From an uncultured Veillonellaceae bacterium (GTDB lineage Bacteria; Bacillota; Negativicutes; Selenomonadales; Selenomonadaceae), in NCBI GenBank assembly GCA_900315575.1, contig OMZR01000004.1, positions 1 to 45,164 of the forward strand: a stretch of 45,164 nucleotides of DNA, read 5' to 3'. The stretch's first letter is position 1; each line of letters opens with the position of its first letter. Under the pieces are notes generated by a model, which saw only the letters and a list, made by a program, of their open reading frames with translations, searched no databases and was not told the DNA's origin. Positions 1 to 45,164 of this stretch are shown here, in pieces. The translations under genes were made by a program, and so were the position numbers.

Positions 1-115
1 AAATGTGGGACACGCCATTGAGGAAGTGACATTTATGCAGTCTTGATGCGGAAAGAGGCAGATTCATTCGCGGATAAGCCTCGTTGAATAATTCAGGATA
101 GAAGAAACTTTTTCC

Positions 116-144
116 TTGACAGGGAAAATGCTGTATGGTATGAT
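116..144 (+). promoter_or_regulatory. sigma-70 promoter of the rplU operon
   Basis: A consensus -35 TTGACA (116-121) and a -10 TATGAT (139-144) are separated by exactly 17 bases, so transcription should start near 151. The next gene is rplU at 273, leaving about 120 bases of untranslated leader. Bases 1-92 hold no recognisable gene; a frame ending at the TGA at 44-46 could be the tail of an upstream gene but is too short to identify. Confidence 0.85.
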
Positions 145-150
145 TCTTCA

Positions 151-266
151 ATGTAAGCGCAGAAATTGTGCTTTGATCGGGCGCGAGCCCGTTCCCCAAC
201 CGCACGACGAGGTTCTTTTGAAAACGCACAAGCGTACCGCAGTCGGCGAGTCATCAACAGGGAGGT
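151..266 (+). ncRNA. structured 5' leader of rplU, candidate L21 leader RNA
   Basis: This is the transcribed, untranslated stretch between the promoter and the rplU start. It contains a compact hairpin at 178-191 (CGGGC, GCGA tetraloop, GCCCG) and ends in the ribosome binding site GGGAGGTG (260-267). Firmicute rplU genes are known to carry an autoregulatory L21 leader. The assignment here rests on position and the hairpin, not on a covariance-model match, so it is tentative. Confidence 0.4.
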
Positions 267-272
267 GTTTTC

Positions 273-584
273 ATGTACGCAATCATCAAAACGGGCGGCA
301 AGCAGTACAAGGTTTCCGAAGGTGATGTCATCACGGTCGAGAAGCTCGCTGCCGCTGAAGGCGAAGCTGTGACGTTCGACGAAGTTCTGACGGTCGTCAA
401 TGATGCTGATGTCAAAGTCGGCAAACCGGTCGTCGAGGGCGCGAAGGTCACGGGCAAAGTCGAGGCTCAGGGCAAAGGCAAGAAGATCCGCATCTTCAAG
501 TACAAGGCAAAGTCCAACTACCGCAAGCGCCAGGGCCATCGTCAGCCGTTCACGAAAGTCGTCATCGAGAAAATCGAAGCCTAA
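273..584 (+). CDS. rplU: 50S ribosomal protein L21
   Basis: Large-subunit ribosomal protein that binds 23S rRNA. The 103 residues match the usual L21 length. The N-terminus ([13 protein letters not shown]) and the basic C-terminal signature with [11 protein letters not shown] are typical of the family. The start is fixed by GGGAGGTG ending 5 bases before the ATG. It is the first gene of a compact operon: prp begins 3 bases after its stop and rpmA follows, the standard Firmicute order. Certain. Confidence 0.98.
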
Positions 585-587
585 TCC

Positions 588-905
588 ATGATTACGGTCG
601 AGATTTTTCATCAGGAGGACGGGAAGATTACCGGGTTCAGCGCCAGCGGCCATAGCGGCACGGCGCCGCGCGGCGAGGACATCGTCTGCGCCGGAGTCTC
701 GTCCCTCACGGATTCCGCCTACCTCGGCATTACGGAGTATCTGCATCGAAATGTCATCTCGAAAGACTCGAGCGGAGAGCTTCAATTGATGCTGGAGGGC
801 CGTCCCGACGAACGGACGGAGGCAATCCTCGAAACCATGCTTCTGGGGCTTATGGAGATTTCCAAAGCTTACCCGAAAGCTTTACGCATCCAACGAAACA
901 AGTGA
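588..905 (+). CDS. prp: ribosomal-processing cysteine protease Prp
   Basis: Cysteine protease that removes the N-terminal extension of ribosomal protein L27, an essential ribosome maturation step in Firmicutes. At 105 residues it has family length. The catalytic pair is visible as His22 in SGHSG and Cys34 in EDIVCAGVS, the same numbering as the Staphylococcus aureus enzyme. It lies between its product neighbours rplU (3-base gap) and rpmA (11-base gap), so protease and substrate are co-expressed. The L27 encoded next door carries a matching cleavage motif, which supports the function directly. Older annotations call this family YsxB or DUF464. Confidence 0.95.
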   Translation: MITVEIFHQEDGKITGFSASGHSGTAPRGEDIVCAGVSSLTDSAYLGITEYLHRNVISKDSSGELQLMLEGRPDERTEAILETMLLGLMEISKAYPKALRIQRNK

Positions 906-916
906 GGTGAAAACAT

Positions 917-1207
917 ATGTTCATGTTCGATCTTCAGCGCTTCGCGCATAAGAAGGGCGTCAGCTCGACGCGCAACGGCCGCGACAGCGAGTCGAAGCGC
1001 CTCGGCGTCAAGGAGCATGCTGGCACGGTCGTGACGGCCGGCAGCATCCTCGTCCGCCAGCGCGGCACGCATTTCCATCCGGGCCACAATGTCGGCATCG
1101 GCAAGGACGATACGCTGTTCGCGAAGGTGGCCGGCAAGGTCGCTTTCGAGCGCAAAGGCAAATACAACCGCCAGGTCAGCGTCTACACGGCGGAAGAAGC
1201 TATGTAA
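917..1207 (+). CDS. rpmA: 50S ribosomal protein L27 with cleavable N-terminal extension
   Basis: L27 reaches the peptidyl-transferase centre with its N-terminus. This copy begins MFMFDLQRF followed by AHKKG, the Firmicute pattern in which Prp cuts after the Phe (here F9) to expose the mature Ala-His-Lys-Lys start. The rest (GGR-rich core, [15 protein letters not shown]) is canonical. Length is 96 residues. A GTGAGGTG ribosome binding site lies at 902-909, ahead of the ATG at 917. An in-frame ATG at 923 is a less likely start because it would shorten the prosequence. Confidence 0.97.
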
Positions 1208-1218
1208 TAGCGAAATAA

Positions 1219-2559
<1,341 letters not shown>

Positions 2560-2593
2560 CGCGTCTTTATCGATAGATACGAAAGGAACCTAT

Positions 2594-2896
2594 ATGCTTA
2601 GAAACTCACTGACGGGCAAGCAGAAGAGCTTTCTGCGCTCGGAAGGCATGAAGCTCGAGCCGGTCGTCATGGTCGGCAAGGACGCCGTGACGCCGGCCGT
2701 CGTGCAGTCGGCGCGCGACGTCATCAAGAAGCGCGAGCTCATCAAAGTGCGCGTGCTCAACAACTGCCTCGAAGAAGTCGAGGACGTCATGATGGTGCTC
2801 GCGGAGCGCTGCGACGCGAACCTCGTGCAGATCAAGGGCAACACGGGGCTGCTGTTCAAGCGCAACTTCGAGAAGCCGAAGATCGAGCTGCCATAA
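2594..2896 (+). CDS. yhbY: ribosome assembly RNA-binding protein YhbY (CRM domain)
   Basis: A 100-residue single-domain CRM protein that associates with pre-50S particles. The sequence starts MLRNSLTGKQKSFLR, and the middle has the family's VMVGKDAVTPAV segment, which replaces the usual GKxG loop with GKDA. The C-terminus carries the hydrophobic GLLFKRN strand. The start at 2594 follows GAAAGGA (2581-2587); the longer open frame upstream lies inside obg. It sits 34 bases after obg and just before proB, a common Firmicute arrangement. Confidence 0.92.
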   Translation: MLRNSLTGKQKSFLRSEGMKLEPVVMVGKDAVTPAVVQSARDVIKKRELIKVRVLNNCLEEVEDVMMVLAERCDANLVQIKGNTGLLFKRNFEKPKIELP

Positions 2897-2922
2897 TGGG
2901 GAGCGGAAAAGGGGAGAACGAA

Positions 2923-4056
2923 ATGGATGCACGCGAAAGCCTCAAAGAGGCAAAGCGCATCGTCGTCAAGGTCGGCACGTCGACGCTGGCCTATGGCCCG
3001 GGCCGCATGAACCTCTACAACATCGAGCATCTCGTGCGCGGCCTCGTCGACATGGCGAACGAAGGGCGCGAGATGATTCTCGTCTCGTCGGGCGCGATTG
3101 CGGCCGGTCTCGGCCGTCTGGGCATGACGGAAAAGCCGGATTCCATCCCCGAGAAGCAGGCCATCGCGGCCGTCGGGCAGGGCATGCTCATGCACATCTA
3201 TGAGAAGTTCTTTGCCGAGTATGGCAAGGTCGCGGCACAGGTGCTGCTGACGCGCGAGAATTCCGTGCGCCATAACCAGTACATCCATTCGCGCGACGCG
3301 CTCTGTGCCATGCTCGATATGGGCGCGATTCCTGTCATCAACGAGAACGATGCCGTGACGGTCGATGAAATCAAGATTGGCGACAACGACCAGCTGTCGG
3401 CGACCGTTGCGACGCTCGTCGATGCCGACGCGCTGATCATCCTCTCGGACATCGACGGCCTCTACACGGCGAATCCTGCGACGCATCCCGAGGCGGAAAT
3501 CATCCATGAAGTCCCCGAAATCACGCCGGAAATCGAGCGGCTCGCGGGCGGCGCGGGCTCGGCGATGGGCACGGGCGGCATGATGACGAAGATTGAGGCG
3601 GCGAAAGTCGCGATGAACGCCGGTGTCACGATGGTCATCGCGCCGGGCGCGCGCGACCACGTGCTCCGCGACGTGCTGAACGGCGAGGAAATCGGCACGC
3701 TGTTCCCTGCGAAGGAGAGCCATCTGCGCCTGCGCAAGAGCTGGATTGCATTCGGCAAGCGCATCGAGGGCGACCTCGTCGTCGACCGCGGCTGCGAAAA
3801 GGCCATGCGGCAGTGCGGCTCGAGCCTGCTCGCGGCCGGCATCGTCTCGGCCGATGGCGAGTTCACGCGCGGCAGCACCGTCCGCGTCCTGACGAAGGAC
3901 GGACAGGAAATCGCGCGCGGCATCGTGAATTATGGCCGTGCCGAACTCATGGACCTCATCGGCCGGCAGACGAAGGATTTCCCCGAAGCCCTGCTGCAGG
4001 AAGACGGCTTCCGCGAAGAGGTCATCCACCGGGACAACATGGTCCTGATGGTCTGA
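2923..4056 (+). CDS. proB: glutamate 5-kinase with PUA domain
   Basis: Phosphorylates glutamate to gamma-glutamyl phosphate, the first step of proline synthesis, and is usually inhibited by proline. The amino-acid kinase domain begins KRIVVKVGTSTLAYG and includes VSSGAIAAG, NENDAV and SDIDGLYTANP. A PUA domain occupies about the last 100 residues. It is 377 residues, close to the family norm. An open frame begins at an ATG at 2896 overlapping the yhbY stop, but GGGGAG (2911-2916) with 6-base spacing and the family N-terminus favour 2923. proA follows after 13 bases. Confidence 0.95.
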   Translation: MDARESLKEAKRIVVKVGTSTLAYGPGRMNLYNIEHLVRGLVDMANEGREMILVSSGAIAAGLGRLGMTEKPDSIPEKQAIAAVGQGMLMHIYEKFFAEYGKVAAQVLLTRENSVRHNQYIHSRDALCAMLDMGAIPVINENDAVTVDEIKIGDNDQLSATVATLVDADALIILSDIDGLYTANPATHPEAEIIHEVPEITPEIERLAGGAGSAMGTGGMMTKIEAAKVAMNAGVTMVIAPGARDHVLRDVLNGEEIGTLFPAKESHLRLRKSWIAFGKRIEGDLVVDRGCEKAMRQCGSSLLAAGIVSADGEFTRGSTVRVLTKDGQEIARGIVNYGRAELMDLIGRQTKDFPEALLQEDGFREEVIHRDNMVLMV

Positions 4057-4069
4057 TAGGAGTGATTTG

Positions 4070-5323
4070 ATGGATATCCAGAAGACAATGATGGAAAAGG
4101 CGCAGGCCGCAAAGGCTGCCTCGCATAAGATGGCCATCCTCTCGTCGAGCGTCAAGAACGCGGCGCTCATGGAGATGGCGAATGCCCTCGAGAAGCGTGC
4201 CGAGCTCGTGCTCGAAGCGAATGCGGCCGATCTCGAGGATGCGCGCGGCAAGGGACTCAAGCGCTCGTACCTCGACCGCCTCATGCTCAATGAGGCCCGC
4301 ATCCAGCAGATGGCCGAGGGCCTGCGCCAGACGGCGGCGCTGCCAGACCCGATCGCGCAGGGCGATTACTCGACGGTGCGGCCGAACGGCCTTGAGATCC
4401 GCCGCGTCCGCGTGCCCATCGGCGTCATCGGCATCATCTACGAAGCGCGCCCGAACGTTACGGCTGATGCGACGGCGCTCTGCCTGAAATCGGGCAACGC
4501 CGTGATTTTGCGTGGCGGCAGTGAAGCCATCCGCTCGAATACGGCCATCGCATCGCTCCTGTCGAAAGCAGCTGTCAAGATGGGCATCCCCGAGGGTGCT
4601 GTGCAGTTCGTCGACTTCCCCGACCGCGAGGCCGTCGATGCCATGACGCACATGCGCGGGCTCCTCGACGTCATCATCCCGCGCGGCGGTGCGGGGCTCA
4701 TCCAGCACATCGTTACCAATAGCACCGTGCCGGTCATCGAGACGGGCACGGGCGTCTGTCATACGTTCGTTGATGAGACGGCGGATTTCGATATGGCCAT
4801 CAAGATCGCCGTCAATGCCAAGACGTCGCATCCATCGGTCTGCAACGCCATGGAGACGCTGCTGGTGCATGAGGCCATTGCGCCGGAATTCCTGCCGAAG
4901 CTCTCATGGGCCATGGGCGAGAAGCACGTCGAGATGCGCGGCGACGAGCGTGCGCGGGAAATCTGCCCTGAGATGAAGGAAGCGACGGAGGAAGACTGGT
5001 CGACGGAGTACGGCGACCTGATTCTCTCCATCAAGGTCGTGCCCGATCTCGATGCCGCGATTGCGCATATCAACAAATACAACACGGGCCACAGCGAGAC
5101 CATCGTGACGGAAAACCTCGCAAACGCGCATCGCTTCCAGAAAGAAGTCGATGCGGCCGCTGTTTACGTCAATGCTTCGACGCGCTTCACGGACGGCTTC
5201 GAATTCGGCTTCGGTGCCGAAATCGGCATCAGCACGCAGAAGCTCCACGCGCGCGGCCCCATGGGCCTCGAAGCGCTGACGAGCACGAAATACCTGATCT
5301 ACGGCGAAGGCCAGGTGCGGTGA
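4070..5323 (+). CDS. proA: glutamate-5-semialdehyde dehydrogenase (gamma-glutamyl phosphate reductase)
   Basis: NADPH-dependent reduction of gamma-glutamyl phosphate to glutamate semialdehyde, the second proline step, in the aldehyde dehydrogenase fold. It is 417 residues. The catalytic Cys230 is visible in ETGTGVCHTFVD, and the NSTVPVIETG and FGFGAEIGISTQKLHARGPMG segments are conserved family marks. The start is the ATG at 4070 with TAGGAGTG 6 bases upstream; a TTG directly before it is in frame but too close to the binding site. It forms a two-gene unit with proB. The 3' side is an intergenic repeat, not a clear terminator. Confidence 0.96.
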   Translation: MDIQKTMMEKAQAAKAASHKMAILSSSVKNAALMEMANALEKRAELVLEANAADLEDARGKGLKRSYLDRLMLNEARIQQMAEGLRQTAALPDPIAQGDYSTVRPNGLEIRRVRVPIGVIGIIYEARPNVTADATALCLKSGNAVILRGGSEAIRSNTAIASLLSKAAVKMGIPEGAVQFVDFPDREAVDAMTHMRGLLDVIIPRGGAGLIQHIVTNSTVPVIETGTGVCHTFVDETADFDMAIKIAVNAKTSHPSVCNAMETLLVHEAIAPEFLPKLSWAMGEKHVEMRGDERAREICPEMKEATEEDWSTEYGDLILSIKVVPDLDAAIAHINKYNTGHSETIVTENLANAHRFQKEVDAAAVYVNASTRFTDGFEFGFGAEIGISTQKLHARGPMGLEALTSTKYLIYGEGQVR

Positions 5324-5467
5324 GACTGCCGCTTCGCGCCACGCTCCGCACGCTGCACCAGTACGCCGCGACCGCGCACGGACGGCATGACATTCGAGAT
5401 GATGTGAGAGCAATATTGCTTATTATGTTGACCGTTGTCGTAGTGATGGTGCTGTGCTTCATAGCAA
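5324..5467. other. non-coding gap after proA
   Basis: No convincing gene, promoter or terminator is visible here. The sequence is GC-rich near proA and becomes mixed in composition toward the palindromic repeat that follows. Short antisense frames exist but show no family resemblance. Confidence 0.5.
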
Positions 5468-5669
5468 CCCCCCCTCAATGAGGCGTAAAACATCCACTGG
5501 ATGTTTTACGGGGCCACGAAGTGGCAGGGGGAGTAGTAAGGTGCTGCAGCCGGACAAGATGTTGGTTGTAACTAAAGGACTTTAGTTACAACGTAGAAGC
5601 TTGTTCGGCTATCGTATCCTACTACTCCCACCACCGCTTCGCGGTCCCCCTCCCTCTGAGAGGGAGGCT
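5468..5669. repeat. composite palindromic intergenic element A, about 200 bp
   Basis: The whole stretch is a nested imperfect inverted repeat. The centre is a perfect 12-bp repeat around GA (5566-5577 with 5580-5591). Outside it, AGCCGGACAAG (5548-5558) pairs with CTTGTTCGGCT (5600-5610), and GGGAGTAGTA (5529-5538) pairs with TACTACTCCC (5620-5629). Small hairpins CCACGAAGTGG (5514-5524) and CCGCTTCGCGG (5634-5644) occupy equivalent places on both arms. A separate 13-bp stem (5484-5496 with 5498-5510) lies on the left arm, and CCTCCCTCTGAGAGGGAGG (5649-5667) closes the right. No coding capacity. It resembles a MITE or a REP-type element; identity unknown. Confidence 0.75.
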
Positions 5670-5701
5670 TAAGAAACAAATCATGGAAGAAGGGAACTCA
5701 G

Positions 5702-6316
5702 ATGTCAGAGAATCGCCGCAGCGTCGGCCTGATGGGCGGCACGTTCGACCCGATTCATACGGGGCATCTCGTGCTCGCCGAGGACGTGCGCGACATGTTC
5801 GGTCTCGACGAGGTGCTCTTCATTCCGGCCGCCAATCCGCCCCACAAGGGAGGACTGGCTGTTGTCACGGCCGAGCAGCGTTACCTCATGGCCGAGCTTG
5901 CGACGGCCTCGAACCCCGCCTTCCATGTCTCTCGCATGGAGCTTGACCGGCAGGGGCCAAGCTACAGCTGGCTGACCGTCACGGAGCTCCAGGAGCGCTA
6001 TGGTGCGAGCACCGATTTCTACTTCATCACGGGCTCGGACGCCATCAACCTGCTCGACGAATGGCATCGGGCGCATGACCTTCTGGCGCGTTGCCATTTC
6101 ATCGTCTCCGTGCGCGAGGGCGTGCCGCTCGACGAGGCGCGGCTTGCGCGGAGTTTCGGCAGCCTTGCAAAAGAGCACATCCACCGCCTCGCGACGCCGG
6201 CGCTCGAGATTTCCTCGACGGACATCCGCGAGCGCCTCGCGCGCGGCGCGTCCATCCGCTACATCGTGCCGGACGCCGTCGCTGACTATATCTACAAGGA
6301 GGGCCTCTACCAATGA
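5702..6316 (+). CDS. nadD: nicotinate-nucleotide adenylyltransferase
   Basis: Transfers AMP from ATP to nicotinate mononucleotide, making deamido-NAD in NAD synthesis. It is 204 residues, family-typical. The nucleotidyltransferase motif GGTFDPIHTGHL carries the HxGH signature at 19-22, and the C-terminal ISSTDIRERL motif is present. AGAAGGGA precedes the ATG by 6 bases. The stop overlaps the yqeK start by 4 bases (ATGA), and the next gene is coupled the same way, so nadD, yqeK and the LCP gene form a translationally coupled run. Confidence 0.96.
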   Translation: MSENRRSVGLMGGTFDPIHTGHLVLAEDVRDMFGLDEVLFIPAANPPHKGGLAVVTAEQRYLMAELATASNPAFHVSRMELDRQGPSYSWLTVTELQERYGASTDFYFITGSDAINLLDEWHRAHDLLARCHFIVSVREGVPLDEARLARSFGSLAKEHIHRLATPALEISSTDIRERLARGASIRYIVPDAVADYIYKEGLYQ

Positions 6317-6900
6317 GCATGAGCTATGAAGACCGCAGGAAACTGTTGGAATCGCGGCTGAAGCCGTCGCGCTACCGCCACAGTCTCGGCGTTGCCGACA
6401 CGGCAGCATTTCTCGCGGGACGATTTGGCGTCGACGTCGAGCAGGCCCGCCTTGCCGGCCTCCTGCACGACTGCGCGCGAGAGTTCCCGAATGATGCGAT
6501 GGTGGCGGAGGCCGACAAGCGGCGCATCGCTTACGGGCCCATTGAGCGCGCGATGCCGCTTTTGCTGCACGCCTACCTCGGCGCGGCGCGCGTGCGCGAG
6601 TGCTACGACGTTGATGACGACGCCATCTGCCAGGCCATCTACCGCCATACGGTCGGCGGCCGCGGCATGACGCGCCTCGATAAGATTGTCTGGTTTGCGG
6701 ACATGATCGAGCCGAACCGGGCGTATCCCGAGGTAGAGATGCTCCGGAAGCTTTCGCGCGAGGCAAGCCTCGACGAGATGCTGCTCGTCGGCCTCACGGA
6801 GTCCATCAAGTTCGTCGCGCAGAAGGGCACGATGCTGCATCCGGATACGATTGCAGCACGGAACGAGCTCTTGCTCCGGGGAGTGAAGTCGCCGGTATGA
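6313..6900 (+). CDS. yqeK: YqeK-family HD hydrolase, symmetrical Ap4A hydrolase type
   Basis: HD-domain metal-dependent phosphohydrolase. Family members from Firmicutes hydrolyse diadenosine tetraphosphate to two ADP. Metal ligands are visible as His23 (YRHSLGVA) and His52-Asp53 (LLHDCAREF), with a further His in IYRHTVGG near 113. It is 195 residues. The ATG overlaps the nadD stop, and a second in-frame ATG lies two codons on. Synteny nadD-yqeK-LCP-rsfS is the standard Firmicute order, which strengthens the call. Confidence 0.92.
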   Translation: MSMSYEDRRKLLESRLKPSRYRHSLGVADTAAFLAGRFGVDVEQARLAGLLHDCAREFPNDAMVAEADKRRIAYGPIERAMPLLLHAYLGAARVRECYDVDDDAICQAIYRHTVGGRGMTRLDKIVWFADMIEPNRAYPEVEMLRKLSREASLDEMLLVGLTESIKFVAQKGTMLHPDTIAARNELLLRGVKSPV

Positions 6901-7949
6901 GCAAGAAGAAACCGCCCATGTCGACGACGCGGGCGAATATCGAGCGCAAGCGGAAGGAACTGCGCCATCGGCGCCGCATGCGATTCCTGCGCTTTCTCGC
7001 CTTCCTCGCCGTCTTCGCCATCTTCCTCGTCATCGCGGGCTTCGTCTGCATGACGATTTATCATTGGGGCTCCGGCATCTATGCCGAGTACCAGATCCGC
7101 CATGAGGCGTATCTCAAGAAGCAGGCGGCGCGCGCCCCCGAAATCGACCCGAAGTTTGATGGCTACACGAACATCCTCGTCATGGGCGTCGATGACGGCG
7201 CAACGAGCGGCCCCGAGCGTATGGATGATGCCGGCGAGCCCCTGCGCCATGCCGACACGATCATGATGCTCTCCATCGAGAATGACACGGGCAGGCTCCG
7301 CATCCTGACGATTCCGCGCGATACCTGGGTGCCGATTCCGGGCTCTTCGTATGAGAACCGCATCGCGTCGCTCTACGAGACGGGCGGCGCGTCGCTCGTC
7401 GTGCTCGCCGTCGAGAAATTGCTCGGCGTCTCCGTGCACCAGTACGTGACCATCGACATGGCGACGTTTGCCGAAATCATCGACACGCTCGGCGGCATCG
7501 ACCTCTACGTCGAGACGGACATGGATTATGACGACCCCGAGGCGAACCTTTCCATTCATCTGAAGCAGGGCTACCAGCATCTCGCAGGAAAGGATGCCGT
7601 CGGCTATCTGCGATACCGCAGTACCGACCTCGGCGATGTCGGCCGCTCGAAACGCCAGCAGATGTTCGTGCGGGCGCTTTACGAAGAGGCTATGCAGGTC
7701 TCGACCCTCCCGAAACTTCCAGCCATCGCCGAGATTCTCCAGACGCGTGTCACGACAAGCGCCGAAATCTTTGATTCTGCGCATATCGCGAATGTCCTGC
7801 GCCACATGAACCGCGAGGCACCGGAGGTCTGGATGTTGCCCGGCACGACGGCTGAGGGCGACGACACGATCTGGATGCCCGACACGCAGGCCGTCGGCGA
7901 AGGCATCGCGAAACTCTTCCCGCCACCAGAAACTACGGAAACACCATAA
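6897..7949 (+). CDS. LytR-CpsA-Psr (LCP) family cell-envelope protein
   Basis: LCP enzymes transfer lipid-linked glycopolymers to peptidoglycan outside the cytoplasmic membrane. This 350-residue protein has a very basic cytoplasmic N-terminus, one membrane anchor (about 33-55) and an extracellular LCP domain. Its marks are NILVMGVDDG, RHADTIMML, LTIPRDTWVPIPG, ETGGASLVVLAVEKLLG and the RSKRQQ segment that contacts the pyrophosphate lipid. The start overlaps the yqeK stop (ATGA). In a diderm Negativicute the substrate is not obvious, since classical teichoic acids are not expected; an envelope polysaccharide is possible but is inference. Confidence 0.9.
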   Translation: MSKKKPPMSTTRANIERKRKELRHRRRMRFLRFLAFLAVFAIFLVIAGFVCMTIYHWGSGIYAEYQIRHEAYLKKQAARAPEIDPKFDGYTNILVMGVDDGATSGPERMDDAGEPLRHADTIMMLSIENDTGRLRILTIPRDTWVPIPGSSYENRIASLYETGGASLVVLAVEKLLGVSVHQYVTIDMATFAEIIDTLGGIDLYVETDMDYDDPEANLSIHLKQGYQHLAGKDAVGYLRYRSTDLGDVGRSKRQQMFVRALYEEAMQVSTLPKLPAIAEILQTRVTTSAEIFDSAHIANVLRHMNREAPEVWMLPGTTAEGDDTIWMPDTQAVGEGIAKLFPPPETTETP

Positions 7950-7985
7950 CGCTATATATAACCACCATCTGAAGGAGGTACCATT

Positions 7986-8330
7986 TTGGAAGCAAAAGAA
8001 CTGGACAAGGCCATCTGCGAAGCGGCATCGGACAAGAAAGCCCGTGATGTCGTCTCGATGGACATGCGCGAGCTCACGCCGACGTGCGACTACTTCGTCG
8101 TCTGCTCGGCCAATACGGCAACGCAGGTGCGCGCCATCGCTGACAACATCGAGGAAAAGCTCGCCGAACAGGGCGAATCCTTCCTGCACAAAGAAGGCTA
8201 TCGCGAGGGCGAGTGGATCCTCATGGACTACGGCGACGTCGTCGCGCACATCTTCCGTCAGGAGGCGCGTGAATACTATGCGCTCGAACACCTCTGGGCG
8301 GACGCGAAGCTCACGCCCTACGAGGACTGA
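7986..8330 (+). CDS. rsfS: ribosomal silencing factor RsfS
   Basis: Binds L14 on the 50S subunit and blocks subunit joining when nutrients are short. It is 114 residues. Conserved features are KKARDVVSMDMRELTPTCDYFVVCSANTA (shown in part: TCDYFVVCSANTATQVRAI), WILMDYGDVVAHIF and the terminal YYALEHLWADA. The start codon is TTG at 7986, chosen because a perfect AAGGAGG (7972-7978) sits 7 bases upstream and the resulting N-terminus fits the family. The next gene starts 3 bases after its stop. Confidence 0.94.
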   Translation: MEAKELDKAICEAASDKKARDVVSMDMRELTPTCDYFVVCSANTATQVRAIADNIEEKLAEQGESFLHKEGYREGEWILMDYGDVVAHIFRQEAREYYALEHLWADAKLTPYED

Positions 8331-8333
8331 TCT

Positions 8334-9332
8334 ATGATGCACGAAAGGCACGAAAAGGGCGGTCGTCCGGCTGAGAGTCGCGAGGGTGCAGCCGCGATCG
8401 AGCGCCGTCCTCGCAAGTACGGCCCAAGCACCGTCGCGACGCTGACCGTCGTGCGCGAAAACGAGATGGGCGCGTTCCTCGATGCCGAAACGGGCAACAC
8501 GAGCGACGACATCCTCTTGCACAAGACGCAGCAGACGGCCCCCGTCCATATCGGCGATCGCGTCAAGGTCTTCCTCTACCGCGATCCGAAGCACCGCTTG
8601 ACGGCATCTATGCGCGTGCCGCGGCTGGAGCAGGGACAGATTGCGCGCATGAAGGTCATCAACGTCTCGAAGGACGGCGCGTTCCTCGACGTCGGTGCCG
8701 AGCGAGGCATCTTCCTGCCATACGCCGGCATGCGCGGGCGGCCGCAGATTGGAGAAGTCGTTTGGGCAAAGCTCTACACCGACAAGTCCGGCCGCCTCGC
8801 CGTCACGATGGAAGTCGAAGACGAGATGCGCCGCGCCTCCGTTTCGGCGAAAGGCAAGGCGCATGTCGGCGACGAGGTCACGGGCGCGATCTACAACTAC
8901 ACGGACGCAGGCGCGTTCTTGTTTTCGAGCGAGCGCTACATCGTCTTCGTCGACAAGAAGGAACTGCCGCCGCGCGACCAGCGCCCGCGCATCGGCGAAA
9001 TCGTCACGGCGCGTGTGACGTTTGTCCGCGATGACGGCCGTCTCAATGCGTCGCTGCGCGAAATCAAGGAAAAGGCGCTCGTCACAGATGCCGGCCGCAT
9101 CCTCGCGCTGCTCGAATCGCGCAAGGGCAGGATGCCCTACAGCGACAAGACGTCGCCAGAAGTCATCCGCGACAAGTTCGGCATCAGCAAGGGCGCGTTC
9201 AAGCGCGCGCTCGGCCACCTGCTCAAAGAAGGCCGCATCGAAGAGCGCGATGGCTGGACGTACCTGCTTTCTTCAAATTTTTCCGATAATGCGTCAAACA
9301 AAGAAGGATTTTCGTCCGACGCCGCGAAATAA
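8334..9332 (+). CDS. cvfB: S1-domain RNA-binding protein, CvfB family
   Basis: CvfB-type proteins (B. subtilis YitL, S. aureus virulence factor B) hold three S1-like RNA-binding domains and a C-terminal winged helix. Here S1-like units run through about 38-215 (KVINVSKDGAFLDVGAERGIFLP is the best conserved, in part DGAFLDVGAERGIFLP), a third to about 265, and the winged helix (SPEVIRDKFGISKGAFKRAL) to about 320. It is 332 residues, slightly long because of a charged, low-complexity N-terminus of about 35 residues. GAGGA at the end of rsfS serves as the ribosome binding site. The precise role here is unknown; RNA binding is well supported. Confidence 0.85.
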   Translation: MMHERHEKGGRPAESREGAAAIERRPRKYGPSTVATLTVVRENEMGAFLDAETGNTSDDILLHKTQQTAPVHIGDRVKVFLYRDPKHRLTASMRVPRLEQGQIARMKVINVSKDGAFLDVGAERGIFLPYAGMRGRPQIGEVVWAKLYTDKSGRLAVTMEVEDEMRRASVSAKGKAHVGDEVTGAIYNYTDAGAFLFSSERYIVFVDKKELPPRDQRPRIGEIVTARVTFVRDDGRLNASLREIKEKALVTDAGRILALLESRKGRMPYSDKTSPEVIRDKFGISKGAFKRALGHLLKEGRIEERDGWTYLLSSNFSDNASNKEGFSSDAAK

Positions 9333-9404
9333 ATAAAGTAGCAACACGAGGAAGCTGAAACAGCCGAAGAAGCAGATTGCGAATACGATATACAGAGTCA
9401 TCAT
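9294..9404 (-). CDS. possible 36-residue single-span membrane peptide, antisense to cvfB end
   Basis: The minus strand encodes MMTLYIVFAICFFG followed by CFSFLVLLLYLFRGVGRK, one continuous hydrophobic helix with a basic C-terminal flank, as in many small membrane proteins. It overlaps the 3' end of cvfB by about 39 bases and otherwise fills the cvfB-cheV gap. Against it: no good Shine-Dalgarno site precedes the ATG pair and no promoter is clear. It is unlike the surrounding antisense frames, which are Arg/Asp-rich. Treat as a candidate only. Confidence 0.25.
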   Translation of the reverse strand: MMTLYIVFAICFFGCFSFLVLLLYLFRGVGRKSFFV

Positions 9405-9416
9405 GGGGGCGATCGA

Positions 9417-10391
9417 ATGGCAGCATCACCAGCACCAGCACAACAGCCGGAAACGTCGGGAGACAAGAAAGGCATTCTCCTCGAAACCGGCACGAATGAA
9501 TTTGAAATCGTCGAGTTCAGCATCGGCAATGTCCATTACGGCATCAACGTTGCCAAGGTCCGCGAGGTCATCACGCGCGCACCGGTTACGGCCATGCCAC
9601 AGGCACATCCGTACGTCGACGGCCTCTTCACGCTCCGCGGCAAGGCCATCCCGCTCGTCAACCTGCCGCGCTGCCTCAACGTGCAGACGGCGGACGAGCC
9701 GAAGAACATCATCGTCACGGAAATCAACAACTACAACATCGGCTTCCTCGTCGGCAATGTCTCGCGCATCCACCGCATTTCGTGGAAGGACATGGAACCG
9801 GCGCCGGAGGTCGGCGACCAGTCCCGCGTCGTCGGCATCGTCAAGATGAAGGACCGCATCGTCCTGCTCCTCGACTTCGAGACGATCATCGCCGAGATCA
9901 ATCCGGAGATCAACGCAAAGCTCACGACGTTCGAAGAAGCGACAGAAGATACGAAGGACAAGCGTTCCGACGTCCATGTCGTCGTCGCCGAGGACTCCGC
10001 GATGCTCCGCGACCTGCTCGTCACGACGTTGCATGAGAGCGGCTACCGCTTCGTGCGTGACTTCGGCAATGGCCAGGATGCCTGGGACTACCTGCAGGGC
10101 CTCGCAAAGAAAGACGGTCCGATCGAAGACCACGTCCGCGTCATCGTCTCCGACGTCGAGATGCCGAAGATGGACGGCCATCGCCTGCTGAAGCTCGTCC
10201 GCGATGACGACCGCCTGCACGACGTTCCGTTCGTCCTGTTCTCTTCGCTGATCAGCGAAGAGATGCGCCGCAAAGGCGAAGACCTCGGTGCCTCGGGCCA
10301 GATCTCGAAACCAGAAATCAACCAGCTCATCGACCTCCTCGACAACCTCATCTTCGGCAAGCCGCTGAAGAAGGATGGAGACGAAGGCTGA
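9417..10391 (+). CDS. cheV: chemotaxis coupling/response protein CheV
   Basis: CheV joins a CheW-like coupling domain to a receiver domain and tunes receptor-CheA signalling. It is 324 residues. After a short Ala/Pro-rich tail, the CheW domain spans about 22-165 (NEFEIVEFSIGNVHYGINV at its start, FTLRGKAIPLVNLP inside). The receiver spans about 185-315, with acidic pocket VVVAEDSAMLRDLL, phospho-acceptor Asp246 in VIVSDVEMPKMDG and the Lys of ISKPEI. A G-rich GGGGG at 9405-9409 is the only ribosome-binding candidate. It stands alone with its own terminator, apart from the chemotaxis genes 2 kb away. Confidence 0.93.
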   Translation: MAASPAPAQQPETSGDKKGILLETGTNEFEIVEFSIGNVHYGINVAKVREVITRAPVTAMPQAHPYVDGLFTLRGKAIPLVNLPRCLNVQTADEPKNIIVTEINNYNIGFLVGNVSRIHRISWKDMEPAPEVGDQSRVVGIVKMKDRIVLLLDFETIIAEINPEINAKLTTFEEATEDTKDKRSDVHVVVAEDSAMLRDLLVTTLHESGYRFVRDFGNGQDAWDYLQGLAKKDGPIEDHVRVIVSDVEMPKMDGHRLLKLVRDDDRLHDVPFVLFSSLISEEMRRKGEDLGASGQISKPEINQLIDLLDNLIFGKPLKKDGDEG

Positions 10392-10415
10392 GCAAGGAAA
10401 ATGTAATTTTGAAGG

Positions 10416-10452
10416 GCCGCTGCGTGCAGATGACATGCAGCGGCTTTTTGTT
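10416..10452 (+). terminator. intrinsic terminator of cheV
   Basis: The 11-pair stem 10416-10426 (GCCGCTGCGTG) with 10434-10444 (CATGCAGCGGC) has one G-T wobble and is followed by TTTTTGTTTT. It lies 25 bases after the cheV stop. Confidence 0.9.
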
Positions 10453-10499
10453 TTCCAAGCATGGCTTATGATGTATCCATGTATACATGTAAACCTAAC

Positions 10500-10528
10500 T
10501 TGACAGCGCTCCTATCGTGCAATATAAT
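10500..10528 (+). promoter_or_regulatory. consensus sigma-70 promoter ahead of the amt leader
   Basis: TTGACA (10500-10505), a 17-base spacer and TATAAT (10523-10528) match the consensus at all 12 positions. Transcription should start near 10535. The first gene downstream (ammonium transporter) starts only at 10764, so the transcript has a leader of about 230 bases, interrupted by a terminator-like hairpin. Confidence 0.88.
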
Positions 10529-10534
10529 GAACGC

Positions 10535-10763
10535 ATCAGCAAGAGCAAAGAGGCAATGGAGCCCACGCAGTCTACGGTACCAGACTGCGTGGGCTTTTGT
10601 TTCTCCTCCGCTGGTAAACACATTATCTGTCAAAGCAGGGACAACGGCGTCCCGCCGCTGGGCAGCTCCCCCTCACAGGCTGCTCTTTTGACGGGATGCT
10701 TTTCTTTTCTCTGCTTCCCCCTGCAATCGTAGTTTTTTCATAAAGTGAAAGGATTTGGTATTT
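10535..10763 (+). promoter_or_regulatory. structured leader of amt-glnK, likely attenuation region
   Basis: Three structures follow one another. First is a perfect 13-pair hairpin with CTTTTGTTT tail (10561-10573 with 10582-10594). Second is a 5-pair hairpin with hexaloop AACGGC (10638-10653). Third is a 7-pair hairpin followed by TTTT (10660-10666 with 10679-10685). CGGCG (10645-10649) can alternatively pair with CGCCG (10653-10657), so the second structure has a competing fold. No open frame of note is present. The arrangement suggests conditional termination, or a short RNA of about 65 bases made from the promoter at 10500. Which of these applies cannot be settled by eye. Confidence 0.55.
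10561..10600 (+). terminator. terminator-like hairpin within the amt leader
   Basis: GCCCACGCAGTCT (10561-10573) and AGACTGCGTGGGC (10582-10594) form a perfect 13-pair stem with an 8-base loop, followed by TTTTGTTT. It begins about 26 bases after the predicted transcription start. Confidence 0.8.
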
Positions 10764-12086
10764 ATGATCGACACGGGCGATACGGCCTGGGTCCTCATCA
10801 GCGCGGCCCTGGTATTCATCATGACCCCCGGCCTCGGGTTCTTCTATGGCGGCATGGTCCGCAGCAAGAATGTGCTCACGACCATCATGCAGAGCTTCTT
10901 CATCGTGGCGATGATCTCGGTGGAGTGGATGATTCTCGGCTACACGATGACGTTTGGCACAGACATCAATGGCTTCATCGGCAGCCTCGAGAAGTTCGGC
11001 CTCGCGAATGTCGGCCTCAACGTGCTCGAGGGCGGCACGATTCCGGAACTCGCGTTCGTCGCGTTCCAGTGCATGTTCGCCGTCATCACGCCGGCGCTCA
11101 TCACGGGCGCATTTGCGGAGCGCGTGAAGTTCCGCGCGTTCACGCTCTTCATCCTGCTCTGGGCGATTCTCATTTACAACCCGATGGCGCATTGGGTCTG
11201 GGGCGGCGGCTTCCTCGCGGAGCTCGGCGCACTTGACTTCGCCGGCGGCCTCGTCATCCACATTCTCTCGGGTGTCTCGGGCCTCACGCTCTGCATGCTG
11301 ATCGGCAAGCGCAAGGGCTATGGCAAGTCGGCCATGCTGCCGCACAATCTGCCGATGACGGTGCTCGGCGCGACGCTTCTCTGGTTCGGCTGGTTCGGTT
11401 TCAATGCGGGCTCGGCGCTCGGCGCGAACGGCCTCGCAGCAAATGCCTTCATCGCTTCGCAGGGCGCGGCAGCGGCCGCGACGGTCAGCTGGGTGCTCCT
11501 TGAGTGGGTGCGCAGCGGCAAGCCGACGGTGCTCGGCGCAGCTTCCGGCTGCATCGCGGGCCTCGTTGCCATCACGCCGGCGGCCGGCTTTGTCGAGCCG
11601 ATGCCTGCCATCTTGATCGGCTTCATCGGCGGCGGCGTCTGCTACTTCGCCGTGGCAGTGCTCAAAGAGAAAATGGGCTACGATGATTCCCTCGATGCGT
11701 TCGGCGTCCACGGCCTCGGCGGCACGTGGGGCTCCATCGCGACGGGCCTCTTCGCGACGACGGCGGTCAACCCGGACGGCGCAAATGGCCTGTTCTACGG
11801 CGAGACGCACCTCCTGATGGCACAGATCATTTCGACGGTCGTTGCCTATGCGCTCGCGATTGGTGGCACGTTCATCCTCTACAAGATTGTCAACGCCATC
11901 ACGCCGTTCCGCGCGGACGATTCGGAAGAGCTCGCAGGCCTCGACATCGTCGAGCACGGCGAGCATGGCTATACGGGCGACACGTTCTCGGCGAGCCCGA
12001 CGATGCTCGGCACGTTCCTCGGCGAGGAAGACAGCCCTGCGATGTTCCAGGCATCCGTCCTTGATCATCCGAATCCAGGAAGGTGA
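10764..12086 (+). CDS. amtB: ammonium transporter, Amt/MEP/Rh family
   Basis: Membrane channel for ammonium uptake. It is 440 residues with about 11 membrane spans and no cleavable signal. Family marks are TPGLGFFYGGMVRSKN at the N-terminus, the first pore histidine in LDFAGGLVIHILSG, the second in FGVHGLGGTWGSIATGLFA, and the cytoplasmic tail. The start was set to the ATG at 10764, 10 bases after GAAAGGA; an in-frame TTG at 10755 is too close to that site. glnK follows 11 bases after the stop, the classical pairing in which GlnK plugs the transporter when nitrogen is sufficient. Expression is probably set by the long leader upstream. Confidence 0.96.
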   Translation: MIDTGDTAWVLISAALVFIMTPGLGFFYGGMVRSKNVLTTIMQSFFIVAMISVEWMILGYTMTFGTDINGFIGSLEKFGLANVGLNVLEGGTIPELAFVAFQCMFAVITPALITGAFAERVKFRAFTLFILLWAILIYNPMAHWVWGGGFLAELGALDFAGGLVIHILSGVSGLTLCMLIGKRKGYGKSAMLPHNLPMTVLGATLLWFGWFGFNAGSALGANGLAANAFIASQGAAAAATVSWVLLEWVRSGKPTVLGAASGCIAGLVAITPAAGFVEPMPAILIGFIGGGVCYFAVAVLKEKMGYDDSLDAFGVHGLGGTWGSIATGLFATTAVNPDGANGLFYGETHLLMAQIISTVVAYALAIGGTFILYKIVNAITPFRADDSEELAGLDIVEHGEHGYTGDTFSASPTMLGTFLGEEDSPAMFQASVLDHPNPGR

Positions 12087-12097
12087 GGCATAACATC

Positions 12098-12457
12098 ATG
12101 GAACTTACAAAAGTAGAAATCATCACGCGTACGAGCAAGCTCGAGGAGCTTAAGGAAGCTCTCAATAAGATTGGCGTGCTCGGCATGACAGTCAGCCAGG
12201 TCTATGGCTGCGGCCTGCAGAAGGGCCATCGCGAAATCTATCGCGGCCAGGCGTATGAGATCAACCTCGTGCCGAAGATCAAGGTCGAGACGGTCATCTG
12301 CGAAATCCCGGTCGAGCGCGTGCTCGAAGTTGCGGAGAAAGTCCTCAAGACGGGCAAGGTCGGTGACGGCAAGATCTTTGTCTACAAGCTCAGCGATGCC
12401 GTGCGCATCCGCACGGGCGACCGGGGCCCGGAAGCCATCATGGACGAAAAATCATGA
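12098..12457 (+). CDS. glnK: P-II nitrogen regulatory protein GlnK
   Basis: Trimeric sensor of ATP/ADP and 2-oxoglutarate that binds AmtB. It is 119 residues. The T-loop keeps the tyrosine used for uridylylation in other bacteria (Tyr53 in YRGQAYEINLVPKI, aligned with the usual Tyr51). The nucleotide-binding B-loop (TGKVGDGKIFV) and C-terminal VRIRTGDRGPEA are intact. AAGGTGAGG (12080-12088) precedes the ATG. It is the most canonical of the three P-II proteins in this window. Confidence 0.96.
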   Translation: MELTKVEIITRTSKLEELKEALNKIGVLGMTVSQVYGCGLQKGHREIYRGQAYEINLVPKIKVETVICEIPVERVLEVAEKVLKTGKVGDGKIFVYKLSDAVRIRTGDRGPEAIMDEKS

Positions 12458-12498
12458 AAATTTAATCGGAGCAGAAAATCTGCTTCCCTGTGACAAAA

Positions 12499-12545
12499 AA
12501 CGGACAATAGATAGGTAAAAAGCCTTGAGATTGCCCGTTTTTTTT
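12499..12545 (+). terminator. intrinsic terminator of amt-glnK
   Basis: AACGGACAAT (12499-12508) pairs with ATTGCCCGTT (12530-12539) with one A-C mismatch. The loop contains a small AGGT/GCCT stem. A tract of eight T follows, and A residues precede the stem. Confidence 0.8.
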
Positions 12546-12679
12546 GTTATCCTGTAGAGAGACGTAAAAAGAAAAGAATCTTGCGATTGCGGCAGGGATT
12601 TTCCACCGCTTTATCGAATATTCTTCTGTAAAAGCCATCGTGAATTGATTTTTTGAAAAATAAAAGCAGGTGAGCATTT

Positions 12680-13543
12680 ATGGAAAAGGTCAAGATCATG
12701 ATTGTCGACGACTCCCGCGTGAGCCGCGTCATGCTGGCCAATGAACTGAATCGCACGAATTTCGAAGTCGTCGCCCAGGCCAAGAATGCAGCAGAGGCCG
12801 TCGAGCTCTATGAAAAGCACCATCCAGCGCTCGTGACAATGGATATGAACCTCCCGGATGCCGACGGACTCGAATGCAGCCGCCGCATCTACGAGATCGA
12901 CCCGGCAGCGAAGATCGTCATGATTTCGGCGATGAAGGACGCGAGCCTCATGGCGCGCGGCCGCGAGATCGGCATCAGCGCGTTCCTGCAGAAGCCGGTC
13001 AGCACGAACGACCTCATCGACACGCTCATGGCGCTCTGCCAGACGGAGGTCGGCAAGGTCGCGGTACTCCGGGAGTCGTATGCGAAGGCGTTCGTCAAGG
13101 CGCTCCAGCAGGGCATCTTCAGCATCACGGGCCTCCACAGCGAGGTCACGCTCGAGCTCGACAACCGGCGCTTCCTTGACGTCAGCGGCGTCGCCGTCAT
13201 CATCGGCCTGACGGGCTATCCGCAGGGCCGCGCAATCTTCTACCTCGATGCGGAGACGATGCACAAGGTTTCGGCCATCATGCTCGGCGAGGACAGCGTT
13301 GACAACGTCTCGGAAGACGAGGCTATCGATGGCGTCGAAGAGGCGGCGAATATCATCGTCGGCCGTGGCGTCTCGAACATCAACAACATCTTCAAGGACA
13401 AGGAGATGCGCATCACGCCGCCGGGCACGATCAGCGGTACGAACATCCGCATCGCAAGCCCGAAGCTCACGACCTTCAAGATCCAGGCGGCAACGCGCGC
13501 GGGCAACATTTACATGAACATCGGTTTTGCAGAGGGAGAATGA
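12680..13543 (+). CDS. CheY receiver fused to CheX-type phosphatase domain
   Basis: Residues 1-120 are a CheY-like receiver with acidic pocket Asp10-Asp11, phospho-acceptor Asp55 (VTMDMNLPDADG) and Lys in FLQKPVS. Residues about 135-287 are a CheC/CheX-type domain with one ExxN catalytic signature, Glu221-Ala-Ala-Asn224 in EEAANIIVGRGVSN. CheX domains dephosphorylate CheY-P, so this protein may act on itself, on a partner receiver, or be regulated by phosphorylation. Its neighbour is a separate CheX, then a chemoreceptor. The start follows AAGCAGGTGAG with suitable spacing. Family assignment is firm; the combined function is inferred. Confidence 0.85.
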   Translation: MEKVKIMIVDDSRVSRVMLANELNRTNFEVVAQAKNAAEAVELYEKHHPALVTMDMNLPDADGLECSRRIYEIDPAAKIVMISAMKDASLMARGREIGISAFLQKPVSTNDLIDTLMALCQTEVGKVAVLRESYAKAFVKALQQGIFSITGLHSEVTLELDNRRFLDVSGVAVIIGLTGYPQGRAIFYLDAETMHKVSAIMLGEDSVDNVSEDEAIDGVEEAANIIVGRGVSNINNIFKDKEMRITPPGTISGTNIRIASPKLTTFKIQAATRAGNIYMNIGFAEGE

Positions 13544-13550
13544 ACGATAT

Positions 13551-14015
13551 ATGGATGCAAAATTAGTGAATCCGTTTGTGAATGCGGTTGAAGCCGTCCT
13601 GCCGCAGATGGGATTCCCTGCTCCGACGCGAAAGTCGCTCAACGTAAAGCAAAAGAACGTCGAGGGGCTCGGGGTTTCCGTCATCGTGGGCTTCACGAAG
13701 CAGCTGCGCGGCAACGTCGTTTACAATATGGATGAAGAAACAGCGAAATTCATCGCATCGAAGATGATGATGGGCATGCCTGTCGCGGAGTTTGATGCGA
13801 TGGCGCAGAGCGCGATTTCGGAAATGAGCAACATGCTCACGGCGACGGCCGCGACGAATCTCGCAGGTCTCTCGCTCGAGGTCGATATTTCAACGCCGAG
13901 CCTTTCCATTGGCCAGGGATTCCAGATGAAGATCAGCGACGGCCCGTATCTGACGGTCGCCATGGATGTCGAAGGGCATTTGCTCGAAGTGGACATCGCC
14001 GTCGAGCAGCAGTGA
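13551..14015 (+). CDS. cheX: chemotaxis protein CheX (CheY-P phosphatase)
   Basis: A 154-residue stand-alone CheX. It opens MDAKLVNPFVNAVEAVLPQMG and carries the catalytic ExxN as Glu91-Met-Ser-Asn94 in ISEMSNMLTATA. The C-terminal strands (PYLTVAMDVEGHLLEVDIAV) match the family. The start is the ATG at 13551, 7 bases past the stop of the fusion gene, with AGAGGGAGAA upstream. A TTG 24 bases earlier is in frame but lies inside the ribosome binding region. Expected role: signal termination in chemotaxis together with the upstream CheY-CheX fusion. Confidence 0.9.
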   Translation: MDAKLVNPFVNAVEAVLPQMGFPAPTRKSLNVKQKNVEGLGVSVIVGFTKQLRGNVVYNMDEETAKFIASKMMMGMPVAEFDAMAQSAISEMSNMLTATAATNLAGLSLEVDISTPSLSIGQGFQMKISDGPYLTVAMDVEGHLLEVDIAVEQQ

Positions 14016-14104
14016 CGGGGAAATCACGGCTGCCGTTTTTCAGAGATTGTTGTGAAAAGGGAACAAGAAGAGATAAAGGGGAAAGATAAAAAACAACAAT
14101 ACCC

Positions 14105-14136
14105 GGGGGCATGGGGGAGTGCCCCCCCTTTTTTCA
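14105..14136 (+). terminator. terminator-like G-rich hairpin just before the chemoreceptor
   Basis: GGGGGCA (14105-14111) pairs with TGCCCCC (14120-14126) around an 8-base loop, and TTTTTT follows at 14129-14134. The chemoreceptor ribosome binding site AGGAGGGG starts immediately after (14136). It may end the cheX transcript partially or shape translation of the receptor gene. Confidence 0.6.
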
Positions 14137-14153
14137 GGAGGGGTCAATTCATT

Positions 14154-16169
14154 ATGAAGCTCAACAGTTTGAAGACGAAATTCCTAGCGGCATTCCTGCC
14201 GATTTTCTTGGGGAGCTTCCTGGTCTTCTTCGGCATCAGCTATTACATGTCGAGCCAGGAGCTCATCCAGGATGCCGATACGATTTCATCGAAGATCGGC
14301 CAGGCGGCCGCTAACGACATCGAAAAGCAGTTCCAGCGTCATACGATGCAGATCGAGGGCCTGTCGCGCGACAGTGCGCTGATCGGCGGTTCGAAAGAAC
14401 AGATTGTTGCAGAACTTGCGCATTACAAGAAGACGGCGGGCGACGGCTTTGCCATGCTCGCGTACTCGACCGTGGACGGCCAGGCCGTGAGCGACAAGGG
14501 CGTCGACATGGATCGCTCGACGCGCGAGTACATCAAGAAGGTCCGCGAGACGAAGCAGCCGTACATGACGGGGCCATCTGTTTCTGGCACGAGCGGCAAG
14601 CTCATCACGATCATCGCCTATCCGGTGCTCGATCGCAGTGACAACCTCGTCGGCATCGTCTACGGCACGGTCGAGCTCGAGGACATCAATGACATCGTCG
14701 GCAAGATCCAGTACATGGAGACGGGCCACGTCTACATCGCCGATCAGGACGGCATCACGATTGCCTATGCGCAGCAGCCGGAAGATGTCGGCAAGATGGA
14801 TCTGACGCAGACGGAGACGAATGGCAAGACGATTGACCAGAAGCTCGTCGATGGCTTCAAGCAGGCGGTCAGCACGCACCAGCAGATTTCGACGGAGTAC
14901 ACGACGTCGAAAGGCGATGCGTCGCAAGCCGTGCTGACGCCAATCGACCTCGGAGTCCGTACGTGGGTGGCCGTCGCGGTCGCGCCGATGTCCGAGGTGC
15001 GCGGCAACGCCTACACGCTTGCAAAGATTCTCGCAGGCGTCGGCATCCTCATGCTGATTTTCATCACGGTGGCCATCTACGTACTCGCGACGAAGATGAG
15101 CCGCCCCATCGAGGTTGTCAAGGAAGAATGTGACATCATCAACAGCGGCGATTTGCGCGAGCGTCCGCTCTGCTATGAGGCAGATGACGAACTCGGCGCC
15201 CTCGCAAAGGGCTTCGCGCAGATGCGCGAGACGATGCGCAGCCTGCTCGCGGAAATCTCGAAGCACGCGGAGCGCGTCTCGGCGTCGTCTGAGGAACTCA
15301 CGGCGGCGGCGCATCAGACGGCAGATGCTGCGACGATGTCGGCCAACCAGGTCGCGGACATCGCCGAGGGCATCAACCACCAGTCCGAGTCCATCGCGAC
15401 GGCGAACGCGGCCGTGCAGGATATCTCGGGCCAGTCGGAGCAGGTCTCGACGAATGCGGACGCCATCGCGGCCGTCACGGACATGACGGTCGCCGAGGTC
15501 GGCCGCGGCAAGGATGCCGTGCAGGACATTGTCCATGCGATGGATGCCATCAACACGGGCACGGATACGGTGCAGAACTCCATCAAGAAGCTCGCAAAGC
15601 AGTCCGAGGAAATCAGCCAGATTGTCGATGTCATCTCGGGCATCGCGGAGCAGACGAACCTCCTCGCGCTCAACGCGGCCATCGAGGCGGCGCGCGCCGG
15701 CGAGGCCGGCCGCGGCTTTGCCGTCGTCGCGGATGAAGTCCGCAAGCTCGCCGAGGAATCTGCTACGTCGTCGCAGAAGATTGCCGAGCTCGTCGGCAAG
15801 ATTCAGGAAGACATGAAGGAAGCCGTCGAAGCAAGCGACCAGAGCTCGCAGAGCGTCGAAGGTTCCCGCCAGTCCGTCGAAGAGGCCAACAAGATCTTCG
15901 AATCCATCCAGGTCTCCATCGAAGCGCTGGCAGGTGGCATCCGCGACGTCTCGACGAGCATCCAGACCATCTCGGATGGCACGAAGTCGATGGCCGCGGA
16001 GACGGAGAGCATCGCGAAAATCAGCCACGAGAACGCTTCGCGTACGCAGAGCGTCTCGGCAACGACGGAGGAACAGTCCGCGTCGAGCCAGGAAATCGCG
16101 GCTTCGACGCGCGTCCTCGCCGAACTCGCGCAGGAGCTCCAGGCCAACGTTCAGAAATTCCAGCTTTGA
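14154..16169 (+). CDS. methyl-accepting chemotaxis protein with dCache-type sensor
   Basis: Membrane chemoreceptor of 671 residues. TM1 spans about 8-31, an extracytoplasmic double-Cache-like sensor about 35-285 ([31 protein letters not shown]), TM2 about 291-314, HAMP to about 367, and then a long coiled-coil signalling domain. The highly conserved hairpin tip [19 protein letters not shown] followed by [15 protein letters not shown] lies near 498-535. The start was placed at the ATG 14154 ([10 protein letters not shown]) after AGGAGGGG; the frame stays open farther upstream through the hairpin. The ligand cannot be told; Cache sensors often bind amino or organic acids. Confidence 0.94.
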
Positions 16170-16176
16170 TTTGCAG

Positions 16177-16219
16177 AAATCCGCCAGGGCATGAATTGCA
16201 TGTCCGGGCGGATTTTTTT
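16177..16219 (+). terminator. intrinsic terminator of the chemotaxis unit
   Basis: AAATCCGCCAGG (16177-16188) pairs with CCGGGCGGATTT (16204-16215), with one mismatch, extended by an inner CATG/CATG. The downstream tract is TTTTTTT. It starts 7 bases after the receptor stop. Confidence 0.9.
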
Positions 16220-16220
16220 C

Positions 16221-16249
16221 GTGACAGACCCCCGCAAGCATTGTATAAT
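16221..16249 (+). promoter_or_regulatory. sigma-70 promoter of the DUF1934-argS-rpoE unit
   Basis: GTGACA (16221-16226), 17 bases, then a perfect TATAAT (16244-16249). The predicted start near 16256 leaves a leader of only about 27 bases before the first gene. Confidence 0.82.
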
Positions 16250-16282
16250 AGCAGTTAGTATGTTTTGAAAGGGGGGCTCTGC

Positions 16283-16714
16283 ATGGCAGAGGGAGACCGT
16301 GTGCGCATCCGCATCCACGGGCGGCAACGCGACGATGCCGGTGCGCTGCACGAGAGCCGGACGCAAGCTGTCGGACGGCACGACGCGAAGGGCGGCAAGC
16401 ATTTCTTCCGTTATGAAGACCATGCACTGCTCGAGGGCACGCCCGTGCCGACCGTGCTGAAGCTCGCGCCGGACGGCTTGCTGCTCCTGCGGCGCAGCCC
16501 GCTCGAGCAGCGGCTCGAGTTCGTCCCGCAGGAGGAGCGCACGAGCCTCTACCGCACGCCGTACGGCATGCTGCACCTCGCCGTGCGCACGAAGGAGCTT
16601 TTCTCCGCCTGCCGTGCCGATGGCACGGGACGCATCGAGCTCGTCTATGACCTCTTTGTCGAGGGGCGGTTCCAGAGCAGCAACGAGCTTTCTATCGAAA
16701 TCACGAATGCATGA
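16283..16714 (+). CDS. DUF1934 (YwiB-like) beta-barrel protein
   Basis: A 143-residue protein of the DUF1934 family, predicted to be a small lipocalin-like beta barrel of unknown function. It resembles B. subtilis YwiB, which also lies directly upstream of argS. Family marks include VRIRIHGRQRD, HFFRYEDHALLEGT, RTPYGMLHLAVRTKEL and IELVYDLFVEG. The start is the ATG at 16283, 6 bases after AAAGGGGGG; a TTG at 16265 is in frame but lies before that site. argS follows 33 bases later on the same transcript. A ligand or partner is not known. Confidence 0.85.
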   Translation: MAEGDRVRIRIHGRQRDDAGALHESRTQAVGRHDAKGGKHFFRYEDHALLEGTPVPTVLKLAPDGLLLLRRSPLEQRLEFVPQEERTSLYRTPYGMLHLAVRTKELFSACRADGTGRIELVYDLFVEGRFQSSNELSIEITNA

Positions 16715-16747
16715 TTTGCAGGATATAGATTGAAGGAGGATTTTCTT

Positions 16748-18403
16748 TTGGATATCAAGGATACGTTGACGGAAGCCATCCAGGCGGCGGCGAAAGCGGC
16801 CATTGCGGACGGCGTCTTCCCCGAGGCCGAGCTCGCGGACGTCGTGCTCGAAGTGCCGCCGAAGAAGGAGTTCGGTGATTTCTCGACGAACTTCGCGATG
16901 CAGTCGGCGCGCGTCTTCCACAAGGCACCGCGCCAGATTGCAGAGGAGCTCCAGAAGCGCCTCGCAGGCGACTGGCTCGACCATACGCAGATCGCAGGGC
17001 CGGGCTTCCTCAACTTCTATCTGAAATCGAACGTGCTCTACGATTCGTTCCAGAAAATCCTCGAAGCGGGCGAAAGCTACGGCCAGTGCCCACACAAGGA
17101 CGGCGAGCGCATCCAGGTCGAGTACGTCAGCGCGAATCCGACGGGGCCGCTGCATGTCGGCCACGGCCGCGGCGCGGCGGCGGGCTCGGCGCTCGTGAAC
17201 CTGTTGCGCGCCGCAGGCTATGATACCGAGGCCGAGTACTACATCAACGATGCGGGCAACCAGATGAACATCCTCGCGGCGTCCGTCAATGCCCGCTACC
17301 TCGAACTCTTGGGAAAAGACGTCACGTTCCCCGAGAACGGCTACCACGGCGAAGACATCATCGAGACGGCAAAGCGCATCCTCAAAAAAGATGGCGATAA
17401 GTACCTTTCGATGGACGAGCAGCAGCGTCTCGACATCTTCAAAGACCTTGCGTACAAAGAAAAGCTCGCGATTCTCAAAGAAGACCTCGCTTCTTTCAAC
17501 GTCACGTTTGACAACTGGTTCAGCGAGCGCACGCTGCACCCGGACGCGGTCAAAGCGGCCGTCAAGAAGTTGCAGGACAATGGCACGATTTACGAGAAAG
17601 ACGGTGCGCTCTGGCTGAAGTCCACGGCGTATGGCGACGACAAAGACCGCGTCGTCATCCGCGACAATGGCGTGCCGACGTACCTCGCGGCCGACATCGC
17701 GTATCATCACAACAAGTATGAGCGCGGCTTCACGCGCCTCATCAACATCTGGGGCGCCGACCACCACGGCTATGTCGCGCGCGTCAAAGCGGCCATGAAG
17801 GCACTCGGCCATGATCCCGAGCAGCTGACCGTGCTGCTGCTGCAGATGGTTGCGCTCTACCGCGACGGCGAGCTCGTCAAGATGAGCAAGCGCACGGGCC
17901 AGAGCGTCACGCTGAACGAGCTCATGGAAGAAGTCGGCACCGATGCGGCGCGCTACTTCTTCCTCATGCGCTCGCTCGACAGCCAGCTCGACTTCGACCT
18001 CGACCTTGCGAAGAAGAAGTCGAACGATAACCCGGTCTATTACATCCAGTATGCCCATGCGCGCATCCAGAGCATCTTCCGCCAGGCGGGCGAGACGGGG
18101 CTGAAGCTCGGCGAAAAGCCGCAGCTCGAACTCCTGACGGATGCTTCGGAAGTCGAGCTCATCAAGAAGATCGAGGAGTATCCCGAGGAAATCGAGCGCG
18201 CGGCCAAGGACTACGCGCCGCAGCGCATCGCGCGCTATGCCTATGACCTCGCGGCGCTCTTCCACAGCTTCTACAACAAGTGCCGCATCATGGGCGTCGA
18301 ACCGAAGCTTGCCGAAGCGCGCCTTGCGCTCGTGACCGTCACGGCCCATGTCATCCGCCATTCCCTCGGCATCCTCGGCGTCTCCGCCCCGGATCACATG
18401 TAA
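16748..18403 (+). CDS. argS: arginyl-tRNA synthetase
   Basis: Charges tRNA-Arg with arginine. It is a class I synthetase of 551 residues. An N-terminal Add-1 domain (about 1-110) recognises the tRNA. The HIGH motif is HVGH (136-139, in PTGPLHVGHGRG) and the KMSKS loop is MSKR (379-382, in KMSKRTGQSV). The C-terminal DALR anticodon domain ends in HSLGILGVSAPDHM. The start is TTG at 16748, with AAGGAGGA 7 bases upstream. A TTG at 16730 is in frame but precedes that site. The delta subunit gene follows after 15 bases. Confidence 0.96.
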   Translation: MDIKDTLTEAIQAAAKAAIADGVFPEAELADVVLEVPPKKEFGDFSTNFAMQSARVFHKAPRQIAEELQKRLAGDWLDHTQIAGPGFLNFYLKSNVLYDSFQKILEAGESYGQCPHKDGERIQVEYVSANPTGPLHVGHGRGAAAGSALVNLLRAAGYDTEAEYYINDAGNQMNILAASVNARYLELLGKDVTFPENGYHGEDIIETAKRILKKDGDKYLSMDEQQRLDIFKDLAYKEKLAILKEDLASFNVTFDNWFSERTLHPDAVKAAVKKLQDNGTIYEKDGALWLKSTAYGDDKDRVVIRDNGVPTYLAADIAYHHNKYERGFTRLINIWGADHHGYVARVKAAMKALGHDPEQLTVLLLQMVALYRDGELVKMSKRTGQSVTLNELMEEVGTDAARYFFLMRSLDSQLDFDLDLAKKKSNDNPVYYIQYAHARIQSIFRQAGETGLKLGEKPQLELLTDASEVELIKKIEEYPEEIERAAKDYAPQRIARYAYDLAALFHSFYNKCRIMGVEPKLAEARLALVTVTAHVIRHSLGILGVSAPDHM

Positions 18404-18418
18404 TTAGGAGGATTTTCC

Positions 18419-18772
18419 ATGCCAGAAGAAATCCAGGATTTCACGAAGAAGACCGAAGTCGACATCGCCTACTATGTGCTCCAGCACAAGGGCGCGACGA
18501 TGTATTACAAAGACCTCGTGATGGATGTCATCGAGAAGAAGCACAAGCCCGTGCAGTCCCTCTCGGCGGCCATTTCCGAGGTCTACACGCTCATCAACAT
18601 GGATAGCCGCTTTCATTATGAAGGCGACGGCCAGTGGGGGCTGACGGAGTGGAACCCGCCCGAGACGAAGCGCCACACGCGTTCCTCGTCCTCGTCGAGC
18701 TCGTCCACGTCGCGCTCGTCGGCCAAGGCCAGCCGCCGCAAAGAAAAGCTGTTTGAAAGTATTCAGGAATAA
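18419..18772 (+). CDS. rpoE: RNA polymerase delta subunit, with a serine/basic tail
   Basis: Delta raises polymerase specificity and recycling in Firmicutes. Residues about 1-80 form a HARE-type winged helix (VDIAYYVLQHKGATMYYKDL, then AAISEVYTLINMDSRFHYEG). The family's second half is usually a long, very acidic disordered tail. Here it is only about 36 residues, rich in serine with Arg/Lys (RSSSSSSSSTSRSS, then KASRRKEKL), so the net charge is opposite to the norm. TTAGGAGGA precedes the ATG by 6 bases. Synteny argS-rpoE-pyrG supports the identity. Whether it acts as a true delta subunit is uncertain. Confidence 0.82.
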   Translation: MPEEIQDFTKKTEVDIAYYVLQHKGATMYYKDLVMDVIEKKHKPVQSLSAAISEVYTLINMDSRFHYEGDGQWGLTEWNPPETKRHTRSSSSSSSSTSRSSAKASRRKEKLFESIQE

Positions 18773-18775
18773 TAT

Positions 18776-18804
18776 TTGACGGAATCCGCGAAGCGCGATA
18801 GAAT
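18776..18804 (+). promoter_or_regulatory. sigma-70 promoter of pyrG
   Basis: TTGACG (18776-18781), a 17-base spacer and TAGAAT (18799-18804). It lies just after the rpoE stop and about 37 bases before the pyrG start, so pyrG has its own promoter. The leader is too short to include the C-rich initial sequence plus hairpin used in B. subtilis pyrG attenuation, and no terminator is seen there. Confidence 0.8.
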
Positions 18805-18819
18805 AAGCTCCATGTGTGA

Positions 18820-20445
<1,626 letters not shown>

Positions 20446-20465
20446 GATAAGATATCCGTTTGCAT

Positions 20466-20525
20466 AAAAATGCTCCCCTCTGTAGGACAAAAACATCAAA
20501 GTCCTATGGAGGGGAGTACTTTTTA
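20466..20525. terminator. bidirectional terminator between pyrG and marR
   Basis: GCTCCCCTCTGTAGGAC (20472-20488) pairs with GTCCTATGGAGGGGAGT (20501-20517) with two wobble/mismatch positions and a 12-base loop. AAAAA precedes and TTTTT follows, so it can serve both converging genes. Confidence 0.88.
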
Positions 20526-20969
20526 CGCCTCTGTGGCTCCGCGCATCTTTCCGATATAATGCGATACCATCGCAATCGAGCTTGCAAGCTCTGCCTGTTC
20601 CTCGTCTGTCAGACCTTTGAGGCTGCCGAGGAACTTCTTTCGCACGATATCATTCTGATCGTCGAGCACGCGGTTGCCTTCGCTGGTCAGCGAGAGCAGC
20701 AGCCGCCGGCGGTCGCTCGGGTCGGTCTTGCGCGTGATGAAGCCCGCATCGCAGAGCTTTTCCGTGATGCTCGTCATCTGCTGCTTCGAGATGTGCAGGA
20801 TGTTGCCGATGAATTGCGGCGAGGCGGGCTCCTCGACGCGCAGCACCATGAGCACGGCGAACTGGTTCAGCGGGATGGAAGCCTGCATGCCGCGATAGAA
20901 TTTGCGGTGGATGAGCACGAGCATCTCGATGAAGTCCGTCGACATCTCTCGCTGGTTGATTTCTGACAT
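20523..20969 (-). CDS. MarR-family transcriptional regulator
   Basis: A 148-residue winged-helix repressor of the MarR family. The HTH is at about 50-85 (SPQFIGNILHISKQQMTSI) and the wing has the signature DPSDRRRLLLSLTSEG. It is transcribed divergently from an RND efflux operon, and a palindrome typical of MarR operators lies in the shared upstream region. Repression of the pump, relieved by a small-molecule ligand, is the natural reading but is inferred. GGGAG on the minus strand precedes the ATG at 20969. A minus-strand -10 TATAAT lies at 20990-20995; its -35 is poor. Confidence 0.9.
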   Translation of the reverse strand: MSEINQREMSTDFIEMLVLIHRKFYRGMQASIPLNQFAVLMVLRVEEPASPQFIGNILHISKQQMTSITEKLCDAGFITRKTDPSDRRRLLLSLTSEGNRVLDDQNDIVRKKFLGSLKGLTDEEQAELASSIAMVSHYIGKMRGATEA

Positions 20970-21030
20970 GTTTGAACTCCCTCTCCCGGATTATATTTTC
21001 ATAATGGCCGCGGAAAAATGTCGCGGCTTC

Positions 21031-21059
21031 TTGACTTTTCCATGCGTATACGATACCAT
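21031..21059 (+). promoter_or_regulatory. promoter of the RND efflux operon
   Basis: TTGACT (21031-21036), 17 bases, TACCAT (21054-21059). The predicted start near 21066 falls at the left edge of the palindromic operator at 21069-21094. Confidence 0.65.
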
Positions 21060-21068
21060 ATTGAACAT

Positions 21069-21094
21069 AAATAGTAAACATTTATTTACTATTT
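21069..21094. promoter_or_regulatory. MarR-type operator palindrome
   Basis: A perfect 10-bp inverted repeat, AAATAGTAAA (21069-21078) and TTTACTATTT (21085-21094), is separated by 6 bases. TAGTAAA/TTTACTA half-sites are characteristic of MarR-family operators. The site starts about 10 bases past the pump promoter's -10 box, where binding would block transcription. A second smaller repeat GCCGCG/CGCGGC lies at 21007-21027 between the two promoters. Confidence 0.75.
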
Positions 21095-21141
21095 TAGCCA
21101 GAAAATAACATCAAGAGATGTATCAGAAGGAGGTTTTCTTT

Positions 21142-22356
21142 TTGCTTTTTGCGAAACAGAAGAAACCGCTGGCGCTCCTTGCTGCGCTCGCGCTTTCGGC
21201 CTCGATGCTCTTCGCGGGATGCGGTTCGCAGCAGCAGCAGCAGGCCGCAAACGTGTCGCAGGTCAAGGCCATGAAAGTCATGCAGCAGGATACGCCGGTG
21301 GCGAGCCAGTATGCCGGGCAGATTGCAGGTCGTGACGAGGTCAAAGTGCAGTCCAAGGTCTCCGGCAACGTCGTCGAGAAATATTTCCACGGCGGCGATT
21401 ATGTGACGGCGGGACAGCCGCTCTACCGCATCGACAGTCGCCAGTATGAGTCGGCCGTCCTGCAGGCGCAGGCGACGCTCTCGCAGTCCGAGGCGACACT
21501 CTCGAATGCGCAGACCGACCTCTATCGCGATCAGGAGCTCCTTGCGAGCGACGCGATTTCCGAGCAGCAGGTCACGACGCAGCAGGCAAATGTCAACGCT
21601 TACAGCGCAGCGGCTGCTGCCAATGCGGCGCTCCTGCAGAAAGCGCGCCAGGATCTCGATGATACGGTCATCTACGCGCCGATGTCCGGCCAGCTCTCCG
21701 TCGATGACGTGGCCGTCGGCACGTTCGCAGTCGCTGGTTCCACGAACCTCGTGACCATCGGCACGACGGATCCGGTCTTCGTCGAGTTCAGCATTTCGGA
21801 GTCCGAATATCTGAAGTTCAAGAACATCCAGGCCATGCAGAGCGGTTCGGACAAGGGCGGCATCACAGTTTCCGTCACGCTGTCCGATGGCTCTGTCTAT
21901 CCGTATGACGGCCGCGTCGTGCAGGCGGACCGCGCTCTCGCGCAGAACACCGGCACGCTGATGGTCAAAGCGTTGTTCCCGAATCCGGATGGCCTGCTCC
22001 TGCCGGGCATGTTCGCGCGCGTCAAGCTCACGGGCGAGACGGTGCCGAATGCGATCCTCGTGCCGCAGCGCGCCGTGCAGCAGCTGCTCGGCAAATCGTT
22101 TGTCATGGTCGTCGGTGACGGTGACAAGTCTGAAGCGCGCACGGTCACGCTCGGCCAGAAAGTCGGCAGCTACTACATCATCAAAGACGGCCTGTCCGCT
22201 GATGACACGGTCATCGTCGAGGGCCTTTCGAACCTCCAGGAGGGCAAGGATCTTGCCGTCACGATGGTGACGGCAGACGAGATGGGCTTCTCGTTCGACG
22301 AGGATACGACGACGTTCGATGCGGATCAGGGCTCTTCGACGGGTGCTGACAGCTAA
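21142..22356 (+). CDS. RND efflux periplasmic adaptor lipoprotein (AcrA/MexA type)
   Basis: Membrane-fusion protein that links an inner-membrane RND pump to an outer-membrane channel. It is 404 residues. A lipoprotein signal (LLAALALSASMLFAGC) gives lipid-modified Cys27, followed by a Gln-rich stretch. Then come lipoyl/barrel-sandwich halves around an alpha-helical hairpin (about 95-170) and the beta-barrel and membrane-proximal domains (GLLLPGMFARVKL, VPQRAVQQLLG). The start is TTG at 21142, 8 bases after AAGGAGG; the ATG at 21118 would lie before that site. Its pump gene follows after 12 bases. An outer-membrane partner (TolC type) is not in this window. Confidence 0.92.
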   Translation: MLFAKQKKPLALLAALALSASMLFAGCGSQQQQQAANVSQVKAMKVMQQDTPVASQYAGQIAGRDEVKVQSKVSGNVVEKYFHGGDYVTAGQPLYRIDSRQYESAVLQAQATLSQSEATLSNAQTDLYRDQELLASDAISEQQVTTQQANVNAYSAAAAANAALLQKARQDLDDTVIYAPMSGQLSVDDVAVGTFAVAGSTNLVTIGTTDPVFVEFSISESEYLKFKNIQAMQSGSDKGGITVSVTLSDGSVYPYDGRVVQADRALAQNTGTLMVKALFPNPDGLLLPGMFARVKLTGETVPNAILVPQRAVQQLLGKSFVMVVGDGDKSEARTVTLGQKVGSYYIIKDGLSADDTVIVEGLSNLQEGKDLAVTMVTADEMGFSFDEDTTTFDADQGSSTGADS

Positions 22357-22368
22357 GGGGGCGGCGAC

Positions 22369-25300
22369 TTGTCAAAATTCTTCATTCATCGCCCGATTTT
22401 CGCGATTGTCGTCTCGCTGATCATCGTGATTGTCGGTGCGATTTCTGCGACGCAGCTGCCGATTGCGCAGTATCCGCAGATTTCGCCGCCGACGATTTCC
22501 GTCAGCACGACGTACACGGGCGCTTCGGCGGCCGTCGTCAATGATACGGTCGCGCAGATCATCGAGCAGCAGGTCAACGGCACGCAGGGCATGGACTACA
22601 TGTCCTCGAATTCCGATGACACGGGCCGCTACAGCCTGCAAGTCGTCTTCGAGACGGGCACGGACGGCGATATGGACTCCGTCAAGGTGCAGAACAACGC
22701 AGCGACAGCGACGCCGTCTCTGCCGTCCGATGTCCAGACGGTCGGCGTCACGACGCGCAAGGCGTCGAACGACATGGCGTACATGATGTCACTTTACTCC
22801 GAGGACGGCCGCTATGACCGTGCATTCCTCAAGAACTATGCCGATATCTACCTGCTCGACAAGATCAAGCGCATCAAGGGCGTCGGCGACGTCATGGTGT
22901 TTGGTTCCGACTACGCCATGCGCATCTGGCTGAATCCGGACAAGCTCGCGGAGCTCGGCCTCACGGTCGCGGATGTCACAAGTGCCATCAAAGAGCAGAA
23001 CGTGCAGGCGCCGGCCGGCACGGTCGGCGCACTGCCTGTCGAAAACGGGCAGGAAAAACAGTATACGGGCAAGATTTCCGGTCGTCTCGTGACGCCGGAG
23101 GAATTCGGCAACATCATCCTGCGTTCGGATGGCAAAGGCCAGTTCGTGCGCCTCAAGGATGTCGCCCGCATCGAGACGGGCCAGAAAGCCAACTCCATCA
23201 TCTCGAAATTCAACGGTCATCCGTCTGTCGGTTTCGGCATCAACCTGACGAGTGATGCAAACGCCATGGAGACCGTCGCAGGTGTCCGCGAGGTCTTCAA
23301 GGAAGCGGAGTCCGATCTGCCGCCTGGCATGAAGATGGCGCAGATTTTCGACTCGACAAATTACATCCAGTCGTCGATCAAGGAAGTGCTTCATACGTTC
23401 GCGGAAGCGCTCGCGCTCGTCGTGTTCGTCATCTTCATCTTCCTCCAGAACTGGCGCGCGACGATCATCCCGCTGCTCGCCGTCCCAGTGTCGCTCGTCG
23501 GCACGCTCGCCGCGTTCGTCGTCCTCGATTTCTCCATCAATACGCTGACGCTGTTCGCCATGGTGCTCGCCATCGGCCTCGTCGTCGACGATGCCATCGT
23601 CGTCATCGAGAACGTCGAAAAGCACATGGAAGAAGGCCTGACGCCAGTCGATGCGACGGAACGCGCCATGGACGAAGTGCAGGGCCCGGTCGTGGCCATC
23701 GCCATCGTCCTCTCGGCCGTCTTCGTGCCGGTCGCATTCCTTGGCGGCATGATGGGCGTGCTGTACAAGCAGTTCGCCCTGACGATCGCCGTCTCCGTCT
23801 GCCTCTCGGCCTTCGTGGCTCTGACGCTGACGCCGGCGCTCTGCGCCATGATGCTGAAGCCGCATTCCGCGGAAGATGACAAGGGCGTGCTCGGCCGCTT
23901 CTTCGTGAAGTTCAACGAGACGTATGAAAGCATGAAGAATGGCTACATGGGCGTCGTCGCACGCTTCATCCGCCATACGAAGCTTGCGTTCATCTTCCTC
24001 TTGATCGTCTGCGGCGTCGCGGGCATCGTCTACAAAAACCTGCCATCGACGTTCGTCCCGGCCGAAGACCAGGGCTATCTCTTCGCGACCATCGACATGC
24101 CGGAAGGCACGTCGTCGAACCACACGTCGGTCGTCGTCGACAAGGTGCGCGAAGGCATGGCCGAGGGTATCAAGGGCGCGGAAAACATGATGGCCATCAC
24201 GGGTTTCTCCATCCTCTCGAACGGCGCGAAACCGAGCTCGGGCATGGTCGTCGTCGGCATGAAGGATTGGTCGCAGCGCCCGGATCGCGATCAGTCGGTC
24301 GATGCAGCCGTCCGCACGACGTTCGGCATCGGCGCGAAAGTCGCGCCGGAGGCCACGATTCTCGCGTTCAACCCGCCGGCGTTGCCGGGTCTCGGTGCTG
24401 TCGGCGGCTGGACGATGCAGCTCCAGGATATGTCCGGCCACAGCGACTCCGAGCTCAACGATGTCACGCAGAAGATCGTCGCGGCGGCAAACCAGCGTCC
24501 CGAACTCCAGGGCGTGCGTTCGACGTACGCGATCACCTCGCCGGTCATCGACTACGAGATCGACCGCGAGAAGGTCAAGAACCTCGGCATCGCGCTTTCC
24601 GATGTCTTCACGGCCATGCAGGTCAACTACGGCGGTGCGCAGGTCAATGACTTCAACCAGTTCGGCCGCAGCTACAAGGTCATGCTGCAGGCAGATACGG
24701 CATACCGCGGCGAAACGGACGGCCTGAAGTTCATCTTCGTCAAGAGCAAGACAGGCACGATGGTGCCGCTCGATACGCTCCTGAAGCCGAAAGACAGCTC
24801 GGGCCCGACGTCCATTTCGCGCTTCAACGCAACGCGTTCCGTGCAGATCCAGGGCAACGCAGCCGAGGGCTATTCCTCCGGCCAGGCCATGCAGGCCATC
24901 TCCGAAGTCGTGCATGAGAATGCACCGTCCGGCTTCAACATCGAGTGGTCCGGCCAGAGCCGCGAGGAGTCGAAAGCCTCGAACTCGACGCTTCAGATGC
25001 TCGGCCTGTCGCTCCTGTTCGTCTTCCTCTGTCTCGCAGCCCTCTACGAGAGCTGGAGCGTCCCGTTCGCCGTCCTGCTGACGGTGCCGACGGGCATCTT
25101 CGGCGCCCTCGTCTCCGAGTATGGCCTCGCATTTATCGAAGGCATGTTCGGCATCCAGAATGCGGGTCTGCAGAACAGCGTCTATATGCAGATCGGCATC
25201 ATCGCGATCATCGGCCTCGCGGCCAAGAACGCGATCCTGATCGTCGAGTTTGCAAAAGTCCGTGTCGACCGCGGCATGGAGCCGGTCAAAGCAGCCATCG

Positions 25301-25560
25301 AAGCTGCCGGTCTGCGCCTGCGCCCGATTCTCATGACGAGCTTCGCGTTCATCATCGGCTGCCTGCCGCTCGCCGCGGCCTCTGGTGCCGGTGCAGCAGC
25401 GCGTAACGGCATGGGCGTCGCCGTCGTCGGCGGCATGCTCTTCGCGACCGCGATGGGCATCTTCCTGATCCCGGTCTTCTTCGTAGCGACGGAATGGCTC
25501 GCCGCCAAGCTCGGCATCACGCCGAAGGCAAAGAAGAAAACCTCGATCGACTACATGTAA
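22369..25560 (+). CDS. acrB: RND multidrug efflux transporter, HAE1/AcrB family
   Basis: Proton-driven inner-membrane pump of 1063 residues with 12 membrane helices and two large periplasmic loops. It opens MSKFFIHRPIFAIVVSLIIV with the typical QYPQISPP segment. The proton-relay residues are Asp407-Asp408 (LVVDDAIVVIENV) and Lys953 (AAKNAILIVEFAK). QQVNGTQGMDYMSS and the PPALPGLG loop mark the multidrug (HAE1) type. The start is TTG at 22369 with AAGGGGG 7 bases upstream. Together with the adaptor it shows the cell has an outer membrane. Substrate range cannot be predicted. Confidence 0.95.
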   Translation: MSKFFIHRPIFAIVVSLIIVIVGAISATQLPIAQYPQISPPTISVSTTYTGASAAVVNDTVAQIIEQQVNGTQGMDYMSSNSDDTGRYSLQVVFETGTDGDMDSVKVQNNAATATPSLPSDVQTVGVTTRKASNDMAYMMSLYSEDGRYDRAFLKNYADIYLLDKIKRIKGVGDVMVFGSDYAMRIWLNPDKLAELGLTVADVTSAIKEQNVQAPAGTVGALPVENGQEKQYTGKISGRLVTPEEFGNIILRSDGKGQFVRLKDVARIETGQKANSIISKFNGHPSVGFGINLTSDANAMETVAGVREVFKEAESDLPPGMKMAQIFDSTNYIQSSIKEVLHTFAEALALVVFVIFIFLQNWRATIIPLLAVPVSLVGTLAAFVVLDFSINTLTLFAMVLAIGLVVDDAIVVIENVEKHMEEGLTPVDATERAMDEVQGPVVAIAIVLSAVFVPVAFLGGMMGVLYKQFALTIAVSVCLSAFVALTLTPALCAMMLKPHSAEDDKGVLGRFFVKFNETYESMKNGYMGVVARFIRHTKLAFIFLLIVCGVAGIVYKNLPSTFVPAEDQGYLFATIDMPEGTSSNHTSVVVDKVREGMAEGIKGAENMMAITGFSILSNGAKPSSGMVVVGMKDWSQRPDRDQSVDAAVRTTFGIGAKVAPEATILAFNPPALPGLGAVGGWTMQLQDMSGHSDSELNDVTQKIVAAANQRPELQGVRSTYAITSPVIDYEIDREKVKNLGIALSDVFTAMQVNYGGAQVNDFNQFGRSYKVMLQADTAYRGETDGLKFIFVKSKTGTMVPLDTLLKPKDSSGPTSISRFNATRSVQIQGNAAEGYSSGQAMQAISEVVHENAPSGFNIEWSGQSREESKASNSTLQMLGLSLLFVFLCLAALYESWSVPFAVLLTVPTGIFGALVSEYGLAFIEGMFGIQNAGLQNSVYMQIGIIAIIGLAAKNAILIVEFAKVRVDRGMEPVKAAIEAAGLRLRPILMTSFAFIIGCLPLAAASGAGAAARNGMGVAVVGGMLFATAMGIFLIPVFFVATEWLAAKLGITPKAKKKTSIDYM

Positions 25561-25588
25561 CACGAAAAAGGGCGAACTTTCCTTTCAA

Positions 25589-25699
25589 GCCAGCCCCCCT
25601 CCAGAGGGGGGGGCTGGCCGCGTGAGCGGCGGGGGGATAAGCAGACACTTGGCGCTTTAGCGCCTTAGTGGTCGCTTATGCCGATTTATCGGCAGTCCC
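25589..25699. repeat. composite palindromic intergenic element B
   Basis: Four adjacent hairpins: GCCAGCCCCCCTC with GAGGGGGGGGCTGGC (25589-25618); GCCGC-GTGA-GCGGC (25617-25630) followed by GGGGGG; a long imperfect stem 25638-25678 whose centre is GGCGC-TTTA-GCGCC; and TGCCGA-TTTA-TCGGCA (25679-25694). The order of a C/G-rich stem, a GCGG stem with tetraloop, a G run and then a longer stem matches the right arm of element A at 5620-5667 read in reverse complement, although sequence identity is limited. No coding capacity is seen. It lies between acrB and flagellin. Confidence 0.6.
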
Positions 25700-25720
25700 C
25701 TGTACGACAAATCAAATATC

Positions 25721-25761
25721 AAGATGCAACTTCCGCGGGTGCGAGAGTTGCATCTTTTTTC
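25721..25761 (+). terminator. intrinsic terminator after element B
   Basis: AAGATGCAACT (25721-25731) pairs perfectly with AGTTGCATCTT (25746-25756), and a T-tract ends at 25760. It probably ends the efflux operon transcript, 160 bases after acrB. Confidence 0.85.
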
Positions 25762-25772
25762 TATTTTCCACT

Positions 25773-25798
25773 TAAGTTTTTCAAAGTTCATTCGATAT
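25773..25798 (+). promoter_or_regulatory. sigma-28 (FliA/SigD) type promoter of flagellin
   Basis: TAAG (25773-25776) and TTCGATAT (25791-25798), separated by 14 bases, resemble the flagellar sigma consensus TAAA-N15-GCCGATAA. It lies 50 bases ahead of a flagellin gene, where such a promoter is expected. Confidence 0.65.
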
Positions 25799-25848
25799 AC
25801 AGAATAGAAGGGATATGCAGATTTCACGAAGCAAGGAGGCTTCATCAT

Positions 25849-27156
25849 ATGTACGTGAACAATTTCGTCATGTCGACGAGCATCATCAACACTCTCAATT
25901 ACCATCAGACGCAGGCTTCGAAGCACCTTCTGAACATCTCGACAGGCCTTAAAATCCGTTCGGTCGCGGACGACCCTTCGGGCTGGGCTATTGGGCAGCG
26001 CATGGACGTGCGCATCCGCAGTCTCGATGCCGCGAACAGCAACGCGCAGCAGATGAAAAGCCTGCTCAAAGTTGCCGACGGCGGCATCGGCTCGACGGTC
26101 GATATCCTGAAGAAGCTCAAGGAAAAAGCCATCGAGGCTGCAAACGACACCGCGACGGACGGCGACCGCCAGACGATCCAGAAACTCTTTGATCAGTACG
26201 TCGACCAGATTGACGACAACGCCTACGTCAACTACAACGGCAAGAACCTGCTCGACGGTTCGCGGCAGGGCGCGGCGCAGGCGACGCAGCAGGCATATAC
26301 GAACCGCGCCTTGAGCACGGATACGACAGCGACAACGAAACTCACTGATCTCGCGCGCAGGAGTGGCGACAGCCTCGGCATCACGGACAGCGACACCGTC
26401 AACGTTTCCTATGTGAAAGATGGCAAGACATACAGTGCGAGCTTTTCTGCCAAAGATGCGACCGTCGAAGACATCTTCAAGAAGATGAACGATATCAATG
26501 GCGACGTTTTTGATGCCGCAAATCTCAGCACGACCTCTGTCATCGGCACGGATGCCTATGGCGCAGAAAAACAGACGGTCGATGGCGAAAACGCGCTGAC
26601 AATCCGGGCCAAGACCGCAGGCAGGGACGGCGCCATCGCAGGATTTACGATCGGAGTCACGGACAGCAAAGGACAGGAGAAGAAGAGCGTCAATAGCGTA
26701 TTCAATGAATTCACGGAAACCATCGAGCCACGCAATGCTGTCTCCGACAGTTCGCTCTACGCGCAGACGAGTGCCGACGCGAACCGCGGTATGAAGATTT
26801 CATTTGGCGATATGCGCGCCGAGGCGCTCGGTCTGCGCGGCCGCGACGGCACCGTCCTCAGCGTCACGACGAAGGAAGGCGCGAACGCGGCCATGAACGT
26901 GCTCGACAATGCGCTTTCGCGTGCCCTTGACCAGCAGACGACGGTCGGCGCGATGTCGTCTCGCCTCGACTACACGATCAGTAACCTGACCGTCCAGAGC
27001 GAGAATCTCACGGATGCGAAGTCCACGATTCTCGACGCCGACATGGCAAAGGAAATGCTCGCCTACACAAAGGAGAACGTCCTCATGCAGGCTGCCATGG
27101 CCATGCTCGCGCAGAACAACCAGAACGCGGCGTGGTTCCTGAGCCTGCTTGGTTGA
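25849..27156 (+). CDS. fliC: flagellin
   Basis: Filament subunit, 435 residues. The conserved N-terminal D0/D1 region runs from STSIINTLNYHQTQASKHLL to YVNYNGKNLLDG. A variable middle follows (about 145-330), including IGITDSDTVNVSYVKDGKTY-like beta segments. The C-terminal D1/D0 helices include ALDQQTTVGAMSSRLDYTI and end in AAMAMLAQNNQNAAWFLSLLG. AAGGAGGC (25833-25839) lies 9 bases before the ATG at 25849. The start MYVNNFVMSTS is unusual, and a later ATG at residue 8 is possible. It stands alone, with no other flagellar gene in view, under a sigma-28-like promoter. Confidence 0.93.
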   Translation: MYVNNFVMSTSIINTLNYHQTQASKHLLNISTGLKIRSVADDPSGWAIGQRMDVRIRSLDAANSNAQQMKSLLKVADGGIGSTVDILKKLKEKAIEAANDTATDGDRQTIQKLFDQYVDQIDDNAYVNYNGKNLLDGSRQGAAQATQQAYTNRALSTDTTATTKLTDLARRSGDSLGITDSDTVNVSYVKDGKTYSASFSAKDATVEDIFKKMNDINGDVFDAANLSTTSVIGTDAYGAEKQTVDGENALTIRAKTAGRDGAIAGFTIGVTDSKGQEKKSVNSVFNEFTETIEPRNAVSDSSLYAQTSADANRGMKISFGDMRAEALGLRGRDGTVLSVTTKEGANAAMNVLDNALSRALDQQTTVGAMSSRLDYTISNLTVQSENLTDAKSTILDADMAKEMLAYTKENVLMQAAMAMLAQNNQNAAWFLSLLG

Positions 27157-27185
27157 ACGGAGTTGCAAAAAATGCACAAAAGCTA

Positions 27186-27214
27186 TTGACAATAACCTGA
27201 AGGCATGATATACT
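27186..27214 (+). promoter_or_regulatory. sigma-70 promoter of the cobalamin riboswitch RNA
   Basis: TTGACA (27186-27191), 17 bases, TATACT (27209-27214). Transcription should begin near 27221, just upstream of the riboswitch. Confidence 0.85.
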
Positions 27215-27234
27215 TTCCGTGTTGATGGAAATCA

Positions 27235-27416
27235 ACGACAACTTCATAAAGAAGGATCAGGTGTCGCAAGACTCAATAGAGAAGCCGGTAAAAATCGTCC
27301 GGCGCGGTCCCGCCACTGTATCAGCGAGTGCCCTGCAAATATGTCACTGGAGATGGCAAAGCATCTCTGGGAAGGCGCAGACGCACGATGACCTGGAGCC
27401 AGGAGAACTGCCTGAT
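27235..27416 (+). ncRNA. cobalamin (B12) riboswitch without a downstream gene
   Basis: The aptamer core is clear: GAAGCCGGTAAAAATC, then CGCGGTCCCGCCACTGT, a GTCACTGG segment, CTGGGAAGGC, and the B12-box-like GATGACCTGGAGCCAGGAG closing with ACTGCC. These appear in the order and spacing of cobalamin riboswitches. It has its own consensus promoter. Downstream on the same strand there is no gene, only a terminator at 27523 and then the 3' end of a convergent peptidase gene. It could be a remnant of a lost B12-regulated gene or control a non-coding RNA. Confidence 0.9.
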
Positions 27417-27522
27417 CATCAATCACCGTTTGACCCGCGAGCGATGGGGATGGGGATTCCAGAATCTTGATAGATCCTCTGGCACAGACCAGAAGACACA
27501 TAGAACTGGATGCTTCATACAG

Positions 27523-27568
27523 AAAGCGCCCATTCCTCGCAGAGCTTGCAGGGAACGGGCGCTTTTTC
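27523..27568 (+). terminator. intrinsic terminator downstream of the riboswitch
   Basis: AAAGCGCCCATTCC (27523-27536) pairs with GGAACGGGCGCTTT (27552-27565) with one mismatch. TTTTT follows. It would end the riboswitch transcript at about 345 bases. Confidence 0.8.
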
Positions 27569-27659
27569 GACGAAAGGTTTTCCCGGTGGTTTCAGCTCCG
27601 CTGGGGGAAGTTTGCTCATATTTCATTCAGTTCTATGATTTGTCCGTGGATGGACAAAA

Positions 27660-27691
27660 GGCGCTGCCAGATGGCAGCGCCGCTTTTTTGT
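27660..27691. terminator. bidirectional terminator at the 3' end of the M48 peptidase gene
   Basis: GGCGCTGCCA (27660-27669) and TGGCAGCGCC (27672-27681) form a perfect 10-pair stem. AAAA lies to the left and TTTTTT to the right, so it can terminate both strands. It is 22 bases past the peptidase stop. Confidence 0.88.
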
Positions 27692-27703
27692 TTCTGGATG
27701 TTT

Positions 27704-28795
27704 TTATTTTTTCCCGTCCTTGATCTTGTTCAGGCGGTCAGCGAGTGTCTGGGCATCTTCATCGCCGCTGACGCAAGTCATGATCGGCTGGGCACCGAGC
27801 CTGACGGTCGAGCCTTCTGCCGTTGCAGCAGAAGCGTTTTGGCCGTTGTGGAAGGCGGCAGCGAGATTGCCCTCGACGAAATAGGCGCGCTCATGGCTGC
27901 TCATGCCGCCGGACGCTGCCGGGACGCAGAACTCCTGATTGTTGACTTCGACGATGCCGTCTTTCGTGACACTGACATGGCCGCCAGAATAGGCTTCGAG
28001 CTTCTTTTCGTAGTTGTCGCGGCGGGCAGTGTTGGACGGGTGATCGGAACCGCCGATGACGAATGGCGTCTTGTCACCATATTTGTCGATGACGCGCTGC
28101 CAGACGGCGGCTGTCGCACCAGGATTGTAGTCGGAATGCGTGATATAGTCGAACGAAAGATTATCGGCTTCCCATTCCATCGGCTTCGTGATGCCCTGGT
28201 TGTTCCAAAGGTTGGCCGCGAGCGTGCCGAGGAGGTTGCCGCCCATTGCCTGCTGGAGGATGGCTGGCCCAACGGATTTTTTCGCGCCTTTCGCTGGATG
28301 ATCTTTTTGTCCGTGTCCCATTTCATGGCCGAGCACGACAGCGATTTCTGCATCGTTGTCGAGCACGTTGAAGAGGCCCTGGTTGATGGTCATGTTGTGG
28401 CCGAGCGAGCAGGACGCATTGAAACTGTCATCTTTGTTGATAAAATACTGATAAGGCTTGTCATAGACCGTCGCATCGATGGAGCCAATGGCAGCTGTCA
28501 GGTTTGTCATGATGTTGCTGACGCGGTTGTTGAGCGCCCAGTCGGTATTGACGCCCAATTCCTTCTTCATGGCAGCGAAATAGGCATTCCGGCCTTCTTC
28601 CGTATTGTTGATCTGGTTGATTTCCTGATTGAGCTGGGATGAATAGATGGCGCCATTGATGGCTGCGCCGATGACATTGCCCAAGATGCTGCTGCCAGCC
28701 TCGGCCGTTTGCGGTGCCATGCCCATGGAAAGCGGCGTTGCAAGCGCAGCAGCCATGACAGCAATCATGATCTTCCGTGATAAAGTTTTTTTCAT
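27704..28795 (-). CDS. secreted M48-family zinc metallopeptidase
   Basis: 363 residues with a signal peptide (MKKTLSRKIMIAVMAAALAT, cleavage after a TAEA-type site near 33). The zinc motif is HEMGH at 157-161 (VVLGHEMGHGQKDH), with the third ligand Glu209 in EWEADNLSFDY, the M48 pattern. The C-terminal 130 residues show no known domain. Family members act in periplasmic protein quality control or outer-membrane maintenance (BepA/LoiP type) in diderms, which fits but is not proven. The start follows GGAGGA by 7 bases; an ATG five codons earlier overlaps that site. Divergent from a secreted ankyrin protein. Confidence 0.88.
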   Translation of the reverse strand: MKKTLSRKIMIAVMAAALATPLSMGMAPQTAEAGSSILGNVIGAAINGAIYSSQLNQEINQINNTEEGRNAYFAAMKKELGVNTDWALNNRVSNIMTNLTAAIGSIDATVYDKPYQYFINKDDSFNASCSLGHNMTINQGLFNVLDNDAEIAVVLGHEMGHGQKDHPAKGAKKSVGPAILQQAMGGNLLGTLAANLWNNQGITKPMEWEADNLSFDYITHSDYNPGATAAVWQRVIDKYGDKTPFVIGGSDHPSNTARRDNYEKKLEAYSGGHVSVTKDGIVEVNNQEFCVPAASGGMSSHERAYFVEGNLAAAFHNGQNASAATAEGSTVRLGAQPIMTCVSGDEDAQTLADRLNKIKDGKK

Positions 28796-28943
28796 CTTGA
28801 ATTCCTCCATCCTTTGTGCGATTCCTTTTTCTTATTATCGCATATTTTTGAAAAAAAGCGAAGAGAAAAGAGGATTTTTTCGAATTTTATCGTAATTTAT
28901 AGAAGAGATGAAGCAATATATAAATGAAAGAGGGCTGGAGATT

Positions 28944-30311
28944 ATGGGAAAGAGAAAATGGAGCATGCTTTGCGCCAGCATGGCGTTGGCAAGCACATGC
29001 ATGGCCGGCGCGTTATGGGAGCAGACCGATGTTGCGGAGGCGGCTTGGACGGTGGCGGAAGCCGAGCAGTCGCATTCGTATCAGACGCTCAATGAGCAGC
29101 AGCAGCTTTTGATGCTGTCCATCAAGAAGGGCGACGTCGAGACGGTGAGGAATGTCCTCGCAAATGGCGGAGTCGATATCAATGGCGTTTACAAGTTTGA
29201 TTGGAGCTGTGGTGTCACGCCGCTAGGATATGCGATTGCTCTGAATAAATCACAGATCATCCCTCTGCTGCTGGATGCAGGGGCAGATGTGCATGGATAT
29301 AATACGTTTGACGGACAGCGCCTCGATTATCTTGTGCTGGCACTCCGGAATGGCGGAGGACTGGACCTTGTGAAGACGCTGCTCGCGAGAGGTGCAGACA
29401 TCAATGGCATCCATACGCCGAATGACAGATTGCATGGAAACGCATTGACGTATGTTGTTCGGAATGGCGACAGGGGAACGGGGCTTGACGTTGCGACCTA
29501 CCTGCTGAACTGGGGCATCCGCACGGAGGTCAAGGATGCGGATGGAGATACGCCGTTTATTGATGCGGTCAAGCAGAACTGGTATGAGATGATGGATCTT
29601 CTCGCTGCATATGGCGCGGATGTGACGGTGAAAGACCATAATGGGCAGACAGCCATCGACATCGCTTTGCAGAAAGAAGACCTCAACCTTTACAAGCATG
29701 TCAAGGCACTGATGGAAAAGGCTGCGCAGACGGCTGCCGTGCAGCCTGCGGCAGTCCCAGCGGCACAGACGACGACCACCGTGCCAGCAGCAGCTCCTGT
29801 GGTGGCAGCTTCCACGACTTCAGCAAATGGCTCTGTCACGATTGGCAACTACACGCAGACAAAAGATACGGTGCGCAACACGTCGCTGACGAAATTTGCC
29901 CGCTTGTGCACGCCGTATGGAGATGCGGCGGATGCGGCATTCGAGGTGCTGAATGTCGGCATGCCGGATGTCCTCGGAAGCGATGCGGCGAAAAAGGCGG
30001 CAGCCATCCAGTCGATGAAGGAACAGGCCGCGAAGCTCCGGACACAGATGACGGCGATGGAGAATGTGGATCCCTTGCAGGACGTTCAGGGCTTCGACGA
30101 GAGCGAGAAGCAGATGTTCTCGGAGGGATTCGGCAGCATTTACACGACGGATCAGGCGCTCGTGGATGCGCTGAGCTATGCGGTCGCGCATCCGAATGAT
30201 GCCGATCATGACACGCTCGTCACGAAGATCAAAGCGGTCTTCCATGCGAAAGACGCGCAGAAGAGCAAGATGCAGGCCATACAGAAACTCTACAAGGATA
30301 CGGCAAAATAA
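28944..30311 (+). CDS. secreted ankyrin-repeat protein
   Basis: 455 residues. An N-terminal signal peptide (MGKRKWSMLCASMALASTCM, likely cut after VAEA near 35) is followed by about five ankyrin repeats at 55-265. Examples are NKSQIIPLLLDAGADVHG, GLDLVKTLLARGADINGI and WYEMMDLLAAYGADVTVKD. An Ala/Pro/Thr-rich linker (about 268-300) leads to a 150-residue helical C-terminal domain that I do not recognise. GGCTGGAG lies just ahead of the ATG. Ankyrin repeats usually bind proteins, so the periplasmic partner may be the divergently encoded peptidase, but that is a guess from position. Confidence 0.82.
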   Translation: MGKRKWSMLCASMALASTCMAGALWEQTDVAEAAWTVAEAEQSHSYQTLNEQQQLLMLSIKKGDVETVRNVLANGGVDINGVYKFDWSCGVTPLGYAIALNKSQIIPLLLDAGADVHGYNTFDGQRLDYLVLALRNGGGLDLVKTLLARGADINGIHTPNDRLHGNALTYVVRNGDRGTGLDVATYLLNWGIRTEVKDADGDTPFIDAVKQNWYEMMDLLAAYGADVTVKDHNGQTAIDIALQKEDLNLYKHVKALMEKAAQTAAVQPAAVPAAQTTTTVPAAAPVVAASTTSANGSVTIGNYTQTKDTVRNTSLTKFARLCTPYGDAADAAFEVLNVGMPDVLGSDAAKKAAAIQSMKEQAAKLRTQMTAMENVDPLQDVQGFDESEKQMFSEGFGSIYTTDQALVDALSYAVAHPNDADHDTLVTKIKAVFHAKDAQKSKMQAIQKLYKDTAK

Positions 30312-30331
30312 GCAAGGAAGAGGCACGAGAA

Positions 30332-30372
30332 AAGCGGTGGCTGCACATGTGCATGTGCGGCCGCCGCTTCTT
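30332..30372. terminator. terminator hairpin between ankyrin gene and putP
   Basis: AAGCGGTGGCTGCACAT (30332-30348) pairs with ATGTGCGGCCGCCGCTT (30353-30369) through 17 positions with two wobbles and a GTGC loop. T-tracts are modest on both sides (CTTTCT on plus, TTTTCT on minus). It sits between two converging stops. Confidence 0.75.
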
Positions 30373-30396
30373 TCTGCTCCTGTATGGGAAAAAGTG

Positions 30397-31875
30397 TCAG
30401 ATTTCACTGTGTCCGACTTCGTCAAACGTGTCCTGGATGTCCTTGCCCGGCGCCTGGCCGAGGAGGCTGACGCCCCAGATGGCGAGGAGGGAGAACAGGA
30501 AGCCCGGGACGATTTCGTAAAGGCCGAAGAGGGCGAGTTGCTTCCAGATAAGGACCGTGACGCCGCCGACGATGATGCCGGCGATGATGCCGTTGCGCGT
30601 CGTGCGTTTCCAGAACAGGCTCATGAGGATGGCGGGGCCGAATGCCGCGCCAAAGCCTGCCCAGGCGTACGAGACCATGTCGAGGATGAAGCTGTTCGGA
30701 TTCAGTCCGAGGAAGATGGCGAGGCTCGCGATGACGAGGACGCTCGCGCGGGAAATCCAGACGAGTTCGGACTGTTCGGCGTCCTTGTGGATGATCGTGC
30801 GGTAGAAATCCTGCGCGAACGCGGACGCTGCGACGAGCAGCTGCGACGAGGCCGTGCTCATGATGGCTGCGAGCACGGCGGAGAGAATCAGGCCGGCCGC
30901 AATCGGCGGGAAGAGCTGGTTCGTCATGACGAGGAAGACGGTTTCGGAGGCCGTGCCCTCAAGCGGCGTCGTGAGATAGACGCGCCCGACGATGCCGACG
31001 GCGACGGCGGCTGCGAGCGAGAGGATGACCCAGGTCATCGCGATGTGCGTGGCCTGCGAGACTTCTTTTGATGTGCGGATGGCCATGAAGCGCACGAGGA
31101 TGTGCGGCTGGCCGAAGTAGCCGATGCCCCAGGCGAGCAGCGAGACGACTTCGATGAAGGAAATGGTAGAACCATCAACTTTCGTGAACGGGTCGAGGAG
31201 CGACGCGTCAATGCTTTCCACAGCGGCGACGGTCGCTTCGAATCCGCCCGAGGCCATCGCGCCGCAGACGGGCACGACAAGGATGGCGAAGAACATCATG
31301 ACGCCCTGGATGAAGTCCGTGCGCGAGACGGCGAGGAAGCCGCCGACGAGTGTGTAGAAGACGACGGAGCCCGCGCCGAGGAAAATCGCGTACTCGTAGG
31401 GGATGCCGAAGACCGTCTCGAACAGGCGGCCGGCCGAGACGAAGCCCGACGAGGAATAGATGACGAAGAAGATCAGGATGAAGATGGCGGGCACGATGCG
31501 CAGCAGCCCCGAGTGGTCGTCATAGCGGTTCTGCAGGAACTCCGGCAGCGTCAGCGCGTTGTCGGCGAGCTCCGTGTACTTGCGCAGGCGGGCGGCGACG
31601 AAATGCCAGTTCGCCCAGGTGCCGATGGCGATGCCGACGGCAATCCAGCCTGCATTGAGGCCCGCGAGGTACGCGAAGCCCGGCACGCCCATGAGCATCC
31701 AGCCGCTCATATCGGACGCCTCGGCCGAAAGCGACGTGACCCAGGCACCGAGCTTGCGGTTGCCGAGGAAGTAGTCGCTCATGTTGCGCGTGCGGCGGTA
31801 ATAATAGACGCCGATGCCCATCATGAGGCCGATGTAGAGCACGAAGGTCGTGATGATCGTGATGTCATGTGTCAA
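30397..31875 (-). CDS. putP: sodium:solute symporter, PutP (proline) type
   Basis: Sodium-coupled transporter of 492 residues with about 13 membrane helices. Marks of the proline-permease branch are YFLGNRKLGAWVTSLSAEASDMSGW (in part SLSAEASDMSGWMLMG), PEFLQNRY, GYFGQPHILVRFMAI and STASSQLLVAASAFAQDFY. The start is TTG at 31875, following AAAAGGAAG, because no ATG fits the family N-terminus (THDITIITTFVLYIG). Proline is the best guess for substrate. Divergent from an FAD oxidoreductase, with which it shares a 207-base regulatory region. Confidence 0.88.
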   Translation of the reverse strand: MTHDITIITTFVLYIGLMMGIGVYYYRRTRNMSDYFLGNRKLGAWVTSLSAEASDMSGWMLMGVPGFAYLAGLNAGWIAVGIAIGTWANWHFVAARLRKYTELADNALTLPEFLQNRYDDHSGLLRIVPAIFILIFFVIYSSSGFVSAGRLFETVFGIPYEYAIFLGAGSVVFYTLVGGFLAVSRTDFIQGVMMFFAILVVPVCGAMASGGFEATVAAVESIDASLLDPFTKVDGSTISFIEVVSLLAWGIGYFGQPHILVRFMAIRTSKEVSQATHIAMTWVILSLAAAVAVGIVGRVYLTTPLEGTASETVFLVMTNQLFPPIAAGLILSAVLAAIMSTASSQLLVAASAFAQDFYRTIIHKDAEQSELVWISRASVLVIASLAIFLGLNPNSFILDMVSYAWAGFGAAFGPAILMSLFWKRTTRNGIIAGIIVGGVTVLIWKQLALFGLYEIVPGFLFSLLAIWGVSLLGQAPGKDIQDTFDEVGHSEI

Positions 31876-31920
31876 AAGAGAGCACTTCCTTTTCGATTGG
31901 TATAGGAGAGATACCGTTTC

Positions 31921-31950
31921 ATTATATAGGAAAAAGGCGGAAGTGTGCAA
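31921..31950 (-). promoter_or_regulatory. putP promoter
   Basis: On the minus strand TTGCAC (31945-31950) and TATAAT (31921-31926) are separated by 18 bases. The start near 31914 leaves a leader of about 40 bases. Confidence 0.65.
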
Positions 31951-31960
31951 CAAAAAAATA

Positions 31961-31975
31961 CTTGCAATTTGCAAG
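31961..31975. promoter_or_regulatory. palindrome over the -35 box of the FAD oxidoreductase promoter
   Basis: CTTGCAA-T-TTGCAAG is a perfect 7-bp inverted repeat around one base. Its left half is the -35 box itself, so a bound repressor would block the promoter. It also lies 11 bases upstream of the putP -35 and could affect both directions. The protein that would bind is unknown. Confidence 0.5.
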
Positions 31976-31990
31976 ATGTTCCTGTATAAT
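31962..31990 (+). promoter_or_regulatory. sigma-70 promoter of the FAD oxidoreductase gene
   Basis: TTGCAA (31962-31967), 17 bases, TATAAT (31985-31990). Predicted start near 31997, with an 86-base leader. Confidence 0.82.
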
Positions 31991-32012
31991 ACCATAGGTT
32001 TGAGAAAAAGTC

Positions 32013-32052
32013 GGACGCAGGACGTGCAGAACAAGCACAACTGCGCCCTTTT
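32013..32052 (+). terminator. terminator-like hairpin in the leader of the FAD oxidoreductase
   Basis: GGACGCAG (32013-32020) pairs with CTGCGCCC (32041-32048) with one mismatch. Inside it GTGC (32024-32027) pairs with GCAC (32035-32038). TTTT follows. It lies wholly inside the leader, before the ribosome binding site, which is itself embedded in the palindrome ACCTCCGGAGGT (32063-32074). This looks like a conditional terminator but could be a plain leader structure. Confidence 0.45.
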
Positions 32053-32082
32053 CGTGTGCAAAACCTCCGGAGGTAGTAGAAA

Positions 32083-33462
32083 ATGAACAACTATGATGTA
32101 ATTGTAGTGGGTGGCGGCCCGGCCGGCGTCATGACGGCGTATGAGCTCACCCTGAAGAAGCCCGGGATGAAGATTCTCGTGCTCGAGAGCGGCAAGGACA
32201 TCTATCATCGTGTCTGCCCGATTTCGGCAGGCAAGGTCAAGAGCTGCATTGGCTGCAAGCCGTGCAGTATCATGCGCGGCTTCGGCGGCGCAGGCGCGTT
32301 CTCCGATGGCAAGTACAACTTCACGACGAAGTTCGGCGGCTGGCTCAACGAGTATCTCGACGATGCAACGGTTATGGAGCTCATTCACTACGTGGACGAC
32401 ATCAACATGAAGCACGGCGCGCCGGTCAAGGTCTTCACGACGAAAGGCTCCGACATCGGCAAGCGGGCGCTCGACCATGACCTGCACCTGCTTGATGCGA
32501 GCGTGCGCCATCTCGGCACGGAGAATAATCTCCGCATGCTCGAATCGACGTATGAATATTTGAAGGAAAAAATTGAGTTCCGTTTCGAGTGTCCTGTCGC
32601 GCATATCGAATCGAACGGCAAGGGCGATAACGCTGTCGAGCTCGCTAATGGCGAAAAGCTTGCGGCGAAATACCTCGTCGTTGCGCCGGGCCGCGCGGGT
32701 GCCGAGTGGTTCAGCAACGAGTGCGACCGCCTCGGCCTCGAGCAGGAAAACAACCGTGTCGATGTCGGCGTGCGCGTCGAAGTGCCCGACGAAGTCTGGA
32801 ACGACATCACGAGCCAGGTCTACGAGGCGAAGCTCGTCTACCGCACGAAGCGCTACGGCGATTTCGTCCGCACGTTCTGCATGAATCCGCACGGCCATGT
32901 CGTCATGGAGAACACGGACGGCATCGTGACGGTCAACGGCCATTCGTACAGCGACCCGAAGCTCCAGAGCCACAACACGAACTTCGCACTGCTCGTCTCG
33001 AACCACTTCACGGAGCCGTTCAAGGAGCCGCACCAGTACGGCAAGCGCATCGCGTCGTTCTCGAACATGCTCGGCGGCGGCATCATCGTGCAGCGCTATG
33101 GCGACCTCATCAAAGGCCGCCGCACGAACGCGCACCGCATGGGCAAGAGCTTCACGAAGCCGACGCTCGCGGCGACGCCGGGCGATCTCTCGCTCGTGCT
33201 GCCGAAGCGCCATCTCGACAACATCATCGAGATGATCCAGCAGCTCAACTACATCGCGCCGGGCATGACGAATGACGACACGCTGCTCTACGGCGTCGAG
33301 GTCAAGTTCTACAGCTCGCGCGTCGTGCTGTCGAAAGAGCTCGAGACGAAATTCCAGAACGTCTTCGCCATCGGCGACGGTGCCGGTGTCACGCGCGGCC
33401 TCTCGCAGGCCGGCGCGAGCGGCGTCTATGTCGCGCGGACGATTCTTTCCCGCGAGAAATAA
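32083..33462 (+). CDS. FAD-dependent oxidoreductase, COG2509-like
   Basis: 459 residues. The N-terminal Rossmann dinucleotide motif (YDVIVVGGGPAGVMTAYEL) and a C-terminal FAD-contact segment (NVFAIGDGAGVTRGLSQAGASG) mark an FAD dehydrogenase of the uncharacterised COG2509 type. A four-cysteine stretch (CPISAGKVKSCIGCKPC) near 46-63 could bind a metal or be redox-active. KYNFTTKFGGWL is another family mark. GGAGGT precedes the ATG by about 8 bases. The substrate is unknown. It has its own promoter with a palindromic operator-like site and a terminator-like leader, so expression is probably conditional. Confidence 0.8.
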   Translation: MNNYDVIVVGGGPAGVMTAYELTLKKPGMKILVLESGKDIYHRVCPISAGKVKSCIGCKPCSIMRGFGGAGAFSDGKYNFTTKFGGWLNEYLDDATVMELIHYVDDINMKHGAPVKVFTTKGSDIGKRALDHDLHLLDASVRHLGTENNLRMLESTYEYLKEKIEFRFECPVAHIESNGKGDNAVELANGEKLAAKYLVVAPGRAGAEWFSNECDRLGLEQENNRVDVGVRVEVPDEVWNDITSQVYEAKLVYRTKRYGDFVRTFCMNPHGHVVMENTDGIVTVNGHSYSDPKLQSHNTNFALLVSNHFTEPFKEPHQYGKRIASFSNMLGGGIIVQRYGDLIKGRRTNAHRMGKSFTKPTLAATPGDLSLVLPKRHLDNIIEMIQQLNYIAPGMTNDDTLLYGVEVKFYSSRVVLSKELETKFQNVFAIGDGAGVTRGLSQAGASGVYVARTILSREK

Positions 33463-33466
33463 ACAA

Positions 33467-33513
33467 ATAAAGAAATGTGGCGTAGCCTTCGGGCTGCGCC
33501 ACATTTCTTTATC
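33467..33513. terminator. bidirectional terminator, 21-pair stem
   Basis: ATAAAGAAATGTGGCGTAGC (33467-33486, continuing to 33487) pairs with 33492-33512 around a TTCG tetraloop, with one G-T wobble. A-rich and T-rich ends serve both converging genes (FAD oxidoreductase and the P-II-like gene). Confidence 0.93.
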
Positions 33514-33514
33514 A

Positions 33515-34069
33515 TTACATGGGATGGTCTTGCAGGGCATCGTATCCTTCTTCGCCGGTCCGGATCTTGACGACGTTGTCCATCGAGGAGATGAAGATTT
33601 TGCCATCGCCGTATTTTCCCGTGTAGAGGACGTTCTTGGCGACATCGACGATGGTTTCGGGCGGGATTTTCGAAATGACGAGGTCGCACTGGATTTTCGG
33701 CAGGAGCTTGGATTCGATGGTCGTGCCCGTGTACATGCCGTTATGGCCTTTCTGGAGGCCGTAGCCGAGTACGCGCGTGACGGTCATGCCCGTGATGCCG
33801 ATGGATTCGAGCGCTGTCATGAGCGGGTCGAAGCGCGATTCGCTCGTGATGATGCGGACGTGGTAGATGCGCGGCCGCTGCGAGGGGAGCGAGGTCTGTG
33901 GGATGGTCGGCGGCACGGCAGAGGCGTTCCCGTCATCGGGCGGCTCGGGCGCGGGAGCGCCATGAAATTCGGGACGGGCGTTTTCCGGCCAGGTCGGGCA
34001 CATCACGGTTGCGCGGCCTTCCAGCGTGTCGAGGAGCTTGTGCAGGAGCTTGATGCAGGTCTTCTTCAT
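33515..34069 (-). CDS. P-II-like protein with 68-residue N-terminal extension
   Basis: 184 residues. About 1-68 is an extension not found in normal P-II proteins: a helical start (MKKTCIKLLHKLLDTLEG) then a Pro/Ala-rich linker. Residues about 69-184 are a P-II domain (YHVRIITSESRFDPLMTAL, GLQKGHNGMYTG, TGKYGDGKIFI, VVKIRTGEEG). The T-loop reads TGTTIESKLLPKI, so the usual modified tyrosine is absent (Ile or Thr there) while the nucleotide-binding B-loop is intact. It lies 33 bases after an APC permease gene on the same strand, the same layout as amtB-glnK. AAAGGA precedes the ATG. Confidence 0.88.
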   Translation of the reverse strand: MKKTCIKLLHKLLDTLEGRATVMCPTWPENARPEFHGAPAPEPPDDGNASAVPPTIPQTSLPSQRPRIYHVRIITSESRFDPLMTALESIGITGMTVTRVLGYGLQKGHNGMYTGTTIESKLLPKIQCDLVISKIPPETIVDVAKNVLYTGKYGDGKIFISSMDNVVKIRTGEEGYDALQDHPM

Positions 34070-34102
34070 CTTAGGTCATCCTTTCTGGAGAGGGGGATTC
34101 CG

Positions 34103-35533
34103 TCATGCTTCAGCACGCGGCGCGGCGTCCGGGGGGGTCGGCGTGGATTGCGGATGGCGGCAGAGGTAGTAGAGCGGATCTTCCATCGCCATGACTTTTG
34201 AGAGCGGCACGCGGTGGAAGATGGAGATGTGGAGCCGCTTCCGCACCCAGACATAGGCGTAGATGGCGAGCAGCAGGGTCGAGACGCCCGTGATGGCGAA
34301 GATTTCAAGACGCTCCGAGGGATCGGGCGAGATGTGCCAGATCATGTAGAGCGTTCCGACAATCGCAAAGAGCTGGAGCACGGGATAGCCGGGGACGCGG
34401 TACGTGCGCGGTACCTGCGGGGCGCTGTGGCGCAGCACCATGACGTTGATGTGCGAGACGATGTAGGAAATCATCCAGAACAGCGAGGAGACGAGAATCA
34501 GGAACTGGATGGCGTCGCCGCTCGAGAGCCCTGTCGCTTCGATGAGGATTGTGAGGATGCCGAGGAGCAGGATGACGACATAGGGCGCACCGTGGCGGTT
34601 CTTCCGCTGGAACAGCGCCGGCAGCAGGCCGATTTTCGCCATGCCGCAGCAGATTTCTGCGACGCAGCCGATGATGGAGTTCTGCGTCGAAACGGCGGCG
34701 AGGATGGCGACGATGATGATCCAGACGCGGCCGATGTCGCCGAGCATGTTCTCCGCGTAGAGGATATGCGGCGCGTCGGAGGCGGCGAGTGTATCCCACG
34801 GCGTGTAGTGCGCGAAGCCGAGAACCATGAGCGACTGGATGATGCACATGATGGCGAGGCTCAGGAACATCGCGCGCGGGATGTCGCGTTTCGGCGCTTT
34901 CATGTCCTTGCCGAGCGGGATGATGAATTCCGAGCCGATGAAGAGCCAGAATGCCGTCGTCGTGAGCGGCAGGATATCATCGAGCTCGGTATCGAGCACG
35001 AGCGGCTGCGCGACGGCATCGCCTGTGCCGATTCCGGCCGCGCCGACGAAGCCGAGCGCGAAGAGCGATGTGACCATGACGGCGGCGATGACGCTCTGGA
35101 CGAGTGTCGAGACTTTGACGCCGCGCAGGTTGATGAAGATGAGGGCAATCGTCAATGTCACGCTGTAAAAAGCGGTCGGAAGCGTGTCGCCGAGGAAGGC
35201 CGTCATGACATTCGCGAACATCGCACCTTCGGCGGGGGCCGCGAAGATGTTGCTGACGAAGTAGCCGCCGATCATCGTGACGATGGTGACGAACGGGCCG
35301 AGGCCGACGAGCGTATACTGCGCGAGGCCGCCTGTGAGGTTCGGCATGAGTGCGCCGAGCTCCGCGATGGAGGCGGCCGCGAGCATGTTGATGGCGCAGA
35401 CGAGGAGGATGGCGGGGATGAATGTGACGCCGACGCTGCTCGCGCCGCTCGCAAGCGGGATGAAGCAGCTCGTCGCGATGATCATGCCGACGCCCGTCGA
35501 GACGGCGCCGAAAAGTCCAATCTTGCTCTGCAT
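34103..35533 (-). CDS. APC-superfamily amino acid/amine permease
   Basis: 476 residues with about 12 membrane helices. It opens IGLFGAVSTGVGMIIATSCF, the first discontinuous helix of the amino acid-polyamine-organocation family. It also carries WLFIGSEFIIPLGKDMKAPKRDIPRAM and VPRTYRVPGYPV (each typical). The substrate cannot be read from sequence. Because it is paired with a P-II-like gene and divergent to the carboxylase operon, import of guanidine, urea or a related nitrogen compound is a reasonable guess. AAAGGAGC on the minus strand lies 8 bases before the ATG at 35533. The open frame further upstream lacks family residues. Confidence 0.85.
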   Translation of the reverse strand: MQSKIGLFGAVSTGVGMIIATSCFIPLASGASSVGVTFIPAILLVCAINMLAAASIAELGALMPNLTGGLAQYTLVGLGPFVTIVTMIGGYFVSNIFAAPAEGAMFANVMTAFLGDTLPTAFYSVTLTIALIFINLRGVKVSTLVQSVIAAVMVTSLFALGFVGAAGIGTGDAVAQPLVLDTELDDILPLTTTAFWLFIGSEFIIPLGKDMKAPKRDIPRAMFLSLAIMCIIQSLMVLGFAHYTPWDTLAASDAPHILYAENMLGDIGRVWIIIVAILAAVSTQNSIIGCVAEICCGMAKIGLLPALFQRKNRHGAPYVVILLLGILTILIEATGLSSGDAIQFLILVSSLFWMISYIVSHINVMVLRHSAPQVPRTYRVPGYPVLQLFAIVGTLYMIWHISPDPSERLEIFAITGVSTLLLAIYAYVWVRKRLHISIFHRVPLSKVMAMEDPLYYLCRHPQSTPTPPDAAPRAEA

Positions 35534-35558
35534 GGAAATCGCTCCTTTCGTTTCCCAC

Positions 35559-35587
35559 ATCATGCCATGGCAGGCGGCTGTGCACAA
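35559..35587 (-). promoter_or_regulatory. promoter of the permease/P-II operon
   Basis: On the minus strand TTGTGC (35582-35587) and CATGAT (35559-35564) are separated by 17 bases. Predicted start near 35552, leaving a short leader. Confidence 0.55.
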
Positions 35588-35629
35588 TGGGACAAAGGAG
35601 GACATTTTTCCACGCTGGAAGGAAGACGG

Positions 35630-35645
35630 ATGGAACGAAAGTGGA
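35630..35645 (+). promoter_or_regulatory. 16-bp repeated site, copy 1 (candidate activator site)
   Basis: ATGGAACGAAAGTGGA occurs here and, identically, at 36669-36684. This copy lies between the divergent promoters of the permease operon and the LuxR-type regulator, about 85-95 bases upstream of both predicted starts. Two exact copies in about 1 kb, both non-coding and promoter-proximal, suggest a shared regulator, most simply the LuxR-type protein encoded between them. Confidence 0.55.
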
Positions 35646-35696
35646 AGACGCAGGCGTCCGGAAGACTGAATTTCCCGCACGGAAGCAGCTCTTCTG

Positions 35697-35725
35697 TAGA
35701 CATCCGGCCGCCTGCGTGCTACAAT
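35697..35725 (+). promoter_or_regulatory. promoter of the LuxR-family regulator gene
   Basis: TAGACA (35697-35702), 17 bases, TACAAT (35720-35725). Predicted start near 35732, about 90 bases before the coding start. Confidence 0.6.
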
Positions 35726-35820
35726 GGGTTACAAATCAAGCGACAACGACGTCGGGAGCCAGCAGCTTCCGGCGTCGTCTTTTTATAGAAGCAGATGGAT
35801 GGAAGAGAAAGGCGGACCGT

Positions 35821-36579
35821 ATGCTGAAGGAAGCAGAATGGATGACAATCAACAATATCCTCTTGGAACTCTATGCGCAGAAGAGCATCGGCGACCTTTC
35901 GACGAAGCTCATGCGCGTGCTGCGGATGCTGATTCCTTATACGAAGGGCTACCTGCTGCTGCTCGACGCCGATGGCACGATCCGCACGGACGAGAGCTGC
36001 TTCATTGGCATGGAGGAGCGCGAGTCGGCCGCCTATGTCGAGCGCTACTATCAGGAAGATTACCTTCAATATCTCTATGAGCTCAGCGAGGGCACGCGCG
36101 TCTATCGCGATACGGACATCATCGAGGAAGAGCGCCGCTGCCGCACGGACTTCTTCCAGAAATTCCTGCTGCCGGCCGGCATTCCTTATGGCTGCGGCAT
36201 CCTCGTGCTGCACGAGGGCAGCGTGCTTGCGGTCTTCAACCTCTTCCGTTCGAAGGAACTCGGCGATTTCACGGACAAGGACATGGAAATCCTGAACATC
36301 CTCAAGCGCCATGTTGAGAACATGATTGTCAGCGTCACGCAGATGGACGAGCGCAGCCAGCTCGTCGAGCGCTGCTTTGAAAAGACGTCGGAGCGCTATG
36401 CCCTGACGCAGCGCGAGGACGAGGTCATGCGCCTCCTCGCGCGCGGCCTCTCGAACAGCGAGATCTGCGATCGCCTGACCGTCAGCATCTCGACAGTCAA
36501 GAAGCACATCTACAATCTCTTCACGAAGACGAATGTCAAGAGCCGCACGCAGCTGATGAATCTCCTGTATCAGCAATGA
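35821..36579 (+). CDS. LuxR-family transcriptional regulator with GAF-like sensor
   Basis: 252 residues. The N-terminal about 170 residues (LYAQKSIGDLSTKLMRVL to the FTDKDMEILNILKRHVENM helix) have the pattern of a GAF-type sensor, judged from layout rather than motif. The C-terminal HTH (about 190-250) is a clear LuxR/FixJ domain: LTQREDEVMRLLARGLSNSE and VSISTVKKHIYNLFTKTNVK. The start at 35821 follows AAAGGCGG; an in-frame ATG at 35842 is an alternative. It sits between the permease/P-II operon and the carboxylase operon and is the obvious candidate regulator of both. No receiver domain is present, so it probably senses a small molecule. Confidence 0.85.
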   Translation: MLKEAEWMTINNILLELYAQKSIGDLSTKLMRVLRMLIPYTKGYLLLLDADGTIRTDESCFIGMEERESAAYVERYYQEDYLQYLYELSEGTRVYRDTDIIEEERRCRTDFFQKFLLPAGIPYGCGILVLHEGSVLAVFNLFRSKELGDFTDKDMEILNILKRHVENMIVSVTQMDERSQLVERCFEKTSERYALTQREDEVMRLLARGLSNSEICDRLTVSISTVKKHIYNLFTKTNVKSRTQLMNLLYQQ

Positions 36580-36599
36580 AGCATGCTTTCCCTGCAAGG

Positions 36600-36625
36600 G
36601 CCGCCGCCATCGCGACGGCTTTTTT
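36600..36625 (+). terminator. terminator of the LuxR-type gene
   Basis: GCCGCCGC (36600-36607) pairs with GCGACGGC (36612-36619) with one mismatch and a CATC loop, followed by TTTTTT. It separates the regulator from the catabolic operon. Confidence 0.82.
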
Positions 36626-36668
36626 CTTCGGCTTTTTTCCGCCGCCGCTTGTCCGCAGGTCGCAGTCC

Positions 36669-36684
36669 ATGGAACGAAAGTGGA
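36669..36684 (+). promoter_or_regulatory. 16-bp repeated site, copy 2, upstream of the catabolic operon
   Basis: Identical to copy 1 at 35630-35645. Its centre lies about 66 bases upstream of the predicted operon start, the usual place for an activator such as a LuxR-type protein. It also begins a TGGAAC...GTTCCA inverted repeat (36670-36695), and a related sequence on the opposite strand (ACGGAAAGATGG) follows at 36693-36704. Confidence 0.6.
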
Positions 36685-36707
36685 GCAAGGTTCCATCTTT
36701 CCGTCCA

Positions 36708-36736
36708 TTGTTTGCGGACAAAGATGCTCGTATGAT
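36708..36736 (+). promoter_or_regulatory. promoter of the guanidine/urea carboxylase operon
   Basis: TTGTTT (36708-36713), 17 bases, TATGAT (36731-36736). Predicted start near 36743. The weak -35 fits a promoter that needs an activator. Confidence 0.65.
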
Positions 36737-36745
36737 GAAAGCGTA

Positions 36746-36787
36746 GACAGCAAAGAGCTGTCAGAGCCGCTGGGAAGCGGTTTTCAG
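36746..36787 (+). promoter_or_regulatory. tandem hairpins in the operon leader
   Basis: GACAGC (36746-36751) pairs with GCTGTC (36757-36762) around AAAGA. Three bases later GCCGCT (36766-36771) pairs with AGCGGT (36776-36781) around GGGA, and the stem runs into TTTTCAG. The pair occupies most of the 80-base leader. It is not a guanidine-I (ykkC), mini-ykkC or guanidine-III riboswitch as far as their core motifs can be recalled. A two-stem attenuator is possible. Confidence 0.45.
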
Positions 36788-36823
36788 AACTGGCTGATGG
36801 GAAACTGATTGGAGGAAGAAGCC

Positions 36824-37543
36824 ATGAAGAAGATCTTCACGAAGACATTCCGCCCCGGTGAGAAGTGGTCCGGTGCGATCGGCCGTCACAAGTACCTGCA
36901 TTTCAAGGCGCTCGGCGAGGATGCGAATCTCTCCGTCCTCATGTACAACCTGCTCGACACGTCGGAGCGCTACAATATGCCGGACACGCTGAAAGCCCAG
37001 TACACGTCGCATCTCACGAAGGGCAACGTCCTCATGAGCGACAACGGCCGCGTACTTGCGAGCATCACGGAAGACAGCCTCGGCTGGCATGATACGATCA
37101 CGGGGCACACGACGCGCCGCATGACGGATGAGAAATACGGCATCCATACGTACCAGCAGGCGCGCAATGATTTCTATCGTTCGGGCGAGGAAAATTTCAA
37201 GATGGAGCTCGTGCGCAACAACATGGGCAAAGGAGACCTCGTGCCGTGCGTCAACCTCTTTTCGAAAGTCTATGTCGATCTCGACGGCAGCATGCACTAT
37301 GTGCCGGGCTGGTGCAAGGAAGGCGCGACGGTCACACTGCGCACGGAGATGGACATCATCTTCATCGCCTCGAACACGCCGAACCCGCTGAATCCCTCGA
37401 AGGAATATCCGCAGGTGCCGGTTATCATGGACGTCTATGATGCGCCGACGACGGATCTCATGGATGCATGCGTGAACCATCGTCCGGAGAACTATCGCGC
37501 CTTCGAGAACACCTGGGATTACTACAACCTGCTCGGCCGCTGA
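36824..37543 (+). CDS. DUF1989 urea carboxylase-associated protein 1, likely carboxyguanidine deiminase subunit
   Basis: 239 residues of the DUF1989 family, annotated historically as urea carboxylase-associated protein. In guanidine-degrading bacteria two such proteins form carboxyguanidine deiminase (CgdA/CgdB), which converts carboxyguanidine to allophanate and ammonia. Family features seen are [19 protein letters not shown], the CVNLFSKV strand and [18 protein letters not shown] near the C-terminus. The start at 36824 follows GGAGGA by 7 bases. It is the first gene of the operon and its partner begins 29 bases later. The deiminase role is inferred from the pair plus the carboxylase. Confidence 0.85.
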
Positions 37544-37572
37544 GACGGGACTTGGAAAAGGAGGATTTCATC

Positions 37573-38220
37573 ATGTACGGACTCATCGAGAAGAAAAGCA
37601 CGCTGAAGGAAGCGGACGCCATCTATAACGAAGTGCTCGACGCCGGTCTCGGCTGGCTTCATGAGGTGAAGAAAGGCCAGTCGCTGCGCATCGTCGATCT
37701 CGAAGGCAACCAGGCCGTCGATACGACGTTCTATGATGCGGCCGACACCTCAGACCACTATGGCGCCATCGCGACGATCGTCGCGCAGAAGAACATCTAC
37801 CTGACGACGGGCACGGTGCTGCGCGCAGAGTCGGGCACGCCGCTCCTCGAAATCACGGCAGACATGACGGGACGCCACGATACGCTTGGCGGTGCCTGCT
37901 CGTCGCAGAGCAACACGGTGCGCTACGCTCGTGAAAAGCGCTACATGCACAACTGCCGCGACAGCTTCATGTTGCAGCTCGCCGACAGCGCGACGGGCAT
38001 CCGCAAGCGCGATCTTGCGCCGAACATCAATTTCTTCATGAACGTGCCGGTCACGCCCGAGGGTGGTCTGAAGTTCGATGATGGCGTGTCGGCACCGGGC
38101 AAATATGTCGAAATGAAGGCGTTGCGCGATGTCTACGTGCTCATCAGCAACTGCCCGCAGCTCAACAATCCCTGTAACGCTTACAATCCGACGCCGATCC
38201 GTCTTCTCATCTGGGATTGA
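37573..38220 (+). CDS. DUF1989 urea carboxylase-associated protein 2, likely carboxyguanidine deiminase subunit
   Basis: 215 residues, second DUF1989 protein. Likely metal/catalytic features are [29 protein letters not shown] and a paired cysteine segment [17 protein letters not shown] close to the C-terminus. The latter matches the family pattern better than the first paralogue, which has [10 protein letters not shown] at the same place. This suggests that one subunit is catalytic and the other structural. AAAAGGAGGA precedes the ATG. Expected to act with the upstream protein on the product of the downstream carboxylase. Confidence 0.85.
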
Positions 38221-38271
38221 CGCATCTCGTTTTTCGAGACGGGGTGATGCGGAAAAAAGGAGGAATCCGCC

Positions 38272-41200
38272 ATGTTTACGAAAGTGCTCATCGCCAACCG
38301 CGGTGCCATCGCCGTGCGCATCGAGCGCACGCTGAAGAAAATGGGGGTCGGGAGCGTCGCTGTCTACGCGCAGGCCGACCAGGACAGCCTGCATGTGAAG
38401 AACGCGGATGAAGCTGTCTGCCTCGGGGAAGGGACGGTCAGCGAGACGTATCTCTCCATCGAGAAGATTCTCGCGGCAGCGAAGGAGACGGGCGCGGAAG
38501 CCGTGCATCCGGGATATGGATTCCTGTCGGAGAACACGGACTTCGCAGCGGCCTGCGAGCAGGCCGGTATCGTCTTCATCGGCCCGACCGCCACCGAGAT
38601 CCGCCGCTTCGGCCTCAAGCATGCGGCGCGCGCTCTCGCGGAATCGGCGGGCGTGCCGCTGCTGCCGGGCACGGGGCTTCTCTCGGGGGCGGGCGAGGCC
38701 GTGCGGGCAGCGGACAGCATCGGCTATCCCGTCATGCTGAAGAGCACGGCGGGCGGCGGCGGCATCGGCATCCGCATCTGCCAGAACGAGCAGGAACTTC
38801 GCGCGGCCTATGACAATGTCTGCCATCTCGCGGAAAGCAACTTCGGCGATGGCGGCGTCTTCCTCGAAAAATATATCGCGCGCGTCCGCCATGTCGAGGT
38901 GCAGATTTTCGGCACGTCGGCGGGCGAGGTCACGGCCATCGGCGAGCGCGACTGCTCCGTGCAGCGGCGCAATCAGAAAGTCGTCGAGGAGTCGCCGGCA
39001 CCGAACCTCCCGGAGCATGTGCGCCGCGCGATGTACGAGGCGGCCGAACACCTTGCGGCAGCGGCATCATACCGCAATGCCGGCACGGTCGAATTCCTCT
39101 ATGATGAGCCATCGGAACACTTTTATTTCCTCGAAGTCAATACGCGCCTGCAGGTCGAGCACGGCATCACGGAGGAGGTCATGGGCGTCGACCTCGTCGA
39201 GTGGATGGTGAAGGAGGCAGCCGGCGAGCTCCATGACATCAAAACGCTCGTCCATGCGCCTGAAGGCCATGCCATCGAAGTCCGCGTCTATGCCGAGGAC
39301 GCGCACAATGATTTCCGTCCGGGTACGGGCCGCATCGATGACTGCCAGTTCTCTCCTGATTTGCGCGTCGAGACGTGGATCTGCCCGCACATCGAGGTCA
39401 CGGCGCTCTATGATCCGATGCTCGCGAAACTCATCGTGCATGGTAAAGATCGCGCCGATGCGCTCGCGAAGATGCAGCGGGCGCTTGCGGAGACGCGGAT
39501 CTATGGCGTCACGACGAACCTTTCCTATCTTTCTGCGATTCTCTCGCGCGAGGACTATCAGGCAGGACGTCTCTATACGAAGATGCTTGACGGATTCCTG
39601 CCAGAGGAACCATATCTCGAAGTGCTCGACGGCGGCCTGCAGTCGACGGTGCAGGATGCGGACGGCAGAATCGGCTATTGGACGGTCGGCGTGCCGCCCT
39701 GCGGTGCGATGGACAGCTACAGCTTCCGCATCGGCAACCGCCTGCTCGGAAATGAAGACGACGCGGCAGGCATCGAGCTCACGATGCGCGGCGGCGGTTT
39801 CCGCTTCCGCACGCGCACGTCCTTCGTGCTGACGGGCGCAGATATGGAGGCCGAGTTCGACGGCGAGCCCGTGCGGCGCTACCGCGTCGTCAATGCGCTC
39901 GCAGGACAGGTGCTGCGCCTCGGAACGGCGAAATGCGGCATGCGCGCGTATCTCCTCGTCGCGGGCGGCATCGACGCGCCGGAGGTCCTGGGCAGCCGTT
40001 CGACGTTCGTCGATGGAAGATTTGGCGGTCATAACGGGCGCGCCCTGCGCACGGGCGACACGCTGCGCCTCGCGTCGCCATGCTACACGGACAGCTGCGC
40101 TTCGTTCCCTGAGGAATTTGCGCCATCCATCACGCATGAATGGACGCTCGGCGTGCTGCCGGGGCCGCAGCCGACGGCGGAATACCTGAAGCCTGCGTAC
40201 CTTCAGACGCTCACGAGTGCCGAATACACGGTCAATTTCGACAGCGCCCGCACGGGCGTGCGCCTCAATGGCCCCGTGCCCGAGTGGACGCGTGAGGACG
40301 GCGGCGAGGCGGGCCTCCATCCGTCGAACATCCACGACAATGCCTATGCTATCGGCACGCTCGACCTCACGGGCGACCAATCCATCCTGCTCGGCCCGGA
40401 CGGCCCGAGCCTCGGAGGCTTCGTCTGCCCCGTGACGCTCGCGAAAGCCGAACTCTGGAAGCTCGGCCAGCTTCATCCGGGTGATGTCGTTCATTTCCAG
40501 CTGCTGACGCTTGCAGAGGCAGCGGAGCTCCGCGCCGCGATGGAAAAGAATCTTTCGTTTGCGTATACGAAAGTCGTGCTTCCAGAGGAACCATCCGGCG
40601 TCTCGGCGGAGGATGCCATCCTCGCGCAGGGCACGGCAGACGGCATGGCATACTGCCTGCGCCTCGATGGCGAGGAAAATGTTCTCATGGAATTCGGCCC
40701 GATGGAGCTCGGCATCGAATACCGCTTCCGCGCGCATATCCTCATGCAGGAGCTCGAAAAGCGGAAGCTCCCGATCATCGATATGACGCCGGGCATCCGC
40801 TCGCTGCAAGTGCATTTCGACCTCGCGCAGACCGATGCAAAGGCCATGGCGGGCGCCATCGTCGATGCCAATGCGCACCTCGCGCATCTCGACGACATCA
40901 CGGTGCCGTCGCGCATCGTCTATCTGCCGCTCTCATGGGACGATCCGCAGACGCAGCTCGCGGCATGGCGCTATCAGGAGACGACGCGCCCCGATGCGCC
41001 GTGGTGCCCGAGCAACCCCGAGTTCATCCGCCGTATCAACGGTCTCGATTCCCTCGATGATGTCAAGCGCATCGTCTTCGATGCCGACTATCTCGTGCTC
41101 GGACTTGGTGACGTCTATCTCGGCGCGCCCGTCGCGGCGCCACTCGACCCGCGCCACCGCCTCGTCACGACGAAGTATAATCCCGCGCGTCCGTGGACGC

Positions 41201-41865
41201 CGGAAAACGCCGTCGGCATCGGCGGCGCCTACCTCTGTGTCTACGGCATGGAGGGGCCTGGCGGCTACCAGTTCGTCGGCCGCACGATTCAGATGTGGAA
41301 CTCGCTGCAGACGACCAGATACTTCCCGAAAGGCAAGCCGTGGCTGCTGAACTTCTTCGACCAGCTGCGTTTCTATCCCGTCGCACCGGATGAGCTCCTC
41401 AAGGCGCGCAATGATTTCTTGCGCGGGAACTTCGACATCCGCATTGAGGAGACAAGTTTCAACCTCGGCGAGTACAAGGCATATCTCGCTTCGATTGCGG
41501 AGGAAAGCGCAGCGTTCAAGGCGCATCAGGAAGCCGCCTTTGAAGCGGAGAAGCAGCGCTGGCACGAACAGGGCCTCGATACATTCGTCAGCGAGACGGC
41601 GGCCGCGCCGCAGCAGGAGGCCGTCATCCCCGCAGATTCGGAAGGCGTGCTCGCGACCGTGCCGGGCAGCGTCTGGAAGCTCCTCGTCGAGGAGGGGCAG
41701 CATGTCGAGAAAGGCGAGACGATCGCCGTGCTCGAAAGCATGAAGATGGAGATTCCCGTCACGGCCGAGGCCTCCGGCACGGTCACGGCCATCTGCACCG
41801 AGAGCGGTGCCCAGGTCGATGCCGGGCAGGTTCTCGCAGGCATCCGGAAGGAGAAGACGGCATGA
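38272..41865 (+). CDS. biotin-dependent guanidine/urea carboxylase
   Basis: 1197 residues. The biotin carboxylase domain (about 1-445) has KSTAGGGGIGIRI, ERDCSVQRRNQKVVEE and EVNTRLQVEHGITEEV. The carboxyltransferase region has a KipA-like part (about 445-750, STVQDADGRIGYWTVGVPPC) and a KipI-like part (about 800-1050, GGAYLCVYGMEGPGGYQFVG). The C-terminal biotin carrier domain carries biotinyl Lys1158 in LESMKMEIPV. The KipI-like part reads RTIQMWN with Asn1010; urea carboxylases, as I recall, have Asp at this place and guanidine carboxylases Asn. With two DUF1989 proteins upstream, guanidine is the more likely substrate. GGAGGAATCCGCC precedes the ATG. Lengthwise it is complete. Confidence 0.9.
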   Translation: MFTKVLIANRGAIAVRIERTLKKMGVGSVAVYAQADQDSLHVKNADEAVCLGEGTVSETYLSIEKILAAAKETGAEAVHPGYGFLSENTDFAAACEQAGIVFIGPTATEIRRFGLKHAARALAESAGVPLLPGTGLLSGAGEAVRAADSIGYPVMLKSTAGGGGIGIRICQNEQELRAAYDNVCHLAESNFGDGGVFLEKYIARVRHVEVQIFGTSAGEVTAIGERDCSVQRRNQKVVEESPAPNLPEHVRRAMYEAAEHLAAAASYRNAGTVEFLYDEPSEHFYFLEVNTRLQVEHGITEEVMGVDLVEWMVKEAAGELHDIKTLVHAPEGHAIEVRVYAEDAHNDFRPGTGRIDDCQFSPDLRVETWICPHIEVTALYDPMLAKLIVHGKDRADALAKMQRALAETRIYGVTTNLSYLSAILSREDYQAGRLYTKMLDGFLPEEPYLEVLDGGLQSTVQDADGRIGYWTVGVPPCGAMDSYSFRIGNRLLGNEDDAAGIELTMRGGGFRFRTRTSFVLTGADMEAEFDGEPVRRYRVVNALAGQVLRLGTAKCGMRAYLLVAGGIDAPEVLGSRSTFVDGRFGGHNGRALRTGDTLRLASPCYTDSCASFPEEFAPSITHEWTLGVLPGPQPTAEYLKPAYLQTLTSAEYTVNFDSARTGVRLNGPVPEWTREDGGEAGLHPSNIHDNAYAIGTLDLTGDQSILLGPDGPSLGGFVCPVTLAKAELWKLGQLHPGDVVHFQLLTLAEAAELRAAMEKNLSFAYTKVVLPEEPSGVSAEDAILAQGTADGMAYCLRLDGEENVLMEFGPMELGIEYRFRAHILMQELEKRKLPIIDMTPGIRSLQVHFDLAQTDAKAMAGAIVDANAHLAHLDDITVPSRIVYLPLSWDDPQTQLAAWRYQETTRPDAPWCPSNPEFIRRINGLDSLDDVKRIVFDADYLVLGLGDVYLGAPVAAPLDPRHRLVTTKYNPARPWTPENAVGIGGAYLCVYGMEGPGGYQFVGRTIQMWNSLQTTRYFPKGKPWLLNFFDQLRFYPVAPDELLKARNDFLRGNFDIRIEETSFNLGEYKAYLASIAEESAAFKAHQEAAFEAEKQRWHEQGLDTFVSETAAAPQQEAVIPADSEGVLATVPGSVWKLLVEEGQHVEKGETIAVLESMKMEIPVTAEASGTVTAICTESGAQVDAGQVLAGIRKEKTA

Positions 41866-43262
41866 GCAAAAAAGAAATCCCGGAAATCCTGACGATTCCC
41901 GGACTTAAAAACGGCTATGAAACGGGCAGCTTTTCGCCGCGTGATGTTGTGAAATCTGTGATTGAGCGCAGTGCGGCGCTCGCGGAAAAGCACATCTTCA
42001 TCACGCCGCCCTCGATGGAGCTCATCGGCCCGCATCTCGCGGAGATGCCGCCGATGGACTTCAAAAAGTATCCGCTCTGGGGCATCCCGTTCGCCATCAA
42101 GGACAACATCGATCTCGCGGGTGCAGAGACGACGGCGGCCTGCCCGGCTTATGCGTACCGGCCGGAGGAAAGCGCGACGGTCGTGAAGAAGCTCCTCGCG
42201 GCGGGCGCCATCCCGATTGGCAAGACGAACCTCGACCAGTTCGCGACAGGCCTCGTCGGCACGCGCAGCCCTTACGGAGAAGTCGAGAACGCTTATGTGC
42301 CCGAGCGCATCAGCGGCGGTTCGAGCTCTGGTTCGGCGGTCAGCGTCGCCTGCGGCCTCGCAGCATTTGCACTCGGTACGGATACGGCAGGTTCCGGCCG
42401 CGTGCCGGCGATGCTCAACGCGCTCGTCGGCTGGAAGCCTGCGCTCGGCGCCTGGTCGACGAAGGGTGTCGTGCCCGCGTGCGCAAGCCTCGATTGCGTG
42501 ACGGTCTTTGCTCATACGCTCGGTGAAGCCGAGGCCGTTGACGGCATTGCGCGCGGCTATGATGCCGCGTGCCGCTGGTCGCGTCCGCTCGTGCGAAAGG
42601 CAGCGGCGCTGCCGAAGAAAATCCTCCTGCCTGCGGACGGCCTCCAGTTCTTCGGCCAGACGGCGCAGGTGATGGAGCGGAAATGGCAGCGTGCGGCAGA
42701 GCGGCTCGAAACACTCGGCGTCCCGGTCGAATTCATTTCCATCGATGTCTTCGAGCATGCGGCAAAGCTCCTTTATGAAGGTGCTTTCGTCGCTGAGCGC
42801 TGGGCTGACCTCGGCGCGTTCGTCGAGGCGCATCCGGGCGAAATCTTCCCTGTGACAGAAACCATCCTGCGCTCGGGCGGGCAAACGTCGTACACGGCGG
42901 CGAAGCTTTTTGACGATATGCACGCGCTCGCGCTTTATCGTCATCGCGCAGCGGAGCTTCTGGAGGGTGCCGTGCTCGCGCTGCCGACAGCGGGTGGCAC
43001 GTTCACGCGCGCAGAGGTCGATGACGACCCTGTCCGGACGAACAGTCTCATGGGACTTTACACGAACCATTGCAATCTCCTGGATCTTGCGGCCATCGCC
43101 GTGCCGGAAGACGCAGGCGACCACGTGGACCCGTTCGGCATCACGCTCTTCGCGCTTCACGAGAATGAGCATCTTGCCGATGGCGTGGCACGTGCGTTCC
43201 TCTCGGCAGGGGGGCAGGCAGAGCGTGCGATGGAATCTGCTGCAAAGGAGGCATCGGCATGA
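41862..43262 (+). CDS. atzF: allophanate hydrolase, amidase domain only
   Basis: 466-residue amidase-signature enzyme. The Ser-cisSer-Lys triad is visible as Lys80 (PFAIKDNIDLAG), Ser154 (ISGGSSSGSA) and Ser178 (LGTDTAGSGRVPA). The family hydrolyses allophanate, the product of the two preceding steps. Full-length AtzF is about 600 residues with a C-terminal domain that helps complete decarboxylation; that domain is absent here. The ATG overlaps the carboxylase stop (ATGA), and the P-II-like gene overlaps its own stop the same way, so the three are translationally coupled. Context makes allophanate the likely substrate over other amides. Confidence 0.87.
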   Translation: MSKKEIPEILTIPGLKNGYETGSFSPRDVVKSVIERSAALAEKHIFITPPSMELIGPHLAEMPPMDFKKYPLWGIPFAIKDNIDLAGAETTAACPAYAYRPEESATVVKKLLAAGAIPIGKTNLDQFATGLVGTRSPYGEVENAYVPERISGGSSSGSAVSVACGLAAFALGTDTAGSGRVPAMLNALVGWKPALGAWSTKGVVPACASLDCVTVFAHTLGEAEAVDGIARGYDAACRWSRPLVRKAAALPKKILLPADGLQFFGQTAQVMERKWQRAAERLETLGVPVEFISIDVFEHAAKLLYEGAFVAERWADLGAFVEAHPGEIFPVTETILRSGGQTSYTAAKLFDDMHALALYRHRAAELLEGAVLALPTAGGTFTRAEVDDDPVRTNSLMGLYTNHCNLLDLAAIAVPEDAGDHVDPFGITLFALHENEHLADGVARAFLSAGGQAERAMESAAKEASA

Positions 43263-43651
43263 ACGAAGCAAAGAAGAACGCAGGCGGCGCAGGATTTGCC
43301 CGCATCGAGATCATGATGGGCATGAAGAAGCTCACGCCGCTCCTCAAGAAGCTCAGCACGGCCGGCATCACGGGCGTCACGGTCTTTCAGGCGCTCGGCT
43401 GCGGCATCCAGCACGGTTCGTATGAATACGCACCGGAAGAATCCACGGAAATCCAGCTCCTGCCGAAGACCTGCCTCTTCATCATCTGCGAACGGGAGGC
43501 TGTCTCTGACCTCGTCGAGCTCCTCAAGCTCGAACTCTATACAGGCCACATCGGCGACGGCAAGATCTTCGTCTCCGGCATCGACAACATCATCCGCATC
43601 CGTACGGGCGAAGAAGGCGAGGAAGCATTGCGCAGGTCGGATATCGGGTGA
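43259..43651 (+). CDS. P-II-like protein coupled to the carboxylase operon
   Basis: 130 residues with a P-II fold. The N-terminal strand FARIEIMMGMKKLTPLLKKL is followed by GITGVTVFQALGCGIQHG. An altered T-loop (YEYAPEESTEIQLLPKT) has no tyrosine at the modification position. The B-loop TGHIGDGKIFVSG and C-terminal IIRIRTGEEGEEAL are intact, so nucleotide binding is likely. It starts inside the allophanate hydrolase stop (ATGA) and ends the operon. It may tune one of the operon's enzymes, perhaps the biotin-dependent carboxylase, or a transporter. The role is not known from sequence. Confidence 0.88.
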   Translation: MNEAKKNAGGAGFARIEIMMGMKKLTPLLKKLSTAGITGVTVFQALGCGIQHGSYEYAPEESTEIQLLPKTCLFIICEREAVSDLVELLKLELYTGHIGDGKIFVSGIDNIIRIRTGEEGEEALRRSDIG

Positions 43652-43679
43652 TTGTGAACGAGAAAAAATATGGTAGAAT
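43652..43679 (+). promoter_or_regulatory. promoter of the histidinol-phosphatase gene
   Basis: TTGTGA (43652-43657), 16 bases, TAGAAT (43674-43679), immediately after the P-II-like stop. It gives the phosphatase gene its own transcript. Confidence 0.6.
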
Positions 43680-43731
43680 CGAAAAGAGGGATTCAATTCT
43701 GCCATTTTTTATCTCCATAGGAGGATGTCCG

Positions 43732-44598
43732 ATGCTTTACGACTACCATCTCCATTCTGAATTCAGCGATGACTCGCATGTGCCGATGGAGGCGCAGATC
43801 GAGCGCGGTATCGCGCTCGGGCTCGACGAGATGTGCTTTACCGACCATGTGGACTACGGTATCAAGAAAGACTGGACGGATGCGGGGGAGATCGGCTGGC
43901 GCGGCGGCGATGGCGTCGGCACGCCGAAGAGCTCGCTCGAGCCGTTGACGAACGTGCATTATCCCGAATATTTCGCAAAGCTCTATCGCATGAAGCGCAC
44001 GTATGGCGACAAGATCGCTATCAAGAATGGCCTCGAGTTCGGCATCCAGGTGCATACGATTCCGCAGTACGAGAAGCTGCTCAAAGACTACGGCGACCAG
44101 CTCGACTTCGTGCTTTGCAGCATCCATCAGGTCGAGGACAAGGAATTCTGGACGGGCGACTTTATGAAAGGGCGCACGCAGGATGAGTACAACCAGCGTT
44201 ACTATCAGGAAATGCTCGACGTCGTCAAGGCGTTCAAAGGCTATGACGTGCTCGCGCATGTCGACCTCATCGCGCGCTACGATCCTGCGGGGCCGATTGC
44301 GTTTGAAAAAATCCAAGGCATCCTGACCGAGATTTTCAAGATCGTCATCGCGGACGGCAAGGGCATCGAGCTCAACACGTCGAGCTGGCACTATGGCCTC
44401 AAGAACACGACGCCCGCGCGTGACATCCTGAGACTCTATCGGTCGCTCGGTGGACGTGTCCTCACGATGGGAAGCGATGCCCACAAACCGGAATTCCTCG
44501 CCGATCACATGCAGGACGCCCAGAACATTCTGCGCGAACTCGGCTTCACGGAAGTCTGTACGTTTGAAAAGCACCGCCCCATCGCACACAAGCTTTGA
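43732..44598 (+). CDS. hisJ: histidinol-phosphatase of the PHP family (HisJ/HisK)
   Basis: Hydrolyses histidinol phosphate in histidine synthesis. It is 288 residues, in the PHP metal-dependent fold. Metal-binding motifs are seen in order: YDYHLHSEFSDDS (HxH at 6 and 8), CFTDHVDYG, FGIQVHTIP with the preceding Glu in KNGLEFG, CSIHQVE, LAHVDLIARYD and MGSDAHKPE. The start at 43732 is set by AGGAGG 7 bases upstream; the longer open frame lacks family residues. No other histidine gene lies nearby, so the substrate rests on family membership alone. Confidence 0.88.
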   Translation: MLYDYHLHSEFSDDSHVPMEAQIERGIALGLDEMCFTDHVDYGIKKDWTDAGEIGWRGGDGVGTPKSSLEPLTNVHYPEYFAKLYRMKRTYGDKIAIKNGLEFGIQVHTIPQYEKLLKDYGDQLDFVLCSIHQVEDKEFWTGDFMKGRTQDEYNQRYYQEMLDVVKAFKGYDVLAHVDLIARYDPAGPIAFEKIQGILTEIFKIVIADGKGIELNTSSWHYGLKNTTPARDILRLYRSLGGRVLTMGSDAHKPEFLADHMQDAQNILRELGFTEVCTFEKHRPIAHKL

Positions 44599-44620
44599 GT
44601 GATGAGAACAAAACTACACG

Positions 44621-44650
44621 AAAAAACCGGCCGCGCGGCCGGTTTTTTTC
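44621..44650. terminator. bidirectional terminator between hisJ and the isomerase-like gene
   Basis: ACCGGCC-GCGC-GGCCGGT (44626-44643) is flanked by AAAAA on the left and TTTTTTT on the right. It lies between converging genes, 22 bases after hisJ. Confidence 0.92.
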
Positions 44651-44707
44651 TTTGGGGAATTTCAGGGTCAAAACATTGGAGAAATTGGGGAACAAGTCAT
44701 CCAGCAA

Positions 44708-45164
44708 TCAGGCGAAAGGATTTTCCGAGGGGTAACGGACGCCTTTCGGCTGGTTGTAGGAAATATCTTCAACGCCGAGCTGGCGCAGGAGATCGAAGAT
44801 GGTTTTGCCGAAGTGGCCGAAGGCCACGGCGCCGTGATGCGGGAAGCGCTTCTCAATGAGCACATGGCGGTAGAAGCGTCCCATTTCGGGGATGGCGAAG
44901 ATGCCGATGCCGCCGAAGGAGTTCGTGGCTGCCGGGAGGACTTCGCCTTCGGCGATGTAGGCGCGGAGCTTGCCGTCGGCCGTGCTCTGCAGACGGTAGA
45001 ACGTGATGTCGCCGGAGGCGATGTCGCCTTCGAGCGTGCCGCGCGTGATGTCCGGCGTCTTGCCGCCTTCGAGCAGGCGGTTCTGAATGAGCTGGTACTT
45101 CACGCCGCCCTTCTTGAGTTTGCAGAGCGGCGTGTTGCCGCAATGGAAGCCCATGAACGTGTCT
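44708..45164 (-). CDS. L-fucose/L-arabinose isomerase family protein, C-terminal part
   Basis: About 152 residues of a gene that continues past the window edge on the minus strand. Before the internal Met at 45154 the frame is open (DTF). The segment DTFMGFHCGNTPLCKL and the metal-site-like region FYRHVLIEKRFPHHGAVAFGH (in part RFPHHGAVAFGHFGKTIFDL) match the C-terminal domain of fucose/arabinose isomerase-type proteins, which interconvert aldoses and ketoses. It ends NQPKGVRYPSENPFA. Without the rest, the sugar specificity cannot be judged. Confidence 0.7.
   Translation of the reverse strand, partial: DTFMGFHCGNTPLCKLKKGGVKYQLIQNRLLEGGKTPDITRGTLEGDIASGDITFYRLQSTADGKLRAYIAEGEVLPAATNSFGGIGIFAIPEMGRFYRHVLIEKRFPHHGAVAFGHFGKTIFDLLRQLGVEDISYNQPKGVRYPSENPFA

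Follow-up and report, generated by a model that had tools for sequence, protein, structure and literature searches.

An APC-permease-linked P-II protein in a guanidine carboxylase operon of a gut Selenomonadaceae bacterium, a candidate brake on guanidine uptake

Few families of signal proteins are as widespread as P-II, whose well-known targets among transporters are Amt and ABC systems. The pore of AmtB is blocked by an arginine in the T-loop of GlnK, and P-II proteins also bind the biotin carrier of acetyl-CoA carboxylase. ADP-bound GlnK blocks Amt through its T-loop, and 2-oxoglutarate and ATP release the block; the T-loop arginine that closes the AmtB pore is printed once as Arg41 and elsewhere as Arg47 (PMC8395244). 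The cyanobacterial P-II controls uptake through Amt1, Nrt and Urt (PMC6603209). For guanidine, an APC permease has been predicted as importer in comammox (PMC11410670), and guanidine carboxylases are recognized by an Asp at the position of Kluyveromyces lactis (K. lactis) 1584 and an Asp, not an Asn, at that of 1330 (Palatinszky et al. 2024, PMC11410670).

The guanidine operon and its divergent neighbour

The locus described here belongs to a gut bacterium and lies in a stretch of 45,164 nucleotides (hereafter the window, meaning the whole stretch analysed). Five genes run in one direction with short gaps, with ATGA overlaps at the carboxylase/allophanate hydrolase (AH) junction and at the AH/P-II junction and with a good ribosome site (AAAGGAGG) ahead of the P-II start (Table 1). 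The coordinates, families and overlaps all agree with a preliminary description made from the sequence alone, which had also assigned the operon to guanidine rather than urea. That assignment holds, since the carboxylase carries both diagnostic Asp residues: in an alignment to K. lactis structures, in which position 1584 was counted by hand, Asp698 aligns with Asn1330 and Asp947 with Asp1584. Both residues recur in all 16 carboxylases compared. By its active site the enzyme is of the guanidine type, with a predicted preference for guanidine over urea, and on this signature its identity as a urea carboxylase was rejected. The two DUF1989 paralogues that adjoin it, one of the UAAP1 and one of the UAAP2 type, both score above the cut-offs of their models and qualify as CgdAB. 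The AH, with 466 aa and no AH_C domain (PF21986), is not of the full-length kind that combines amidase and AH_C; AH_C is present in the Clostridia homologues of loci L157 and L166. No guanidine riboswitch was detected in the window at the Rfam gathering threshold, nor in those loci from L006 to L024 that were scanned.

Table 1. Features of the guanidine locus in the window, with model scores
Feature	Coordinates	Strand	Evidence and remarks
Second P-II (P0001), AmtB/GlnK-type by descent	33515..34069	-	PF00543 75 bits; nested among AmtB-linked P-IIs in tree
APC-superfamily permease, candidate guanidine importer, candidate P-II target	34103..35569	-	PF13520 100 bits (cut-off 27), TIGR00909 126 bits; coordinates of the open frame, true start probably inside, near 35533
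GAF-LuxR-type regulator	35587..36579	+	PF00196 61 bits; true start probably downstream of 35587
UAAP1 / CgdA-type DUF1989 protein (carboxyguanidine deiminase subunit)	36824..37543	+	TIGR03425 268 bits, PF09347
UAAP2 / CgdB-type DUF1989 protein (carboxyguanidine deiminase subunit)	37573..38220	+	TIGR03424 315 bits, PF09347
Guanidine carboxylase, single chain: biotin carboxylase + carboxyltransferase + biotin carrier	38272..41865	+	TIGR02712 (urea carboxylase) 1678 bits (cut-off 1304); Asp698, Asp947
Allophanate hydrolase (AH), amidase domain only	41862..43262	+	NF006043 516 bits; PF01425 only
Operon P-II (P0008), APC-permease-linked clade	43259..43651	+	PF00543 66 bits (cut-off 25); T-loop SYEYAPEESTEIQ, without Arg47, without Tyr51

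The preliminary description did not include the LuxR regulator or the divergent operon of permease and second P-II gene (33515-35569, minus strand). The permease belongs to the APC superfamily by its score and shares 57-74% identity with the permeases of other guanidine loci (higher within the genus) and mostly 40-47% with opine-type and other-cluster permeases; guanidine is its putative substrate, given the linkage and the comammox precedent. No match to a uca-type ABC binding protein was found in the window's genome. P0001 begins 33 nt behind the permease and has an N-terminal extension of ~68 residues, a helix followed by a Pro-rich linker. The helix looks amphipathic both in the window and in one relative (muH 0.45-0.46; 2.6% and 5.9% of shuffles were equally high), and in the alignment Arg47 is replaced by Thr. 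Homologues of the GAF-LuxR regulator occur in most related loci (L012, L016, L115-L117, L119, L127, L157-L159, L161 and L165-L167).

P0008 is a member of the P-II family by both score and fold. Its AlphaFold2 model, based on an alignment of 24 relatives, has the P-II fold (pLDDT 81, with a low-confidence T-loop) and gave 200 PDB matches at E<=0.001, GlnK structures among them. In E. coli GlnK numbering, for which we relied on what we take to be the GlnK/GlnB sequences and which served for numbering only, position 51 holds Thr, and Q39, K58, GDGK(87-90), R101 and R103 are all retained; the earlier statements that the T-loop has no modification tyrosine and that the nucleotide-binding loops are intact are therefore upheld. 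P0008 would be expected to form a homotrimer that binds ATP, ADP and 2-oxoglutarate. Three GlnK-type traits are missing from P0008, namely Arg47 in the T-loop, Tyr51 as the site of uridylylation by GlnD, for which no match was found in its own genome, and adjacency to amtB, as P0008 adjoins AH. Tyr51 is not universal even in AmtB-adjacent P-IIs. Four P-IIs are encoded in the genome: P0008, P0001, the GlnK of an amtB-glnK pair (10755-12457) and, on contig 65, one that is fused to AmtB (AmtB::P-II).

Conservation of the P-II gene and its linkage to permeases

A search of 300 genomes of the class Negativicutes showed that the full-length carboxylase gene (UC) is rare, being above the cut-off in five genomes and split over two contigs in a sixth (G268). 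In all six, a P-II gene lies right behind AH. The proposal that the operon includes a P-II dedicated to it, against which unlinked P-II genes in related genomes would have spoken, therefore came through this comparison. The preliminary description had further held that P-II translation is coupled to the last enzyme; the ATGA overlap is present in the window, but the coupling is not conserved past the nearest genus relatives, as the window shares it with G101 and G268 alone, and in G212, G218 and G113 the P-II gene begins some 24-300 nt after AH. The regulator and permease genes form a divergent pair in five of the six genomes (the G268 contig ends first), with the pair of G212 located ~13 kb off behind other genes. 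Between the window and G101, identity is 92% for P0008 and 90% for AH; UC and UAAP1/2 reach 96-99%. All ten guanidine loci of the APC type have retained a P-II.

Relatives of P0008 were gathered by P-II similarity alone, and the permease was not a criterion. In the resulting tree P0008 falls into a clade of 37 entries (support 100/100) that consists solely of APC-linked and guanidine-operon P-IIs, the latter nested inside the former (99/92). All 29 clade members outside guanidine operons are encoded immediately ahead of an APC permease gene and in the same orientation, with gaps of 3-134 nt in 26 and of about 400-450 nt in three. Most of these loci (25/29) contain genes for opine/sarcosine/amine-oxidase-like subunits, a gene resembling ornithine cyclodeaminase ('tyramine oxidase subunit B') or both, in three of the 29 the P-II gene lies beside a class-III aminotransferase, and none has a UC gene; the P-II therefore follows the permease across pathways. 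Four Clostridia guanidine operons (L012/L161, L016/L160, L157 and L166) have the order UAAP1-UAAP2-UC-AH-PII-APC permease. Distances between P-IIs and between permeases are correlated (Mantel r 0.72, 0/2000 permutations), species relatedness not being factored out of this value. In Selenomonadaceae the operon P-II and the permease are not neighbours: the P-II gene closes the series of enzyme genes, with the permease gene ~7.7 kb away on the opposite strand, accompanied in the window by its own second P-II. The conserved linkage of P-II and permease is evidence of a shared job, not of a binding target.

The T-loop of the clade differs from that of AmtB partners. Arg47, within a YRG motif, is present in 48/48 AmtB-adjacent P-IIs, in 0/37 members of the P0008 clade and in 0/3 P-IIs of the second type; in P0008 the position is occupied by Pro. 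The mean acidic excess of the T-loop is 3.5-3.6 in the P0008 clade versus 0.8, and the tip of the clade's loop is acidic instead of bearing Arg47. Ligand-site residues and the GDGK and RIRTG loops are retained clade-wide. The possibility that P0008 is the ordinary GlnK of AmtB was rejected on three grounds: the location of amtB-glnK away from the operon, the lost Arg47 and the separate clade.

Among Bacillota guanidine loci, an APC-type P-II accompanies an APC permease in 9/9 scorable cases, and a tandem NifI1/NifI2-like pair accompanies an ABC transporter in 5/5 (L123, L158, L159, L165 and L167), where genes for an SsuA/TauA-like binding protein, a permease and an ATPase adjoin the pair. The kind of P-II thus matches the kind of transporter in 14/14 scorable loci with no crossing, an outcome with a chance of 1 in 2002 if loci were independent, which phylogenetically they are not. 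The UC tree does not split APC-type from ABC-type loci. P-II genes were absent from two Bacillota guanidine loci with ABC transporters (L156 and L124) and from three Pseudomonadota plasmid guanidine loci with ABC transporters. In a sample of 196 Clostridia genomes, NifI1-like genes outside guanidine loci were seen in nif-type loci or as AmtB-adjacent P-IIs and never beside an ABC transporter. NifI-like pairs were accordingly dismissed as general partners of ABC transporters, and a direct enzyme target is therefore conceivable for the ABC architecture.

Proposed control of guanidine uptake and alternative readings

The reading that we favour, with a probability of roughly two in three, is that P0008 is a dedicated GlnK-like brake on an APC guanidine importer, reading ATP, ADP and 2-oxoglutarate and acting unmodified (no GlnD). 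The operon would serve the use of guanidine as a nitrogen source: guanidine would enter through the divergently encoded APC permease, be carboxylated, then deiminated to allophanate, and finally be hydrolysed to ammonia and CO2. P0008, and probably P0001 behind the permease, would act as the brake, their trimers sensing 2-oxoglutarate and the nucleotides ATP and ADP. Under nitrogen excess or energy shortage, with ADP bound and 2-oxoglutarate scarce, the acidic T-loop tip may dock on the permease from the cytoplasmic side and stop uptake, and Mg-ATP/2-oxoglutarate would free the P-II from the permease. With ammonia already abundant, such a brake would save the ATP that a toxic, nitrogen-rich substrate would otherwise cost. 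The gene set, the guanidine-type active site, the P-II/permease linkage, the clade and the residue changes are read from the sequences themselves. The putative substrate, the physical binding and the direction of the effect are drawn by analogy from AmtB-GlnK, the cyanobacterial P-II and the comammox permease, with the presumed T-loop docking and its sign modelled on AmtB. APC transporters, unlike AmtB, are not trimeric channels, and the plug mechanism is therefore not directly transferable. A broader proposal, for which the odds appear even, is that a previously undescribed P-II subfamily has APC permeases as its dedicated targets, having moved away from AmtB by exchanging the Arg47 plug for an acidic tip, and serves both opine/amine catabolism and guanidine uptake, and that guanidine-using Bacillota recruited several kinds of P-II (among them NifI-like pairs of the nitrogenase type, alongside an ABC transporter) for nitrogen-status control of guanidine import or use.

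The preliminary description had proposed another target, the carboxylase, whose biotin carrier/carboxyltransferase the P-II would bind to tune its activity, much as P-II is established to bind the acetyl-CoA carboxylase biotin carrier. The transporter is the target better supported by the evidence: the same P-II clade adjoins APC permeases in the 29 loci without UC, the kind of P-II shifts with the kind of transporter while the carboxylase is unchanged, and guanidine operons with ABC transporters can be without P-II. We consider control of the carboxylase quite unlikely on these grounds, and it keeps a small weight chiefly because the carboxylase stays constant while occurring with three kinds of P-II (APC-type, the AmtB-type second copy and NifI-like pairs). 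The position of the P-II gene right after AH in all six Negativicutes guanidine operons also suits it, as does the coupling of P-II translation in the window to the enzyme operon and not to the permease. The earlier idea has thus become a two-way question of carboxylase versus permease.

Division of labour between the two P-IIs is likewise unlikely. Here the helix-tethered P0001 would have taken over the permease in Selenomonadaceae, leaving P0008 to serve the enzymes, the LuxR regulator or mixed trimers. The closeness of P0001 to the permease gene, its descent from AmtB-type P-IIs with Arg47 also lost, its amphipathic-looking N-terminus in two species, and the departure of the permease from the P0008 operon to a place still nearby are in keeping with such a division. 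However, the arrangement is also split in G218, in whose locus no second P-II was found, and P0008 retains the acidic T-loop and effector residues of its clade. The four P-IIs of the genome and a divergence of P0008 somewhat faster than that of most of the operon (window versus G101) might even suggest a passenger gene, carried along with a permease cassette and now filling a general GlnB role without a dedicated target. This is very improbable given the clade-wide preservation of the ligand site and its loops and the presence of a P-II at all ten APC-type guanidine loci.

If the brake on the permease is real, the APC-following clade would add a transporter superfamily to the targets of P-II and explain how anaerobic gut bacteria restrain toxic, nitrogen-rich substrates, and the loss of Arg47 together with the acidic tip would constitute a natural experiment on T-loop target choice.

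Comparison with known systems

The locus resembles GlnK-AmtB in that a P-II gene lies beside the gene of a nitrogen-compound transporter, in the shared fold and effector residues, and in the descent of P0001 from AmtB-type P-IIs. It differs in its APC-superfamily partner, in the lack of the Arg47/YRG plug, of Tyr51 and of GlnD, and in the acidic tip of the T-loop. The guanidine carboxylase operons of Pseudomonadota (carboxylase, CgdA/CgdB, AH) have the same enzymes, gene order and diagnostic Asp residues. However, the operon described here is associated with an APC permease in place of an ABC transporter and with a LuxR-GAF regulator, has no riboswitch at the Rfam gathering threshold, contains an AH without AH_C, and comes with one or two P-II genes, which the three Pseudomonadota plasmid loci do not have. 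Comammox loci share the APC permease, proposed there as an ATP-independent guanidine importer, but encode a guanidinase instead of a carboxylase under riboswitch control, and the term 'PII' is absent from that paper (PMC11410670). The cyanobacterial P-II likewise binds transporters (Amt1, NrtABCD and UrtABCDE) and in this way gates the entry of several nitrogen compounds, although it is one general P-II with ABC and Amt targets (PMC6603209), whereas a dedicated P-II is paired here with an APC permease. The interaction of P-II with acetyl-CoA carboxylase is the precedent behind the earlier carboxylase idea, but linkage gives no sign of a biotin-enzyme target for the P0008 clade. In a search that left subscription journals mostly outside, no literature was found that mentions guanidine carboxylase together with 'PII' or 'nitrogen regulatory protein', and none on P-II with APC permeases. 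The comparison as a whole suggests a P-II linked to a transporter superfamily that is new for these proteins, a sensor-transporter pairing that is apparently undescribed.

Variation in gene content and order

The allophanate hydrolase of the window (41862-43262) lacks the C-terminal AH_C domain, as do its counterparts in other Selenomonadaceae loci, whereas most Clostridia homologues are full length and contain it. In two Bacillota guanidine carboxylase loci, L165 and L167, UAAP1-UAAP2 pairs occur twice in succession within a single locus, the two pairs showing about 70% and 50% identity to the window's UAAP1-UAAP2, which suggests a second substrate or a division of labour. In a related genome, G212, the LuxR-permease-P-II part lies ~13 kb from the enzyme operon, with other genes between (L127:11412-16001, L118:1-8380). 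The amtB-glnK operon also changes place: in G101 and G268 it follows the guanidine operon, ~3 kb downstream, and its position in the window is different, so that rearrangement of this region must have taken place among closely related genomes. The cobalamin riboswitch of the window has no connection with the guanidine/P-II finding.

Features of the window and of related loci
Feature	Locus	Position	Remark
Cobalamin riboswitch	window	27242-27429	Rfam RF00174, 93.9 bits
Second P-II	window	33515-34069	N-terminal amphipathic helix, then Pro-rich linker
amtB-glnK operon	window	10755-12457	
Two UAAP1-UAAP2 pairs	L165	1532-4382	
Two UAAP1-UAAP2 pairs	L167	15506-18295	
NifI1/NifI2-like tandem P-IIs	L158	5670-6376	
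NifI1/NifI2-like tandem P-IIs	L159	13709-14456	
NifI1/NifI2-like tandem P-IIs	L165	4404-5137	
NifI1/NifI2-like tandem P-IIs	L167	14714-15441	
NifI1/NifI2-like tandem P-IIs	L123	1832-2656	

P-II proteins in other settings

The second P-II of the window, which is akin to an AmtB::P-II fusion found elsewhere in the same genome, may be tethered to the membrane. A recurring cluster in Lachnospiraceae, Treponema and others (L006-L028 and similar loci) combines a P-II and an APC permease with sarcosine/opine-oxidase-like subunits and an ornithine-cyclodeaminase-like protein. The tabulated NifI1/NifI2-like tandem P-IIs are located inside guanidine carboxylase loci and adjoin an ABC transporter; in a sample of Clostridia, genes of this kind were observed elsewhere in nif-type loci.
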